DNA of 64,000 nt, taken from NCBI RefSeq assembly GCF_000512915.1, contig NZ_CP007034.1:2294001-2358000 (forward strand). Direction: 5' to 3'. The notes under the pieces are model-generated. The model made no database searches. It was not told the origin of the DNA and was given only the letters and a program-made list of their open reading frames with translations. The stretch's first letter is position 1, and each line of letters opens with the position of its first letter. Source of the DNA: Barnesiella viscericola DSM 18177 (GTDB lineage: Bacteria; Bacteroidota; Bacteroidia; Bacteroidales; Barnesiellaceae). The translations under genes were made by a program, and so were the position numbers. Of the stretch, positions 1 through 64,000 are shown piece after piece.

Positions 1-198
1 GGTATGCCCGAACTCATCGAGACGATAGCTCGTGCCGGGGTGGCCGTGGGGGTCGACGGCCTCTTTATGGAGACCCACCCCAATCCCCGCGAAGCCAAGT
101 CGGACGGTGCCAACATGCTGCCCCTCTCGTTGCTCGAAGGGCTGCTCACCCGGTTGGTACAACTGCGACGCACGATCCTCGCTTTTGACCGGAAATAA
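1..198 (+). CDS. kdsA: 3-deoxy-8-phosphooctulonate synthase (KdsA), C-terminal part
   Basis: The reading frame is already open at base 1, so only the last 65 or so residues are present. KdsA condenses phosphoenolpyruvate with arabinose 5-phosphate to give KDO 8-phosphate for lipopolysaccharide core synthesis in the cytoplasm. The segment GVDGLFMETHPNP followed by an AKSDGANMLPL stretch matches the conserved C-terminal strand of KdsA, where the E-x-H-P motif lies near the active site. The start lies outside the window. Lipid A genes recur nearby (lpxH at 12.4 kb), but there is no sign that they are co-transcribed. Confidence 0.9.
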   Translation, partial: GMPELIETIARAGVAVGVDGLFMETHPNPREAKSDGANMLPLSLLEGLLTRLVQLRRTILAFDRK

Positions 199-313
199 CA
201 CTCTCCGATTATAACCCAGTTACGGGAGGAAACGACACGAGGGGCATTGGCCTCTGAAATTTGTTCTCTCCCTTTTTCCCCGTCCTCAGACCCGGTGAAA
301 ACCTGCGGCCCGA

Positions 314-345
314 TTTGCCCGGGCTGGCTCCATTTTGTATCTTTG
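314..345 (+). promoter_or_regulatory. Bacteroidetes-type promoter of the metallo-hydrolase gene
   Basis: TTTG at 314-317 and TATCTTTG at 338-345 are separated by 20 bases, matching the -33/-7 consensus of the Bacteroidetes primary sigma factor. The expected transcription start near 352 leaves a leader of roughly 25 bases before the ATG at 375, which supports that start over an upstream ATG at 261. Confidence 0.7.
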
Positions 346-374
346 CAGACCGTAAAAACGGAAATACGACGAAG

Positions 375-1187
375 ATGAATCACAATTTTATCACGATGCT
401 GGGTACGGGCAATGCCATGGCTACCCGTTGCTATAACACCTGTTTTGTACTGGGCACGGCGACCTCCCGTTGTCTGGTCGATGCCGGGGGCGGCAACGGG
501 GTGCTTTCGCAACTCGAAAAGGCACACATCGACCTGGGCGAGATACACGATATGTTTGTCACCCACGCCCACACCGACCACATTCTGGGGGCCGTGTGGG
601 TGGTGCGTATGGTGATAAACCGCCTGAAAAACCATCGATACGAAGGTCGGTTCACCGTGTATGGCCACGACAAGGCGTTGAAGGTGCTCGACTGGATATG
701 CCGGGAGACCTTCTCGGCCAAGGACCGCTCCTTTCTGGGGGAGTCGGTTCGCTTCTGCGAGGTGAAGGACCAGGACCGCTTCGAGGTGGGCGACATGCGA
801 TTCCAATGTTTCGACATCTTGTCGACCAAGGAGAAGCAGTTTGGCTTTCGGGCCGAGTTGCCGGGTGGGCGGACGCTCGTCTGTCTGGGCGACGAGCCCT
901 ACAACGAGGCCAACCGCACCTACGCCGAGCACGCCGACTGGCTGTTGTGCGAGGCCTTCTGCCTCTACCGCGATCGTGATATTTTCAAGCCCTACGAGAA
1001 GCACCACAGTACGGCGCTCGAAGCCGGGACTTTGGCCGAAGAGCTGGGGGTGAAAAATCTGCTGCTTTACCACACCGAGGATCGCAACCTCGCCATTCGC
1101 AAGGAGGCCTATCGGGCCGAGGCCTTGCAGCATTTCACCGGGCAGGTGTTTGTCCCCGACGATTTGGAGACGATTGATTTGGATTGA
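375..1187 (+). CDS. metallo-beta-lactamase-fold hydrolase (RNase Z-like)
   Basis: A 270-residue protein of the metallo-beta-lactamase superfamily. The signature HAHTDH at residues 64-69 supplies the first metal ligands. Further conserved positions are a GDEP segment and histidines in HHST and YHTED near the C terminus, in an arrangement like RNase Z and related phosphodiesterases. The frame is open from 261, but the ATG at 375 is preferred because a good promoter ends at 345 and the family begins with a short strand just before the Gly-rich loop (LGTGNAMA). No signal peptide is seen, so it is probably cytoplasmic. Substrate is not determinable; a tRNA-processing or cyclic-phosphodiester role is possible. 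Confidence 0.8.
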   Translation: MNHNFITMLGTGNAMATRCYNTCFVLGTATSRCLVDAGGGNGVLSQLEKAHIDLGEIHDMFVTHAHTDHILGAVWVVRMVINRLKNHRYEGRFTVYGHDKALKVLDWICRETFSAKDRSFLGESVRFCEVKDQDRFEVGDMRFQCFDILSTKEKQFGFRAELPGGRTLVCLGDEPYNEANRTYAEHADWLLCEAFCLYRDRDIFKPYEKHHSTALEAGTLAEELGVKNLLLYHTEDRNLAIRKEAYRAEALQHFTGQVFVPDDLETIDLD

Positions 1188-1235
1188 TGCGAACGGCAGG
1201 CCATTGGTTTTCTTGTGAAAAATCGGTTTTCAGCG

Positions 1236-1265
1236 TTGTTTTATTGGGAAAAATTTATATATTTG
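1236..1265 (+). promoter_or_regulatory. probable promoter of the TPR-protein gene
   Basis: TTG at 1236-1238 and TATATTTG at 1258-1265 are spaced 19 bases apart. This would give a leader of about 190 bases before the ATG at 1463, long for this group. No known RNA element was recognised in that leader. Confidence 0.5.
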
Positions 1266-1462
1266 GATAACCATATAGCAGTCGGTTGGGCAAAGTCCGA
1301 TAGCAGCGGCTGTCTCTCATCTCCTTTGCATTTCCGGTCTCTATATTCGACGCATGGGTTGCGGCTATCGAGGGTGATGGAAGGTTCATGTATCCTCAAA
1401 GAGAAACTCCCGGCAGCCGAAACACCGCAAATGATTAACCAAAAGTAGAAAGGGGGTTTACG

Positions 1463-3070
1463 ATGGGTACACGACGCAACTACATGATGGGAATTGTCCT
1501 ATTGGGATTATCGGTAGTTCCTGCTCCGGTATGGGGTGCAAGTGACGACGATCTGGTAAATGCCATGATGGAGGTCTATGCCGAAGAGCTGGCCGCCAAT
1601 CCACGCGATTATCGCACCTATTATTGTCGGGCTGCTGCCTATTTCAGCCAGGGGAATATGGATATGGCCTTGGCGGATATCAATCAGGCCATCAAATATT
1701 TTCCCCGCAAAGAAAAAGAAGATCTGTCCCGTACCTATTTGCTGAGGTCTCGTATTTTGACATTGAAAGGCGACGACAAGTCGGCCCTGACCGACTTGAA
1801 CAGTGCCCTGCGTCTGGTGCCCAACCTGCGCCAGGCCTTGAAGGACAGGGGCGACCTGCTCTGTCGGTTGGGACAGTACGACCTGGCCAAAATCGATTAT
1901 AACAATTTGCTGCGTCTCGATACCCGCAATCAAAGTGCCTATCTGGGGTTGGCGCGTATTGAGGCTCACCAGGGAGCGACGGCCCATGCCCAGGAGCTGT
2001 TGGAACAGGCTGTAAACTTTGCGCCTCAGAGTGCTGAGTCTTATTTGGGGCGCAGTGAGATTTATCGGGAAATGGGATTATTGCCCGAGGCCGTTGATGA
2101 TCTCCTGCATGCCATTTTGCTCGACGACGGTCAGTCAAGAGCCATGCAGAATCTGATAGAACTCAGTAGGGAGTCGTATGATGAGGTCATTGCCGGCTTG
2201 AACCGGAATATCGAGCGCTCTCCCCGGCAAGGCATGCTCTATTATGTGCGGGGGTCGGTCTATAAGGCTCATGATGATTATGCAGCCTCGTGGCGAGACT
2301 GGGATACCATATTGGAAGAGGGCTTTTTCAATCTCCCCACGATTTATTACAATCGGGCGTATTGCCTGTTGCATTTGGGCCGGTTTGACGAGGCTCGTGC
2401 CGATATTGAAAAAGCTATCGAGAAAGATGGACGAAATGTGGAGTATTATCGGTTGCTGGCCGAGATAGAACGGGGTGCCGGGCATTGGGTGGCTGCCGAC
2501 CAGGCTATCCGGAAGGCGGCAGTGTATGACCCGACGAATGTCGAGGTGTGTCTGCTACGGGGACTTCTTGCCTGTGACGAGAAATTTTATCCCGAAGCCT
2601 TGGGGCATTATGGCGAGGCGGTTACTTTGTCCCCGGCTTCGCCCTATCCCTATTTGTTGAGAGCCTATATCCAGGAGACTGTGTTGAACGATAAGGCTGC
2701 GGCCGAGGCCGATTATCGCAAGGTATTGACGCTGGACGACCACTCCTCTTTCCTGGGCGATAATTTCAAAGGCATAGCCTGGGCACGCCTCCATCGCCTT
2801 GACGAGGCGGCCAAGTGGGAGCAGCAGTTGCTGGCCTCGGAGCGGGTACGCCCTGTCGACTATTTCTACCTGGCCTGCATGTATGCACCCACCGATACGG
2901 TCAAGTCGCTCGATTGCTTGGAGAAGGCTTTGCAACAGGGCTATGGCGACTATTATCGGTTGCGGTTCGATGAACATTCGCCGGTTTCGTTACAACCTGT
3001 GCGGCATACGACTCGATATGCGGCTCTGTTGAAACGCTATTTCCCGGAGCTCGAATCAAGTAAGGAGTAA
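1463..3070 (+). CDS. exported tetratricopeptide-repeat protein
   Basis: A 535-residue protein with an N-terminal signal peptide (basic start, hydrophobic run to about residue 25, likely cleavage after VWGAS) followed by helical repeats across almost the whole length. Many 34-residue units show the TPR pattern, for example AAYFSQGNMDMALADINQAI and YLLRSRILTLKGDDKSALTD. It should therefore be a periplasmic or outer-membrane-associated scaffold for protein contacts. No enzymatic domain is visible. It stands alone, with its own promoter upstream and a strong terminator downstream (3251-3281). Partner and function are unknown. Confidence 0.8.
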   Translation: MGTRRNYMMGIVLLGLSVVPAPVWGASDDDLVNAMMEVYAEELAANPRDYRTYYCRAAAYFSQGNMDMALADINQAIKYFPRKEKEDLSRTYLLRSRILTLKGDDKSALTDLNSALRLVPNLRQALKDRGDLLCRLGQYDLAKIDYNNLLRLDTRNQSAYLGLARIEAHQGATAHAQELLEQAVNFAPQSAESYLGRSEIYREMGLLPEAVDDLLHAILLDDGQSRAMQNLIELSRESYDEVIAGLNRNIERSPRQGMLYYVRGSVYKAHDDYAASWRDWDTILEEGFFNLPTIYYNRAYCLLHLGRFDEARADIEKAIEKDGRNVEYYRLLAEIERGAGHWVAADQAIRKAAVYDPTNVEVCLLRGLLACDEKFYPEALGHYGEAVTLSPASPYPYLLRAYIQETVLNDKAAAEADYRKVLTLDDHSSFLGDNFKGIAWARLHRLDEAAKWEQQLLASERVRPVDYFYLACMYAPTDTVKSLDCLEKALQQGYGDYYRLRFDEHSPVSLQPVRHTTRYAALLKRYFPELESSKE

Positions 3071-3103
3071 TTCTATCTATGGGATTCCGGGGCGGGGTAA
3101 GAA

Positions 3104-3202
3104 TCAAAAGCCGTTGTACCAAAGGACGTTGGCCAGATTGACGATGTTGTAAATGATGGCAGCCCAGCCTGTGTTGCCTGCCTGTGCGGTTGCTTTGTTC
3201 AC
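3104..3202 (-). CDS. possible small ORF or gene remnant (32 residues, GTG start)
   Basis: A GTG at 3202 preceded by AAAAGGAGCGC opens a 32-residue frame ending with TGA at 3104. The product is hydrophobic in its second half (GWAAIIYNIVNLANVLWYNG) and could be a single membrane helix or the last helix of a lost larger protein. An in-frame TAA lies four codons upstream. I recognise no family, and the Shine-Dalgarno-like sequence is not typical of this group. It may be chance. Confidence 0.2.
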   Translation of the reverse strand: MNKATAQAGNTGWAAIIYNIVNLANVLWYNGF

Positions 3203-3250
3203 GCGCTCCTTTTACCGCTACACTGTCTAATGGACTTGAAGCACAGATAA

Positions 3251-3281
3251 AAAAAGCATCGACATCAAGTCGATGCTTTTT
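3251..3281. terminator. bidirectional intrinsic terminator
   Basis: A perfect 13-bp stem (AAAAAGCATCGAC with its complement) with a 5-base loop and T/A runs on both sides. It lies between the convergent TPR gene and the M23 peptidase gene and can serve both. Confidence 0.85.
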
Positions 3282-3361
3282 ATAGAATGAAGCAGTTTGT
3301 TTTAATGGAAATGATTAAAATAATTTGATCTTTCTTTTTATTGTTCTCTTAGTTGGTTTGG

Positions 3362-4297
3362 TTATCGTATTCTCAGAACCTTCCCTTCGCGCAGGATTGC
3401 GTTCCGTTTGATTCCGTTTAATCGGCATAATTGATTGATGGTTACCCCATATTTGCTGGCGATTCTCGACAGTGAGTCACCTTTGCGCACCCGGTAGGAG
3501 ATATATTTTGCACCGTTTTGGGTACCTTTGCTCTTGTATTTGCCATAACCCAATCCGCTGGCCAACTCCTTGGGATTGAAGGTGTAGGTGTCGGTGTGGG
3601 GTACTTGGTTCACAAAGTCGAATATCTTGTTGGGGTTGATGTCCATGCCCAGGTAGCGGGTTTCGAAATGGAGGTGCGGGCCCGTTGAGCGGCCGGTGTT
3701 TCCTCCCAATGCGATGGGATCGCCCACTTTGACGATTTGGTCGGGTTGTACCAGGAATTTGGAGAGGTGGCCGTAGATGGTTTCGAGTCCGTTGTTGTGG
3801 CGGATAATCACGTAGTAGCCGTAGCCCCGACGCTCGTAGCGGGTGAGCCGTACTTTGCCCGAGAAGGCGGCCCGCACGGTATCGCCAATGTGCAGAGCCA
3901 GGTCAACGCCCCGGTGCATGCGGCGGCGACGCCACCCGTAGTTCGAGGTGATGTGGCTGATGATGGGCATGCAGTATTCCGATACGTCGATGGTTTCTGT
4001 TTCGGGCAGCTTCTCAATGGGAACTTTGTAGGGGTTTACCCAGGTTTGATCCCAGTTGTCGCCGTAGATGTCGGCTCCGGGGAACTCCTGCTCCTCTTCT
4101 TCGAGCATTTCGAGCAGGGCAATCGAATCGACGAGGTTGATGGCCTTGTGGATATTCTGTTGCCCGGCAATGAGATCTTGATGCAGTTTGGAGTGTTGCT
4201 GAGTAGAGAGATTCCTGTTGTGTTGGGCACTGAGGTTGCCTAACGAGCATATGATCAATAAGGGTAAAATACAATGTTTGAGTCTTCCGAAATACAT
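3362..4297 (-). CDS. exported M23 metallopeptidase with C-terminal LysM domain
   Basis: A 311-residue cell-wall hydrolase candidate. Starting at the ATG at 4297 gives a signal peptide ending near NLSAQ. The middle holds the M23 (LytM) peptidase domain, with the H-x(3)-D motif in RGVDLALHIGD and the HLHFE motif that complete the zinc site. The last 45 residues form a LysM repeat (RKGDSLSRIASKYGVTINQL) that should bind peptidoglycan. All zinc ligands appear present, so it may be an active endopeptidase or an EnvC/NlpD-type activator. The frame opens upstream at 4345, but that extension lacks a reason. It has its own promoter (-7 element at 4407-4414) and a shared terminator downstream. Confidence 0.87.
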   Translation of the reverse strand: MYFGRLKHCILPLLIICSLGNLSAQHNRNLSTQQHSKLHQDLIAGQQNIHKAINLVDSIALLEMLEEEEQEFPGADIYGDNWDQTWVNPYKVPIEKLPETETIDVSEYCMPIISHITSNYGWRRRRMHRGVDLALHIGDTVRAAFSGKVRLTRYERRGYGYYVIIRHNNGLETIYGHLSKFLVQPDQIVKVGDPIALGGNTGRSTGPHLHFETRYLGMDINPNKIFDFVNQVPHTDTYTFNPKELASGLGYGKYKSKGTQNGAKYISYRVRKGDSLSRIASKYGVTINQLCRLNGIKRNAILREGKVLRIR

Positions 4298-4384
4298 TTT
4301 AATCTGTTTCTGGCCCGAGCCAAGTCCTAAAAATAGAGAGTCCAATAAGCGACTTTCAGTAAGCTAAACCATGATATGGTGTAT

Positions 4385-4414
4385 GTGTTTTTTCAAACAC
4401 ACTTTTCAAAGATA
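4385..4414 (-). promoter_or_regulatory. -7 element and leader hairpin of the M23 peptidase gene
   Basis: On the minus strand TATCTTTG lies at 4414-4407; no clear -33 TTTG is seen at the usual spacing. Just downstream, 4400-4385 forms GTGTTT-GAAA-AAACAC, a 6-bp hairpin with a GAAA tetraloop at the predicted 5' end of the transcript, which could stabilise the mRNA. Confidence 0.45.
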
Positions 4415-4558
4415 ATGATTTTTAGGGAGAAGTGTTCAGGGTGGTTAACAAAATTTAGACCGGGCAGAGACAAGAAACGCCTGTTTGTGTATTTATGTAC
4501 ATGATTTTCAATGTGTTACAGATAATATGTTTTACAACATAAAACCCGTTATTTCACA

Positions 4559-6655
4559 TTAACTAATCAATCCCCAGTTTTTTTGTCTTTCAAAAATGCG
4601 ATTTAACTCTTTGCGAACGATGTAGTTTTCGGGTCGTTCCAGACGTTCGTCGCTGTCGAGCAGAGCATTGGCTTCGTCGCGGGCCGCTTGCAGAATCTGG
4701 CCGTCTTTGGCCAGGTTGGCAATTTGCAGGTTGAAGGCGATACCGCTCTGTTGGGTACCCTCCATGTCGCCGGGTCCACGCATCTGCATGTCGGCTTCGG
4801 CAATGCGGAAACCGTCGTTGGTCTCGGTCATGAGTTCGAGTCGCTTGCGGGTGTCCTGATTGATTTTGTAGGAGGTCATGAGTATGCAGTACGACTGCTC
4901 GGCACCGCGGCCCACGCGGCCGCGCAACTGGTGCAGCTGGGCCAACCCGAACCGTTCGGCGTTTTCGATAATCATCACCGAGGCATTGGGCACGTTTACC
5001 CCCACCTCGATGACGGTCGTGGCGACCATGATTTGTGCCTCGCCCGAGACGAACCGTTGCATCTGGGCCTCTTTTTCGGCCGCCTTCATCTTGCCGTGTA
5101 CCATGCACACCTGGTATTCGGGGAAGGCCTCGCATATGAGGTCGTATCCCTCTTCGAGGTTTTTCAGGTCGCTCTTCTCGCTCTCCTGAATGAGGGGGTA
5201 GACGATGTAGGCCTGTCGACCCATTTGCAGTTGCTTGCGCAGGGCGGCATAGAGTTGGGCCCGGCGGCTGTCGTATTGCAGCAGCGTCTGTATGGGTTTG
5301 CGACCGGGAGGCAGCTGGTCGATGACCGACACGTCGAGATCGCCATAGACGGTCATGGCCAGGGTGCGGGGGATAGGGGTGGCTGTCATGACCAGGATAT
5401 GGGGTGGAATCTTGTTCTTGTTCCAGAGTCGGGCCCGTTGCTCCACCCCGAACCGGTGTTGCTCATCGATGACAACGAATCCCAGGTTGGCAAAGTTGAC
5501 CGTATCTTCGAGCAGGGCGTGGGTGCCGATAAGCAGATTGACCTCGCCGGTGAGCAGTCCGTCGAGAATGGGAACCCGCCGTTTCTTGGTGACCGACCCG
5601 GTGAGCAGTTCGATGCGCAGCCCCAGTGGCTCGACCATTGCTTTCAGCCCCTCGTAGTGCTGGGTGGCCAGTATCTCGGTGGGAGCCATCAGGCAAGCCT
5701 GGTATCCGTTGTCGACGGCGATGAGCATGCTCATGAGGGCAACCAGCGTTTTGCCGCTGCCCACATCGCCCTGCAACAGGCGGTTCATCTGGCGGCCGCT
5801 GCCCATGTCGGCCCGTATCTCCTTGATGACGCGTTTCTGAGCCTGTGTGAGCTCGAAGGGCAATATGTGGTGGTAGAAGTTGTTGAAGTAGTCGCCGATG
5901 TGGTCGAAGCGGAATCCGCCCAATTTCTGGTTGCGCAGCCGGGTGTATCGCAAGATGTGGAGTTGCAGGTAGAAGAGCTCCTCGAATTTGAGGCGCAGTT
6001 CGGCCCGACGCAGGTGGTTGATCGAGACTGGGAAATGGATATTGCGCAGGGCGTCGGTGAGTCCCATCAACTGCCGGTGGGCGATGACCGGGGCGGGTAG
6101 TGTCTCGGGCAGAGGCTCCTGAATGCCGGCAAGCAGGGTATAAATCATCTTTTGCAGGGCCTTGGAGTTGAGGAAGGCATTCTTCATCTTCTCGGTGGTG
6201 GTGTAGTAGCCTTGCAGACCGGTGGTATTGTCGATGCGGTCGTCGATGGGGTCGAGTTCGGGGTGGGCGATGTTGAATTTCCCGTTGAAGAGGGTGGGCC
6301 GACCGAACAGGGTATACTCCGTGCCCGGTTTGTAGCGGTCGGTAATGTAGCGGATACCCTTGAACCACACGAGTTCGATTACCCCCGTGCCGTCGGAGAA
6401 GAGGGCCGTGAGACGACGGCGGGCCCCCTCGCCGTGGGTGTTGTACGAGACGATGCGCCCCCGCAGTTGAATGTAGGGCATGGCGCCGTCGATTTCGCTT
6501 ATCTTGTAGGTCTTGCTCCGGTCGATGTATTTGTAGGGATAGTAGTGAAGCAGGTCGAGATAGGTGAAAATCTCCAACTCCTTGTTGAGCAGTTCGGCCC
6601 GTTTGGGACCGACTCCCGGCAGATATTTGATATTGAGGCTGGCGAGGTCGATCAT
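4559..6655 (-). CDS. recG: ATP-dependent DNA helicase RecG
   Basis: A 698-residue superfamily 2 helicase, normal length for RecG. An N-terminal wedge/OB region (residues about 1-180) precedes the helicase core, with Walker A GDVGSGKT near residues 296-303, DEQH near 396-399 (the RecG form of motif II), TATPIPRTLA, and motif VI QLRGRVGRG. RecG remodels stalled replication forks and Holliday junctions. Its ATG overlaps the ispD stop codon as ATGA at 6652-6655, so translation is probably coupled. No clear terminator was found between its stop and the M23 gene promoter. Confidence 0.96.
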   Translation of the reverse strand: MIDLASLNIKYLPGVGPKRAELLNKELEIFTYLDLLHYYPYKYIDRSKTYKISEIDGAMPYIQLRGRIVSYNTHGEGARRRLTALFSDGTGVIELVWFKGIRYITDRYKPGTEYTLFGRPTLFNGKFNIAHPELDPIDDRIDNTTGLQGYYTTTEKMKNAFLNSKALQKMIYTLLAGIQEPLPETLPAPVIAHRQLMGLTDALRNIHFPVSINHLRRAELRLKFEELFYLQLHILRYTRLRNQKLGGFRFDHIGDYFNNFYHHILPFELTQAQKRVIKEIRADMGSGRQMNRLLQGDVGSGKTLVALMSMLIAVDNGYQACLMAPTEILATQHYEGLKAMVEPLGLRIELLTGSVTKKRRVPILDGLLTGEVNLLIGTHALLEDTVNFANLGFVVIDEQHRFGVEQRARLWNKNKIPPHILVMTATPIPRTLAMTVYGDLDVSVIDQLPPGRKPIQTLLQYDSRRAQLYAALRKQLQMGRQAYIVYPLIQESEKSDLKNLEEGYDLICEAFPEYQVCMVHGKMKAAEKEAQMQRFVSGEAQIMVATTVIEVGVNVPNASVMIIENAERFGLAQLHQLRGRVGRGAEQSYCILMTSYKINQDTRKRLELMTETNDGFRIAEADMQMRGPGDMEGTQQSGIAFNLQIANLAKDGQILQAARDEANALLDSDERLERPENYIVRKELNRIFERQKNWGLIS

Positions 6656-7320
6656 CGGGTGAGCAGGATTTCGGCCAGGGCTAGGTCGATGGGGTGGGTT
6701 ATTTTCAGGTTCTCGCGATTCCCCTCGACCAGTCGGGGGGTATATCCGGCCGCCTCGTAGACCGAGGCATCGTCGGTAAAGGAGTCCCGGTAGGGCAGTT
6801 CATACGCCCGTTTTATCTCGCAACAGCGGAAGGTCTGCGGGGTCTGCACCGTGACAAACCGGCTGCGCTCCTCGGCCCGGCTGCTTCCGTCGGGGAGAAT
6901 CTGACGCAGCGAGTCGGTGAGGGGAAGCGTGGGTATGGCTCCTCCCTGTTCCCGAGCCACCTCGAAACAGCGCTCGATAACCGGGTGAGCCACCAGGGGG
7001 CGGACACCGTCGTGAATGGCCACGACTCCCTCGTCGGGGAGGAGAGCCAGACCGTTGCGCACCGAGTGGAAGCGGGTCTCTCCACCCGAGGCGATGTGGT
7101 GAGGAATAGCAATATGGTATTGCAGGCAAAGCTGTTTCCAATACTCCTGTTGCGAATCGGGGAGTACGACCACCAGTTCCATCGAAGGGTCGAACCGGTA
7201 GAAGTTGTCGAGGGTATGGGCCAATATGGGTTTACCAGCCAGAGGCAAGAATTGCTTGGGCAGTTCGCTACCCATGCGAGTCCCTTTTCCGCCGGCGACT
7301 ATGATGACATATCGTTTCAT
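6652..7320 (-). CDS. ispD: 2-C-methyl-D-erythritol 4-phosphate cytidylyltransferase (IspD)
   Basis: A 222-residue cytidylyltransferase of the non-mevalonate isoprenoid pathway, making CDP-ME from MEP and CTP. The N terminus IIVAGGKGTRMGSELPKQFL is the nucleotide-binding signature, VAIHDGVRPLV is the second conserved block, and the T-D-D-A-S segment near the end completes the family pattern. The ATG at 7320 is used; the frame is open back to 7464, but that region is repeat-derived and carries the promoter. Its stop overlaps recG. The upstream repeat element supplies a good promoter (7339-7369). Confidence 0.95.
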   Translation of the reverse strand: MKRYVIIVAGGKGTRMGSELPKQFLPLAGKPILAHTLDNFYRFDPSMELVVVLPDSQQEYWKQLCLQYHIAIPHHIASGGETRFHSVRNGLALLPDEGVVAIHDGVRPLVAHPVIERCFEVAREQGGAIPTLPLTDSLRQILPDGSSRAEERSRFVTVQTPQTFRCCEIKRAYELPYRDSFTDDASVYEAAGYTPRLVEGNRENLKITHPIDLALAEILLTR

Positions 7321-7334
7321 CGATTCCTTTATTT

Positions 7335-7640
7335 TGAGCAAAGATAGTGAAAGGTGAGCGCAAAGCAAAGATGCTTGCATAATTTGCTTGGCCGAACCGC
7401 AGCCTGTCTTCTTCAAAGATAGTGAAAGGCAAGAGCCGAGGCAAACAGAAAACGGAGTTTTCACGGTTTGAGAAACCGAATCCTGTATTCTCTATTAGAG
7501 AGGTGCGGTTCTAAGTTTTTGCTGGACCCCGCGTCGTAGCGCGGGGTGACACGGAGTCATACCGCACCTCGATGCGGTATCCAGCTACAAGCTGAAATGG
7601 GGCCAGAGGCAAACGAAAACGGGAGTTTTCACGGGTGGCT
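7335..7640 (-). repeat. composite interspersed repeat upstream of ispD (inverted relative to the priA copy)
   Basis: Read on the minus strand from about 7638, one unit of about 167 bases begins GTGAAAACTCCCGTTTTCG and contains two hairpins: an ATACCGCA/TGCGGTAT stem and ACCCCGCG-TCGTAG-CGCGGGGT (plus strand 7526-7547). A second, slightly changed copy of the unit's first bases follows at about 7470-7440, then a 130-base tail that ends CTTTCACTATCTTTGC just before ispD. The same order of parts occurs upstream of priA (14481-14945) in the opposite orientation. It does not encode a protein and has no transposase. Confidence 0.85.
7339..7369 (-). promoter_or_regulatory. promoter of ispD-recG inside the repeat tail
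   Basis: On the minus strand TTTG at 7369-7366 and TATCTTTG at 7346-7339 are 19 bases apart. A second CACTATCTTTG at about 7424-7414 repeats the same -7 element further upstream. The ispD ATG lies 19 bases after the proximal -7 box, giving a very short leader. Confidence 0.7.
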
Positions 7641-7702
7641 ATACTGAGCTGTATCCCTTTCTCTCCAAGGATAAGTAAAATTTCGGTATGTTGAAACAAA
7701 AA

Positions 7703-7728
7703 GCGGGAGGAGTCGTAACTCCCCCCGC
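7703..7728 (-). terminator. terminator of the large surface-protein gene
   Basis: An 11-bp GC-rich stem with one mismatch (GCGGGAGGAGT and ACTCCCCCCGC on the plus strand), followed on the minus strand by a run of five Ts. It lies 26 bases after the stop codon at 7754. Confidence 0.8.
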
Positions 7729-7753
7729 CGATAGTTGATATGATAAAGCACTC

Positions 7754-10700
7754 TTAGAGTCTTATTTTGGCTCGTTTCACGCTGCCTGAGGTTTGTACCT
7801 CGACTACGTAAACGCCTTTCAGACCACCGGCATTGACGATGGCCGATTCGGTAGCCGGACTTTCACTGATGCAGAGGCTACCGCTCATCGAGTAGACTTT
7901 TACCAGATTGATGGGGCTGCCGGCTTCGATGCGGATATTGCCCGAGCGGTCGGTAAATATCTTCGTGGCAGCTTCAATCGTGTGGTCGATACCGGACGCA
8001 ATGCTCAGAGCAAAGTTCTGCTCGATATTATCGCCACTTTCTACCACGAGGGTTACCCCTTCGACAGCGGTATATTGGTCCTTGGTTACGCTCATCGTAT
8101 ATTCTTTACCCGGTTGCAGTACCTCGATGCTGTAAGCTCCGGAGGCATCGGTCGTGGCCGTGTAGATGACTGAGCCCGATTGCATTGTTACCGTGGCACC
8201 TTCGATAGGCTCCTGGCTGTCGGCCTGGGTTACGATACCGTACACAACGGGAGCCTCGGCAATCAGATCCAGTTCGACCGTCATGATGTTTGCTCTCAGC
8301 TGAGGCGTGTAACTTTCGGCCCATGCAGCTTCATAACCGGCTACCTGAGCGTCGAAGGCACAATATTTCATTGAATTGGTTGTGCCTTCCGACAGGAAGA
8401 ATTGAGCTGCATCTCTCCAACCGCTGTAGATAGAATCGACCGAAACGATGAGACTAAGGTTGCCTCCATCATAGGTAATGGGTGCCTCGGGAGTCATCTC
8501 GAAATACAAGGGGCTCTCTTGTGTGCCGCCAGCTTCGAAACTCATATCGACACCAATGTGGGTGAGCCCTTCAATATCGGCTGCGGATAACTTGTCGGTC
8601 GTGAGTTCGCTCTTTTCGGTGTTCCCTATCCACACGTTCACTTTAAATCCTTTGACGAAAGTATAGTAAGCAGAGTTGGTGATATAGGGGAGTCTTATGC
8701 TTCCGATCACGGCACCGGCATTCAGCCCTTCGAGATGCTCGGGCGTGTAGAGGGTCTCGAATACGGTGTGGCGATTGGACGACGTAGAGGTCGGGGTAGA
8801 CAAGTTGCCTATCAAGAGGTTCGTGATGAAAGTCTCTTCGGCAACGTCGACCGTAATCGTATCGGTCGAGCTGACTGTCCCATTGGAGGAGATCAACGCA
8901 TAGACGTGAGCTTCGCCGGCAGCGTGAGGAGTCCATGAACAGGTATAGCTCTTGGATTCATTCAGGGTCATATCCTCTACATCAAAGGTGCCTATCTTTT
9001 CATCGTCGTTCATCAGGTCGATGGTGTAGCTGTCGGAGGTTTCACCCTCGGAGCTCAGACAGATGAGGTCGATTGTAAAGTCTTGCGTATAGTTGACCAT
9101 ACCCGTGGTTTCGCCTTCGAAGCCATCGATGTAGATATTGTGGTCTTGGTAAACGACTTGCGGACCGTACACCCTATCGAGGTAGGTTCTCTGGCAGGCA
9201 AATGCCAGATAGTAGTCACCCTCGACGAAATCTTTGGGCATATAGACAGCCTTCTGTGCCCAACTGCCCCACGAGCTACTGTTATAGGTAGAGATCGTTT
9301 CCAATGAAGTCCACTTCTGACCGTCGGCCGAGTAGAGCACCTCGGTCTTATAACTCGAAGAACTTGATGATTTCACCGCGAAGGCGATGGAGTCGCCGGC
9401 TGCCAGGTGAAGCAACGGGGTCGCGATTGTGTCGGGAGTAGCACTGGTAACGGCTATGCAGGCCTGTCCGTCATACGGCGAAATGGTGCTTCGGCTCCAC
9501 TTGTTTTGCATGACTTTCCACAAGAGCGGCGGAACAGTCTGCCCCTCAAACGATTCGAGCAAGGCTGTGGGTGACAGCATGGTACCCGAAACCGAAATCT
9601 CGGTGTCGCCTATACCGTCATGATTTACGGTCAAGGTAGCCGTATGGACTCCCGGTTCGGCAGCGAAGGTAATCTGAATCGTGCTCGATTCGCCGTTGGG
9701 GATAACCAGGGGGAATGCGGCATTCACCGTGAAGGCCGATCCCTCGGGAGCGGTGATGCCCGAAACAGTCAGAGCCCCATTTTCACTGCTGTTCTCGATG
9801 GTATAGTCGATTGTGGTAGACTTGTTGACGATCCCAAACTCCACATTGCCCAACGAGGCTTCGCCTTTATTGGGAAGCAGGGTAAGGTCGTTTCCGGTCT
9901 GCATTTGGGTAAAATGCGTATTCTCTACATCATTTGCGGTTACATGGAAAGTCAGATTCTCCAAGAGCGCTTCGCTATCGATATGCAGGTATCCGCTGAG
10001 GGTCTTCTCTTCGTTCACATCAAGTGCCGGACCAGGTATGACGTTGTCTTCGCAAAGTGTAGCCCCCTCGTCACTGTCGAGATAGATCTTATACGATACC
10101 CCTTCGGGGAGAGCTCCGTTTTCGTCGACCAACCGGGTAGTGAAGTTATAGGAGCCGGCTTCGACGGGTTGGATACCGATGTTCTTGATTGTAAATTGCA
10201 ACTCGTTGTCTTCGGCTCTATCATCACCGGCATACAGCGACGCACCGTTGCCCGGTTTGAGCGAACTGTTCACGATTTGCACACCCTTGTTAATGTGATG
10301 GATTCCAAACGCCAGGAAATTGTCGAGGTAAGTGTTTTGCATCAGGAATGCAATGCGCGAACCTTCGGGCACGTTGTCCACTACAACCGGTATCCAGTCG
10401 GTAGCATTGGTCTCGACATCTATTGCAGTCTTGCTGCCATCGGCCGCAACCACGTAAGCTTCCATTTTGGAAGATAGATACTGCTTTCTGAAATCGAAAG
10501 TTACTTTCCCCGAGACTACCGGTGAGTAGAGGGTATCGAGCGATGCATAGTACGAATTATGTGTAGCGGAAACAGCATTCGAACCATCGATACCTGCTTC
10601 GCCGGCAATCGAATAGTTGGTCTGCCCACTGCTTCGGGCAACTACCCATTCCGCCGGCAGGTTGGTCGAGGCGTCGAAGGACTCGTAGTATGAGGTCGTC

Positions 10701-11797
10701 GGGTAGGTCTCGGCTTTCAGCGCTGTGCCATCGCAGGCGTAAAAACTATCAGTACCGACCAGCCATTGGGTAGCCCAGGATCCGGTAGCATAACCTGCCT
10801 TCAACGTCCAGGGGGTCAATCCCATGTTGGGTTGACTCTCGTCAAGGTTGTTGAAATCTTCAAAGAGAGGAGCCTCGTCGGTAATCTCGATGTGCGTGAA
10901 ACCGGTACCGGACAGGGATACGACCGTTTCAGGGGCATTGCTCTGTATGGTCATGGTCCCGGTAATCTCTCCTTCTGAACTGGGTGTGAACTTGATTTTA
11001 TAGCTCTTTTCTCCACCAACTGACGCGATAACATCAGGGAATTCAACGGCATCGGCCAACTCGAAATCCGGATTTGAAAAGGTGATTCCTGAAATATTCA
11101 GATCCCCGCCTCCCGTGTTCGTGACGGTCAGCGTAGCTGTTGCGCTGGCTCCTACCTCTGTGAGCGGGAATTCCAGTGATGTAGCGACCGAAACGTTGGG
11201 CTCATTGGCCAACTTTTCTATCTTCACATTATCAATCATTGCACCCTTATCACTGCCAGACAGGTTACCATTATTATACCATAAGAATGCCAGCTTATAG
11301 GTGCCTGGATCCAGGTTTTGGAAACCTGTTTTGGTCTCCCAGCCGGTTTGTCCGACCAGGTCTTCTGTCAGCGAGACATAAGATTCTGGAATCATCAGCC
11401 AATAACTCTGACTATCGGCCTGAGGGGTTTCATCGCCCGGAATCAAATAGGCGTGTGCATAATCTGCGGCACCACCAAACCAAGCATCAATCTCACCCTG
11501 CACATAGCAGTCGAAAGAGAACGAGTAAGCACCCGCTTCGGTGATTTCGAACGTGCGGTAGGCATACACCGTGGAGTTTGAATAAGTGTCATAACCCGTG
11601 GTTGCTCCACCGTCGTTGGTGATGTACAATCCCTTTTCGCCTTCATGTTTGGCAGCAGTGCCGATGTACCATTGGTTGGCACAATTGCCATTGACAAGTG
11701 TCCACTGGGCATTCTCGGCATCATCTTCAAATCCACAGAAATACGGATAGGTTTGAGCGTGAGCAGTTGGAGAAAATCCCAGCAGACTCATCGCCAC
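7754..11797 (-). CDS. large T9SS-type surface or secreted protein with a damaged 5' end
   Basis: About 1347 residues, rich in beta structure. Visible parts: a jelly-roll (choice-of-anchor-like) region over the first 200 residues, Hydin/ASPM-like Ig blocks (for example LTVTNTGGGDLNISGITF near 230), a second anchor region in the middle, a carboxypeptidase-regulatory-like Ig domain near 1185-1255 (VYGIVTQADSQEPIEGATVT), and a C-terminal domain of about 70 residues resembling a T9SS sorting signal, ending in a basic KRAKIRL. The only usable start in frame is GTG at 11797, which cuts off the basic part of a clear signal peptide: the frame upstream reads KKSYLLTCIGVAMSLLGFSP but has no ATG before TAA at 11828-11830. 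It may be poorly expressed or phase variable. Ligand unknown. Confidence 0.75.
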   Translation of the reverse strand: MAMSLLGFSPTAHAQTYPYFCGFEDDAENAQWTLVNGNCANQWYIGTAAKHEGEKGLYITNDGGATTGYDTYSNSTVYAYRTFEITEAGAYSFSFDCYVQGEIDAWFGGAADYAHAYLIPGDETPQADSQSYWLMIPESYVSLTEDLVGQTGWETKTGFQNLDPGTYKLAFLWYNNGNLSGSDKGAMIDNVKIEKLANEPNVSVATSLEFPLTEVGASATATLTVTNTGGGDLNISGITFSNPDFELADAVEFPDVIASVGGEKSYKIKFTPSSEGEITGTMTIQSNAPETVVSLSGTGFTHIEITDEAPLFEDFNNLDESQPNMGLTPWTLKAGYATGSWATQWLVGTDSFYACDGTALKAETYPTTSYYESFDASTNLPAEWVVARSSGQTNYSIAGEAGIDGSNAVSATHNSYYASLDTLYSPVVSGKVTFDFRKQYLSSKMEAYVVAADGSKTAIDVETNATDWIPVVVDNVPEGSRIAFLMQNTYLDNFLAFGIHHINKGVQIVNSSLKPGNGASLYAGDDRAEDNELQFTIKNIGIQPVEAGSYNFTTRLVDENGALPEGVSYKIYLDSDEGATLCEDNVIPGPALDVNEEKTLSGYLHIDSEALLENLTFHVTANDVENTHFTQMQTGNDLTLLPNKGEASLGNVEFGIVNKSTTIDYTIENSSENGALTVSGITAPEGSAFTVNAAFPLVIPNGESSTIQITFAAEPGVHTATLTVNHDGIGDTEISVSGTMLSPTALLESFEGQTVPPLLWKVMQNKWSRSTISPYDGQACIAVTSATPDTIATPLLHLAAGDSIAFAVKSSSSSSYKTEVLYSADGQKWTSLETISTYNSSSWGSWAQKAVYMPKDFVEGDYYLAFACQRTYLDRVYGPQVVYQDHNIYIDGFEGETTGMVNYTQDFTIDLICLSSEGETSDSYTIDLMNDDEKIGTFDVEDMTLNESKSYTCSWTPHAAGEAHVYALISSNGTVSSTDTITVDVAEETFITNLLIGNLSTPTSTSSNRHTVFETLYTPEHLEGLNAGAVIGSIRLPYITNSAYYTFVKGFKVNVWIGNTEKSELTTDKLSAADIEGLTHIGVDMSFEAGGTQESPLYFEMTPEAPITYDGGNLSLIVSVDSIYSGWRDAAQFFLSEGTTNSMKYCAFDAQVAGYEAAWAESYTPQLRANIMTVELDLIAEAPVVYGIVTQADSQEPIEGATVTMQSGSVIYTATTDASGAYSIEVLQPGKEYTMSVTKDQYTAVEGVTLVVESGDNIEQNFALSIASGIDHTIEAATKIFTDRSGNIRIEAGSPINLVKVYSMSGSLCISESPATESAIVNAGGLKGVYVVEVQTSGSVKRAKIRL

Positions 11798-11890
11798 ACC
11801 AATGCAAGTGAGTAGATAAGATTTTTTTTATACTTAACAGTTATTAATGAAGAATTATGTAAAATAATAATGTTTTGCCTTAATATTTCG

Positions 11891-11898
11891 CAAATATA
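11891..11898 (-). promoter_or_regulatory. -7 element of the large surface-protein gene
   Basis: TATATTTG on the minus strand, 94 bases upstream of the GTG at 11797. No good -33 TTTG is visible 19-21 bases upstream, so support is partial. Confidence 0.4.
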
Positions 11899-12151
11899 AA
11901 AATGTGATTGAAAAAATGATATTAAAACCTATGTATTTTTATCAAAGTGTAGCGTTTTATTCTCATATGATAAAAAATATCTGTTTTGGGTGTGGTTTTA
12001 TGACCTTTTGCAGAGAAGACTAATTGTTGGCCGGGACTGTGTTTGGTTTCGGGGGTGTCTTATTGTTGAAGAGAGGGCAATGGCCTTTGAAAAGAGTAGG
12101 ACATACTCTCTTGTTCCATAATTTTTTCAGGGGAATGGTTAGGGCATAAAA

Positions 12152-12177
12152 AAAGAGCTTTTTCGCAAAAGCTCTTT
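12152..12177. terminator. intrinsic terminator
   Basis: An 11-bp perfect stem (AAAGAGCTTTT) with loop TCGC, A-rich before and T-rich after. It lies about 250 bases beyond the lpxH stop on the minus strand and is the only terminator seen for that operon. Confidence 0.7.
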
Positions 12178-12425
12178 CTTTATAGGTTTTCAATAGGTAT
12201 TAATTTTTTAAGGTAAAAAAGATTGTTTTAGGTTATTGACACAAAGGACAACTTTTTTTTGCAGATAAGCAAACAAAAAAATATGTTATATAATATACTT
12301 TTACAATTATTTTTTGACCATACTGCTTGTAATCTGTTGCATGATAGCCGATTGGATAGTCCTGCCTGAACTTGCTTTGAAAGTGTAAAAAACATTAAAA
12401 TGAACTTTTAATCTCTTTTTGCCGT

Positions 12426-13175
12426 TTATTCTTCAATATAATCAAACACATTCAGTCCTGTTTCTTCCATGACGGCGTAAGAGGGATTTTTGAGCCAGTC
12501 GCCCAAAATGATGATGCGGCTTTGCTGGGGCAAGGCCAGGTCGAGCAAGATGTGCCGGTGGCCGAAGATGAAGCAATCGATGGGTTGCTCCTTGCGGTAC
12601 TCCTTGGCAAAGCACACCAGATGCTCGTTCTTTTCGCCCAGATATTGGGCATAGTCGTCGCCGCTTTTCCGGCTGTGAGCCGACCACCGCAGGGCAAATG
12701 CCACTGTCCACCGCGGGTGTATGGCTGCATAGAGCCGTTGGCAGAACCGGTTGCGGAAGATGCCGCGGAGCAGGCGGAACGAGAAATCCCGACGGCCCAC
12801 ATTGTCACCGTGGGAGAGGAAGAATCGCTTGCCGCCTATCTCGGTAATGAGGGTGCCGTCGTGCAGCGTAATGCCCAACTCGTGGGGGAGGTAGTCGAAA
12901 ATCCAGATGTCGTGGTTGCCGATGAACCAGTGAATGTCGACACCGCTGTCGCTCAGCTCGGCCAGCTTGCCGAAGAAGCGGGTAAAGCCCCGGGGCACGA
13001 CGTAGCGGTATTCATACCAGTAGTCGAGTATGTCGCCCAGCAGGTAGAGGGTGCCGGCATCGGCCTTGATGCTGTCGAGCCAGCGCACGATGCGACGTTC
13101 GTAGTCCAGCGGGTTTTCGATGTATCGCGCTCCCAGATGGAAATCAGATGCAAAGTAAGTCTTAGTCCCGGGCAT
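12426..13175 (-). CDS. lpxH: UDP-2,3-diacylglucosamine diphosphatase (LpxH)
   Basis: A 249-residue calcineurin-like phosphoesterase that hydrolyses UDP-2,3-diacylglucosamine to lipid X in lipid A synthesis, at the inner face of the cytoplasmic membrane. Metal-binding motifs are present in order: SDFHLG (D-x-H), GDILDYW (GD), GNHDIW (GNHD), LSHGDN (GD/H) and FGHRHILL (GHxH). The ATG at 13175 is chosen; the frame also has TTG two codons earlier. It follows the SufT-like gene by only 12 bases and is probably co-transcribed with it. Length and motifs fit Bacteroidetes LpxH. Confidence 0.93.
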   Translation of the reverse strand: MPGTKTYFASDFHLGARYIENPLDYERRIVRWLDSIKADAGTLYLLGDILDYWYEYRYVVPRGFTRFFGKLAELSDSGVDIHWFIGNHDIWIFDYLPHELGITLHDGTLITEIGGKRFFLSHGDNVGRRDFSFRLLRGIFRNRFCQRLYAAIHPRWTVAFALRWSAHSRKSGDDYAQYLGEKNEHLVCFAKEYRKEQPIDCFIFGHRHILLDLALPQQSRIIILGDWLKNPSYAVMEETGLNVFDYIEE

Positions 13176-13187
13176 AGGCAATAGGGG

Positions 13188-13499
13188 TTATAGAAGTCCG
13201 AGTTCGAGTTTGGCCTCTTCGCTCATCATGTCCTTGTCCCATTCGGGTTCAAAGATGAGTTGTATATCGACGCTCTTCACGTTTTCGATGCTTTCGATTT
13301 TCATGCGCACGTCCTCGATGATGAAGTCGGCCGCCGGGCAGTTGGGGGCGGTGAGGGTCATCTCTATCTTCACCGCACCGTCGTTTACCTCTACATTATA
13401 GACGAGTCCGAGATCGTATATGTTGACCGGAATTTCGGGGTCGTAGACGGTTTTCAGCATCTTGACGATTTCTTCTTCGATAGTGGGTTTCTGGTCCAT
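13188..13499 (-). CDS. MIP18/DUF59 family iron-sulfur assembly protein (SufT-like)
   Basis: A 103-residue single-domain protein of the DUF59 family, which helps mature Fe-S proteins in the cytoplasm. The conserved blocks are VYDPEIPVNIYDLGLVY and LTAPNCPAADFI, whose cysteine is the family's functional residue. The ATG at 13499 is preferred over TTG at 13505. It is the first gene of a two-gene unit with lpxH. It sits divergently from the barrel gene at 13713, and a TATCTTCG sequence about 40 bases upstream on the minus strand may be its -7 element. Confidence 0.87.
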   Translation of the reverse strand: MDQKPTIEEEIVKMLKTVYDPEIPVNIYDLGLVYNVEVNDGAVKIEMTLTAPNCPAADFIIEDVRMKIESIENVKSVDIQLIFEPEWDKDMMSEEAKLELGLL

Positions 13500-13604
13500 A
13501 AGCAAGAGTCTTGTTTTTTTTGGTTGGTCGAAGATACATCATTTTTCCCGATAGTCGATAAGAGCCGATGAATTTTTGTATTTCTTGTTGATTTCTTGAC
13601 CGAT

Positions 13605-13637
13605 TTTGTGATTTTAATATATTTTATCTTATCTTTG
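13605..13637 (+). promoter_or_regulatory. promoter of the outer-membrane barrel gene
   Basis: TTTG at 13605-13608 and TATCTTTG at 13630-13637, spaced 21 bases. The leader to the ATG at 13713 is about 70 bases. Confidence 0.7.
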
Positions 13638-13712
13638 TGCAAACAGCAGTCGGGTAATGGGTTATAATTTATAGCTCCCGGTTGATTGAAAACTATAAAT
13701 AAAAAGAGATTT

Positions 13713-14324
13713 ATGAAAAAGACTATTTTTTGTGTAGCCCTTGTCGCTACGCTGTTTTTGGCGATTCCGGCCAATGCGCAATTCAAGTTCGGTCCCAAAG
13801 TGGGTGTGAACATCTCTTCTCTGTCGTTGGGTGGAGATCCTGCTGATAATTTCAAATCGAGCAACATCACGAGCTTCACCGGCGGTTTGATGGCCGAGTT
13901 TATGGTTCCCGTTATCGGGGTGGGTGTCGATGCCAGTGTGATGTACTCCCGCAAAGGCTCTACGTTGAAAGATTTGACCACCGGTACGTCACAAGACCAA
14001 CATACCGATTATGTAGAGATACCTATCAACCTGAAGTATAAATTCTCGTTACCGGTCGTAGGGTCGGTCATGGCTCCGTTTATCTATGCCGGTCCCAGCT
14101 TCGCATTCCGCGTGGGCGACAACTTTGCCGAACAATATAAAGCAAAGAGTTTTGAGACCGCTATCAATGTAGGTGTTGGACTTGAACTCTTCAACCACTT
14201 GCAGATTGCCGGTCAGTATGGCTGGGGATTGGGCAAGACGATGGAGGGTGAAAACTCTGCTCTTAACTCGGTATTGAACGGTAAGAGCCGGGCTTGGACC
14301 GTGACGGCAGCCTATCTGTTCTAA
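13713..14324 (+). CDS. outer-membrane beta-barrel protein (PorT-like family)
   Basis: A 203-residue protein with a clear signal peptide (basic KK start, hydrophobic core, cleavage after ANAQ) and alternating amphipathic strands, such as FGPKVGVNISSLSLGG and IPINLKYKFSLPVVG, ending in an aromatic residue (AAYLF). This is typical of small 8- to 10-stranded barrels annotated as PorT family or outer membrane beta-barrel in Bacteroidetes. The ATG at 13713 is chosen over 13686 because it starts directly with the signal peptide. It is monocistronic, with its own promoter and a strong terminator at 14349-14376. Function unknown; it may be structural or a small transporter. Confidence 0.82.
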   Translation: MKKTIFCVALVATLFLAIPANAQFKFGPKVGVNISSLSLGGDPADNFKSSNITSFTGGLMAEFMVPVIGVGVDASVMYSRKGSTLKDLTTGTSQDQHTDYVEIPINLKYKFSLPVVGSVMAPFIYAGPSFAFRVGDNFAEQYKAKSFETAINVGVGLELFNHLQIAGQYGWGLGKTMEGENSALNSVLNGKSRAWTVTAAYLF

Positions 14325-14348
14325 GGAAAATATTTGAGTCATCATAAC

Positions 14349-14376
14349 GGGGTCGGGAGCAACAGCTCCCGACCCC
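14349..14376 (+). terminator. terminator of the outer-membrane barrel gene
   Basis: A 12-bp perfect GC-rich stem (GGGGTCGGGAGC) with loop AACA, followed by GATTCTTTTT. Confidence 0.9.
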
Positions 14377-14480
14377 GATTCTTTTTCCTGCGGGCGATGG
14401 GTATGGATTTTGTGTGAACCCGTCTTTAATAATAAATAAAAGATGAGGGCCTTTTTGAAGGAGTGGCGGCTTGGCTTTGT

Positions 14481-14945
14481 CAAACCTGAAAACTCCGTTT
14501 TCGTTTGCCACTGTCCCTATTTCAGCTTGTAGCTGGATACCGCATCGGGGTGCGGTATGACTCCGTGTCACCCCGCGCTACGACGCGGGGTCCGGCAAAA
14601 ACGTAGAACCACCTTTCTCATAGAGAAGATAGGATTCGGCTCTGTCAAACCTGAAAACTCCGTTTTCGTTTGCCACTGTCCCTATTTCAGCTTGTAGCTG
14701 GATACCGCATCGGGGTGCGGTATGACTCCGTGTCACCCCGCGCTACGACGCGGGGTCCAGCAAATACATAGATCCACCTCTCCTAATAGGGAATATAGGA
14801 TTCGGCTCTGTCAAACCTGAAAACTGCGTTTCCGTTTGTCTCTACTCTCGCCTTTTTCGCTATCTTTGTATAAGATAGGATGCGTCTTAGCATAAAACTC
14901 AAACAAGTTTGTTTTTCTGCCTTCGACTTTCACTATCTTTGCATA
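14481..14945 (+). repeat. composite interspersed repeat upstream of priA: two tandem units plus promoter-bearing tail
   Basis: Unit 1 spans 14481-14645 (165 bases) and unit 2 spans 14646-14811 (166 bases); both start CAAACCTGAAAACTCCG. Their first 113 bases are identical and the last 50 or so have diverged. Each has two hairpins; in unit 1 these are 14537-14558 (ATACCGCA stem) and 14570-14591 (ACCCCGCG stem, loop CTACGA). A third partial start at 14812 leads into a tail of about 134 bases carrying two TATCTTTG boxes (14861-14868 and 14934-14941). The same parts in the same order occur upstream of ispD. No coding capacity. Confidence 0.88.
14908..14941 (+). promoter_or_regulatory. promoter of priA inside the repeat tail
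   Basis: TATCTTTG at 14934-14941 within TTTCACTATCTTTGC, with TTTG at 14908-14911 (22-base spacing, slightly long). Another TTTG/TATCTTTG pair lies upstream at 14835-14868 with the same spacing. The predicted leader before the priA ATG is about 85-100 bases. Confidence 0.55.
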
Positions 14946-15033
14946 GAGGGAGAGAGGGGGAAACGGTGTGTGCCGTGACCGACTGTTGCTCCCCTGTACT
15001 TGTATCGGCGAAGGACTTCCCCTTTGCCGGAAG

Positions 15034-17514
15034 ATGAACCTGTTTGATATGAATAGATTTGCCGACGTCGTATTACCGCTACCGCTTTACAAATATTTTA
15101 CCTATCGGATTCCTGCCGACTGGCAACAGCCGTTATCGCCGGGCAGTCGCGTGGTGGTGCCTTTCGGACGCAAGAAATACTACACGGCCATTGTGGTGCG
15201 CCTGCACGACGTCACCCCTCAGGGCTACGAGGTGAAGGAGATTCTCTCGCTGCTCGATGAGCGGCCGGTATTGCGGCGCCCGCAGTTGCAGTTTTGGGAG
15301 TGGATTGCCGATTATTACCTCTGCTCGGTGGGCGATGTCTACAAGGCGGCTTTGCCTTCGGGGCTGAAACTCGAAAGCGAAACGACCGTTACGCTCAATA
15401 CCGAGTTTGAAGAGCCCGACGACGACCGGTTGAAAGAGCGCGAATGGATGCTGCTGGCGGCTCTGAGCAAGAAGCCGCGCATGACCGTGCAGGAGCTCGA
15501 GAAGGAGAGCGGCATGCACAACCTGTTGCCCACCTTGCGGCTCCTGTTGGAGCGCGAGGCGGTGTTCGTGTCGGAACAGATTAAGGCACACTATCGTCCC
15601 AAGACCGAGACTTATGTTCGCCTCACTTTCGCCCCCGGCGACGAGGCGGCCTTGCGCCACGCTTTCGAGCGGGTGAAACAGGCCAAGAAACAAGAGGTGA
15701 TGCTCCTGTCGTTTCTCGACCTGTCGCACTTTATGCAGCTGGGTAAGTTGTGCGAGGTCTCCCGCAAGAGTCTGCTCGATCGGTCGGGCGTGTCGTCGGC
15801 CGTGCTGGGAGCAATGGTCGAGAAGGGATTGTTCGAGACCTATAAGAAAGAGATAAGCCGCTTCGATACGGCCACTTTGCCCGTGGGCGAGATTGCCCCC
15901 CTGAGCGAGTTGCAGCAGACGGCCTACCGACAGATACTCGATTCGTTCAAGGAGCATGCCGTCACACTGCTGCACGGTGTGACGTCGAGCGGCAAGACCG
16001 AGATTTATGCCCACCTCATTCAACGGGTGCTGGACGGGGGACGGCAGGTGCTCTACCTGGTGCCCGAGATTGCCTTGACCACGCAGTTGACCAACCGCCT
16101 GCGCAAGATGTTCGGCGACAAGTTGGTCATCTACCACTCCAAGTTCTCCGACAACGAGCGGGTGGAAATCTGGAATACCCTGCTCAATGACCGTTCGCCC
16201 CGGCTTGTGCTGGGAGTGCGTTCGTCGATTTTCCTCCCCTTTGCCGACCTGGGGCTGGTGATTGTCGACGAGGAGCACGAGACCTCCTACAAGCAGTATG
16301 ACCCGGCTCCCCGCTATCATGCCCGCAATGCCGCTATCGTGCTGGCCTCGATGCACGGGGCCAAAACCTTGTTGGGTACCGCCACACCGGCTATCGAGAC
16401 CTATTTCAACGCCCGGCAGGGCAAGTATGGCCTGGTGGAGTTGAAGCACCGGTTCAACGACGTGGAGTTGCCCCAGATTATCCCGGTCGATGTGAAGGAG
16501 ATGCGCAGGAAAAACCGCATGCAGGGGAACTTTACCCCCGAACTGATCAACCGCATGCAGACGGCTTTGCAGGAGGGCGAGCAGGTCATTCTGTTCCAGA
16601 ACCGCCGGGGGTTTGCCCCCATGGTCGAGTGCAAGCAGTGTGCCTGGGTGCCCAAGTGCGAGCACTGCGACGTAAGCCTCACCTATCATAAGCGGTACAA
16701 CCAGCTCACGTGCCATTACTGCGGTTATACCTACGAGATTCCCAAGGTGTGTCCCGCCTGCGGGCAGCCAACCATCGGGGTGATGGGGTTCGGCACCGAG
16801 CGTATCGAGGAGGATATTGCCCGCCTCTTTCCCGGGGTTCCCGTGTCGCGCATGGACCTCGATACCACCCGTTCGCGCAATGCCTATGAACAGATTATCG
16901 ACGACTTCTCCAAGGGCAAGAACAAGATACTCATCGGTACGCAGATGATTACCAAAGGGTTGGATTTCGACCACGTGAGCGTGGTGGGGATATTGAGTGC
17001 CGACCAGATGATGAATTTCCCCGACTTCCGGGCCCACGAGCGGGCCTTCCAGATGATGGAACAGGTCTCGGGTCGGGCCGGGCGCAAGAACCGGAACGGA
17101 GTGGTTGTGTTGCAGACCTCCGACCCTTCTTCACCCTTGATTCAGCAGGTGATGGCCCACGACTACGAGGGCATGTACAACCGTCAGTTGGCCGAGCGGA
17201 AAGCCTTTTCCTATCCCCCCTATACCCGTTTGATCTATGTTTATCTGAAACACCGCGACGAAACCCTGTTGCAGGAGTTGGCCGTGCGTTATACCACGGC
17301 CCTGCGCGAGGTGTTCGGGGCTCGGGTGCTGGGGCCCGACAATCCGCCGGTGGCCCGCATACAGTCGCTCTATATCCGCAAGGTGATGTTGAAGATGGAG
17401 CTTGCCGCTTCGATGTCGCGGGTGAAGGAGATTTTACGTCAGGTTTATGAAAATATGTTGGTCGACGACCGTTTCAAGTCGTTGTTGCTCTACTACGACG
17501 TCGATCCGTTGTAA
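15034..17514 (+). CDS. priA: primosomal protein N' (replication restart helicase PriA)
   Basis: An 826-residue PriA, full length for the family. Order of parts: N-terminal 3'-end-binding domain (LPLPLYKYFTYRIP), winged helix, helicase core with Walker A in HGVTSSGKTEIY and DEEH in motif II, then a zinc-binding module with eight cysteines (CKQCAWVPKCEHC, CHYCGY, CPACG), and motif VI GRAGR. It reloads the replisome at repaired forks. Two start codons are plausible: ATG at 15034, or ATG at 15049, which starts directly with the conserved FADVVLPLPL. The frame open to 14968 has no support. An SGNH esterase gene follows after 29 bases. Confidence 0.95.
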   Translation: MNLFDMNRFADVVLPLPLYKYFTYRIPADWQQPLSPGSRVVVPFGRKKYYTAIVVRLHDVTPQGYEVKEILSLLDERPVLRRPQLQFWEWIADYYLCSVGDVYKAALPSGLKLESETTVTLNTEFEEPDDDRLKEREWMLLAALSKKPRMTVQELEKESGMHNLLPTLRLLLEREAVFVSEQIKAHYRPKTETYVRLTFAPGDEAALRHAFERVKQAKKQEVMLLSFLDLSHFMQLGKLCEVSRKSLLDRSGVSSAVLGAMVEKGLFETYKKEISRFDTATLPVGEIAPLSELQQTAYRQILDSFKEHAVTLLHGVTSSGKTEIYAHLIQRVLDGGRQVLYLVPEIALTTQLTNRLRKMFGDKLVIYHSKFSDNERVEIWNTLLNDRSPRLVLGVRSSIFLPFADLGLVIVDEEHETSYKQYDPAPRYHARNAAIVLASMHGAKTLLGTATPAIETYFNARQGKYGLVELKHRFNDVELPQIIPVDVKEMRRKNRMQGNFTPELINRMQTALQEGEQVILFQNRRGFAPMVECKQCAWVPKCEHCDVSLTYHKRYNQLTCHYCGYTYEIPKVCPACGQPTIGVMGFGTERIEEDIARLFPGVPVSRMDLDTTRSRNAYEQIIDDFSKGKNKILIGTQMITKGLDFDHVSVVGILSADQMMNFPDFRAHERAFQMMEQVSGRAGRKNRNGVVVLQTSDPSSPLIQQVMAHDYEGMYNRQLAERKAFSYPPYTRLIYVYLKHRDETLLQELAVRYTTALREVFGARVLGPDNPPVARIQSLYIRKVMLKMELAASMSRVKEILRQVYENMLVDDRFKSLLLYYDVDPL

Positions 17515-17543
17515 TTGATTTATTTAATAATTAAAAGTATACC

Positions 17544-18632
17544 ATGAAACGTAAGATTTTATTCATCGCATTGTTTTTGATTCCGGTTATGGCGTGGCCG
17601 GCGAATGAAGAATTGAAGTATGTCGATGCGCAGCATCTGACGCTGGTGGGCAAGGTGATGCCTACACCTGCAAATGTGTATCATCGGGTCGATACGGTGA
17701 AGTATGGTAATATGCCCGGAGCTGTCAAACGGTTGTTTACCTATTCGGCTGGATTGGCAGTTTGTTTTAAAACCAATAGCACGAATGTGACAGCTCGTTG
17801 GGTTACCCGCAATAAGGGAGTGATGGGAAACATGACACCCATTGCCCAGCGAGGGCTTGATTTGTATATATACACTGACGGGCAATGGATACCGGCAGGA
17901 GTGGGAACTCCGATTGCTGGAAAAATGCATTTGGAATGTCGCATTGCTCAGCATGTAAAGCCTGAGGAGCATCAGTTTATGTTGTATTTGCCGTTATTTG
18001 AAGAACTTCTTTCGTTGGAGATAGGCGTTGATTCGGCGGCTACCATCGAGGCAATACCCTCGCCCTTCCGTCACACGGTACTGGTGTATGGGTCTAGTAT
18101 CTTGCACGGTGCTTGTGCATCGCGGTCGGGGTTGACCTATCCGGCCCGGTTGTCGAGAAGTACGGATATTAACTTTATCAACTACGGGGTAAGCGGCAAT
18201 GGTAAGATGGAGGCTTCGGTAGCCGATATGTTGAAAGACATCGAGGCCGATGCCTTTGTCCTCGACTGTATGCCCAACCCCTCGCCCGAAGAAATTACCG
18301 AGCGTACCCCCTATTTTGTAAATACCTTGCGGAAGTATCACCCGGGAGTTCCCATTATCATGATCGAGAGCTATATGCGTGAAAAAGGGTACAGCGACCA
18401 ACAGGTTTATGACCGTTGTCGGCGGCAGAGCCAGGCCTTTATCGAGCAGTATGAGCTGTTGAAAAAGCAGGGTGTTCCCGATTTGTATTTGATTCGTGAC
18501 CAACAGGCTATTGGTACCGACCATGAGGGGTCGCTCGACGGCGTTCACCCCAACGATGTGGGTTTTGAGCGTATGGCCAAACAGTATGGGCCGCAACTGA
18601 TGGAGATATTGAAAAAGTATGGCATTGAATAG
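17544..18632 (+). CDS. exported SGNH/GDSL hydrolase with N-terminal GxDLY domain
   Basis: A 362-residue protein with a signal peptide (KRKILFIALFLIPVMAWPA). Residues about 25-170 form the beta-rich GxDLY domain, with the name-giving motif in RGLDLYIYTD. Residues about 175-362 form the SGNH hydrolase: block I is VYGSSILHG (G-S-S in place of the usual G-D-S), block II GVSGNG, and block V DGVHPNDVG with the catalytic Asp-His pair. Such proteins are secreted carbohydrate or acyl esterases in Bacteroidetes. It lies 29 bases after priA and may be read through from it; a terminator follows at 18670-18696. Substrate unknown. Confidence 0.82.
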   Translation: MKRKILFIALFLIPVMAWPANEELKYVDAQHLTLVGKVMPTPANVYHRVDTVKYGNMPGAVKRLFTYSAGLAVCFKTNSTNVTARWVTRNKGVMGNMTPIAQRGLDLYIYTDGQWIPAGVGTPIAGKMHLECRIAQHVKPEEHQFMLYLPLFEELLSLEIGVDSAATIEAIPSPFRHTVLVYGSSILHGACASRSGLTYPARLSRSTDINFINYGVSGNGKMEASVADMLKDIEADAFVLDCMPNPSPEEITERTPYFVNTLRKYHPGVPIIMIESYMREKGYSDQQVYDRCRRQSQAFIEQYELLKKQGVPDLYLIRDQQAIGTDHEGSLDGVHPNDVGFERMAKQYGPQLMEILKKYGIE

Positions 18633-18669
18633 TCGCTTGTGACCCAGTGAAATGTATTGTGATAAAGTG

Positions 18670-18696
18670 CAGCCCGGACGATATTCGCCCGGGCTG
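18670..18696 (+). terminator. terminator after the GxDLY esterase gene
   Basis: An 8-bp stem CAGCCCGG/CCGGGCTG with an 11-base loop, followed by TTTGGT. The weak T-run makes it moderate. Confidence 0.65.
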
Positions 18697-19085
18697 TTTG
18701 GTAGATAGGGTCTAAGTCGGAAGATTGGCATGAATTTGTGAGCAATCTGGGTTCCCCTGTTATGTATATTGATACGTTTGATAGGTTGATGATTAATATG
18801 TTGTTTATGGATTTATGCAAAGCCGTATCGTAGAAACCAGCCCGAATATGAGTACAATAATCAATCAGGCTATTATTTAACAGATGAGAATAAATTTATC
18901 AATGTGTAAAATATATAAATAGGACACTTTTGTGTCATGAGGGCTTGCACAATTTTTGTATTTTAATACTTTTGCTGGAAAAATGTAATCAAATATAGTG
19001 TTAGTATGTCGTAATGAAAAAATGTAATGTGCGATTTGAATTTTGAATTTACCAATCTTCTTCAAAACAGATAAACCTTAACATA
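18697..19085 (+). other. AT-rich intergenic region before the decayed surface gene
   Basis: No gene is supported. The region includes a small hairpin (GACAC-TTTT-GTGTC at 18923-18936) and a well-formed promoter at 18945-18974 for the pseudogene downstream. A 62-codon minus-strand frame (18877-19065) is AT-rich and unlike any family. Confidence 0.6.
18945..18974 (+). promoter_or_regulatory. promoter upstream of the decayed T9SS-type gene
   Basis: TTG at 18945-18947 and TACTTTTG at 18967-18974, spaced 19 bases. The ATG at 19086 lies about 105 bases after the expected start, so the promoter seems to have survived gene decay. Confidence 0.55.
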
Positions 19086-22000
19086 ATGAATTGATATTTA
19101 TGTATAGTCGATGCCGACAACAACGGCCGCATCTGGACATAGGTCTCGGGCTACATGCAGTACAATGGCGGGATAATCGACAATCCGCCTGTGGCTGCCG
19201 ACGATTGGCTCATCTCGAACGATTTCTATTTCGAGGCCGGCAAAGAGTACAAGTTCTCGTTCAAGATCAGAGGTAGCCGGAACAACAACTTCCAGGTGAG
19301 CTACGGTCAGGGCTTGACACCGGCCGACATGACTCACGACCTGTTCAAGGGAACGGTGGCTCCTCTTTACTCCTATACGGAACAAAGCTATGTGCTGTCG
19401 GTAGAGCAATCGGGCCTGTACAACATCGGGTTCCATCTCTACTCCGAAGGTAACAGCTCGTTCTTCTATTTGACCGACGTGGCTATCGAGCAACTCTCGG
19501 CGGTGAATATGCGCATGCTTTCGCTGTCGGGCCCCCGCAAGCCGGTTGTCGGATCGACCTATACCTATCAAGTATCGGTAATCAACAAGAGTAGCCAGGC
19601 TATCTCGGACTATACGGTGAATCTTAAAGACGAGGCTACCGGTACGGTTCTGGCCAGTCAGCGCATTCAGGAGACCTTGGAGAGCGGAGCCGGGAAAGAG
19701 TTGACTCTCGATTGGACACCTGCCGACCAGTCGGTGAAATTGCTGGTTGCCGAGGTGGTTTGCACCGGTGACGAGGTGGCCAATGACAACCTCTCCGAGC
19801 CCCTTTCCATCGAGGTCCTGCCGTTGGGTTCGACCGATATTCTGGAACTGGGAACGGTCGACGACTCGAAATTCAATAAGAACTATCTGTTCAATTTCTA
19901 TAACAAGAACAGTGCGGCCCTCAATATCTACACGGCTCAGGAGATTGGTAGGGACGGCGGCCTAATCGAGTCCTTTACGTTTACGGTAAGAAATTCGCAT
20001 ACCTACGACGTGACCGATACGCCTGTCAAGATATACATGGCCAATACCGACTTGACTACGGCCAACTCGCAGACGGGGTGGATTCCCGAGTCGGAGATGA
20101 CGCTGGTCTATGACGGCACCGTTACCTTGCCGCAGGGACAGACCGAAATTACCATCGACCTGTCGCAGAAGTTTGAGTTTGCCCAAGGCAAGAATCTGGC
20201 TATCCTCACGACCCACGCCATGCCCGAGGGATATTACAATCAAGTGTACTTCCCTTACTACCAGGTTACCGATGGCGGTGGGACTTATTATTATGCCAGT
20301 GATTACACGCCGTTCGACTTTACCAATTACGGCAATGCCGCTTATGGCGAAAAGGGTGCGGTAACCCTGGCGATGTACTGCCTGGGTACCGAAATTTCCG
20401 GACGGGTGACCGATGTGGACGGTAATCCGGTAGAGGGTGTCGCTCTTTCGCTCGAAGGTCAACGCACGACGGTCATGAGCGATGCCGATGGTTCCTATAC
20501 CTTCCGCTATGTGCGCGACGGCGAATATGTCATGAATGTCTTTAAGGACGGCTATTTTGAGAAAGAGGTACCGGTCCATGTCGTGAACGGTCAGGCCGTT
20601 ACCTAAGATGTGACCATCGAGGAGCTCAACGCCTATCCCGTATCGGGCCGTGTTGTATCGGCCGACAATCAACCGCTTGCCGATGTGACGGTTCTCCTCA
20701 AAGAGGGTGAGCACGAGTACACCGCACAAACGGCTGCCGACGGTACCTTCGGTTGGAACCTGGTGCTCTCGTCGGCCAATCCGTATAGCTTGACCCTCAC
20801 CAAAGAGTGGTACAAATCGCTCGAACAAGAGGTGATGGTTGCAGCCGATGCTGTGACGCTGGGCGACATCAAGGTCGATTACCTGGTATATGCTCCTTCG
20901 GCTGTGCGTGTCGTTGCCGAGGGAACCGACGGGGCCAAGGTGAGCTGGCAGACGGCCGATGTGAAATCGGAGTTGCGCAAGGACGACGGCAAGCTGTCGG
21001 CCAACCTGGGTATAAATAATGCCGTACAAAACACGGTAATCGGTACCATCTATCGCGAGCCCATGCAACTCACTTCGGTGAAATGGTTCCTCACTTCGGC
21101 CGGCGGGCCGCACTATGCCGTCAATGTGTTCGTCTTCGATTTGGACGAGAACGGCGAGCCGACCAATAAACTCTTGAAGAGTGTCGACCTCACCACCACG
21201 ACCGATGAGCAATGGTCGTCTTGCACATTCGACGAACCGGTGAATGCTCCCAACGGCTGTCTCGTAGCCTTGGGCTACTACGGCTACCTGGGTATCGGTC
21301 TGGACAGTGGCAGCGATTTGGTTTATCCCTTTGCCGAACACACCCATGTGTTCAGTGGCGATTATACCAGTGGCGATTTCGATTATATCGAGGACAGCGA
21401 TTACAGAAAGAAGCTGATGATTCGGGCCGAAGGATATCGCCTGGCCGATAACGACGGAAGCTACTATGCTCACGAGCAGGGCAGCTTCCCCGATTTCTGC
21501 ACCTACAAGGTATGGCGCTATAAACTGGGTCAGGAGACCGATGAGGATTCGTGGACTCTGTTGAATACCGAGGCTGTGTCGGATACCACCTTTACCGACA
21601 ATTTGAGCAGCCTCGACGGTGGTGTGTATGGTTATGCCGTCAGCACGGTGTACCCCGACGGTACGGAGTCGGAGCGGGTTGCCTCTCCTTTCCTCACCTA
21701 CAACATGACTACCCGTATCGTTGTCCCGGTAATTACCAACAGCAAGAACGGCAGTGCCGAGGGGGCTACGGTGAGCATACGGGGTACCCAGTTCGGAAAG
21801 ACGGCTACGGCTACTGTTTCGGTCGAAGGACAGGCTGTATTCGAAGAGGTATTCAAAGACCGCTATGAGGGTACCATTTCGCTGGCCGGATATGAACCGC
21901 TTTCGTTTAGCGGCGATTTCTCGACCGAAAATCAATACGAGACCCCGACCTATGAATTGAAAGAGATTATCGTGCCCCCCTTCAACCTGACGGTTGAGTC

Positions 22001-23105
22001 GACCGACGAACCTACCTCGGTTCTGTTTACCTGGAACACCTCGGGCACACTCTTCGATGACTTTGAGTCGTACGACGACTTCGAGTTGGAGGCTTCGGGT
22101 GAGATAGGTTGGAGTTATTGGGACCTTGACCGGCAGGAGACCTATGGATTCCAAGGTGCCGATTTCCCGGGCATGGGCGGTGAAATGGCATTTATCGTAT
22201 TCAATCCTTCGGCTACAACGCCGTCGGTGGCCAGTCTGGAATCGCTGCAAGCACACAGCGGATCCAAATACCTGGCCAGCTTTGCCGCCGATGCGCAAAA
22301 CAACGACTGGATTTTGTCGCCCGAACTGAATTATGCACATGATTTCAGCCTGAGCTTCTTTGCTCGCTCTTACATGGCCGCAGCTAACTATCCCGACTAT
22401 TTCAGCGTAGGATATACCGAAGAGGTAGATCCCGAACCGACCGACTTTGTGTGGTTGGCCGAACAGGTAGGTCCCCCCTCGCAGTGGACCGAGTATTCCT
22501 ATACGATTCCGGCTACGGCCAAGCACATTGCCATTCGCAACGTGTCGACGTATGAGGGTTTTGTGTTGATGATCGACGATATCTATATCGGCAGTCTGCC
22601 TCGCATGAAGGCCAACACTCGGAGTGAGCGTGGTGTAGCCGCTGCTCCCGATGTCGAATATGAGGTTTATCTCGACGGAGCGAAGGTGGCTACGACCACG
22701 GCCAACAGCTATCTGTTCGAGAATCTTTCGGAAGGTGAGCACGAGGCCGGTGTCAAAGCCGTGTACAACTCGGGTGAATCGGAGATGGTAACCATCAAGT
22801 TCGGTGGTGAATCGGAAATCGAATCGGTACAGGCCGCAGGTAATCTTGCGATTTATCCCAATCCGGCTCGGACGGTTGTGCATGTAGAGGGCGATTATGC
22901 CCGTCTCGTGGTTTCGTCGATAAACGGAGTTCGCGTGTTGGAGTCGTCCTGTGAGTCGACACTCGATGTCTCGAACCTCGATGCCGGTGTATATGTGGTT
23001 ATGGCTTACGATGAGGATAACCGCCTGGTAGGTCATACCAAACTGGCGATTGTACGATGGAGAGAACCGCTACCGGGACGGTTGTCCCGGGGTGTAAAAA
23101 TATAA
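19086..23105 (+). pseudogene. decayed T9SS-type secreted protein (choice-of-anchor J, regulatory-like Ig domains, C-terminal sorting domain)
   Basis: One frame runs through the whole region but is broken by TGA at 19092, TAG at 19140 and TAA at 20604. The N terminus is missing: after ATG AAT TGA the frame enters directly at the choice-of-anchor J motif (VDADNNGRIWT, then stop, then VSGYMQYNGG), with no signal peptide. The TAG replaces what is probably a Trp, and the TAA a probable Gln (NGQAVT-stop-DVTIEEL). Downstream come two carboxypeptidase-regulatory-like domains, a second anchor region (about 22040-22600), and a T9SS type A sorting domain (AIYPNPARTVVHVEG) from about 22845. Even the stop seems lost: TGG at 23058 stands where TGA would end the domain after KLAIVR, adding 16 residues. 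The remaining pieces (19155-20606 and 20610-23105) look like separate genes but are not. Confidence 0.88.
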
Positions 23106-23134
23106 GGAGGTGTCCCCTGAATGGGGACACCTCC
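23106..23134. terminator. bidirectional terminator
   Basis: A 12-bp perfect stem (GGAGGTGTCCCC) with a 5-base loop followed by TTTCTCTTTTC. It separates the convergent pseudogene and the minus-strand SGNH esterase gene. Confidence 0.85.
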
Positions 23135-23158
23135 TTTCTCTTTTCTGGCGGGCTGTTG

Positions 23159-23869
23159 TTATTGAGCCAAAGCCTCTTTGATGGCTTGGAGAACCAGTGG
23201 CTCAATGAGCTTGTAGCCTTCGAGCGAGGGGTGGGCCGTGTCGATGCGGTAGGCTTCGTTCAGACCCTTCTGGTCGTCGACCAGTGCCGAGTGATAGTCG
23301 GCATAGGGAATGTGGTTGGCATCGGCATAGGCCTTGATCTGCCGGTTCAGTTCGATGAGGGTGTCGGCCGGTTTAAGTTCGGGTATCCAGTAGAAGTGGT
23401 TGGAGGGGAGCACCGAGCAGAGCACCACTTTGATGCCGTTGGCCCGAGCCAGCTCTACCATCGACTTGATATTGTCCATAATCATTTTTAGGCTCGACGG
23501 CCCGGTGTTGCCGGCCACGTCGTTGGCGCCGCCCAGAATCACCACCGCCTTGGGCGAGAGGTCGATTACATCTTGGCGGAACCGCAGCAGCATCTGCGGG
23601 GTGGTCTGCCCGTTGATACCCCGGCCGATGAAGTGGTTGGAGGTGAAAAATTCGGGATCCTTCTCGGTCCACCCCTGCGTTCCCGAGTCGCCCATAAAGA
23701 CCACCCAATCGATGCGGGCGTCGTCGGGGTCGCTCTGGCGAGCCTCCATGAGGGTGGCGTTGGCTTCGCGGTAGCAGTTCAGGTTGGGCCAGTCCTGGGC
23801 TGCACATTCGGGCACGAAGGCTCCGGCCAGCAGCAGGGCCGATACGAAAAACTTGGCACTTGTTTTCAT
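23159..23869 (-). CDS. exported SGNH/GDSL-type esterase
   Basis: A 236-residue protein with a signal peptide (KFFVSALLLAGAFVPECAAQ). All SGNH blocks are present: FMGDSGTQGW (block I Ser), GRGINGQTT (block II Gly), LGGANDVAG (block III Asn) and DTAHPSLEGY (block V Asp-His). It resembles the PAF-acetylhydrolase-like lipases that remove acyl groups from glycans or lipids in Bacteroidetes. It follows glyA on the same strand by 85 bases, with a terminator hairpin in between and little space for a separate promoter, so expression may depend on read-through of the pyr-glyA operon. Confidence 0.85.
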   Translation of the reverse strand: MKTSAKFFVSALLLAGAFVPECAAQDWPNLNCYREANATLMEARQSDPDDARIDWVVFMGDSGTQGWTEKDPEFFTSNHFIGRGINGQTTPQMLLRFRQDVIDLSPKAVVILGGANDVAGNTGPSSLKMIMDNIKSMVELARANGIKVVLCSVLPSNHFYWIPELKPADTLIELNRQIKAYADANHIPYADYHSALVDDQKGLNEAYRIDTAHPSLEGYKLIEPLVLQAIKEALAQ

Positions 23870-23892
23870 GGGTATTTTGTCTTGTAAATGAA

Positions 23893-23922
23893 AAGTACAC
23901 CCCCGCGATGGGGAGTGTACTT
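23893..23922 (-). terminator. terminator of the pyrBI-glyA operon
   Basis: An AAGTACAC-CCCC arm pairs with GGGG-A-GTGTACTT, about 12 bp with one bulge; the minus strand continues with TTTTCATTT. It lies 32 bases after the glyA stop. Confidence 0.75.
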
Positions 23923-23954
23923 GTGTGAATGAACTTCTAATGGTGCGTGTCGAT

Positions 23955-25235
23955 TTAATAGGCGAAGATGGGATAGTCCTTCATCATGCCGTTGACCTTC
24001 TCGCGCACGGCCTTGATAACCGATTCGCTTTCGGGGTTGGAGAGCACGGTGTCGATGAGTTCGACAATCTCGAGCATCATATCCTCTTTGGCGCCGCGGG
24101 TCGTGATGGCCGGTGTACCTACGCGGATACCCGAGGTCTGGAAGGGCGAACGGCTGTCGAACGGTACCATGTTTTTGTTGACCGTGATGTCGGCCTGTAC
24201 CAGAGCTTTCTCGGCCACCTTGCCGGTGAGTTCGGGGAACTTCGTGCGCAGGTCGATGAGCATGCAGTGGTTGTCGGTACCGTTGGAGATAATCTTGTAG
24301 CCTTTGTCCATGAAGGCTTGGGCCATGACGGCGGCATTCTTCTTCACCTGAGTCTGGTAGTCGATGTACTCGGGTTGCAGGGCCTCGCCGAACGATACGG
24401 CTTTGGCGGCAATCACGTGTTCGAGCGGGCCGCCTTGTACGCCGGGGAATACGGCCGAGTCGAGCAGGGCCGACATCTTCTTGATTTCGCCTTTGGGCGT
24501 CTTTTTGCCCCAGGGGTTATCAAAGTCTTTGCCCATCAAGATGATGCCGCCGCGGGGACCGCGCAGGGTTTTGTGGGTGGTCGAGGTGACGATGTGGGCA
24601 TATTTGAGCGGGTTGTCGAGCAGACCGGCGGCGATGAGGCCGGCGGGGTGGGCCATGTCGATCATCAGGAGGGCGCCGATTTCGTCGGCAATCTTACGCA
24701 TGCGGGCATAGTCCCATTCGCGGGAGTAGGCCGAGGCACCACCGATGATGAGTTTGGGGCGCTCGCGCAGAGCCACCTCTTCCATCATGTCGTAGTCGAC
24801 GTAGCCGGTATCTTCGCGCACGCTGTATTCGAGCGGGTGGAACATCAGGCCCGAGAAGTTGACGGGGCTCCCGTGCGAGAGGTGACCGCCGTGCGAGAGG
24901 TTCAGTCCCAGGAACTTGTCGCCCGGGTTGAGCACGGCCATGAATACGGCCATGTTGGCCTGGGCCCCCGAGTGCGGTTGAACGTTGGCCCACTCGGCGT
25001 TGAACAGTTTCTTGACGCGGTCGATGGCCACCTGTTCGCTCTGGTCTACCACCTCGCAACCGCCGTAGTAGCGTTTGCCGGGATAACCCTCGGCATACTT
25101 GTTGGTGAGGCAGGAGCCCATGGCTTGCATCACTTGTTCGCTGACAAAGTTTTCAGAGGCAATCAATTCGATACCCTTACGTTGTCGTTGATTCTCTTTT
25201 TCGATAATGTCGAAAATGATGTTGTCTCTTTTCAT
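23955..25235 (-). CDS. glyA: serine hydroxymethyltransferase
   Basis: A 426-residue PLP enzyme converting serine and tetrahydrofolate to glycine and 5,10-methylene-THF, the main source of one-carbon units for purines and thymidylate. Conserved blocks are [14 protein letters not shown] at the N terminus, [21 protein letters not shown], and the PLP lysine in [14 protein letters not shown]. Length is normal. It is the last gene of a tightly spaced minus-strand unit starting with pyrB (24 bases after the barrel gene), which makes nucleotide-synthesis sense, and a terminator follows. Confidence 0.96.
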
Positions 25236-25259
25236 GTGTTGTTGTGTATTAAAGTATTT

Positions 25260-25946
25260 TTACCATAAATATCCTATTGAGATGCTCAACTCGTTGATGG
25301 CTCGGGAGAGTTTTACCTGTCCCGTGGTGTTGTCGAGCCCGATGTTGAACGACTGGTCTTTCGAGTTGCGTATGCAGTAGGCATACCGGAAGTCGATGTA
25401 GAGGTGTCCGATGGTGGTGCTCAATCCGCCCACGGCATAGAACGAGAAGCTGTTGGGCTTGTCGTTGTAGACCAGGTTGCGCGACACGTTGCCCGAGGTG
25501 TTGATGCGGCTGGTCTCGTTGCAGATGTAGGAGACGCGGGGCCCGGCAAAGAGGTTCATCAGGAAAGGCCCGTGCTTGGTGATGTTGTAGCCGTAGAGCA
25601 CGGGAACATCGACGGCGTAGGCCGAGGTGTTGATCTTGTCCAGCCCGTGGTCGGGGTTGTAGAGCCGCGTGTGCGACTGGTGCATGCCTACCTCCAACTG
25701 TATGTAGTGGCGCTTGATGTTGTACCGGCCAATGAAGGAACCTGTGAGTCCCAAACTTGACTCTGAGTCGGACTCGTCGACAGGGGTGCCGTCGAGCGAC
25801 ATGTGACGTATGTCGACCAGCGGAGCATTCACGCCGAGTCTGATACCCCAGTTGAACCGCTTGCTCACGTTCAGTTCCTTGACTTGGGCTTGCGTGGCGA
25901 GGGCAAACGACAGGGCGATGCAGATAGCCGGGACCAGTCTCTTCAT
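25260..25946 (-). CDS. outer-membrane beta-barrel protein
   Basis: A 228-residue protein starting at ATG 25946 with a signal peptide (KRLVPAICIALSFALATQAQ) and repeated amphipathic strands (FNWGIRLGVNAPLVDIRHMS, YIQLEVGMHQSH, FSFYAVGGLSTTIGHLYIDF), ending in an aromatic residue (ISIGYLW). It fits the PorT-like outer membrane barrels. The frame extends upstream to 26405 through the flavin reductase gene; that extension is a shadow. It begins 5 bases after the flavin reductase stop, so it is translated from the pyr-glyA operon, an unexpected place for an envelope protein. Function unknown. Confidence 0.8.
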   Translation of the reverse strand: MKRLVPAICIALSFALATQAQVKELNVSKRFNWGIRLGVNAPLVDIRHMSLDGTPVDESDSESSLGLTGSFIGRYNIKRHYIQLEVGMHQSHTRLYNPDHGLDKINTSAYAVDVPVLYGYNITKHGPFLMNLFAGPRVSYICNETSRINTSGNVSRNLVYNDKPNSFSFYAVGGLSTTIGHLYIDFRYAYCIRNSKDQSFNIGLDNTTGQVKLSRAINELSISIGYLW

Positions 25947-25951
25947 GCGCG

Positions 25952-26521
25952 TTACTTGTTTTTCTTTTGAACCGACCAGCCGAATTTCCCTATCTCGCGC
26001 CCCATTTCGTAGTAGTGTCCGTGCGAGTAGACCAGTAGGTTGGCCTTCTGCATGTCGAAGGCACCGGTGGCGGGGTCGATGTACTTGTCGTCGGCCAGCA
26101 GGTTGACCACGTCGGCGATAAACATGTCGTGCGACCCCAGGCGGACAATCTCGCGGGCCTTGCACTCGATGCAGAGGGGCGACTCTTCGACGTAGGGTGC
26201 CTGTACGATTTGGGCTTTGCGGGGGGTGAGCCCCGTCTGCTCGAACTTGTTGTAGTTCTTTCCCGAGTTGACGCCGCACCAGTCGGTGGCACGAGCCATG
26301 CCGACCGTAGTGAGGTTGATGACAAACTCCATGTTCTTGCGCAGAATCTCGTAGGAGTATCGCTCGGGACGTATCGAGACGTAGCACATGGGCGGATTGG
26401 TGCATATCGTTCCCACCCAGCTGACGGTGAGCAGGTTGTACTCATCGGGGGTGCTGCCGCAACTCACCAGTACGGCGGGCAGCGGGTAGATGGTGGTCCC
26501 GGGTTTCCAGTTCTGTTTCAT
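25952..26521 (-). CDS. flavin reductase family protein (FMN-binding split barrel)
   Basis: A 189-residue protein of the DIM6/NTAB flavin reductase family, which binds FMN and usually passes electrons from NAD(P)H. Typical features are PLPAVLVSCG at the start, LTVSWVGTICTNPPMCYVSI (FMN-contacting region) and FVINLTTVG. It starts 13 bases after the pyrI stop. Its physiological substrate is unknown. Confidence 0.85.
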   Translation of the reverse strand: MKQNWKPGTTIYPLPAVLVSCGSTPDEYNLLTVSWVGTICTNPPMCYVSIRPERYSYEILRKNMEFVINLTTVGMARATDWCGVNSGKNYNKFEQTGLTPRKAQIVQAPYVEESPLCIECKAREIVRLGSHDMFIADVVNLLADDKYIDPATGAFDMQKANLLVYSHGHYYEMGREIGKFGWSVQKKNK

Positions 26522-26534
26522 ATCGGGGCTGGGG

Positions 26535-26996
26535 TTAGCAGATTTCTATTTCGTCTTTCGATACCGAGCGCTCGCAGTAGTGGCACTTGACCTGAATGTT
26601 CACCTTGTCGGTCACGTGGAAGATGGTCTCCATCGGCTCGTTGTTGGTGATGCACTTGGGGTTGTTGCAGCGAATGATACCATGCACTACGTCGGGGAGC
26701 GATACCTTGTATTTCTCGGTCACCTGGTAGTCGTGAATAATATTGATCTGGGCTTCGGGAGCCACCAGGGCAATCTTGTTCAGTTCCTCTTCCTTGAAGA
26801 AGCAGTCGGCCACCTTGATGATACCCTTCCGGCCTATTTTCTTGCTGACCAGATTGTTGCCGATGGTTATGCTGTTGGGACAGTTTTCGAGACCCAGGAT
26901 AGAGACCACCTTGAAAAGCTGGTTCGAGGGAATGTGGTCGATCACCGTTCCGTTTTCGAGGGCTGCTACTTTTAATTCTTTCTTTTCGACGTTCAT
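26535..26996 (-). CDS. pyrI: aspartate carbamoyltransferase regulatory subunit
   Basis: A 153-residue regulatory chain that binds CTP/ATP and assembles with PyrB into the allosteric holoenzyme. The N-terminal NGTVIDHIPSNQLFKVV motif is the nucleotide-binding start of PyrI, and the C-terminal zinc domain has four cysteines (IRCNNPKC and KCHYC). ATG at 26996 is preferred to the TTG at 27005. It follows pyrB by 22 bases. Its presence means feedback control at the enzyme level is available besides any transcriptional control in the leader. Confidence 0.95.
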   Translation of the reverse strand: MNVEKKELKVAALENGTVIDHIPSNQLFKVVSILGLENCPNSITIGNNLVSKKIGRKGIIKVADCFFKEEELNKIALVAPEAQINIIHDYQVTEKYKVSLPDVVHGIIRCNNPKCITNNEPMETIFHVTDKVNIQVKCHYCERSVSKDEIEIC

Positions 26997-27018
26997 GATT
27001 TTCAAAATGGTGAGGGGG

Positions 27019-27933
27019 TTAAACTTCGATTCCTAATACTTTGCAGATGATGGCCTGCCGGGCATACAGTCCGTTTTTGGCCTGTTGGAAATAGTAGGCC
27101 TTGGGGTTGCTGTCGACGTCGTAGGAAATTTCGTTGACACGGGGCAGGGGGTGCAGCACCCGCAGGTTCTCCTTGCTGTGTTCGAGCATGCTGTTGCGCA
27201 AGGTGTAGACGTTCTTTACCTTTTCATACTCCATGAGGTCGGTGAACCGCTCGCGTTGCACGCGGGTCATGTACAGAATATCGGCCTGGTTGATGACCTC
27301 CTCGGAAAACTCGGTGTGCTCGTAGTAGGGTATGTGGTGTTGCTCGCAGAAGATTTTGTATTCGATGGGCATCTTCAACTCGTCGGGGGCGACGAAGTGG
27401 AAGGTGGGGTTGAAATGCGACATGGCCATGAGCAGCGAGTGGACCGTGCGGCCATATTTCAGGTCGCCCACCATCGTGATGTTCAGGTTCGAGAGCGTGC
27501 CTTGTGTCTTGTAGATCGAGTAGAGGTCGAGCATCGTCTGCGACGGGTGCTGGTTGGCACCGTCGCCGGCGTTGATGACGGGTACCGACGAGATTTCGGA
27601 GGCGTAGCGGGCCGCCCCTTCGAGGTGGTGGCGCATGATAATCAGGTCGACATAGTTGCTCACCATCATGATGGTGTCTTTCAAGGTCTCGCCCTTCGAC
27701 GAGCTGGTAGTGCTGGCGTCGGAAAATCCGATTACTCTCCCTCCCAGCCGGTTGACAGCCGTCTCAAAACTGAGCCGCGTGCGGGTGGAGGGCTCGAAAA
27801 AGAGCGTGGCCACCACTTTGCCTTCCAGTAGTCTCTGATTGGGGTTGGCCTCGAATCGGCTTGCTTTTTGGAGCAGGTCCAGAATTTCTTCTTTTGAAAA
27901 ATCGGTAATAGATACTAAACTCTCACGTTTCAT
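27019..27933 (-). CDS. pyrB: aspartate carbamoyltransferase catalytic subunit
   Basis: A 304-residue enzyme joining carbamoyl phosphate and aspartate, the first committed step of pyrimidine synthesis. The carbamoyl-phosphate site [13 protein letters not shown] has STRTR at residues 49-53, and [16 protein letters not shown] and HPLPRVNEI complete the family pattern. ATG at 27933 is chosen because the protein then starts [12 protein letters not shown] as in relatives. The frame is open upstream to 28005, but that part overlaps a terminator-like hairpin in the leader. It is the first gene of pyrB-pyrI-flavin reductase-barrel-glyA. Confidence 0.96.
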
Positions 27934-27977
27934 CGTCGGTATGATTTGTTTATAGGTTACAAATGCGGTTGTCAACG

Positions 27978-28013
27978 AAAAAGCCAACACGACAATGACT
28001 GTCACGCTGGCTT
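27978..28013 (-). promoter_or_regulatory. candidate transcription attenuator in the pyrB leader
   Basis: On the minus strand a 14-bp stem with three G-U pairs (arm AAGCCAGCGTGACA at 28013-28000, loop GTCAT, arm TGTCGTGTTGGCTT at 27994-27981) runs directly into TTTTT (27982-27978). No gene ends upstream on this strand, so the hairpin is not a normal gene terminator; it lies between the pyrB promoter and the pyrB ATG. A 30-codon frame ends one base before it. This layout resembles the pyrBI attenuator of enteric bacteria. Confidence 0.6.
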
Positions 28014-28014
28014 G

Positions 28015-28107
28015 CTATTCGGTTGGTGTGGACGGGAACATGCGCTCGGGCATCTCGTGGAAATGCCTTTGCAATAATGGATTATATGTATCTTCCCGCC
28101 ACTTCAT
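28015..28107 (-). CDS. possible pyrBI leader peptide (30 residues)
   Basis: ATG at 28107 lies about 10 bases after the -7 box of the pyrB promoter, so the mRNA would be nearly leaderless. The frame begins MKWREDTYNPLLQRHF, has 30 codons and stops with TAG at 28017-28015, one base before the attenuator stem. A ribosome reaching this stop would cover the 5' arm of the hairpin and favour read-through into pyrB. Known precedent: the E. coli pyrL leader, of different sequence and 44 residues. Chance cannot be excluded without comparison to relatives. Confidence 0.35.
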   Translation of the reverse strand: MKWREDTYNPLLQRHFHEMPERMFPSTPTE

Positions 28108-28116
28108 TTGGTTAAG

Positions 28117-28147
28117 CAAAGATAGTAAAAAAAGGGCGAAAGCCAAA
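28117..28147 (-). promoter_or_regulatory. promoter of the pyrBI-glyA operon
   Basis: On the minus strand TTTG at 28147-28144 and TATCTTTG at 28124-28117, spaced 19 bases: a near-ideal match. The predicted transcript start near 28110 leaves a leader of about 175 bases before pyrB. Confidence 0.75.
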
Positions 28148-28203
28148 GTGTTTAGCCATAAAAAATATTCTTTATAAATCTGCAATATGCAGGCGAATGA
28201 AAT

Positions 28204-28220
28204 ATATTTGCTACCTTTGC
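28204..28220 (+). promoter_or_regulatory. two overlapping -7 elements for the class A PBP gene
   Basis: TATATTTG (28204-28211) and TACCTTTG (28213-28220) lie 74-90 bases before the ATG. No clear -33 motif is visible for either. Confidence 0.4.
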
Positions 28221-28293
28221 TTTGCGAATTGGCTTTAAAGGATTTACCGGGCATGTCCCCGATGCCTGAAACGCCGCAGAGAACAGGAAAGTA

Positions 28294-30660
28294 ATGAAAG
28301 TGGATAGGATTAAAAAAGCGTTCGGAGATACCTCTCGCGTGATTAAATATATGTGGATTGCCTTCGGTGCCCTGGTGGTATTGGCGGTGATTGCCTTTGC
28401 CATGATTGCCTGGGGGTGGATTGGCTATATGCCGCCCATCGAGGATATGGAGAATCCCAAGGACAAGTTTGCCTCGGAAATCTATTCGTCCGACATGGAG
28501 GTATTGGGCCGTTTCTACCAGAGCAAGAGCAATCGGGTGTATGTGCACTACGACGAAATATCGCCCTACCTGGTCAATGCCCTTATCGCCACCGAGGATA
28601 TTCGTTTCAAGGATCACTCGGGTATCGATGTAAAGGCGCTGTTCAGGGCCTTCATCAAGCGGGGCCTTCTCTTCCAGAAGAGTGCCGGCGGCGGCAGTAC
28701 CATCACCCAGCAGCTGGCCAAGTTGCTCTATTCGCCCAGTGCCGACAATATCGTGGAGCGTCTTTTCCAGAAGCCGCAGGAGTGGGTCATTGCCGTGCAG
28801 CTCGAACGGTTCTACACCAAGGAAGAGATTGTGAACATGTATCTCAACCATTTCGATTTCCTCAACAATGCGGTGGGTATCCAGTCGGCCGCCTACATCT
28901 ATTTTCACACCACCCCCGACAAATTGAAAATCGAGGAGGCCGCCACGCTGGTGGGCATGTGCAAGAACCCCTCGTATTACAATCCGCGCCGTTTCAACGA
29001 GCGTACCCGCGGCCGTCGCAACACGGTGCTGGACCAGATGTATAAGGCTAAATACATTACCAAGGCCGAACGCGACTCGTTGCAGGCTCTGCCGCTGGAA
29101 CTGCACTACACGCGAGTTGACCACAAGGAGGGGTTGGCTCCCTATTTCAGAGAGCAGCTGCGGTTGATGATGACCGCCAAGAAACCCGTGCGGTCGGACT
29201 ATCGCGGCTGGGAAGCGCAACAGTTTGTCGACGACTCCATCGCCTGGGCCACCAATCCGCTGTATGGCTGGTGCGAGAAGAATCGCAAGGCCGACGGCTC
29301 GAAATACAACATCTATACCGACGGACTCAAAATCTATACCACCATCGACTCGCGCATGCAGCGCTATGCCGAGGAGGCTGTCGAGGAGCACTTGGGTCAC
29401 TACCTGCAACCCCGCTTCTTTGCCGAGAAGAAGGGTCGCAGCTACGCTCCCTTCTCCCGCAGCATTACCAAGGAGGAGCGGGAGGCCATTCTCGACCGGG
29501 CCATGAAACAGTCCGACCGCTATCGCTCGATGAAACAGTCGGGCGTGAGCGAGGAGAAAATCAAGCAGGCCTTCCAGACTCCGGTCGAGATGCAGGTATT
29601 CTCCTACGACGGCATGATCGACACGATTATGTCGCCCATGGATTCGATTCGCTATCAGAAGTCGTTCCTGCGCACGGGCTTCATGTCGATGGACCCCCAT
29701 ACCGGGCATGTAAAGGCCTATGTGGGCGGCCCCGATTTTGAACATTTCCAATACAACATGGTGTCGGTGGGACGTCGGCAAATCGGGTCGACCGTGAAGC
29801 CCTTCCTCTACACCCTGGCCATGGAAGAGGGTTTCACCCCCTGCGATATGTTCCTGAACGAGCAGCCCACGCTCATCACCGAGACCGGGCAGGCCTGGTC
29901 GCCCCGCAACTCGTCAAAGGCGAGGGTAGGCGAGATGGTGACGTTGCGCTGGGGGTTGGCCAACTCGAACAACTGGATTTCGGCCCGGTTGATGGATAAA
30001 CTCTCGCCCTCGTCGCTGGCCCGGCTCATGCACTCGTTTGGAATCAAGAATAAAATCGACGAGGTGGTCTCGCTCTGTCTGGGACCGGTCGATGTATCGG
30101 TCGAGGAGATGGTGACGGCCTACACGGCATTCTCGAACAAAGGGGTGCGGGTCGACCCCCTCTATGTCACACGCATAGAAGACAACTTGGGCAATGTCAT
30201 CTCTGAGTTCTCCCCTTCGATGACCGAGGTGTTCAGCGAGCAGGCCTACTACCGCATCTTACCCATGTTGCGTGACGTAATCGACCACGGAACCGGCGGC
30301 CGTGTGCGCTATCGCTACGGTATCACGGCTCCCATGGGAGGCAAGACGGGTACGACCAACAACAACTCCGACGGTTGGTTCATGGGCTTTACCCCCGACT
30401 TGGTTTCGGGCGTGTGGGTAGGCGGCGAGGATCGGTCGATACACTTCGACGGCATGGCCGACGGACAGGGTGCCAGCATGGCCCTGCCCATCTACGGACT
30501 CTATATGCAGAAGGTCTATGCCGATCCCGAGTTGGGCTATTCGCAGACGAGCGATTTTGAAATACCGGCCGAATATGCCGATCCGTGCAGCGGTGGTTCG
30601 TATGTGGAAGAGCCGGTGCAAGCGCCTCCGATGGAGAGCATCGAGGGTATATTCGATTGA
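28294..30660 (+). CDS. class A penicillin-binding protein (PBP1A-like, bifunctional)
   Basis: A 788-residue bifunctional peptidoglycan synthase. One N-terminal membrane helix (residues about 20-45) anchors it in the inner membrane. The GT51 glycosyltransferase domain shows ATEDIRFKDHSGID and GGGSTITQQLAKLLYS. The transpeptidase domain shows S-T-V-K near residue 499 (the acylated Ser), SNN in GLANSNNWIS, and KTGTT near 683. All catalytic motifs are intact. It is transcribed divergently from the pyrBI operon and ends at a strong terminator (30683-30710). Multiple PBP1 paralogues are common in this group, so the exact name is left open. Confidence 0.93.
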   Translation: MKVDRIKKAFGDTSRVIKYMWIAFGALVVLAVIAFAMIAWGWIGYMPPIEDMENPKDKFASEIYSSDMEVLGRFYQSKSNRVYVHYDEISPYLVNALIATEDIRFKDHSGIDVKALFRAFIKRGLLFQKSAGGGSTITQQLAKLLYSPSADNIVERLFQKPQEWVIAVQLERFYTKEEIVNMYLNHFDFLNNAVGIQSAAYIYFHTTPDKLKIEEAATLVGMCKNPSYYNPRRFNERTRGRRNTVLDQMYKAKYITKAERDSLQALPLELHYTRVDHKEGLAPYFREQLRLMMTAKKPVRSDYRGWEAQQFVDDSIAWATNPLYGWCEKNRKADGSKYNIYTDGLKIYTTIDSRMQRYAEEAVEEHLGHYLQPRFFAEKKGRSYAPFSRSITKEEREAILDRAMKQSDRYRSMKQSGVSEEKIKQAFQTPVEMQVFSYDGMIDTIMSPMDSIRYQKSFLRTGFMSMDPHTGHVKAYVGGPDFEHFQYNMVSVGRRQIGSTVKPFLYTLAMEEGFTPCDMFLNEQPTLITETGQAWSPRNSSKARVGEMVTLRWGLANSNNWISARLMDKLSPSSLARLMHSFGIKNKIDEVVSLCLGPVDVSVEEMVTAYTAFSNKGVRVDPLYVTRIEDNLGNVISEFSPSMTEVFSEQAYYRILPMLRDVIDHGTGGRVRYRYGITAPMGGKTGTTNNNSDGWFMGFTPDLVSGVWVGGEDRSIHFDGMADGQGASMALPIYGLYMQKVYADPELGYSQTSDFEIPAEYADPCSGGSYVEEPVQAPPMESIEGIFD

Positions 30661-30682
30661 TTGATAAAAGGCTATTAAACAG

Positions 30683-30710
30683 TTAGGGGCGAAGTCTTCT
30701 CCGCCCCTAA
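30683..30710. terminator. terminator after the class A PBP gene
   Basis: TTAGGGGCG pairs with CGCCCCTAA around a 10-base loop, followed by TTGTTTTTTT on the plus strand. The facing cpsB-like gene ends at 30738 and may use it too. Confidence 0.85.
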
Positions 30711-30737
30711 TTGTTTTTTTATTACCACCTCGCGCCT

Positions 30738-31469
30738 TTACAGCGTATCGTTTTTGAGTTGAATTCCCTTGATGTGTTTGACAAAGTCCTTGCTGGTCAA
30801 ATATTTGCCCAGGTACAGGGCGTGGTTGCTGTTGTGCATGTCGCTGCCCAGGTAGTCGACCAGATGTTTTGCAACCAGCCATTCGGCAGCCTCTCTCGAC
30901 GACTTGTTGTAGTAACCGGCGAGAGAGAGCAGGTTGACTTGAAATTCACACCCGTGGTCGTGCAGCTCCTGATAGATTTTTTTATCCGCGGAATAGTAGG
31001 CATATCGCTCGGGGTGGGCCAGGATAGGCGCGTATCCTTTCAGTTGCAAGTCGAAGATGAGCTCCTTGATATTCCAGAAAGGTTGCAGAAAGGAGTTCTC
31101 GATGAGGATATGGTTGCCCGGCATGGGCATGATTTCGTTGCGTTGCAGCAGGTTCAGGAAATTGTCGTCCATGCGGTATTCGGCCGAATAGCTCAGTTGT
31201 ATTCCGATTTCTCCAAATTCGGGCTCACGGGTGAGCCGCTCGTAGGCATCGCCCACCGTTTGCGGGGTGTTTTCAAACGTGGCTTCGGTCACGTGAGGGG
31301 TGGCAATCACCTTTTCGATGCCCCATTCATGTACTTGCCGCAGCAGCGGCAAGGCGTGTTCGGTGTCGGGAGCCCCGTCGTCGATTCCCGGTAACAGGTG
31401 GCAGTGAACCTCTGTTGTATAGGGGAATAGGGGTTTGGGAGCCGTTGTCTTATGAAAGAAATTAAACAT
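30738..31469 (-). CDS. PHP-family tyrosine-protein phosphatase (CpsB/CapC-like)
   Basis: A 243-residue metal-dependent phosphatase of the PHP family. The metal-binding motif TEVHCHLLPGIDDG at the N terminus is diagnostic, with further ligands in VIATPHVTE, HILIENSFL, LAHPERYAYY and GSDMHNSNH. In other bacteria CpsB dephosphorylates the tyrosine kinase that controls capsule and exopolysaccharide export. No kinase or capsule locus is in the window. Cytoplasmic; its own promoter lies about 32 bases upstream. Confidence 0.85.
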   Translation of the reverse strand: MFNFFHKTTAPKPLFPYTTEVHCHLLPGIDDGAPDTEHALPLLRQVHEWGIEKVIATPHVTEATFENTPQTVGDAYERLTREPEFGEIGIQLSYSAEYRMDDNFLNLLQRNEIMPMPGNHILIENSFLQPFWNIKELIFDLQLKGYAPILAHPERYAYYSADKKIYQELHDHGCEFQVNLLSLAGYYNKSSREAAEWLVAKHLVDYLGSDMHNSNHALYLGKYLTSKDFVKHIKGIQLKNDTL

Positions 31470-31500
31470 ATGAAAACGGAATAAAGTTTCATTTACCCGA

Positions 31501-31508
31501 CAAAAGTA
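31501..31508 (-). promoter_or_regulatory. -7 element of the CpsB-like phosphatase gene
   Basis: TACTTTTG on the minus strand, 32 bases before the ATG at 31469. The -33 region is not clear. It faces the oadA-like promoter, and the two lie within 50 bases. Confidence 0.4.
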
Positions 31509-31518
31509 CGCTTTTTCC

Positions 31519-31549
31519 TTTGATAATAAGTTAAATAATATTATATTTG
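31519..31549 (+). promoter_or_regulatory. promoter of the OadA-like gene
   Basis: TTTG at 31519-31522 and TATATTTG at 31542-31549, spaced 19 bases; leader about 50 bases. Confidence 0.7.
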
Positions 31550-31604
31550 TATGATTAAATCATGTAATGTAGAAAAATAGTAACACCTATTAAATCAGAT
31601 TGCT

Positions 31605-33461
31605 ATGCCAAAAAAATTGAAAATTCGAGATCTTACCCTTCGTGATGGGCAACAATCTTTGTTCGCCACTCGTCTTACTCAGGAGCAGATAAATCGGGTA
31701 TTACCCTATTATAAGGATGCCGGTTTCTTTGCCATGGAAGTTTGGGGCGGTGCAGTACCCGATTCGGTGATGCGCTATTTGAACGAGAGTCCGTGGACTC
31801 GCCTCAAAACCATTAGCGATGCTATTGGTGGTGCTTCGTATTTGACCGCTCTTTCGCGTGGCCGCAATTTGTTTGGATACGCACCTTATCCCGATTCGGT
31901 ACTCGACGGATTCTACCGCGAGGCTGTTGCCAACGGCTTGGGAATCATGCGTATATTTGATGCCCTCAACGACTTGAACAACGTGAAATCGTCGGTCGAG
32001 AAGATAAATGCCGTGGGTGCCATCTCCGATGGTGCCGTGTGCTATACGGTCGACCCGCATTATACCATCACCTTTATGGATCGGGTGAAAGCCCTCTTCG
32101 GCAAGAAGTTGCCCAAGCCCATCTTTACCGATGAATACTTTGTAGAGAAGGCTCTCGGTTTTGAAAAGCTGGGTGCCAAGATGGTGACCTTGAAAGATAT
32201 GGCCGGTCTGGTTAATCCTGCCCGGGTGGCCTCGCTGATGCCGAAACTGAAAAAGGCCTTGAAGGTGCCCGTCGATTTCCACACCCACTGTACGCCTGGT
32301 TACGGTCTGGCCTCGTCGTTGATGGCTGTCATTCACGGGGTCGACATTCTCGATACCAACATCTGGTACTTTGGTGGCGGTTCGGCAGCTCCGGCTATCG
32401 AGTTGCTCTACATCTTCTGCCAGAAACTGGGTGTAGAGATGGAGGTCAACATGGCTGCCGTGAGCAAGATACGTGCCGAGTTGCTGGGTATCCGCCGCGA
32501 GTTGGCCGCTTACGACTTGAAGAAAGATGCCTTCCCCATCGCCTTCGACCCGCTTATCGACAAGTTGCCCGACAACATCGACAAACTCTTCGATACCGCT
32601 ATCGATGCCGCCAAGCGCAACGACGAGCCTGCTCTGCTCGATGCTTGCCACGCTATCGAAGACTATTTCGGATTCCCCAAACCCAACGAACTGGTGAAAG
32701 AGGCCGAGGTTCCCGGCGGTATGTACTCCAACATGGTGGCCCAGTTGAAGCAGCTCAAAGCCGAGCATGTGCTCGACGACGCCATGAAGTTGATTCCGAA
32801 GGTTCGTTCCGATGCCGGTTTGGTGCCTCTGGTTACGCCTACCAGCCAAATCGTAGGTAGCCAGGCCGTAAGTTGTGCCCTCGACCGTCTGAAAGGCAAC
32901 CCCGAATATACGACGGTTTCCAACCAGTTCAAAGCCTTGGTAAAAGGTGAGTACGGCAAGACCCCGGTTCCCGTCGATCCCAAATTCCGCGAGAAGATTA
33001 CCGGCAGTCCCGTTGAGACTCCCTATGACACCAACTCCTACAAAGCTCCCGAGAATCCCGTTCTGCCCGAGTTCGGTGGCGTGAAACTGGCCGAGAACGA
33101 GCAGGAGTATCTGTTGCTCGAACTCTTCCCCAACGTCGCTACCACCTATCTGAAAGGGGTACGTGCTGCCGAATACGAAGCCAAGAAACCGGCCGCCGAG
33201 GCTGTGAAGGAAGAGGTCAAGGAGGCTGCTCCCGTAGAGCCCATTACCGGTCCTACCATCGATGCTCCCATGGGAGGTAAGGTGGTTGAAATCAAGGTGA
33301 AAGCCGGTGACCAGGTGAAGAAGGACGACGTGGTGCTCGTGTATGAGGCCATGAAGATGGAGAACGATATTCTCTCGACCATGAACGGTACCGTGAAACG
33401 TGTTCTGGTAAAAGAGAACGACGTGGTAGGTACCAACGAACCGTTGATTGAGTTTGAATAA
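31605..33461 (+). CDS. oadA: biotin-dependent carboxyltransferase (oxaloacetate decarboxylase alpha / pyruvate carboxylase B type)
   Basis: A 618-residue protein with three parts. An HMGL-like carboxyltransferase domain (TLRDGQQSLFATR, metal ligands in VDFHTHCTPGYG, and KDMAGLV) is followed by the PYC_OADA conserved domain, and then by a Pro/Ala/Glu-rich linker (about 510-540) and a biotinyl domain with the biotin-accepting Lys584 in EAMKMEND. It moves CO2 between oxaloacetate/pyruvate and biotin. Neither the Na+-pumping beta/gamma subunits nor a biotin carboxylase gene lies next to it, so whether it works as a decarboxylase, a pyruvate carboxylase half, or with methylmalonyl-CoA components elsewhere cannot be told. 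Own promoter and terminator. Confidence 0.88.
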   Translation: MPKKLKIRDLTLRDGQQSLFATRLTQEQINRVLPYYKDAGFFAMEVWGGAVPDSVMRYLNESPWTRLKTISDAIGGASYLTALSRGRNLFGYAPYPDSVLDGFYREAVANGLGIMRIFDALNDLNNVKSSVEKINAVGAISDGAVCYTVDPHYTITFMDRVKALFGKKLPKPIFTDEYFVEKALGFEKLGAKMVTLKDMAGLVNPARVASLMPKLKKALKVPVDFHTHCTPGYGLASSLMAVIHGVDILDTNIWYFGGGSAAPAIELLYIFCQKLGVEMEVNMAAVSKIRAELLGIRRELAAYDLKKDAFPIAFDPLIDKLPDNIDKLFDTAIDAAKRNDEPALLDACHAIEDYFGFPKPNELVKEAEVPGGMYSNMVAQLKQLKAEHVLDDAMKLIPKVRSDAGLVPLVTPTSQIVGSQAVSCALDRLKGNPEYTTVSNQFKALVKGEYGKTPVPVDPKFREKITGSPVETPYDTNSYKAPENPVLPEFGGVKLAENEQEYLLLELFPNVATTYLKGVRAAEYEAKKPAAEAVKEEVKEAAPVEPITGPTIDAPMGGKVVEIKVKAGDQVKKDDVVLVYEAMKMENDILSTMNGTVKRVLVKENDVVGTNEPLIEFE

Positions 33462-33489
33462 GTCGCACGTGAAACGTGAAAAATAGAGC

Positions 33490-33520
33490 TCCGGCCGGTG
33501 CCATGAGGCATTCGGCCGGA
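33490..33520 (+). terminator. terminator of the OadA-like gene
   Basis: TCCGGCCG pairs with CGGCCGGA, with an inner TGCC/GGCA pairing, followed by CTTTTTTT. Confidence 0.9.
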
Positions 33521-33571
33521 CTTTTTTTAGAAAAAGTGGCGCAAATATTTTTCTAAATGGAAAGTTATCCC

Positions 33572-33579
33572 TACATTTG
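33572..33579 (+). promoter_or_regulatory. -7 element of rpmE2
   Basis: TACATTTG, about 70 bases before the L31 ATG. The upstream -33 match is weak. Confidence 0.4.
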
Positions 33580-33647
33580 CAAGCCATTACGAAAAAATCA
33601 CGCTACCAACGTGAACATTTGATAATATAATAAAAGACGATATAACA

Positions 33648-33899
33648 ATGAAAAAAGGAATCCATCCTGATAACTACCGTCCCGTAGTTTTCAAAGACAT
33701 GTCGAACGAAGAAATCTTTATCACCCGTTCAACCGTAGCCGCCAAAGAGACAATCGAAATTGATGGCGTTACCTATCCTTTGGTAAAGCTGGAAATCACC
33801 AGTTCTTCACACCCCTTCTTCACCGGTAAACAGAAACTCGTGGATACCGCAGGTCGTGTGGACAAGTTCATGAGCCGTTATGGCAATCGCAAGAAATAA
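33648..33899 (+). CDS. rpmE2: 50S ribosomal protein L31, type B
   Basis: An 83-residue ribosomal protein. [20 protein letters not shown] and [20 protein letters not shown] are the conserved L31 blocks. It has no CxxC pairs, so it is the zinc-independent type B form. Monocistronic, with a strong terminator at 33927-33954. Confidence 0.95.
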
Positions 33900-33926
33900 T
33901 TGACGTTTCAGTTATATGTTTGAGTC

Positions 33927-33954
33927 TGTGCCCCGATTGCAGAATCGGGGCACA
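33927..33954 (+). terminator. terminator of rpmE2
   Basis: A 12-bp perfect stem (TGTGCCCCGATT) with loop GCAG, followed by eight Ts. Confidence 0.92.
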
Positions 33955-34080
33955 TTTTTTTTCTCTCTGGGGGAAGAGAGGAGGATAGGAGAGTGGAGCG
34001 TGGGGGAGAGCGGTGCCTGTATCCCCCGGTGTGTGGTGCAGTCAGGTCGCCTTCGACAAACTCTCCCGGTTTTCGGCCTA

Positions 34081-34111
34081 TTGCGATTCGTTGACAAATG
34101 ATGTATCTTTG
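34081..34111 (+). promoter_or_regulatory. promoter of dgkA and the PAP2 gene
   Basis: TTG at 34081-34083 and TATCTTTG at 34104-34111, spaced 20 bases; leader about 15-20 bases to the ATG at 34135. Confidence 0.6.
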
Positions 34112-34134
34112 TCGGGTCAAGAAAGAATAAGTCC

Positions 34135-34515
34135 ATGGAGAAGAAGCGTTTCAGCCTCACCGATCGAGCCCGCAGTTTCAAGTATGCGGGGCGGGGAATA
34201 GCCCGATTGATAAGCCGCGAACACAATGCGTGGATACACTGTTTTGTCGCCGTGTGTGTGGTGTTGGTCGGGTTGTGGTTGGGGCTCTCGACACTCGAAT
34301 GGGCTGCCGTCGTTCTGTGCATCGGCGCCGTGCTGGCTGCCGAGGGCATCAACTCGGCCATCGAGGCCTTGTGCGACCGGGTGTCGCCCGGCTACGACGA
34401 GGCTATCAAGCATGCCAAGGACCTGGCTGCCGGGGCCGTACTCATATTGGCCACGATGTCGGTCGTCGTGGGTCTGCTGATTTTCATTCCCAAGTTTATT
34501 GCTTTATGGTCGTGA
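34135..34515 (+). CDS. dgkA: diacylglycerol/undecaprenol kinase (DgkA family)
   Basis: A 126-residue integral membrane kinase with three membrane helices. The signature AEGINSAIEALCDRVS and the following AKDLAAGAVL are the catalytic region of the family. It phosphorylates diacylglycerol or, as in Gram-positive relatives, undecaprenol at the inner membrane. Its stop codon overlaps the start of the PAP2 gene (TGATG at 34513-34517). A lipid kinase and a lipid phosphatase in one unit suggest a role in lipid-phosphate or undecaprenyl-phosphate turnover. Confidence 0.9.
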   Translation: MEKKRFSLTDRARSFKYAGRGIARLISREHNAWIHCFVAVCVVLVGLWLGLSTLEWAAVVLCIGAVLAAEGINSAIEALCDRVSPGYDEAIKHAKDLAAGAVLILATMSVVVGLLIFIPKFIALWS

Positions 34516-35072
34516 TGTGCAAGCAGATTACCCTTGTTCTGCTGTCGCTGCTGATTGCCGGGTTGCCCCTGCGGGCCGAGGGTGTGAGCCGGAGTCGCGA
34601 AGCGGTGGAGTTGTCGAGCGACGTGCTGCTGGTGGCAATGCCGGTAGCCACAGCCACCACCATGCTGGTGATGAAAGACTGGACCGGTTTCAAACAGGCT
34701 GCTCTGACGGGAGTCACGACACTGGGGGCCACCTATCTGCTCAAATTTGCCGTACATAAAAAACGTCCCGACGGCAGCAACAACCTCTCGTTCCCTTCGG
34801 GACACACTTCGATAACTTTTGCCAATGCTGCATTTGTGCAACGCCGCTACGGGTGGGCATGGGGTGCTCCGGCCTATGCCGTGGCCGCCTATGTGGGTTG
34901 GGCCCGCACCTATGCCCGCAGACACGACTGGTGGGACGTGGCCGCCGGAGCCCTGATTGGTGCCGGTAGCGCCTATATCTATACCCGTCCTTTTGCTCGG
35001 GACAACAAGCTGGTCATTTCGCCCGTCTCCGACGGGAACTCCTTCGGGGTGTATGCCTCGCTCGTCTTCTGA
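34515..35072 (+). CDS. PAP2-family phosphatase, exported or membrane-bound
   Basis: A 185-residue protein with an N-terminal signal-like segment (QITLVLLSLLIAGLPLRAEG) and the three PAP2 motifs: KFAVHKKRP, SFPSGHTS and RTYARRHDWWD (catalytic His in the second and third). It should remove phosphate from lipid phosphates at the periplasmic side, for example undecaprenyl pyrophosphate or phosphatidic acid. The start at 34515 overlaps the dgkA stop; ATG at 34506 is an alternative. The C-terminal part may form a short strand-like tail (VISPVSDGNSFGVYASLVF). Confidence 0.87.
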   Translation: MCKQITLVLLSLLIAGLPLRAEGVSRSREAVELSSDVLLVAMPVATATTMLVMKDWTGFKQAALTGVTTLGATYLLKFAVHKKRPDGSNNLSFPSGHTSITFANAAFVQRRYGWAWGAPAYAVAAYVGWARTYARRHDWWDVAAGALIGAGSAYIYTRPFARDNKLVISPVSDGNSFGVYASLVF

Positions 35073-35263
35073 CTGTTCCCCGCTCCAACCCGCTCTAAAC
35101 GCTCTTCCCTCGCATGCCCTTGGCGGGGGCGCATGGACCGGGCAGGAGGGTGCGATTTCCCTGTCTTTTCTCTTTTCCTGTTTCTGCTTTTGTTGCTGCT
35201 CCTGCTTTTGCTCGACTCTCTTCGGTATCTCCCCAATGTCGCATTTGGGTTGGACAAAAAAGA

Positions 35264-35300
35264 ACCCGCCGGGACATTCGACAAGAGTGTCCCGGCGGGT
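35264..35300 (-). terminator. terminator of the nqr operon
   Basis: A 13-bp perfect stem (ACCCGCCGGGACA) with an 11-base loop; on the minus strand it is followed by TTCTTTTTTG. It lies 26 bases after the nqrF stop. Confidence 0.9.
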
Positions 35301-35326
35301 GATATTGTATGAAAGGGGCTTTTCGG

Positions 35327-36595
35327 TTAGCCTCCGAAGTTGTCGTACATGAGGTTCTCTTCGGGCACGCCCAAATCCCACAACATCTTCTCGACGGCCT
35401 TCGACATGGGGCCGGGGCCACACATGTAGTACTCGATATCCTCGGGAGCCTCGTGGTCCTTCAAGTAGGTGTTGTAGATAACCTGATGAACAAATCCCGG
35501 GGTATATTTCACGCCGGCAGCATCGGCAGCCGGGTCGGGACGGTCGAGAGCCAAGTGGAACGAGAAGTTGGGGAACTCCTTTTCCAGTTCGAGGAAATCG
35601 TTCAGGTAGAACACCTCGTTGAGAGCACGTGCACCGTAGAAGTAGGACATCTTGCGGTCGGTCGTGTGGAGCGTCTTGGTCATGTGCATGATTTGCGAGC
35701 GCAGCGGAGCCATACCGGCACCCCCGCCGATCCACAGCATTTCGCGCTTCGAGTTGAAGATGGGGTGGAAGTCGCCGTAAGGGCCGCTCATGATAACCTT
35801 GTCGCCCGGTTTCAGCGTGTAGATATAGGACGAGGCGATACCCGGCATCACATCTTGGAATCCCACCTGGGGTTTCGGTTTGAAGGGCGGCGTAGCGATA
35901 CGCACGGTGAGCATGATGCGGTCGCCCTCGGCCGGGTAGTTGGCCATGGAGTAGGCGCGAATCGTCGGCTCGGTGTTCTTGCATTTGAGGCTGAACAAGC
36001 CGAATTTTTCCCACGAGGGCAGGTATTCGTCGCCGATGAGGCTCTTGTCGATATCCTTGTCGTAGTCCATCTCGAAGGTAGGAATCTTGATTTGGGCATA
36101 GGAACCGGGGATAAAGTTCATGTGTTCGCCGGGGGGCAGAGCCACGATAAACTCTTTGATGAAGGTAGCCACGTTTTTGTTTGAGATTACCTCGCACTCC
36201 CACTCTTTCACACCCAGAACCGACTCGGGAACCACGATTTTCATGTCGTTTTTCACCTTCACCTGGCAACCCAGTCGCCAGTGGTTCATCTGTTGCTTGC
36301 GCGAGAAGTGCACCTGCTCGGTGGGCAGAATCTCACCGCCTCCTTCCAGTACCTGGCAGCGGCACTGTCCGCACGAACCGCCTCCGCCACAGGCCGAGGG
36401 GAGGAATATCTTCTCGTTGGCCAGGGTGCTGAGCAGGCTGCCGCCCGTGTCGACCTCGACCTTCTTGTCGTCGTTGATGGTGATGACCGCCTTGCCCGAC
36501 GGTACCAGGTATTTCTTGGCGATGAGCAGAATCACTACCAGCAGGAGCGACACGCCCAGGAATAAAACAATACTCGATATGATTGTTGTTGACAT
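35327..36595 (-). CDS. nqrF: Na+-translocating NADH:quinone reductase subunit F
   Basis: A 422-residue subunit that takes electrons from NADH. One N-terminal membrane helix is followed by a ferredoxin-type [2Fe-2S] domain (Cys69, Cys75, Cys78 and Cys110), then an FAD domain (RAYSMANYP) and an NAD domain (GGGAGMAPLRSQI, then a C-terminal YMCGPGPM). ATG at 36595 is chosen; 36616 is possible. It is the last gene of nqrABCDEF, followed by a strong terminator. Confidence 0.95.
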   Translation of the reverse strand: MSTTIISSIVLFLGVSLLLVVILLIAKKYLVPSGKAVITINDDKKVEVDTGGSLLSTLANEKIFLPSACGGGGSCGQCRCQVLEGGGEILPTEQVHFSRKQQMNHWRLGCQVKVKNDMKIVVPESVLGVKEWECEVISNKNVATFIKEFIVALPPGEHMNFIPGSYAQIKIPTFEMDYDKDIDKSLIGDEYLPSWEKFGLFSLKCKNTEPTIRAYSMANYPAEGDRIMLTVRIATPPFKPKPQVGFQDVMPGIASSYIYTLKPGDKVIMSGPYGDFHPIFNSKREMLWIGGGAGMAPLRSQIMHMTKTLHTTDRKMSYFYGARALNEVFYLNDFLELEKEFPNFSFHLALDRPDPAADAAGVKYTPGFVHQVIYNTYLKDHEAPEDIEYYMCGPGPMSKAVEKMLWDLGVPEENLMYDNFGG

Positions 36596-36629
36596 GGAAC
36601 TGATTGCTAATAACATCGTGACCCTCCTA

Positions 36630-37244
36630 TTAAAGTTTGATTCCTAAAAAGCTCATGAAGGCAATACCCATCAGGCCGGTGATGATGAACGTGATGCCGA
36701 TGCCCCGCAACGGTGCCGGTATGTTGGAGTAGCTGAGCTTCTCGCGAATGGCCGCCAGGCAGACGATAGCAAGCAACCAGCCCAATCCCGAGCCGATGCC
36801 GTAGACGGTGGCGCTCGTTACCGAGGGGAAGTTGCGCTGCTGCATGAAGAGCGAGCCACCCAAGATGGCGCAGTTCACGGCGATAAGCGGCAGGAAGATA
36901 CCCAGCGAAGCGTAGAGCGAAGGCGAGTATTTCTCGACAAACATCTCGACCAACTGCACCATCGAGGCGATGATGGCGATAAACATGATGAGGCTCAGGA
37001 AGCTCAGGTCGAGCTGGGCAAATTCGGGACCCAGCCATTTCAAGGCGCCGGCTTTGAGCACATAGGTTTCGAGCAGATAGTTGACCGGCAGGGTGATGGC
37101 CAGCACGAAGGTGACGGCGATACCCAGACCGAATGCCGTTTTCACGTTCTTCGATACGGCCAGGTAGGAGCACATACCGAGGAAGTAGGCAAATATCATG
37201 TTGTCTATGAAGATAGACCTGACGAACAGATTTAGATTTTCCAT
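36630..37244 (-). CDS. nqrE: Na+-translocating NADH:quinone reductase subunit E
   Basis: A 204-residue membrane protein with about six helices, homologous to NqrD, which together bind the intramembrane [2Fe-2S] cluster through conserved cysteines ([10 protein letters not shown] and [10 protein letters not shown]). Both motifs are present. It follows nqrD by 24 bases. Confidence 0.95.
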
Positions 37245-37268
37245 ATATCAGTAGCTTATCGCGGTTTC

Positions 37269-37889
37269 TTATTGTTGCAAATCTTTGTTGCGGGAGCGGT
37301 GTACCCAGATGATACAGGCCACGGTGATGAGCGCCATGGGGGGGAGTATCATCAACCCGTTGTTCTGGTAGCCCCAGTCATACAGTTGTTGGGGAATAAC
37401 CTGGTAGCCGAACAGCGTGCCCGAGCCCAACAGCTCCCTGAAAAAGGCGACGATAACCAGAATGATGCCGTAGCCTACACCGTTGCCCACGCCGTCGAGA
37501 AACGACTCCCAGGGCTTGTGGCTCAGCGCGAAGGCTTCGAGACGCCCCATAAGGATACAGTTGGTGATGATGAGCCCCACGAATACCGAGAGCTGCTTGC
37601 TCACCTGGTACATGTAGGCTTTGAGCACCTGGTCTACGATAATTACCAGAGCCGCTACCACGACCAGTTGCACGATGATGCGTATGCTGTTGGGAATGGT
37701 GTTGCGCAGCAGCGAGATAATGACGTTGGCGAAAGCGACAACGGCCGTCACCGACACGGCCATGACAAGGGCCGGTTCGAGTTTTGCCGTTACGGCCAGG
37801 GCCGAGCAGATACCCAATATCTGTACGATTACCGGGTTGTTCTTGGAGAGTGGCCCCAAAAGTATCTCTTTATTCTTTTTTGACAACAT
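37269..37889 (-). CDS. nqrD: Na+-translocating NADH:quinone reductase subunit D
   Basis: A 206-residue membrane subunit paired with NqrE. The cysteine-bearing segments [11 protein letters not shown] and [15 protein letters not shown] are present, as needed for the shared cluster at the membrane centre. It starts 3 bases after the nqrC stop. Confidence 0.95.
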
Positions 37890-37892
37890 GGC

Positions 37893-38603
37893 TTATATAT
37901 TCTTTGAATTAAGCGATTCTAAAAATTGGGCGTAGGGTTTCACACAGTTTTGCAACATGCTCTGCACCCCTTTGCTCGTGATGGTCCCACCCGATACGGC
38001 ATCGACATAGTCGGCGCCGTTTTGCGGCTTGTGTCCGGTCTTTTCTACGGCGATGGAGGTGAAGGTTCCGTCGATGAAGAAATGTTTGCCCTGGAACTGT
38101 TTCTGGAACTGAGGTTTCTCGATTTCGGCACCCAGACCCGGGGTCTCGCCTTGGTGGGCGAAGTAGGCTCCGTAGACCGTATTACCGTCGTTTTCGACCG
38201 AGATATACCCCCAAATGGGGCCCCACAGGCCGGCTCCCGAGAGGGGAATAATGTATTTGGTCGAACCCGATTCGTCGGTGCAGATGAAGATGGGCAGCGT
38301 GCGCTGTGCTTCGGGCAGTTTCAGCTGGTCGGCGATGTTCATCGAAAACGATTCGCCTTTGACCAGTTGGCCGTTGGCATCGACTACAAACGAGTCGTCG
38401 ATGTATTTGCCATACAACTCCTGTGCATTCTCGGGAGTGGAGACGATGTTGACCGAGTTGAGTATCTGACTCATCTTGTCGATGGCGATGTTCTTCTGCT
38501 GAGCCGGTTTGAGCCCGATGGCGGCAAAGGCCAGGATAAAGGCCACGACAATCACCATGACCGCGGTATAGATGAGCGTATAGGTATTACCTTGTTTGTT
38601 CAT
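37893..38603 (-). CDS. nqrC: Na+-translocating NADH:quinone reductase subunit C
   Basis: A 236-residue subunit with one N-terminal membrane helix and a periplasmic FMN domain. The covalent FMN site S-G-x-T is present in DAVSGGTITSKG, where the Thr carries FMN. It follows nqrB by 10 bases. An FMN transferase (ApbE) gene needed for loading is not in the window. Confidence 0.94.
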   Translation of the reverse strand: MNKQGNTYTLIYTAVMVIVVAFILAFAAIGLKPAQQKNIAIDKMSQILNSVNIVSTPENAQELYGKYIDDSFVVDANGQLVKGESFSMNIADQLKLPEAQRTLPIFICTDESGSTKYIIPLSGAGLWGPIWGYISVENDGNTVYGAYFAHQGETPGLGAEIEKPQFQKQFQGKHFFIDGTFTSIAVEKTGHKPQNGADYVDAVSGGTITSKGVQSMLQNCVKPYAQFLESLNSKNI

Positions 38604-38613
38604 AGCTGTAATT

Positions 38614-39834
38614 CTATTTTGTCAAGTTTTTGGCTCGTTTGAGACGGTGACGGATATTGGCCTCGACCACGAAGTAGTCGATGAGCGGGGCAAATGCGTT
38701 CATGAGCAGAATGGCCAGCATGGCGCCTTCGGGGTATCCGCTGTTGAATACCCGGATCAGGATAGCCACTACACCCACCAGGAATCCGAAGATGTATTTA
38801 CCCGTATTGGTTCGCGCACCGGTTACCGGGTCGGTAGCCATGAAGACGGCGGCAAAGGCAAATCCACCCAAACAGATTTGGGAGAGGGGCGAGAGTTGTG
38901 CAGCCGGATAGATGTCGGGGTTGGCGAACCAGTTGCAGATAAGGCTCATCACGATGCCGCCAGCGAATACCGAGAGCATCACCCGCCAGCTGGCGATACC
39001 GGTACCCAGCAGAATGACGGCTCCGATGAGAATGGCCAGCGTCGAGGTCTCGCCGATGGAACCCGGTATGAATCCGAGGAACATGTCTTGCAGCGAAAGG
39101 GTATTGCCCAGAATATCGGTCAGTTGCAGGGCTCCGCCGCCTGTGTGGGTGGCAGCCTGCCCCAGCGGAGTGGCTCCCGAGAAGCCTTCGACCAGTTGTC
39201 CGGCGCCCAGTCCGAAGGTGTCGCCCGTGCGAACGAATACCTCGTCGCCCGACATCTTGGAGGGGTAGGCAAAGAAGAGGAAGGCCCGCGTAACCAGGGC
39301 GATGTTGAAGATATTCATGCCCGTACCGCCGAATACCTCCTTGGCAAAGATGACGGCAAAGGCGGTGGCCACGGCAATCATCCACAACGGCGTGTCGACC
39401 GGCACAATCATGGGAATGAGCATACCCGATACCAGGAAACCCTCCTGGATTTCGTGGTGACGCAGCTGTGCGGCGGTAAACTCGATGCCCAGACCTACCA
39501 CGTAGGATACCACGATTTTGGGCAGTACGGCCAGGAATCCGAAGAGGAAAATCGACCAAAACGATGTCTGGGCCAGCTCGCCGATGGCCAGATAGTGTTG
39601 GTAGCCCACGTTGTACATACCGAAGAGCAGCGCCGGCAACAGGGCGACGATAACCACCGTCATCGTCCGCTTCGAGTCAATACTGTCGTGTATGTGTACC
39701 CCCGAGTGCGAGGTGGTGTTGGGGACAAAAAGGAATGATTCAAACCCTTCGAATACCGATTGGAACATGGACAACTTTCCCCCCGGTTCAAAATGGGGCT
39801 TGATTTTGTCCATGTAATTCTTTAAAGCTTTCAA
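38614..39834 (-). CDS. nqrB: Na+-translocating NADH:quinone reductase subunit B
   Basis: A 406-residue polytopic subunit that forms the main ion path and carries covalent FMN. The attachment motif S-G-A-T is visible in VEGFSGATPLGQAATH. About ten hydrophobic helices are present. It follows nqrA by 31 bases. Confidence 0.95.
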   Translation of the reverse strand: MKALKNYMDKIKPHFEPGGKLSMFQSVFEGFESFLFVPNTTSHSGVHIHDSIDSKRTMTVVIVALLPALLFGMYNVGYQHYLAIGELAQTSFWSIFLFGFLAVLPKIVVSYVVGLGIEFTAAQLRHHEIQEGFLVSGMLIPMIVPVDTPLWMIAVATAFAVIFAKEVFGGTGMNIFNIALVTRAFLFFAYPSKMSGDEVFVRTGDTFGLGAGQLVEGFSGATPLGQAATHTGGGALQLTDILGNTLSLQDMFLGFIPGSIGETSTLAILIGAVILLGTGIASWRVMLSVFAGGIVMSLICNWFANPDIYPAAQLSPLSQICLGGFAFAAVFMATDPVTGARTNTGKYIFGFLVGVVAILIRVFNSGYPEGAMLAILLMNAFAPLIDYFVVEANIRHRLKRAKNLTK

Positions 39835-39865
39835 AGTCGTTTCGTATTAAAATGGTTATTGTATC

Positions 39866-41215
39866 TTAGTTCATCTCTTTCATCAGCCGGTCGAGACCGT
39901 TGCGCACGATTTTTTGAAGTTCGAGCTTCGAGGTGTCGACAAACTCGCAGAGGGCGAAATCTTCGGGCGCCACCTCGTAGATACCCAGATTCTCCATCTT
40001 GTCGATGTCGAAGGCCAGGATTGCTTTGATGAGGTATTCGGGATAGATATCCATGGGGAATACCCGATCATACTCGTCGGACATGATGATGGCGCGCTCG
40101 CCGCCTCTCACCCGGGCATCGATGGCATAGCGCCGTTTCTTGCCCAGCAACCATGAGAAGTAGGAGTGGCTCGTGCTGTATTTGTGGGGATTGAGCGAAG
40201 CCCAGCCCATGAATTCGTTGCAGTTGTTCCCCTCGGGAATCACCGTCACTTGTGCCTGTCGGGCTCCCAGATAGCCGTCGGCTCCGGCGTTGAACCCGGT
40301 GAGCACGTTGCCGCTGATGTAGCGCTGCTCATAGTCGGCCTTCTTGACCAGACCCCGGGTAATCGAGGCGATTGAAGCGCCGGCACAGGTGCGTACATAG
40401 TGCGGTTTGGTTACCTCCGATCCCGTGACAGCCACCAGACGCGAGAAGTCGACATGACCTGTCTCGAGCAGACGACCGATGAAGAGCAGGTCGAGCGCAT
40501 TGAGCGTCCACACCGTTTCGCCCTTGTTGACAGGTGCGATGTGGTTGATTTGTACCCCCACGTTGCCTGCGGGGTGCGGTCCGTCGAAGAGGACTGCCTC
40601 ACCGTTTTTGAGCGCGAGGGGCGAACGTTTGGATACCCCCACATAAACCTTGCCCGGGGTGAGTTTGGCCAGTGCCTTCAAGCCTGTTTCGAGGAAATGA
40701 AGTTCGTCTTTCAGAACAAAGGCATAGTCGGGAGCCAGCGGTGCCGAGTCGAAGGCCGTGACAAAGATATCGCGCGGCGTTGTACCGGGGTTGGCAATGA
40801 TGTCATAGGGGCGTTGCTTGATGAACGCAAAGGTTCCCGATTTCAGCAACAATGCTTTGAGATCGTCGGCCGATGCCGTATCGGGTGATACTTTACCGAA
40901 ATCGACAGCCTCCTGTTTTATGTCGGGCTTGATGGTAATCTTCATCACCTTGCGCCGTTCGCCACGCTCCACGGCAACCACCTCGCCGCTTACCGGTGAA
41001 GTGACCACGACGTCGGTAAGCGTCTTGTCGTGCATGACCGGAGAACCGGCCAAAACGCGGTCGCCCGGTTTTACGTCCACTTTGGGGGTCAGACCGGTAA
41101 AATCGTCGGGGATAATGGCGTATAGCAGACTGTCTGTCGATTGGGATATTTCCGGGGCCGGAGCGCCTTGCAGCTGAATGTCGAGCCCTTTTTTGATTTT
41201 GACTACATGATCCAT
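39866..41215 (-). CDS. nqrA: Na+-translocating NADH:quinone reductase subunit A
   Basis: A 449-residue cytoplasmic-side subunit that contributes to the quinone site. The N-terminal VVKIKKGLDIQLQGAPAPEI and the mid-protein ALDLLFIGRLLETGHVDFSR are typical of NqrA. First gene of a complete six-gene operon on the minus strand, with tight spacing throughout. The pump links NADH oxidation to Na+ export and menaquinone reduction. Confidence 0.95.
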   Translation of the reverse strand: MDHVVKIKKGLDIQLQGAPAPEISQSTDSLLYAIIPDDFTGLTPKVDVKPGDRVLAGSPVMHDKTLTDVVVTSPVSGEVVAVERGERRKVMKITIKPDIKQEAVDFGKVSPDTASADDLKALLLKSGTFAFIKQRPYDIIANPGTTPRDIFVTAFDSAPLAPDYAFVLKDELHFLETGLKALAKLTPGKVYVGVSKRSPLALKNGEAVLFDGPHPAGNVGVQINHIAPVNKGETVWTLNALDLLFIGRLLETGHVDFSRLVAVTGSEVTKPHYVRTCAGASIASITRGLVKKADYEQRYISGNVLTGFNAGADGYLGARQAQVTVIPEGNNCNEFMGWASLNPHKYSTSHSYFSWLLGKKRRYAIDARVRGGERAIIMSDEYDRVFPMDIYPEYLIKAILAFDIDKMENLGIYEVAPEDFALCEFVDTSKLELQKIVRNGLDRLMKEMN

Positions 41216-41240
41216 ATTAATGTAGAAAATGAATTTTGTG

Positions 41241-41248
41241 CAAAATTA
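41241..41248 (-). promoter_or_regulatory. -7 element of the nqr operon
   Basis: TAATTTTG on the minus strand, 26 bases before the nqrA ATG; no clear -33 motif. Confidence 0.4.
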
Positions 41249-41543
41249 CAATTCTTTTCGATTCCCGATAGTATCTTGTTGGCATTTTTTTAGATAGGGT
41301 GACACCTGGGCTAAAAATGTTCATAAATGAATAGATTGTATATTGTTCCAGATGATAATGAGAGGTTAGTAAAATATGCTGGAATATTGCGGCGAGACTG
41401 ATTTGTTGCTCGTATGTCTTGGAGCGGCAGGTAACGGACAGACCCCTGAAAAGAGTCTAAATCACTATAATAATAGAAGAATAGGTGAGTTGTGACCCTC
41501 TGAAAAAAAAAGTGAATTATTTTTTTGTCTGGAAATAATGTAC

Positions 41544-41551
41544 TACATTTG
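41544..41551 (+). promoter_or_regulatory. -7 element of the exbB-tonB cluster
   Basis: TACATTTG in ACTACATTTGACG. The nearest TTTG (41524-41527) is only 16 bases upstream, shorter than usual, so the promoter call is tentative. Confidence 0.4.
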
Positions 41552-41772
41552 ACGCACAAATGCGGAGAAATAAGCAGGAAAGAGGTGCGCTTGGTACCTC
41601 GGGCTCTTGGGAGAAAAATTCTCGGCATATAATATTAAGGAATTAGAAACGTTTCATAGAAAGGCATAACACAGTGGCTCATTAGCCTTTGCCAGGGCGA
41701 TGCCACGAGGTTGAAACAAAGGATAGAACTGAATTAAAATAACTAATACAAACACTTAGATTTAATTTAATT

Positions 41773-42582
41773 ATGGAAGCTAAAAAAGCTAAAAAGAACA
41801 AGGTGCGCGGTATAAAAAACGCATTTATTGTAATCATCATCTGTTTTATCATCGCTTTGGTGGTATTCACCCAAGTACTTGGTGCTCCTACAAACTTTGA
41901 AGGTGGCGATCCCGAAGGCGGACACCCTCTGAACCTGTTGGGTACAATCTATAAAGGTGGTTTCATCGTGCCTATCCTGCAAACTTTGCTGTTGACGGTA
42001 ATCGTTCTTTCGGTAGAGCGTTTCATCGCCATGTTGAGTGTTAAAGGTAAAGGCAGTGTCGACAAATTCGTTGCCGCTGTAAAAGCAGCTTTGGAAAAAG
42101 GCGACATCGCCGGTGCACAAGCTCTCTGCGAAAAACAACGTGGTACGGTTGCCAGCGTAGTTTCGTCGGCTCTTATCCGCTACGGTGAAGTTGAGAATGA
42201 CAGCAACTTGACGAAAGAACAAAAAATCGAGGCTATCCAAAAACAACTCGAAGAGGCTGCCGCTCTCGAAATGCCTGCCATGCAACAGAACCTGCCTATC
42301 GTTGCTACGATGACGACGCTGGGTACACTGGTCGGACTTCTCGGTACAGTGTTGGGTATGATCAAGTCGTTCCAGGCTCTGGCTACTGCCGGTGCTCCTG
42401 ACTCGGTTGCCCTGTCGACCGGTATTTCCGAGGCCCTTGTGAACACTGCATTCGGTATCGCAACTGGTGCTCTCGCTGTAATTTCGTATAACTATTTCTC
42501 TAACAGAATCGATAACATAACCTACGCTATCGACGAGGTAGGTTTCTGCATTGTTAACACATTCGCTGCTACTCACAAGTAA
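41773..42582 (+). CDS. exbB: MotA/TolQ/ExbB proton channel family protein
   Basis: A 269-residue inner-membrane protein. A first helix (FIVIIICFIIALVVFTQVLG) is followed by the ExbB core, with a second helix around VPILQTLLLTVIVLSVERF, a long cytoplasmic helix-rich region, and two C-terminal helices including LPIVATMTTLGTLVGLLGTV. It forms the proton-conducting complex with ExbD that energises TonB. First gene of a seven-gene plus-strand cluster. Confidence 0.93.
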   Translation: MEAKKAKKNKVRGIKNAFIVIIICFIIALVVFTQVLGAPTNFEGGDPEGGHPLNLLGTIYKGGFIVPILQTLLLTVIVLSVERFIAMLSVKGKGSVDKFVAAVKAALEKGDIAGAQALCEKQRGTVASVVSSALIRYGEVENDSNLTKEQKIEAIQKQLEEAAALEMPAMQQNLPIVATMTTLGTLVGLLGTVLGMIKSFQALATAGAPDSVALSTGISEALVNTAFGIATGALAVISYNYFSNRIDNITYAIDEVGFCIVNTFAATHK

Positions 42583-42609
42583 TCGGCATAAAATCGAAAG
42601 GACCATTAT

Positions 42610-43227
42610 ATGGCTAAAGTAAAAGTAAAAAAGAAGAGTACGCTCATCGATATGACCGCGATGAGTGACGTTACCGTGCTTCTGCTTACTTTCTTCATGC
42701 TGACATCGACCTTCGTTCAGAAAGAGCCTGTACAAGTGAGTACCCCCTCTTCGGTATCCGAAATCAAAATCCCCGAAATCAACGTTTTGCAGGTTTTGAT
42801 TGAACCGTCCGGGAAAATCTTTATCAGTCTCGACAAACAAGAGGATAGGGTGAATGTATTGAATGCAATGAGTAGTATGTACGGAGTCCCGTTTACTCCC
42901 GAGCAAATAAATAAGTTCAGATTGGCCAACTCGTTTGGTGTGCCTATCAAGCAAATGCCGGGCTTTCTGGATCTGAAATCCGATATTCAGGACAAGACCC
43001 TCAAAAACTACGGTATCCCTTGTGACAGTACCAATAACGAGTTCAAGGAATGGGTTCGTGCTGCCCGCAAAAACAATCCCGATTTGAAGATTGCCATCAA
43101 GGCCGACCAGGCTACCCCGTATGACAAGATCAAAAACGTGATGAGTTCGTTGCAGGACATCAAGGAAAACCGTTACAATCTGCTTACTTCATTGAAGAGT
43201 TTACCCGCAGAAGAAGAAAATAACTAA
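42610..43227 (+). CDS. exbD: ExbD/TolR family biopolymer transport protein (first copy)
   Basis: A 205-residue protein with one membrane helix and a periplasmic domain. The proton-carrying Asp is in MTAMSDVTVLLLTFFML, at the position of E. coli ExbD Asp25. It follows exbB by 27 bases. Longer than enteric ExbD (about 140 residues), with an extra periplasmic insertion of unknown role. Confidence 0.9.
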   Translation: MAKVKVKKKSTLIDMTAMSDVTVLLLTFFMLTSTFVQKEPVQVSTPSSVSEIKIPEINVLQVLIEPSGKIFISLDKQEDRVNVLNAMSSMYGVPFTPEQINKFRLANSFGVPIKQMPGFLDLKSDIQDKTLKNYGIPCDSTNNEFKEWVRAARKNNPDLKIAIKADQATPYDKIKNVMSSLQDIKENRYNLLTSLKSLPAEEENN

Positions 43228-43247
43228 GTCATGAAAGGAATTGAATT

Positions 43248-43934
43248 ATGGCAGAAGTAGAAGTAAAAGACTCGGGTAAAGGCGGGAAGAAAGGACAACA
43301 GAAAAAAATGAAAATCCATGTGGACTTTACTCCCATGGTTGATATGAACATGCTTTTGATCACCTTCTTCATGTTCTGTACGACGTTGAGCAAACCCCAG
43401 ACAATGGAGATCAGTATGCCTACCAACGACAAGGTAACAGAAGAAGAGCAAAATAAGGTGAAGGAATCGGAGGCTATAACCATCTTGTTGGGCGACCACG
43501 ATCGGGTATTCTACTACCTGGGACAACCCAAGTATGAAGATTATACCTCGCTGGTCGAATCGTCTTATGGCGCTGACGGTCTGAGAGCTCTGCTCCTTGA
43601 ACGCAACAAAACGGTTGTCAACAAGGTGAAGGATTTGAAGGAACGTAAGAAAAGAAAAGAAATCGATGAGGTAGTCTTCGACTCCTTGGTAACCGAAGCC
43701 AAGAAAACCAAAGGCTCCCCGGTTGTGATGATCAAGGCTAAGCTGGCCGACGAAAACGGACAGAACGGCGCCTCTTACCGCAACCTGATCGATGCGCTCG
43801 ACGAAATGATTATCTGCGATATTGGTCGTTATGCCATTGTCGACATCACCGAGGGCGACCTGTTCCTGATGGAGAATTACGAGAAGAAAGGTGCTCTCTC
43901 AGATCAGATAGACACCAGTTTGAAGAAGAACTAA
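43248..43934 (+). CDS. exbD: ExbD/TolR family biopolymer transport protein (second copy)
   Basis: A 228-residue paralogue. A lysine-rich N terminus (GKGGKKGQQKKMKIHV) leads to DFTPMVDMNMLLITFFMF, which keeps the critical Asp. Having two different ExbD proteins next to one ExbB is usual in Bacteroidetes and suggests a mixed ExbD dimer. A large C-terminal periplasmic domain follows. Confidence 0.9.
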   Translation: MAEVEVKDSGKGGKKGQQKKMKIHVDFTPMVDMNMLLITFFMFCTTLSKPQTMEISMPTNDKVTEEEQNKVKESEAITILLGDHDRVFYYLGQPKYEDYTSLVESSYGADGLRALLLERNKTVVNKVKDLKERKKRKEIDEVVFDSLVTEAKKTKGSPVVMIKAKLADENGQNGASYRNLIDALDEMIICDIGRYAIVDITEGDLFLMENYEKKGALSDQIDTSLKKN

Positions 43935-43959
43935 TAGTACACATTAAAGGAGAAGAAAA

Positions 43960-44778
43960 ATGTCAAAGAATGTAGATTTAACTTCGAAAGAATGGTGCGA
44001 CTTAGTTTTTGTCGGGAAGAACAAAGCGTTCGGTGCTTACCGCTTGCGGGTAAATTCGCCCAAGCGATATACATGGGCTACCGTTGGTGTAATCTGTGTT
44101 GTAGCATTCGCCTTTGCACTCCCTTATATTGTGGACTCGTTTAAGTTTGGTGAAGCCGAGGAAGAGATCTCTACCGTCGTAGAGATGTCGCAGCTTCCCG
44201 AGGCCGAGGTAGAGAAACAAGAGGTTCAACCCCTGGTAGAGACGCCTCCTCCCCCTCCCTTGAAGAGCTCAATCAAATTTACCGCACCTGTAATCAAGAA
44301 AGACGAAGAGGTTTCTGACGAAGAAGAGTTGAAGTCGCAAGACGAGTTGACCCAATCGAAGGTAAACATCTCTATCGCCGACGTAAAAGGTAATGATGAA
44401 GAACATGGCCAGGACATCGCCGATTTCCGTGAAGTAATCGCCGAGCCTGTCGTAGAGGAAGAAAAACCCTACGAGGCCGTAGAGCAGATGCCTACCTTCC
44501 CCGGTGGCGAAGCCGAGTTGATGAAGTTCATTCGTGATAATCTCAAATACCCGGTTATTGCTCAGGAAAACGGTATCCAAGGTCGTGTAATCCTGCGATT
44601 CGTTGTATCGAAGACGGGTACCATCGACAACGTGACCGTGTTGCGTAGCTTGGACCCCACTTGCGACAAAGAGGCTATTCGAGTTGTGAAGAGCATGCCC
44701 AAGTGGATTCCCGGTAAACAAAACGGTAACAACGTACCGGTTTATTTCACATTGCCTGTTGTGTTCAAACTTTTGTAA
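43960..44778 (+). CDS. tonB: energy transducer TonB
   Basis: A 272-residue protein with a cytoplasmic start (LTSKEWCDLVFVGKNKAFGA), one membrane helix (about residues 40-58), a Pro/Glu-rich spacer (PLVETPPPPPLK) and a C-terminal TonB domain (YPVIAQENGIQGRVILRFVV and VPVYFTLPVVFKLL). It transmits inner-membrane proton energy to TonB-dependent receptors. Tightly linked to exbB and both exbD genes. Two hairpins follow in the 94-base gap before the next gene. Confidence 0.93.
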   Translation: MSKNVDLTSKEWCDLVFVGKNKAFGAYRLRVNSPKRYTWATVGVICVVAFAFALPYIVDSFKFGEAEEEISTVVEMSQLPEAEVEKQEVQPLVETPPPPPLKSSIKFTAPVIKKDEEVSDEEELKSQDELTQSKVNISIADVKGNDEEHGQDIADFREVIAEPVVEEEKPYEAVEQMPTFPGGEAELMKFIRDNLKYPVIAQENGIQGRVILRFVVSKTGTIDNVTVLRSLDPTCDKEAIRVVKSMPKWIPGKQNGNNVPVYFTLPVVFKLL

Positions 44779-44855
44779 TCTCTCGATTGTTTAACCAAGA
44801 GATTCGTGCATATAGTACTCGCAACCTATTATCTCAAGATTTTAGGTTGCGGGTA
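44777..44855 (+). terminator. tandem hairpins after tonB
   Basis: Hairpin 1: AATCTCT/AGAGATT at 44777-44804. Hairpin 2: a 13-bp stem with one G-U pair, arm TACTCGCAACCTA at 44816-44828 and its partner at 44843-44855, followed by TTTTA. They may reduce transcription into the downstream genes rather than stop it, since the next ATG is at 44873. Confidence 0.5.
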
Positions 44856-44872
44856 TTTTAAAAATAAAGTTT

Positions 44873-45109
44873 ATGGAAGAAAAATACGGCCGTTATGATG
44901 AAGAGGGCGCCGGCAAGCAAAAGCGCCCGTTGGGAATGAACATCGTGTTGGGTATGGTGATGATAGCTATCTATTTGGGCATGGCTTATCTGTTGCTGTT
45001 CACCACCTTCTTTTCCAACTTGCACGACATTGTGCGTTACATCATGGGGGTCGTGTTTGCCTTATATGGCATTTTCAGGGGATATAGATTATTTGTCGGA
45101 ATGAAATAA
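44873..45109 (+). CDS. small two-helix membrane protein of unknown function
   Basis: A 78-residue protein. A charged, Gly-rich start (EEKYGRYDEEGAGKQKRP) is followed by two hydrophobic helices (MNIVLGMVMIAIYLGMAYLL and IVRYIMGVVFALYGIFRGYR). I do not recognise a named family. It sits between tonB and the PstS-like gene (12 bases upstream of it). Its fixed place suggests an accessory to the TonB/ExbBD complex or to the binding protein, but that is inference. Confidence 0.75.
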   Translation: MEEKYGRYDEEGAGKQKRPLGMNIVLGMVMIAIYLGMAYLLLFTTFFSNLHDIVRYIMGVVFALYGIFRGYRLFVGMK

Positions 45110-45121
45110 ATTTGTGGGATT

Positions 45122-46090
45122 ATGAATAAGTTGCTGGCATTTTCGTTTGTCGTTCTCATGGCCACCCTCGCTTCGTCCTGCGCGTCGTGTCAAGGCGATT
45201 CGGATCAGAAAGGTGAACGCAAGGTGAAAGAGACGATTACCTCGGGGGTAATCGACATCAGTTGCGATGAAAGTTTCGAGCCCATCATGGAGCAGGAAAT
45301 CATGGTGTTTGAAGCGGCCTATCCCAAGGCTTCGATTATTCCCTATTATGTGAGTGAAGCCGAGGCTTTGAACATGCTGCTGCAAGACAGTGTGCGTCTG
45401 GCCGTGGCTACCCGCAAACTAACCCCGCAGGAAGAGGCTTCGTTCAAGTCGCGCCAGTTGCGTGTGCGCACCGTGCAGATTGCCCTCGACGGCATCGCCT
45501 TCATCGTGAACAAGTCGAACAAGCACGATGTCATCTCGGTCGACGAACTGCGCAAGATTGTTACGGGCGAGGTAACCACTTGGAATCAAATCTATCCCAA
45601 CTCGTCGTTGGGTAAAATCAATTTTGTCTTTGACAATCAGGGATCCAGTTCCATGCGTTATGCCATTGACTCCCTGTGTCAAGGGAAACCGCTTTACCAA
45701 GGGCTCTTTGCCCAAAAGTCCAATCAGGCCGTAATTGACTATGTGGCCCAAACCCCCAATGCGATAGGCGTGATCGGGGCCAGTTGGATAGGCAATGAGG
45801 CCGACACGACCAATACCTCGTTTACCGATGTCGTTAAGGTGATGGCCGTGCGCAAGGCTCCGGGATACGATCCCTACAAGCCTTACCAATACTATATAGC
45901 CACGGGCGACTATCCGTTGACCCGTCCCATTTACATGATTACGACTGATCCCCGCAACGGTCTGCCCACTGGGTTTACCAAGTTTGTCTCCTCCCAAAGA
46001 GGCCAATTAATAATTTTTAAGACAGGTATTGTACCATGGCAGGCCAATATTGCGTTAAAAAGAGACGTAAGCGTCACTGATGCTTTTTAA
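45122..46090 (+). CDS. PstS-like substrate-binding lipoprotein
   Basis: A 322-residue periplasmic binding protein of the PBP-like (phosphate-binding) type. A lipoprotein signal ends in LASSC with Cys at about residue 20. The domain pattern includes ISCDESFEPIMEQEI, LDGIAFIVNKSN, VTGEVTTWNQIYPNSS, and DNQGSSSMRYAIDSLC, which resembles the phosphate-binding loop of PstS. No pstCAB permease genes are adjacent, so a role in phosphate uptake is uncertain; in related genomes such a gene follows exbBD-tonB. Possibly a sensor or a part of TonB-linked transport. Confidence 0.82.
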   Translation: MNKLLAFSFVVLMATLASSCASCQGDSDQKGERKVKETITSGVIDISCDESFEPIMEQEIMVFEAAYPKASIIPYYVSEAEALNMLLQDSVRLAVATRKLTPQEEASFKSRQLRVRTVQIALDGIAFIVNKSNKHDVISVDELRKIVTGEVTTWNQIYPNSSLGKINFVFDNQGSSSMRYAIDSLCQGKPLYQGLFAQKSNQAVIDYVAQTPNAIGVIGASWIGNEADTTNTSFTDVVKVMAVRKAPGYDPYKPYQYYIATGDYPLTRPIYMITTDPRNGLPTGFTKFVSSQRGQLIIFKTGIVPWQANIALKRDVSVTDAF

Positions 46091-46123
46091 GAAAGAAAAT
46101 AATCAAATATTAAAAATATATCA

Positions 46124-47794
46124 ATGAAATCAAGTTTTAAATTCGTATTGTCACTGTTCCTCGCTGCCGGTTCTTTGACCGCTTTCGCCGCCAGCTATAC
46201 CGACGGAATAGAGTATTTCAAAGCCGGTCAACCCGATCGGGCCAAAATCCTGTTGGAGCGTACGCTCGACGATGCAGGAACCAACAAGGCCGAGTCGTAT
46301 TACTATTTGGGCGAAATCGCATTTGGTAATAAGGACTATGCCGCAGCCGCAGAATATTATAAAAAAGGTCTTGCTGCCGACCCCTTGTATGCCTACAATA
46401 TCGTAGGCCAGGGAAAACTCGCTTTGACGGGCGCCGATAAAGCAGCTGCCGAAAAAGAGGCCGAGAAATATTTCAAAGAGGCTCTGAAAGGTAAAAACAA
46501 AAAAGATGCCGGTCTTAACCTGGCTATTGCCAAGGCCTATTACCAAACCGGAGTCCCCGGCTATGAAGACTACATGAAGAAATCGTACAAAGCCGATAAG
46601 AAATATCCCGATTATTTTATGTTTGAAGGCGATGTGCTGGTTGACCAGCAAAAGTATGGCGACGCTTGCGGCCGCTATGAAAATGCCATCTACTTCGATC
46701 CCAACTGTATCGAGGCCTATGTAAAATATTCGCACATCTATTTCGACATCAACCCCACACTGGCTATCCAGAAGTTGGAAGAACTGCAAGAGATTGCTCC
46801 CAATTCGGCAATCGCTCAGCGTGAGATGGCCGAGGCTTATTACAAAAACTCGCAATATACCAAGGCCGCCGATGCTTATGAGAAATACATGCAGAACCCC
46901 AACCATTTCCAGACCGACCGTCCCCGTTTGGCAACCCTGTTGTTCTATGGCAAACGTTATGACGAGTCGTTGGCTCTGGCCAAGGACATCTTGTCGCGCG
47001 ACCCGCAAAACTTTGTGATTCGCCGTATCGTGATGTACGATAACTACGAACTGGGCAATATGGAAGCTGCCGAGCAGGCTGCCGTTGAATTTTTGGGTAT
47101 GGATCCGGGCGACAATGTATTCACCGCTCGTGACTACCTCACCTATGGAGATATTCTGTTGAAGGAGAAAAAATATGACGAGGCTATTGCTCAATATGAG
47201 AAAGCTTATGAATTGGACAATACGCGTACCGATGTACTCAAAGTGTTGAGCGATGCTTACGAACGTAACAAGAACTACCCGAAGGCTATCGAGTCATATG
47301 AGAAATATATGGAGGCCGATACGGCAAACAATCAACGTGTCATGGATTACTACATGCTGGGCCAGATCTGTTACAGCGCCGGGCAAGCTGCCATGGACAG
47401 CATAGAGTTGCGCGACATGTATCTGATCAAAGCCGACTCGATGTTTGATGTGGTCGTAAAACGTGCCCCGACAGATTACCGTGGCTATTTGTGGCGTGCC
47501 CGTGCCGCTGCCGTGCGTGACCCCGAGTTGAAAGAGGGATTGGCCGAACCCATGTACAAAGAGACTTTGACGGTTCTCGATCAGGATCCTGTCAATCGTG
47601 AGAAGGCAGCAACCAAGCGTGCCTACATTGAGGCTTACAAGTATCTGGGTTATTATAACTATCTGCAAACGACCACTCCTTCCAAGCGAAATGAGGCTAT
47701 TGCCGCTACCAAGGACTATTGGAACAAGATGCTTGAACTGGATCCGCAGAATACCGAGATTCTCGAAGCATTGAAAACGCTCGATACCCTCTAA
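46124..47794 (+). CDS. exported tetratricopeptide-repeat protein
   Basis: A 556-residue protein with a signal peptide (FKFVLSLFLAAGSLTAFAAS) and TPR-type helical repeats throughout, for example AESYYYLGEIAFGNKDYAAA and IAQYEKAYELDNTRTDVLKV. It is the last gene of the exbB cluster (33 bases after the PstS-like gene) and is followed by a terminator at 47815-47847. Likely periplasmic protein-binding scaffold, perhaps for outer-membrane complexes energised by TonB. Confidence 0.85.
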   Translation: MKSSFKFVLSLFLAAGSLTAFAASYTDGIEYFKAGQPDRAKILLERTLDDAGTNKAESYYYLGEIAFGNKDYAAAAEYYKKGLAADPLYAYNIVGQGKLALTGADKAAAEKEAEKYFKEALKGKNKKDAGLNLAIAKAYYQTGVPGYEDYMKKSYKADKKYPDYFMFEGDVLVDQQKYGDACGRYENAIYFDPNCIEAYVKYSHIYFDINPTLAIQKLEELQEIAPNSAIAQREMAEAYYKNSQYTKAADAYEKYMQNPNHFQTDRPRLATLLFYGKRYDESLALAKDILSRDPQNFVIRRIVMYDNYELGNMEAAEQAAVEFLGMDPGDNVFTARDYLTYGDILLKEKKYDEAIAQYEKAYELDNTRTDVLKVLSDAYERNKNYPKAIESYEKYMEADTANNQRVMDYYMLGQICYSAGQAAMDSIELRDMYLIKADSMFDVVVKRAPTDYRGYLWRARAAAVRDPELKEGLAEPMYKETLTVLDQDPVNREKAATKRAYIEAYKYLGYYNYLQTTTPSKRNEAIAATKDYWNKMLELDPQNTEILEALKTLDTL

Positions 47795-47814
47795 TCGATA
47801 TTTCCGAAATCTAT

Positions 47815-47847
47815 AACGGAGCGACAGCCCATGGCTGCCGCTCTGTT
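47815..47847 (+). terminator. terminator of the exbB-TPR cluster
   Basis: AACGGAGCG pairs with CGCTCTGTT and an inner CAGCC with GGCTG around loop CAT, followed by TCTTTTTG. Confidence 0.85.
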
Positions 47848-47949
47848 TCTTTTTGTGCGGTTTTGTTCCAAAAGGAAGATAATTGGGTCGAAATGCAGAT
47901 AAAAATAAAAAAGAATATTCCCTTGGGCTTTTGTTGGAAATAAAATTTG

Positions 47950-47957
47950 TATATTTG
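47950..47957 (+). promoter_or_regulatory. -7 element for nuoA and probably the whole nuo-atp cluster
   Basis: TATATTTG about 314 bases before nuoA. The TTTTG at 47929-47933 is only 16 bases upstream, closer than usual. It gives an unusually long leader. Confidence 0.4.
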
Positions 47958-48189
47958 TGCGACAAAAATTTTCGAGGGATAATTTGCAGAAAAACGAAGG
48001 GAACTTTGCCTGTAAATGGAGTTTGTGAGATTTCGTTTGAGCGAGTTTAATTTCCTGGATATAAATAAAGTATAATTGTATGTTTGGCTCTGAGTGGAAT
48101 AAGGCGATGTTCGATTGTGCGGCCGTGTGTATGGCAGAGCGATGCCGTATTTCCATTTCGGGAGTTTATGTATAGTTATGAACAGAGGG

Positions 48190-48220
48190 GCCTTGTATTG
48201 CGCTTGCGTCAATACGGGGC
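48190..48220 (+). terminator. terminator-like hairpin in the nuoA leader
   Basis: An 11-bp stem with two G-U pairs (48190-48200 with 48210-48220) and a 9-base loop CGCTTGCGT, followed by TTTGTTATTTG. It lies 50 bases before the nuoA ATG, so it could act as an attenuator rather than a terminator. Confidence 0.4.
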
Positions 48221-48270
48221 TTTGTTATTTGAAAAAGAAAATAGAAAATAAATACAAACCAATTTAACGT

Positions 48271-48621
48271 ATGAATTCTGCACTATTTGTAGTTGTATTG
48301 ATTACCGGATTGGCGTTGGTAGGAGCGGCTTTGTTGATAGCCGGTCTTATTTCTCCGCGCTCGTTCAATCCGCAGAAGGGCGAGCCCTATGAGTGTGGTA
48401 TCCCCTCGCGAGGCGAATCATGGATGCAGTTCAAGGTAGGCTACTATCTGTTTGCCATACTGTATCTGATGTTCGACGTCGAAACGGTATTCTTGTTCCC
48501 CTGGGCGGTTATATTGAAAGATTTAGGTGTAGCCGGATTATTTAATATTTTATTTTTCATGGTGATACTTATCCTGGGATTAGTATATGCCTGGAAGAAA
48601 GGAGCACTCGAATGGAAGTGA
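48271..48621 (+). CDS. nuoA: NADH-quinone oxidoreductase subunit A
   Basis: A 116-residue subunit with three membrane helices. [20 protein letters not shown] is the conserved quinone-site loop, and [15 protein letters not shown] the second helix signature. First gene of the nuo cluster. Its stop overlaps the nuoB start by 10 bases. Confidence 0.95.
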
Positions 48622-49196
48622 AAATCAAATCGATGAAGTATGAAGACTTCAAAGACAATGAATATATCGAACAGCTTATCAGCGAGCTCAAAGCCTCGAA
48701 TACCAATGTGGTGGTCGGGTGCCTTGACGAAGTCATCAATTGGGGACGGTCCAACTCCTTGTGGCCGCTTACCTTTGCGACAAGTTGCTGCGGTATCGAG
48801 TTTATGTCACTCGGCGCAGCGCGGTACGACATGGCCCGTTTCGGGTTTGAAGTAGCGCGTGCCAGTCCGCGTCAGGCCGATTTCGTGATGGTGGCCGGTA
48901 CGATTGTACATCGCATGGCGCCGGTGCTCAAACGGTTGTACGACCAGTTGGCCGAGCCCAAGTATGTAGTAGCCGTGGGTGGTTGCGCCGTATCGGGTGG
49001 CCCTTTCAAGAAATCGTATCATGTGCTGAAAGGTGTTGACGAGATATTGCCGGTCGATGTCTATATCCCGGGGTGTCCTCCGCGTCCCGAGGCCATGTTC
49101 TATGGCTTGATGCAGTTGCAACGCAAGGTGAAGGTTGAAAAATTCTTCGGTGGCGTGAACCGTCAGGAGAAACGAGAGAAAGTATTCGGAAAATAA
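48612..49196 (+). CDS. nuoB: NADH-quinone oxidoreductase subunit B
   Basis: A 194-residue subunit that binds the terminal [4Fe-4S] cluster N2. The cysteines are in [22 protein letters not shown] and [11 protein letters not shown], all present. It starts inside the nuoA stop region. Confidence 0.96.
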
Positions 49197-49210
49197 TATA
49201 AGTTACCTAT

Positions 49211-50833
49211 ATGGCAAACATACAGCAAGAAATAAGCAGTTTTCTGCCGGAAGCTACCTTTGTAGAGGGACCCATCTTGGAAGTATCGGTGCCCGATGCC
49301 AAGTGGCACGATCTGGCGCTTTATCTGCGTGACAAACTGCACTTCGACTATTTGGTTTCTATCGTAGGCATGGACTGGGGTGAGACTCTGGGCTGTGTCT
49401 ATTATCTCACTCGCACGGCCGATAATGCGCAGGTGTCGGTAAAAGTCGAAACCGCCGACCGCGAAAACCCGTTGCTCCACTCGGTTGAAGACCTGTGGAA
49501 ATCGGCCTATTTATATGAACGCGAGGTTTACGACTTTTTCGGAATCCGCTTCATCAATCACCCCGACATGCGTCGTCTCTTCCTGCGCAACGACTGGGTG
49601 GGATACCCCCTGCGCAAGGACTACAATGCCGACCCCGAGGTGAATCCCATTCGTCTCGAACACGAGGCTGTCGACGATGTAACCCATGCCATCGTTGAGA
49701 CTCCCGACGGAAAACTCGAAGAGCGTACGAATGTACTTTTCGCTCCCGAAGAGTTCGTGGTAAACATCGGTCCGCAACACCCTGCCACGCACGGTGTATT
49801 GCGCTTGCGCACCTCGCTCGACGGTGAGATTGTCAAGAAAATTGATGTTTATTGCGGTTATGTACACCGGGGTATCGAGAAGTTGTGCGAGTCGCTTACC
49901 TATCCGCAGACGCTCCACTTTGCCGACCGTCTCGACTATCTGTCGGCTCAGCAGAACCGTCATGCCGTGTGTCTCTGTATCGAAGACGCTCTGCAAGTCG
50001 AGGTCCCGGCCCGTGCCCAGTATGTGCGCACCATCATGGACGAGCTGATGCGTATCTCGTCGCACCTGTTGTTCTATGCTACCTTCTGTATGGACCTGGG
50101 TGCCACGACCGCCTTCTTCTACGGATTCCGTGATCGGGAAAAGATACTTGACATTTTTGAGGAGACTTGCGGTGCCCGCATGACCTTCAACTACTATACG
50201 ATTGGCGGTCTTATGGCCGACATTCACCCCGATTTCCAACGTAAGGTGAAAGAGTTCTGCGCCTACATGCCGGGCATGTTGAAAGATTATCACCAGCTGT
50301 TTACCGGCAACGTGATAGCCCAGCAACGTATGAAAGGCGTGGGGTTGCTCTCTCGCGAAGACGCCATCTCGTATGGCATCGCTGGCCCGTCGGGTCGAGC
50401 CTCGGGTTGGGCTTGCGACGTGCGCAAGAATCACCCTTATGCCCTCTACGACAAGGTGGAGTTCAACGAGGTTGTCCGCACCGAGGGCGATGTTTTTGCC
50501 CGCTACATGGTGCGTATGGACGAGATTTTGGAGTCGATCCACATTATCGAGCAACTTATCGACAATATTCCCGAGGGCGATTATGCCGTGAAGATGAAAC
50601 CCATCATCAAGCTGCCCGAAGGCCGTTACTTCCGTCAGGTAGAGGCCAGTCGTGGTCCGATAGGTATCTTTATCGAGAGCCATGGGGACAAGAATCCTTA
50701 TCGGTTGAAAATCAACTCGGCCTGCTTGCCGCTGGTCGGTGGGCTCGACGCGATGTGTCGCAACGGAAAGATTGCCGACCTCATTGCCATCGGCGGTTCG
50801 CTCGACTATGTAATCCCCGATATGGACAGATAA
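49211..50833 (+). CDS. nuoCD: NADH-quinone oxidoreductase subunit C/D fusion
   Basis: A 540-residue fusion. The NuoC part (about residues 1-165) carries the 30-kDa signature LYEREVYDFFGIRFINHPDM; the NuoD part (about 175-540) carries GPQHPATHGVLRL and the quinone-site histidines. C/D fusions are common. It follows nuoB by 14 bases. Confidence 0.95.
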   Translation: MANIQQEISSFLPEATFVEGPILEVSVPDAKWHDLALYLRDKLHFDYLVSIVGMDWGETLGCVYYLTRTADNAQVSVKVETADRENPLLHSVEDLWKSAYLYEREVYDFFGIRFINHPDMRRLFLRNDWVGYPLRKDYNADPEVNPIRLEHEAVDDVTHAIVETPDGKLEERTNVLFAPEEFVVNIGPQHPATHGVLRLRTSLDGEIVKKIDVYCGYVHRGIEKLCESLTYPQTLHFADRLDYLSAQQNRHAVCLCIEDALQVEVPARAQYVRTIMDELMRISSHLLFYATFCMDLGATTAFFYGFRDREKILDIFEETCGARMTFNYYTIGGLMADIHPDFQRKVKEFCAYMPGMLKDYHQLFTGNVIAQQRMKGVGLLSREDAISYGIAGPSGRASGWACDVRKNHPYALYDKVEFNEVVRTEGDVFARYMVRMDEILESIHIIEQLIDNIPEGDYAVKMKPIIKLPEGRYFRQVEASRGPIGIFIESHGDKNPYRLKINSACLPLVGGLDAMCRNGKIADLIAIGGSLDYVIPDMDR

Positions 50834-50865
50834 TTAGTAATCAAAAATAAATTAAAGAATAAGTT

Positions 50866-51942
50866 ATGTTCGACTTTTCGATAGTTACCCACTGGATCGA
50901 TAATTTGTTGAGGAGTGTCATGCCCGGCTGGGGAGCATTGTTGATTGAATTTGTATTGGTAGGCGTGGTGCTGTTGCTGCTTTATGCCGTGCTGGCCCTG
51001 TTCTACATATATTTTGAACGTAAGGTGTGCGCTTTCTTCCAGTGCCGTCTGGGTCCCAATCGGGTAGGCCCCTACGGTATCTTCCAGAGTGTGGCCGATA
51101 TGTTCAAGATCCTGATTAAGGAGTTGATTTCGTTGAATCACATCGATAAGTTCCTGTTCAATCTGGCACCTTATCTGGTTATCGTCGCTTCGATGCTGGC
51201 CTTCGGCTGTCTGCCGTTCGGTAAAGGGTTGCAGGTAATCGATTTCAATATCGGGGTGTTCTTCCTGATTGCCGTTTCGTCGATTGGTGTGCTGGGTATC
51301 CTGTTGGCCGGTTGGTCGAGCCACAACAAATACACGCTCATCGGTGCTATCCGAAGCGGTGCACAGATGGTCAGCTACGAGCTCTCCATCGGGTTGTCGG
51401 TGTTGACGATGGTCGTATTTGCCGGCACGATGTCGATTACCGGTATCGTCGAGGCCCAGAGCAACGGTTGGTTCCTCTTTACGGGACACATTCCCGCCAT
51501 CGTGGCCTTCCTCATCTATCTGGTAGCCGGTACGGCCGAGACCAATCGTGGCCCGTTCGACTTGCCCGAGGCCGAGAGTGAGTTGACCGCCGGTTATCAC
51601 ACCGAGTATTCGGGTATTCACTTCGGTTTCTTCTATCTGGCCGAGTATCTGAACCTCTTCATCGTCTCGGGTGTAGCCTCGTTGCTCTTCCTGGGCGGTT
51701 GGATGCCGTTCCACATTCCCGGTTGGGAGAGCTTCAACCACATCATGGACTATATTCCCTCGGTGGTTTGGTTCTTTGGAAAAGCCATTGTCATCTCGTT
51801 TATCATCATCTGGTTCAAGTGGACTTTCCCCCGTTTGAGAATCGACCAACTGTTGCGCCTCGAATGGAAATACTTGTTGCCGATTAATTTGGTAAACCTC
51901 TTTGTCATGGTGCTCATCGTTATTTACGGATTGCACTTTTAA
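50866..51942 (+). CDS. nuoH: NADH-quinone oxidoreductase subunit H
   Basis: A 358-residue membrane subunit that joins the arms of complex I and lines the quinone channel. The loop [20 protein letters not shown] and [20 protein letters not shown] are diagnostic. The next gene is atpD, only 36 bases away with no terminator, instead of the usual nuoI. Confidence 0.95.
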
Positions 51943-53490
<1,548 letters not shown>

Positions 53491-53506
53491 AAAAGAGATG
53501 TGAAGT

Positions 53507-53740
53507 ATGGTACTTGAAATTATATCGTCGGAACAAATCCTTTTCCAAGGAGAGGTCGAATCGATCACTCTGCCGGGTGCCCAGGGTTCGTTTACCGTTC
53601 TTGAAAATCATGCATCGCTGGTCTCGACGCTCGATGCCGGTACCATTGAATATGTGACGGCAGGCGAACGCCATTCGGTCCCTGTCGGTGGCGGGTTTGT
53701 CGATGTGGATAACAACCGTGTAGCCGTGTGCGTGCGGTAA
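53507..53740 (+). CDS. atpC: F-type ATP synthase subunit epsilon, short form
   Basis: A 77-residue epsilon consisting only of the N-terminal beta sandwich (LPGAQGSFTVLENHASLVS). The C-terminal helical arm that inhibits ATP hydrolysis in many bacteria is absent; short epsilon subunits are typical of this phylum. It follows atpD by 16 bases. Confidence 0.92.
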   Translation: MVLEIISSEQILFQGEVESITLPGAQGSFTVLENHASLVSTLDAGTIEYVTAGERHSVPVGGGFVDVDNNRVAVCVR

Positions 53741-53758
53741 TTGGTGGAGTAAAAAGAG

Positions 53759-54841
53759 ATGAGAAAACAAATCGCATACATAGTAGCCTTTCTGATGATG
53801 GCCTTTTCGTTCAACCTGTCGGCTCAGGAGACGAGCGGGACGGAAGAGACGAAAGCCTTCAATCCGAAAGAGACGATTTTTAAGCACCTGCTCGATGAAT
53901 ATAGCTGGGAGTTGCCTTTCTCGCACGAGCATAAGATTTCGCTCCCGGTTATTGTGAGAGACTACAAGGGCGACTGGAAGGTATTCTGGTCGAGCCGTCT
54001 CGAACATGGACAGCAGTACGAAGGGTTCTATATCGCTCAGGACGGCCCCAACAAGGGCAAGGTCGAGAGTGTCGACGACCAGGGCAACCGCTATCGGCCA
54101 CTCGACCTGTCGATCACGAAAAACGTGCTGGCCTTGATTATCGCCGCCCTGTTGTGCATGTGGTGTGTGCTTTCGGTAGCCCACTGGTACAAGAAGAAAC
54201 ACTACAAGGCACCCCGCAAGGGGGTAGGGGCCATCGAGTTCCTCATCGAGTTTGTCTATACCGGAGTCATCAAGAGCACGCTGGGTGACAAGGCGCCGCG
54301 CTTTGCCCCCTATCTGCTCACGATATTCTTCTTCATCTTGCTGATGAACCTCTTGGGGCTGATTGTCATCTTCCCCGGTGGCGCCAACCTGACGGGTAAC
54401 ATCGCCGTTACCATGGTGCTGGCCCTGTGTACCTTTATCGTGGTCAACGTGAAGGGAACCAAAGAGTATTGGAAAGAGACCTTCTGGCCCGATGTGCCTC
54501 TGTGGTTGAAGTTCCCGCTGCCCATCATGCCGCTCATTGAGGTGTTCGGAATCTTCACCAAACCGGCGGCCCTCATGGTCCGTCTCTTTGCCAACATGAT
54601 GGGAGGACACATGATTATCCTGTCGCTCATCTCGCTCATCTTCATCTTCGGAGCCTTTGGCGCCGTCGTGGTAGGCGGGACGACCGTAATCTCGGTGCTC
54701 TTCTCGCTGTTCATGCTCATGATCGATACGCTGGTATCGTTCATTCAAGCCTATGTATTTACGATGCTGTCGACCCTGTTCATCTCGTTGGCACAGGTCG
54801 AGGGGCATCACGAAGGAAAAACAGAAAAAGTAGAAAAATAA
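53759..54841 (+). CDS. atpB: F-type ATP synthase subunit a
   Basis: A 360-residue subunit with an N-terminal signal-peptide-like segment (KQIAYIVAFLMMAFSFNLSA) and a periplasmic extension of about 100 residues before the first membrane helix, as seen in other Bacteroidetes. The essential Arg is in MVRLFANMMGGHMI. It forms the ion half-channels facing the c ring. The extra open frame often found between atpC and atpB in relatives is not present. Confidence 0.95.
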   Translation: MRKQIAYIVAFLMMAFSFNLSAQETSGTEETKAFNPKETIFKHLLDEYSWELPFSHEHKISLPVIVRDYKGDWKVFWSSRLEHGQQYEGFYIAQDGPNKGKVESVDDQGNRYRPLDLSITKNVLALIIAALLCMWCVLSVAHWYKKKHYKAPRKGVGAIEFLIEFVYTGVIKSTLGDKAPRFAPYLLTIFFFILLMNLLGLIVIFPGGANLTGNIAVTMVLALCTFIVVNVKGTKEYWKETFWPDVPLWLKFPLPIMPLIEVFGIFTKPAALMVRLFANMMGGHMIILSLISLIFIFGAFGAVVVGGTTVISVLFSLFMLMIDTLVSFIQAYVFTMLSTLFISLAQVEGHHEGKTEKVEK

Positions 54842-54861
54842 AATAAATGTATAATCTCTAA

Positions 54862-55128
<267 letters not shown>

Positions 55129-55137
55129 TCGTAAGAT

Positions 55138-55635
55138 ATGGAACTGTTCACGCCCGAAATAGGCTTGGTATTTTGGATGTTCGTTGTCTTCGTCATCCTC
55201 TTTGTCATACTCGCCAAGTTCGGCTGGCCCTACATTTTGCGCAGCCTCGACGAACGAGCCGAGTTCATTGACAAGGGGGTGGAGTATGCCCAGGAGGCCA
55301 AATCTCACCTGGACAACGCACAGGCCGAAGCCAAAGCTCTTTTGGTCGAAGCGCAGAAACAACAAATGGAGATTCTGCACGAAGCTGCCCAGATGAAGAC
55401 TCAGATTATTGAGGAAGCACGTCAGGCAGCCTCGGTAGAAGCTAAAAAAGTGATGGACGCTGCGGCCGTGTCGATCGAGCAGGCCCGCAAAGAGTCGGAA
55501 CTCCAATTCCGCCGCGAAGTGAGCCAGTTTGCCCTGCAAATTGCCGAGAAGATGATGCGCAAGCAACTCTCCGACGACAAGACCCAGGTCGAAATGGTCG
55601 ACAAACTGTTGAATGAAATTGAGAATCAAAACTAA
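55138..55635 (+). CDS. atpF: F-type ATP synthase subunit b
   Basis: A 165-residue peripheral-stalk subunit: one N-terminal membrane helix (FWMFVVFVILFVILAKFGWP) and a long charged helix that should dimerise. It follows atpE by 9 bases and precedes atpH by 6. Confidence 0.94.
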   Translation: MELFTPEIGLVFWMFVVFVILFVILAKFGWPYILRSLDERAEFIDKGVEYAQEAKSHLDNAQAEAKALLVEAQKQQMEILHEAAQMKTQIIEEARQAASVEAKKVMDAAAVSIEQARKESELQFRREVSQFALQIAEKMMRKQLSDDKTQVEMVDKLLNEIENQN

Positions 55636-55641
55636 TAGAAC

Positions 55642-56184
55642 ATGAACGAGGGGTTAATACCGAATAGATATGCGAAAGCTCTCTACAAATACGCCCAGGA
55701 ACATGGTGTGGCCGAGGCGATTTATGAAGAGATGAAACGCCTTGATGACGCCTTTAAGGCGCATCCCGAGTTTTCAAAAGTATTGGGTAACCCGGCTCTT
55801 TCTCCTTCGGACAAGGTACGGGTGCTGTCGTCGGCTTTCGGTGAAAAGCCCGACGATTATCTGCTCCGTTTCGTTCAGTTAGTTATCAAGAACCGTCGCG
55901 AAACGTTTGTAAGGTCTATCGGACTGGCCTACCAGGATATCTATCGCCGGGCCAACCACATTGCCCGCGTGACGATAACCACCGCCACCGCCTTGAACAA
56001 GGAGGTGCTGGGCCGCATCGGCGACCTTATGAAAAAGCAAACGGACAAGACGCTGGAATTTGTTTATGAAATAGATCCCACCCTCATCGGCGGATTTATT
56101 TTGCGCGTGGATTCGATGCAATTAGATGCTTCGGTCAATAGTGAATTAAAAAAATTGCGTTTGAAATTGCTAAACAGCAAGTGA
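55642..56184 (+). CDS. atpH: F-type ATP synthase subunit delta
   Basis: A 180-residue stalk subunit. The N-terminal [14 protein letters not shown] and the C-terminal [20 protein letters not shown] are the family's conserved ends. It precedes atpA by a single base. Confidence 0.94.
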
Positions 56185-56185
56185 T

Positions 56186-57763
56186 ATGATAAAACCCAGT
56201 GAAATATCGGATATATTAAAGAAACAACTCGACGAGGTCGACTCCAAAATCAATTTTGAAGAAGTAGGTACTGTTCTCGAAGTTGGTGATGGTGTGGCTC
56301 ACGTGTACGGGCTCGACAATGTGCGTTCCAGCGAATTGATCGAGTTTGAAAACGGCGTACACGGCGTGGCCATGAACTTGGAGGAGAGCAATGTGGGTGT
56401 CATCTTGCTCGATAACGTTGACAAGGTTACCGAGAACATGACCGCCCGCCGCACCGGCGAAATTGCCTCTCTGCCCGTGGGCGAAGGATTGCTCGGCCGA
56501 GTTATCAATACGTTGGGTGAACCTATCGATGGCGCAGGTCCCATTCAAGGCGACCTTATCAGAATGCCCCTCGAGCGCAAGGCTCCGGGTGTAATCTTCC
56601 GCCAACCGGTAAAGCAACCCTTGCAGACCGGTATCAAGGCCATCGACTCGATGGTGCCCATCGGCCGCGGACAACGTGAGCTGATTATCGGCGACCGCCA
56701 GATCGGTAAGACGGCGATTGCCATCGACACGATTATCAACCAGCGGGACAATTACAAGAACGGGACTCCCCTCTATTGTATCTATGTGGCTATCGGACAG
56801 AAAGCCTCGTCGGTAGCCGCGCTGGTCAATACCTTGCGGGAACATGGAGCCCTCGACTATACCGTCGTGCTGGCCGCCAACGCCTCCGACTCGGCTGCGA
56901 TGCGCTACTATGCACCGTTTGCCGGTGCCGCCATCGGCGAGTATTTCAGAGACCGCGGTTGCCACGCATTGGTCATCTACGACGACCTCTCGAAACAGGC
57001 CGTAGCCTATCGTGAGATTTCGTTGATTCTGCGTCGTCCCTCAGGTCGTGAAGCCTACCCGGGCGATATCTTCTACCTGCACTCCCGTCTGCTCGAGCGT
57101 GCCGCCAAGATTATCGAGAACGACGAGGTAGCCGCTTCGATGAACGACCTGCCCGAGGTATTGAAGCCGATGGTAAAAGGTGGCGGTTCGTTGACGGCCC
57201 TGCCTATTATCGAGACCCAGGCCGGTGACGTGTCGGCCTATATCCCTACCAACGTGATTTCGATTACCGACGGTCAGATATTCTTGGAGACCGCCCTCTT
57301 CAACCAGGGTGTGCGTCCCGCCATCAACGTGGGTATCTCGGTTTCGCGTGTGGGTGGTAGTGCCCAGGTGAAGGCCATGAAGAAGATTGCCGGTACGTTG
57401 AAGATCGACCAGGCCCAGTTCCGTGAGCTCGAATCGTTCACCAAGTTCGGTGGCGACGTCGACCCGGTAACCGCCATGACCATCGACAAGGGCCGCAAGA
57501 ACGAGCGTATCCTCATACAGCCCCAGTATTCGCCGGTGCCCGTCGAGGAGGAGATTGCCATCATCTATTGCGGTACGCAAGGATTGTTGCACAACGTACC
57601 TCTCGACAAGGTAGCCGAGTTTGAGAAATTGTATTTGCAGATATTGAAATCAAAATATAGCCACGAGGTTTTGGACGAACTGCGGGCCGGACATCTCGAC
57701 GACAAGATTTCCGCCCTCATGACCGAGGTCGCTACCGAGGTGGCTAATCGATTTAAGGCATAA
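56186..57763 (+). CDS. atpA: F-type ATP synthase subunit alpha
   Basis: A 525-residue non-catalytic nucleotide-binding subunit. Walker A is GDRQIGKT at residues 169-176; [16 protein letters not shown] contains the family's conserved Arg-rich segment. It alternates with beta in the F1 hexamer. Spacing to atpG is 6 bases. Confidence 0.97.
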
Positions 57764-57769
57764 TAGACT

Positions 57770-58651
57770 ATGGCATCAATGCGCGACTTGAAAGGAAGAA
57801 TCGGCTCGGTCGCTTCTTCCGAAAAAATAACCGGTGCGATGAAGATGATTTCGTCGGCCAAGATGCACAAGGCCGATTTGGCTTTGCGTCGTGTGCGGCC
57901 GTTCCGGGATCAGATTCAGCGTACCATCAATCATCTTATTTCTGCCGATGCAGAGTATAGTTCACCGCTCACCGAGGTGCGTCCCGTGAAGCGGAGGGCC
58001 GTAGTCGTGCTCAGTTCGGACGAGGGATTGTGTGGCGCATTCAACATGAATCTGTTTAAACGCACGCTCGAAGTCATCAACCAGGGGCGCGAAGAGGCCG
58101 GTAATTCCGTGATGTTTGTTGTTTATCCGATAGGAAAGAAAGCCTCTCAATTTGCCCATAAACTGGTGGGCGAGGGTGTGGAGATTGCCATGACCGATTA
58201 TATGACGGCCAAGAGCCCGGGTGAGGACATAGCCCGTTTTACCAACGAGCTTACCCGCGACTTCGTGGCCGGCAAAATCGACGAAATAGAGGTCGTATAT
58301 ACCCATTACAAAAGCGCCAGTAAACAGACGTTGGCCACACGTCGGCTGTTGCCGATTGCCGCCGACGATTTGGCCGCCGGCGAGAAGGTCGAGCGCAACA
58401 AGCCCTATTTGTTCGAGCCCGACGTGAACACCATTTATAATGAGATACTGCCGCTTTATGTCTTGTCGAACATGCAGGAAGCCATCTGCTCCAACCGGGT
58501 CTCCGAACAGGCTGCCCGGGTGATGGCCATGCAGTCGGCAAACGACAATGCCAAGGAACTGTTGGACGACCTGCAACTCGAATACAACAAGCTGCGTCAG
58601 CAGAGCATTACGGCCGAGTTGCTGGATATCGCAGGAGGACGAGTAGATTGA
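57770..58651 (+). CDS. atpG: F-type ATP synthase subunit gamma
   Basis: A 293-residue central-shaft subunit. N-terminal MRDLKGRIGSVASSEKITGA and C-terminal ELQ-rich coiled coil ending in SITAELLDIAGG are typical. Last gene of the atp set; a terminator follows at 58661-58686, before nuoI. Confidence 0.96.
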   Translation: MASMRDLKGRIGSVASSEKITGAMKMISSAKMHKADLALRRVRPFRDQIQRTINHLISADAEYSSPLTEVRPVKRRAVVVLSSDEGLCGAFNMNLFKRTLEVINQGREEAGNSVMFVVYPIGKKASQFAHKLVGEGVEIAMTDYMTAKSPGEDIARFTNELTRDFVAGKIDEIEVVYTHYKSASKQTLATRRLLPIAADDLAAGEKVERNKPYLFEPDVNTIYNEILPLYVLSNMQEAICSNRVSEQAARVMAMQSANDNAKELLDDLQLEYNKLRQQSITAELLDIAGGRVD

Positions 58652-58660
58652 ACTATCGGC

Positions 58661-58686
58661 AAAGAGCTTGGCCCGCCAGGCTCTTT
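58661..58686 (+). terminator. terminator between atpG and nuoI
   Basis: AAAGAGC-TTGG pairs with CCAG-GCTCTTT (11 bp, one G-U) around loop CCCG, followed by TGACG; the T-run is short. It lies 10 bases after the atpG stop. The next gene, nuoI, has no obvious TAnnTTTG promoter in the 59 bases after this hairpin, so partial read-through seems needed. Confidence 0.7.
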
Positions 58687-58745
58687 TGACGCATGAAATA
58701 AACCATAGTGTTAACTAATAAAATAAGAGTTCTGTAAAGAGATTT

Positions 58746-59210
58746 ATGGGAAGTTTTAAAAATTACATGACATCTTTCTGGAAAGGATTGCTGAGCCTTC
58801 TGCAAGGAATGGAAGTGACCGGTAAATACTTCTTGAGCCGGAAAGTTACCGAACAGTATCCCGAAAACCGGGCGACCTTGAAAATCCCCGAGCGTTTCAG
58901 AGGGACATTGACCTTGATTTACGATGAAAACGGGCAGCACAAATGTGTGGCTTGCGGTATCTGTCAGATGAATTGCCCCAACGGGACAATCAAAATCGAG
59001 GCCTCGAAGATTACCACCGAAGATGGTAAGACCAAAAGAGTGTTAGATAAATATGTGTATGACCTGGGTAGTTGCACCTTCTGCCAGATGTGTGTGTCTA
59101 CGTGTCCTCACCACGCCATCAAGTTCACCAACGAATTTGAGCACGCCGTTTTCCGTCGTGAGAAACTGGTGAAGATTCTCAATCATACCGATAACCCAAC
59201 CGAAAAATAA
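58746..59210 (+). CDS. nuoI: NADH-quinone oxidoreductase subunit I
   Basis: A 154-residue ferredoxin-like subunit with two [4Fe-4S] clusters bound by Cys67/70/73/77 and Cys110/113/116/120. It connects the peripheral arm to NuoB. First gene of the second nuo segment. Confidence 0.95.
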   Translation: MGSFKNYMTSFWKGLLSLLQGMEVTGKYFLSRKVTEQYPENRATLKIPERFRGTLTLIYDENGQHKCVACGICQMNCPNGTIKIEASKITTEDGKTKRVLDKYVYDLGSCTFCQMCVSTCPHHAIKFTNEFEHAVFRREKLVKILNHTDNPTEK

Positions 59211-59222
59211 TAGATTAACATT

Positions 59223-59741
59223 ATGGAACAAATAGCAAATCAAGTTATCTTCGGCTTGCTTGCATTGGTCATCGTGGTGTGTTCGATTCTGACCGTCACC
59301 ACCCGACGCATTCTGCGGGCAGCCACTTACCTCCTGTTCGTTCTGTTTGCGACAGCCGGTATTTATTTCCAGCTTGACTTTACCTTCTTGGGCGCCGTAC
59401 AGCTTGCCGTCTATGCCGGCGGTATTGTGGTGCTGTTTGTCTTCTCGATTCTGTTGACGAGTCACCCCGGAGACAAGGCGACGTTGCTCTCTTCCAAGAA
59501 ACGCGTAGTCGGGCTCATTGCTTCGATATTCGGCGCCATCGTGTGCGGCTATACGCTGCTCACCTATCCGTTCTTCACCAAGCCGCTCACCAGTGTCATC
59601 ACCGGCGAGGTCGACATGAAGGTGATAGGCCATGCGCTCATGGGGGTAGAGAAGTACCAGTATCTGCTGCCCTTTGAAGCAATCAGTGTGTTGTTACTGG
59701 CATGTATCATCGGTGGCATTATGATTGCCCGTAAAAGATAA
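59223..59741 (+). CDS. nuoJ: NADH-quinone oxidoreductase subunit J
   Basis: A 172-residue membrane subunit with five helices. The segment VQLAVYAGGIVVLFVFSILL contains the pi-bulge region found in NuoJ. Spaced 12 bases from nuoI and 5 from nuoK. Confidence 0.94.
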   Translation: MEQIANQVIFGLLALVIVVCSILTVTTRRILRAATYLLFVLFATAGIYFQLDFTFLGAVQLAVYAGGIVVLFVFSILLTSHPGDKATLLSSKKRVVGLIASIFGAIVCGYTLLTYPFFTKPLTSVITGEVDMKVIGHALMGVEKYQYLLPFEAISVLLLACIIGGIMIARKR

Positions 59742-59746
59742 GAACT

Positions 59747-60058
59747 ATGGAAATACCAATGATTGCCTATTTGGTGGTAAGTACCATCATGTTTTTTGCC
59801 GGGGTTTACGGGTTTGTGACACGTAAGAATATGCTGGCGATGCTCATTTCGCTCGAATTGATGCTCAATGCGGCCGACATCAACTTTGTGGTGTTCAACC
59901 GTTACCTTTATCCCGAGGCCTTGGAGGGATTCTTCTTCACCCTCTTTGCAATAGGTATTGCCGCTGCCGAGACAGCGCTTGCCATTGCAATCATTATCAA
60001 CATCTTCCGCCACATTCGGAATGTTGACGTGCATAACCTTGATAAAATGAAATATTGA
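59747..60058 (+). CDS. nuoK: NADH-quinone oxidoreductase subunit K
   Basis: A 103-residue subunit with three helices. The proton-channel Glu residues are in MLAMLISLELMLNAADINFV and FAIGIAAAETALAIAII. The nuoL ATG follows 5 bases after its stop. Confidence 0.95.
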   Translation: MEIPMIAYLVVSTIMFFAGVYGFVTRKNMLAMLISLELMLNAADINFVVFNRYLYPEALEGFFFTLFAIGIAAAETALAIAIIINIFRHIRNVDVHNLDKMKY

Positions 60059-60063
60059 TCGAT

Positions 60064-61971
60064 ATGGAATATTCAGTTATAATACTTTTACTCCCGCTTT
60101 GCATGTTCCTCTTTCTGGGACTTGTGGGGCATAAGTTGAGCGAACGCGTTGCCGGCGTGTTGGGAACCCTCGGGTTGACCGTTACCGCCGTGCTGGCCTA
60201 CATGGTAGCGTTCAACTATTTTACTATGCCGCGCAATGCCGAAGGCGTTTTTGAGACTTTGCAGCCGGTTAACTTCGAGTGGTTGCGCTTTACCGAGCAA
60301 CTGCATATCGACCTGGGTATCTTGCTGGACCCCATCTCGGTCATGATGCTGGTGGTTATCACCACGGTTTCGCTCATGGTACACATTTACAGTATGGGCT
60401 ACATGCATGGTGAGAAGGGCTTCCAACGCTATTATGCCTTCTTGTCGCTGTTCAGCTTCTCCATGTTGGGACTGGTTGTGGCCACAAACATTTTCCAGAT
60501 GTATATCTTCTGGGAGCTGGTGGGTGTATCGTCCTACCTGCTTATCGGATTTTACTATACCAAACCGGCTGCGGTTTCGGCTTCGAAGAAAGCCTTTATC
60601 GTTACCCGTTTTGCCGACCTGGGCTTCCTGATCGGTATCCTTATCCTCTCGTTCTTTACCGAGACGTTCGATTTCCAGACTCTGATGTCGAATCCCACGT
60701 CGCTGGTAACCGAGACGGCCGGCATGACCTTCATGGGTTGCTCGGTAGCCGCCTGGGCCATGGCGCTCATCTTCATGGGTGGTGCCGGTAAGTCGGCCAT
60801 GTTCCCGTTACACATCTGGTTGCCCGATGCCATGGAGGGTCCTACTCCGGTATCGGCCTTGATCCACGCCGCTACGATGGTGGTTGCCGGTGTCTATCTG
60901 GTAGCCCGGCTCTTCCCCATGTACTGCGCCGTGCCCGAGGTGCTCGACCTCATTACTTGGGTGGGTGCCATCACGGCACTCTACGCCGCAGTCGTTGCTT
61001 GTGTGCAAACCGATATCAAACGGGTGTTAGCCTTCTCGACCATTTCGCAAATTGCCTTTATGATGGTGGCTCTGGGTGTGGCCTTCGACACCGACCTGCA
61101 CGCCGGTCTCGGCTACATGGCCTCCATGTTCCACCTCTTCACGCACGCCATGTTCAAGGCGCTGCTCTTCCTCGGTGCCGGTTGCATTATCCATGCCGTT
61201 CACTCCAACGAGATGTCCGAGATGGGCAACCTGCACAAATATATGCCGGTGACTCACATCACCTTCCTGATTGCCTGTTTGGCCATCGCCGGTATTCCTC
61301 CCTTCTCGGGCTTCTTCAGTAAGGACGAGATTCTTACGGCCGCCTTCGAGAAGAGCACATTGTGGGGTGTATGGATGACGGCTGTGGCCGGTCTCACCGC
61401 CTTCTACATGTTCCGTCTCTACTACCGCATCTTCTGGTGGAGCAAACCTTCGTATGAGCACCACACGCCGCACGAAGCTCCCAAGACGATGTATCTGCCG
61501 CTGGTATTCCTGGCATTGGTTACCTGCGTGGCCGGTTTCATTCCCTTCGGCGAGTTCGTATCGGTAAACGGCGAGGCCTATCACATTCACCTCGATTGGT
61601 CGGTAGCTACGACGAGTATTATCGTAGCCGTTGTCGCCATTGCCCTGGCCACCTGGATGTATCTCTCGGAGAACTCCAAGCCCAAAGCCCTGGCCGACAA
61701 GTTCCGCGCCCTGCACACGGCAGCTTACCACCGCTTCTACATGGACGAACTTTACATGTGGGTTACCCACAAGATTATATTCCAGCATATCTGCCGGCCC
61801 ATCGCCTGGTTCGACCGTCATATCGTTGATGGCACGATGAATATGTTGGCTACCGTTACCAACGGAGTTTCCTACGGCATACGCAAGTTGCAGTCGGGAT
61901 ATATCCAATGGTATGTATGGGTATTCATTATGGGCGCATTGTTGATTGCCGTACTGGCCATGTGCTTTTAA
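60064..61971 (+). CDS. nuoL: NADH-quinone oxidoreductase subunit L
   Basis: A 635-residue antiporter-like subunit with about 16 membrane helices. The key Glu is in FWELVGVSSYLLIGFYYTKP and the key Lys in GGAGKSAMFPLHIWLPDAME. ATG at 60064 is preferred over the TTG at 60055 that overlaps nuoK. It forms the distal proton pump and the lateral helix. Confidence 0.95.
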   Translation: MEYSVIILLLPLCMFLFLGLVGHKLSERVAGVLGTLGLTVTAVLAYMVAFNYFTMPRNAEGVFETLQPVNFEWLRFTEQLHIDLGILLDPISVMMLVVITTVSLMVHIYSMGYMHGEKGFQRYYAFLSLFSFSMLGLVVATNIFQMYIFWELVGVSSYLLIGFYYTKPAAVSASKKAFIVTRFADLGFLIGILILSFFTETFDFQTLMSNPTSLVTETAGMTFMGCSVAAWAMALIFMGGAGKSAMFPLHIWLPDAMEGPTPVSALIHAATMVVAGVYLVARLFPMYCAVPEVLDLITWVGAITALYAAVVACVQTDIKRVLAFSTISQIAFMMVALGVAFDTDLHAGLGYMASMFHLFTHAMFKALLFLGAGCIIHAVHSNEMSEMGNLHKYMPVTHITFLIACLAIAGIPPFSGFFSKDEILTAAFEKSTLWGVWMTAVAGLTAFYMFRLYYRIFWWSKPSYEHHTPHEAPKTMYLPLVFLALVTCVAGFIPFGEFVSVNGEAYHIHLDWSVATTSIIVAVVAIALATWMYLSENSKPKALADKFRALHTAAYHRFYMDELYMWVTHKIIFQHICRPIAWFDRHIVDGTMNMLATVTNGVSYGIRKLQSGYIQWYVWVFIMGALLIAVLAMCF

Positions 61972-62006
61972 CTGATGGTTGAACGATAAAAAATTAAAGA
62001 AACACT

Positions 62007-63497
62007 ATGAATTTTCTATCATTATTTGTGCTTATCCCTCTCTTGATGATGCTGGGTCTCTGGATCGCAAGAGATATGAAACAGATACGAACGGTAGCGG
62101 TTATTGGTTCAACCTTATTGTTGGCGTTGTCCGTTTACACTCTCGTTGAGTTTCTGGCCGAACGCGCTGCTGGAAATACAGCGACGATGTTGTTTACCGA
62201 TAGCCGCATGTGGTATGCTCCGCTGAACATTCACTACGCTGTCGGCGTGGACGGTGTATCGGTGGCCATGTTGCTGCTCTCGTCCATTATAGTTTTTGCC
62301 GGAGTCTTCGCTTCGTGGAAAATCAACCCCCTGCCCAAGGAGTTCTTCTTGTGGTTCATGTTGCTTTCGACGGGTGTGTTTGGCTTCTTCATCTCGGTCG
62401 ACCTCTTCACGATGTTCATGTTCTACGAGGTGGCCCTTATCCCCATGTACCTGCTGATTGGCGTTTGGGGCAGCGGCCGCAAGAACTATTCGGCCATGAA
62501 ACTGACGCTGATGCTGATGGGTGGTTCGGCCCTGCTGATGATCGGTATCCTGGGCATCTACTACCAATCGGGTCTCCACTCGATGAATGTGGTCGACATT
62601 GCCGAGCACGGTAATATCCCCATGAACTGGCAATATTTCCTCTTCCCGATGACCTTTGTGGGATTCGGTGTGCTGGGAGCCATGTTCCCGTTCCACACTT
62701 GGTCGCCCGACGGTCACGCTTCGGCGCCCACGGCCGTGTCGATGTTGCACGCCGGTGTACTGATGAAGCTGGGTGGTTACGGCTGCTTCCGGGTAGCCAT
62801 CTACCTCATGCCCCAGGCTGCCAACGAACTGGCTTGGATATTCCTGATCTTGACCGGTATCAGTGTCGTTTACGGTGCGTTCAGTGCTTGTGTACAGACC
62901 GACTTGAAATACATCAACGCCTACTCTTCGGTAAGTCACTGCGGTCTGGTGCTCTTCGCAATCCTCATGCTCAATACCACGGCCATGACCGGTGCGGTGA
63001 TGCAGATGCTCTCGCACGGTTTGATGACGGCCCTCTTCTTTGCCCTCATCGGTATGATTTACGGTCGTACCCACACCCGTGATATTCGCGAGATGGGCGG
63101 CTTGATGCAAATCATGCCGTTCCTGTCGGTAGGTTACGTGATTGCCGGTTTGGCTTCGCTGGGTCTTCCGGGATTGAGCGGATTCGTGGCCGAGATGACC
63201 ATCTTTGTCGGTTCGTTCGAGCATACCGATACTTTCCACCGGGTATTTACGATTGTCGCTTGTACCTCGATTGTGATTACGGCGGTCTATATTCTGCGCG
63301 TGGTTGGGAAACTGTTGTACGGTGCCGTTCAAAACGAACACCATCGCGAGTTGACCGATGCCGAATGGTGGGAACGCCTCTCGGTCATCACCCTTATCGT
63401 GTGTGTGGTTGCCATCGGTAGCTTCCCCCACTGGATCTCCGATCTGATTCGTGGCGGTGTGGAACCTATTACTAATTTGTTGTCTCAAGCTCTTTAA
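62007..63497 (+). CDS. nuoM: NADH-quinone oxidoreductase subunit M
   Basis: A 496-residue antiporter-like subunit with about 14 helices. Conserved charged residues are in MFMFYEVALIPMYLLIGVWG (key Glu), MFPFHTWSPDGHASAPTAVS and AYSSVSHCGLVL. It lies 35 bases after nuoL. Confidence 0.95.
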   Translation: MNFLSLFVLIPLLMMLGLWIARDMKQIRTVAVIGSTLLLALSVYTLVEFLAERAAGNTATMLFTDSRMWYAPLNIHYAVGVDGVSVAMLLLSSIIVFAGVFASWKINPLPKEFFLWFMLLSTGVFGFFISVDLFTMFMFYEVALIPMYLLIGVWGSGRKNYSAMKLTLMLMGGSALLMIGILGIYYQSGLHSMNVVDIAEHGNIPMNWQYFLFPMTFVGFGVLGAMFPFHTWSPDGHASAPTAVSMLHAGVLMKLGGYGCFRVAIYLMPQAANELAWIFLILTGISVVYGAFSACVQTDLKYINAYSSVSHCGLVLFAILMLNTTAMTGAVMQMLSHGLMTALFFALIGMIYGRTHTRDIREMGGLMQIMPFLSVGYVIAGLASLGLPGLSGFVAEMTIFVGSFEHTDTFHRVFTIVACTSIVITAVYILRVVGKLLYGAVQNEHHRELTDAEWWERLSVITLIVCVVAIGSFPHWISDLIRGGVEPITNLLSQAL

Positions 63498-63509
63498 TCA
63501 TACAGTATA

Positions 63510-64000
63510 TGGATTATTCACAGTTTTTAGTTATGCGCTCGGAAATATCGCTGCTGGTCGTATTCCTGCTGATATTTTTCGTAGACACCTTTGGTGGAAA
63601 CAAGAGCCTCAAAGGATTATCGATTACAGCGTGTGTCCTGTTTGCCCTGCACACGATCTGGAACATCATACCGGTCGAGTCGGCATCGGCCTTTGGCGGC
63701 ATGTATCAGACGTCGCCCATCGCGTCGATGGTAAAGACCGTGCTTAACATAGGTACCTTCATCGTGTTGCTGCAATCGATTTCGTGGAGCAATACTCCCG
63801 ATGTGAAAGTGCGTCGGGGTGAGTTTTACGAGTTGTTGCTGGTGACCCTCTTCGGTATGTACCTGATGGTTTCGTCGGGACACTTCCTGCTCTTCTTCAT
63901 CGGGCTCGAGACCGCTTCACTGCCTATGGCCGCGCTCATCGCCATCACCAAGAAAGACTCTGAATCGTATGAGGCCGGTGCCAAATACCTCTTCACGGCC
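63510..64000 (+). CDS. nuoN: NADH-quinone oxidoreductase subunit N, N-terminal part
   Basis: The ATG at 63510 opens a frame that runs to the end of the window, about 163 residues without a stop. Hydrophobic helices and LLLVTLFGMYLMVSSGHFLL followed by FIGLETASLPMAAL match NuoN. It completes the membrane arm; nuoE, nuoF and nuoG are not present in this cluster. Confidence 0.92.

Follow-up and report, generated by a model that had tools for sequence, protein, structure and literature searches.

In silico analysis of the 64,000-nt window from Barnesiella viscericola DSM 18177 (the window being the whole stretch of DNA that was analysed) revealed a promoter, a short open reading frame (ORF) and a terminator-like hairpin directly ahead of pyrB. 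Together they probably form a ribosome-coupled transcription attenuator which, judged from its sequence, would work like the enteric pyrBI attenuator, with near-leaderless initiation of translation and no detectable homology to PyrL. The first-pass annotation had proposed this succession of promoter, short frame and hairpin before pyrB, and reading the letters confirmed it, with a -33/-7 promoter and 30 codons. The elements of the leader and its upstream neighbour are:

28144..28147, minus strand: -33 element TTTG, read directly from the letters, with a 19-nt spacer to the -7 box
28117..28124, minus strand: -7 box TATCTTTG, read directly from the letters, fitting the Bacteroidota consensus TAnnTTTG
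28015..28107, minus strand: leader ORF, 30 codons plus TAG, ATG at 28107-28105, with frame and N-terminal sequence conserved in the genus
28084..28089, minus strand: ACATAT in codons 7-8, the window's form (the +21 form) of an in-phase CAT/TAT-A element
28049..28067, minus strand: central hairpin within the leader ORF, 8 bp with a loop of 3, a candidate pause hairpin at a position common to many leaders
27981..28013, minus strand: terminator-like hairpin (putative attenuator), 15 pairs with a loop of 3 by folding
27978..27982, minus strand: run of five Ts that includes the two closing the stem, read directly from the letters
28294-30660, plus strand: class A penicillin-binding protein gene, the divergent upstream neighbour

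The box matches TAnnTTTG, the -7 consensus of Bacteroidota (PMC9723704). The leader ATG lies 9 nt downstream of TATCTTTG, close to the distance of about 10 bases given at first, and the 30-codon peptide reads MKWREDTYNPLLQRHFHEMPERMFPSTPTE. Its TAG occupies 28017-28015, and a single base separates it from the stem-loop. The hairpin had been described as 14 bp running into five Ts; the hairpin itself held, folding gave 15 pairs, and the run amounts to five Ts when the two that close the terminator stem are counted. Folding of the leader was better than that of its own shuffles (z -2.75). As the upstream neighbour is divergent, the hairpin terminates no upstream gene, in agreement with the original reading.

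The layout was cast into a fixed rule demanding a TAnnTTTG box, an ATG 3-22 nt further on, an ORF of 15-75 codons ending at most 10 nt short of a hairpin with a T tail and an energy of -10 kcal/mol or better, and a gene start 10-170 nt beyond this hairpin. It was applied to 175 distinct pyrB upstream regions of Bacteroidales pooled from three sources: relatives chosen by PyrB similarity (the best 80 of 574 confirmed candidates) and further relatives, 60 of them picked from 387 genomes with a match and 50 from 115 with a match. The layout was present in 53 of the 175 regions, a proportion that does not equal the frequency across the order, because relatives were chosen by PyrB similarity. As an own-genome control we used 20 stretches of 20 kb plus the window (464 kb, 928,000 strand-bases), in which 344 TAnnTTTG boxes yielded one match, pyrB itself. 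It is hardly credible that a chance hairpin and a chance ORF simply met in a long 5' region: single features are common, as the number of boxes in the sample illustrates, but recurrence at this level, against one place for all the control boxes, already disfavours chance. The survey also bears on the idea of a separate short transcript, a small RNA or small protein message ending at the hairpin, with pyrB expressed by constitutive read-through. Promoter, about 130 nt and terminator would indeed make a complete short transcript, but the layout stands before pyrB and nowhere else in the sampled 464 kb, and peptide and RNA sequence diverge widely among families while the layout is retained; we therefore regard this explanation as improbable.

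Conservation in relatives, which the first-pass annotation had suggested examining, was evident: the leader was present, with frame and hairpin, in all nine genomes of the genus examined, and the layout was found in other families as well. It occurred in five of five members of the family with Coprobacter secundus, in both members of another family that had upstream sequence (the third was cut by a contig end), and in 19 of the 50 loci examined from a large family whose named members include Muribaculaceae. Under the fixed rule no leader was found at 20 loci titled Bacteroides and 12 titled Parabacteroides. The rule demands TAnnTTTG, and many Bacteroides loci show a TAnnTTTA box by eye; at loci with this box, no leader ORF and hairpin were seen by eye. 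At these 20 Bacteroides and 12 Parabacteroides loci, pyrB therefore manages without the leader. By eye, several Parabacteroides-titled loci (e.g. L019, L027, L041, and L043) carry a strong hairpin plus T run that apparently ends the upstream gene; the T tract of this hairpin overlaps the pyrB promoter region.

A weaker rule ignoring the ORF (box and hairpin only) returned 63 leaders from the 175 regions. Nine were taken out by hand: L013 and L092, which by eye are true leaders with a degenerate box; L209, which has a later ATG; and L107, L108, L110, L113, L117, and L127, which were unlike the layout. The 54 curated leaders left by this removal, which came after inspection of the data and flatters the results, were reduced to 35 representatives by collapsing near relatives; these are not independent of each other phylogenetically, and two of them belong to the genus of the window.

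With none removed, 47 of the 63 leaders had their first ATG 5-10 nt past the box, compared to 27 of the 344 own-genome boxes; among the 54 curated leaders the start codon stood at this distance in 47. In 68 relatives the box directly before pyrB was followed by the pyrB ATG at a median of 28 nt, and at 12 nt or less in only one of them. The short distance is therefore a property of the leader, not of the pyrB promoters of the order. Between hairpin and pyrB a second TAnnTTTG box was found in none of the 35 representatives. From the box-to-ATG distance we infer that the leader is near-leaderless. The first-pass annotation had singled out the missing ribosome-binding site. A Shine-Dalgarno leader is indeed lacking, but this is ordinary in Bacteroidota, where such leaders are not the rule; the unusual part is the short distance from promoter to start codon. 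For comparison, 5' UTRs below 10 nt account for about 3.7% in B. thetaiotaomicron (PMC7366714), and leaderless mRNAs for 5.5% in Flavobacterium (PMC9723704).

The reading frame was assessed in the 57 of 63 leaders that were eligible, with the ATG at 4-22 nt and 60 nt or more left before the hairpin. Of these, 51 kept the ATG frame open to a point 6 nt or less from the hairpin, compared to 25 and 8 for the other frames and 9.9 for shuffles; counted by cluster, it was open in 31 of 37 (other frames 11 and 5, shuffles 6.3). Over codons 2-20, pN/pS in the genus was 0.35 in frame vs 1.29 and 0.72 in the shifted frames. The corresponding values were 0.53 vs 0.67 and 0.85 in the seven sequences of a Coprobacter-like group, and 0.55 vs 2.43 and 1.00 for L121 and L195. 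A three-sequence comparison of L010, L104, and L105 gave 16 nonsynonymous and no synonymous changes in frame, and coding constraint is therefore disfavoured in this group. The first 15 residues showed above-shuffle similarity to other representatives in 20 of 35 cases (p below 0.05). Frame openness and pN/pS favour translation of the leader, while the L010 group speaks against it.

Histidine made up 6.8% of residues 2-26 in the 35 representatives, vs 3.5% and 2.5% in the shifted frames, and stood at codon 7 in 15 of them, encoded by CAT rather than CAC in 14 of the 15. Such enrichment would suit classical amino-acid attenuation of the trp/his type, in which the peptide serves as sensor of a charged tRNA and ribosome stalling favours an antiterminator, and for Flavobacterium a leader-peptide attenuation of amino-acid operons has been suggested (PMC9723704). 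These attenuators share with the pyrB leader an intrinsic terminator and a short ORF, which in the pyrB leader is putatively translated, but in the pyrB leader neither antiterminator nor codon run was found, and its ORF overlaps the terminator. Duplex energies computed for the 35 representatives placed antiterminator pairing with the terminator's first arm no further than shuffles (mean z +0.23, none of 35 below -2), single-codon runs were absent from the peptides by eye, and the target is a pyrimidine gene. Moreover, 30 of the 35 representatives have their stop within the terminator or past it, whereas terminators of known amino-acid attenuators are placed more than 20 bp past the leader gene (PMC4824070). 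Having revealed no antiterminator and no run of a regulating codon, the analysis rejected amino-acid attenuation, to which we assign little probability.

In the genus, the 13 outer pairs of the terminator-like hairpin are unbroken across the nine sequences; the stem varies without breaking, which passes the check on stem changes suggested in the first-pass annotation. The same annotation had also suggested looking for a conserved spacing between stop and hairpin, and this spacing proved not to be fixed. Of the 35 hand-curated representatives, 14 have the stop within the hairpin's 5' half and 8 within its 3' half; in another 8 it follows the hairpin, and in the remaining 5 it precedes the hairpin by no more than 10 nt. 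A stop exactly one base before the hairpin, as originally described, is confined to two genus members, the window and L082, its nearest relative; in the remaining seven it is found within the hairpin or past it. Although not fixed, the stop never lay more than 10 nt ahead of the hairpin (35 of 35). In E. coli, ribosomes at stop codons a few bases ahead of a terminator repress it, no such repression is seen at stop-to-terminator distances above 27 nt, and the pyrBI terminator itself sits inside the 135-bp leader gene (PMC4824070). Since stops close to terminators repress them in E. coli, the stop positions of the Bacteroidales leaders fit the need of an attenuator working by ribosome occlusion.

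Many leaders contain a second hairpin upstream of the terminator. When the most stable hairpin between ATG and terminator was taken from each of the 35 representatives, its centre fell at ATG+44 to +56 in 20, vs 17% in dinucleotide shuffles (p 1e-7), limits that were picked after the data had been seen and are flattering; with +40 to +60 the count is 27 of 35 vs 29% shuffled. The mean z of this central hairpin was -1.21 over the 35 representatives; of the nine genus sequences, L001 and L082 had a strong one, and in seven it did not exceed shuffles. In one sister family, a stem at the same place was paired in all eight leaders, with one pair occurring as G-C, A-T, and G-T, the stem pattern having been written from those same sequences, which flatters the result. 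A conserved hairpin need not be a pause hairpin, because the E. coli pyrL pause was reported to be NusA-independent in vitro and not to be rescued by compensatory stem mutants (PMC9291695).

The common position of the central hairpin, and the G-C to A-T exchange with a G-T form in the sister-family stem, would also be compatible with an attenuator controlled by a protein or ligand, of the PyrR type or an undescribed riboswitch, in which the ORF is incidental. PyrR-dependent pyr attenuation in Bacillus likewise places a premature terminator ahead of the pyr operon. The own genome differs in having no PyrR above cut-off (best score 22.4 bits vs a cut-off of 138) and no match to the PyrR RNA motif RF00515, and PyrR attenuation was rejected; in the window, no Rfam match was obtained at gathering score. 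Control by a protein or ligand would in addition leave the open frame and the ATG position unexplained, and we consider it unlikely.

Early in the ORF, 15 of the 35 representatives have a [CT]ATA beginning at ATG+18 and 7 have one at ATG+21, any other offset occurring in 4 or fewer; the motif was found by inspection after the data had been seen, which flatters the result. In the reading frame it appears as a His or Tyr codon at codon 7 or 8 followed by A. T content was higher after the hairpin region (0.325) than before it (0.224), and a run of at least four Ts within 22 nt after the best hairpin occurred in 6 of 35 representatives, vs 2.1 in shuffles. Between central hairpin and terminator the leader of the window has no U-rich tract. 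With such runs in 6 of 35 representatives and none in the window, UTP sensing is not generally written in the sequence. By eye, seven of the eight sister-family leaders (L006, L007, L013, L091, L092, L094, and L160) have a run of at least four Ts shortly after the central hairpin, and L006 and L013 consequently also score a terminator-like hairpin there; these runs may point to attenuators in tandem or to a U-rich pause like that of E. coli.

The genes that follow the leader run in the same direction:

27019..27933, minus strand: pyrB, aspartate carbamoyltransferase catalytic chain (Pfam OTCace_N and OTCace)
26535..27005, minus strand: pyrI, regulatory chain (Pfam PyrI and PyrI_C)
25952..26521, minus strand: flavin reductase-like protein (Pfam Flavin_Reduct)
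25260..25886, minus strand: outer membrane beta-barrel protein (Pfam OMP_b-brl_2)
23955..25235, minus strand: glyA, serine hydroxymethyltransferase, possible end of the operon (Pfam SHMT)

Between 27019 and 23955, from pyrB to the end of glyA, no terminator-like site was found on the minus strand, and one lies past glyA at 23922-23893. Co-transcription of pyrB through glyA is plausible, and so is the earlier suggestion that the element also controls glyA, which would rest on this gap between terminator-like sites. The genome is complete (3.08 Mb). Judged by PyrB, Candidatus Barnesiella excrementigallinarum (97%) is the closest relative with a name, and an alignment of 301 columns gives PyrB 54% identity to the E. 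coli protein. Upstream, the pyrB frame stays open as far as a GTG at 28005, inside the attenuator hairpin, so that automatic start calling could lengthen PyrB by 24 codons. Elsewhere in the window, a perfect 14-bp stem at 23104-23136 has a terminator-like score on both strands.

To compare the leader with the enteric system we used one E. coli sequence, that of K-12 (NC_000913). Its pyrL has 44 codons, with CAT at codon 7, a folded hairpin from ATG+30 to +53 and the terminator from ATG+88 to +108. Both leaders precede pyrB-pyrI, as judged for the window from the Pfam labels of its genes, and in both the ORF reaches or crosses an intrinsic terminator, the curated Bacteroidales representatives being at most 10 nt short of it in 35 of 35 cases. 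Each has a hairpin within the ORF, that of the Bacteroidales leaders with a median centre of 49.5, and the distance from ATG to terminator is nearly the same, 88 in E. coli and a median of 91 (interquartile 86-97) in Bacteroidales. Histidine at codon 7 in E. coli is matched in the 15 representatives mentioned above; this is weak evidence of homology, because a single E. coli sequence was compared. The leaders differ in initiation and in the pause region: E. coli has about 25 nt from TATAAT to ATG with GGAGG ahead of the start codon, vs 5-10 nt in Bacteroidales, and a U-rich tract that the window's leader lacks. In an anchored comparison at three lengths, overall similarity of the leader peptides to E. 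coli K-12 PyrL was not significant (p 0.29, 0.19, and 0.13), and common descent with pyrL, as judged from this one sequence, was not supported. The first-pass claim that the logic matches enteric pyrBI attenuation is thus borne out by layout and ATG-to-terminator spacing. The claim of an independent design is in line with the lack of significant PyrL similarity but has to be set against the shared spacing and codon 7. Since layout and spacing are alike and initiation differs, the leader is better said to work like the enteric attenuator than to be one.

In the main texts of the papers searched on pyrB attenuation and leader peptides in Bacteroidota and Bacteroidales, no description of the element was found. 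The main text of a study on premature terminators mentions neither Bacteroid- nor pyrB (PMC2965389). In B. thetaiotaomicron, short ORFs were reported in long 5' UTRs, some of which the authors find reminiscent of attenuation leader peptides (PMC7366714). These ORFs resemble the element in this respect, but the main text does not include pyrB, and the Bacteroides loci examined here are without the leader.

The reading of the hairpin as an attenuator, made originally on the window alone, is supported by the conserved frame and hairpin, the recurrent layout and the unbroken stem. Promoter, ORF and hairpin can be read from the letters, as can their conservation and geometry; from these we infer start site, translation, pausing, termination and signal as follows. 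RNA polymerase would start a few bases upstream of the leader ATG, as the promoter box indicates, and a ribosome, needing no Shine-Dalgarno leader, would load at the 5' end or close to it and translate the ORF. The ORF abuts or overlaps the terminator's first arm; a ribosome following close behind the polymerase would cover this arm, and pyrB-pyrI would be transcribed, with read-through perhaps reaching the genes down to glyA. If the polymerase ran ahead of the ribosome, the terminator would fold and transcription would stop before pyrB. The central hairpin is a candidate pause site that would give the first ribosome time to close up. As in enteric pyrBI, the signal would likely be a shortage of UTP that slows the polymerase; what makes UTP the natural candidate is that the E. 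coli pyrBI leader is controlled by UTP-specific pausing (PMC5234074).

A wider interpretation of the ribosome-coupled attenuator can be offered tentatively, and we hold it with some doubt. Bacteroidales may have evolved a nucleotide-sensing attenuator of the pyrBI type of their own, whose ORF begins within a few bases of the RNA's 5' end, if not at the end itself. The first ribosome would then load on the emerging RNA, and its timing relative to the polymerase would be governed by the CAT/TAT-A element at codon 7-8 together with the hairpin about 50 nt into the leader. Leaderless initiation would in this case act as a synchroniser replacing the enteric Shine-Dalgarno leader and U-rich pause, and the near-equal distance from ATG to terminator would be convergent.

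Ribosome-coupled attenuation can work only if, within the first hundred bases, a ribosome is trailing the polymerase closely. The pyrB leader suggests that a translation start near the 5' end can supply this coupling in Bacteroidota, even though short 5' UTRs are rare in B. thetaiotaomicron. New features seen in this analysis are the second hairpin about 50 nt past the ATG in many leaders, the in-phase CAT/TAT-A at codon 7 or 8, and the pyrL-like distance from ATG to terminator. To our knowledge, transcription-translation coupling has been little studied in Bacteroidota; if our reading is true, the leader would offer a natural system, sampled many times over, for tests of coupling, and its conserved geometry (median 91 nt, 88 in E. 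coli) makes the physical limits of coupling directly testable. It would also be a regulator of pyrimidine synthesis in gut commensals.
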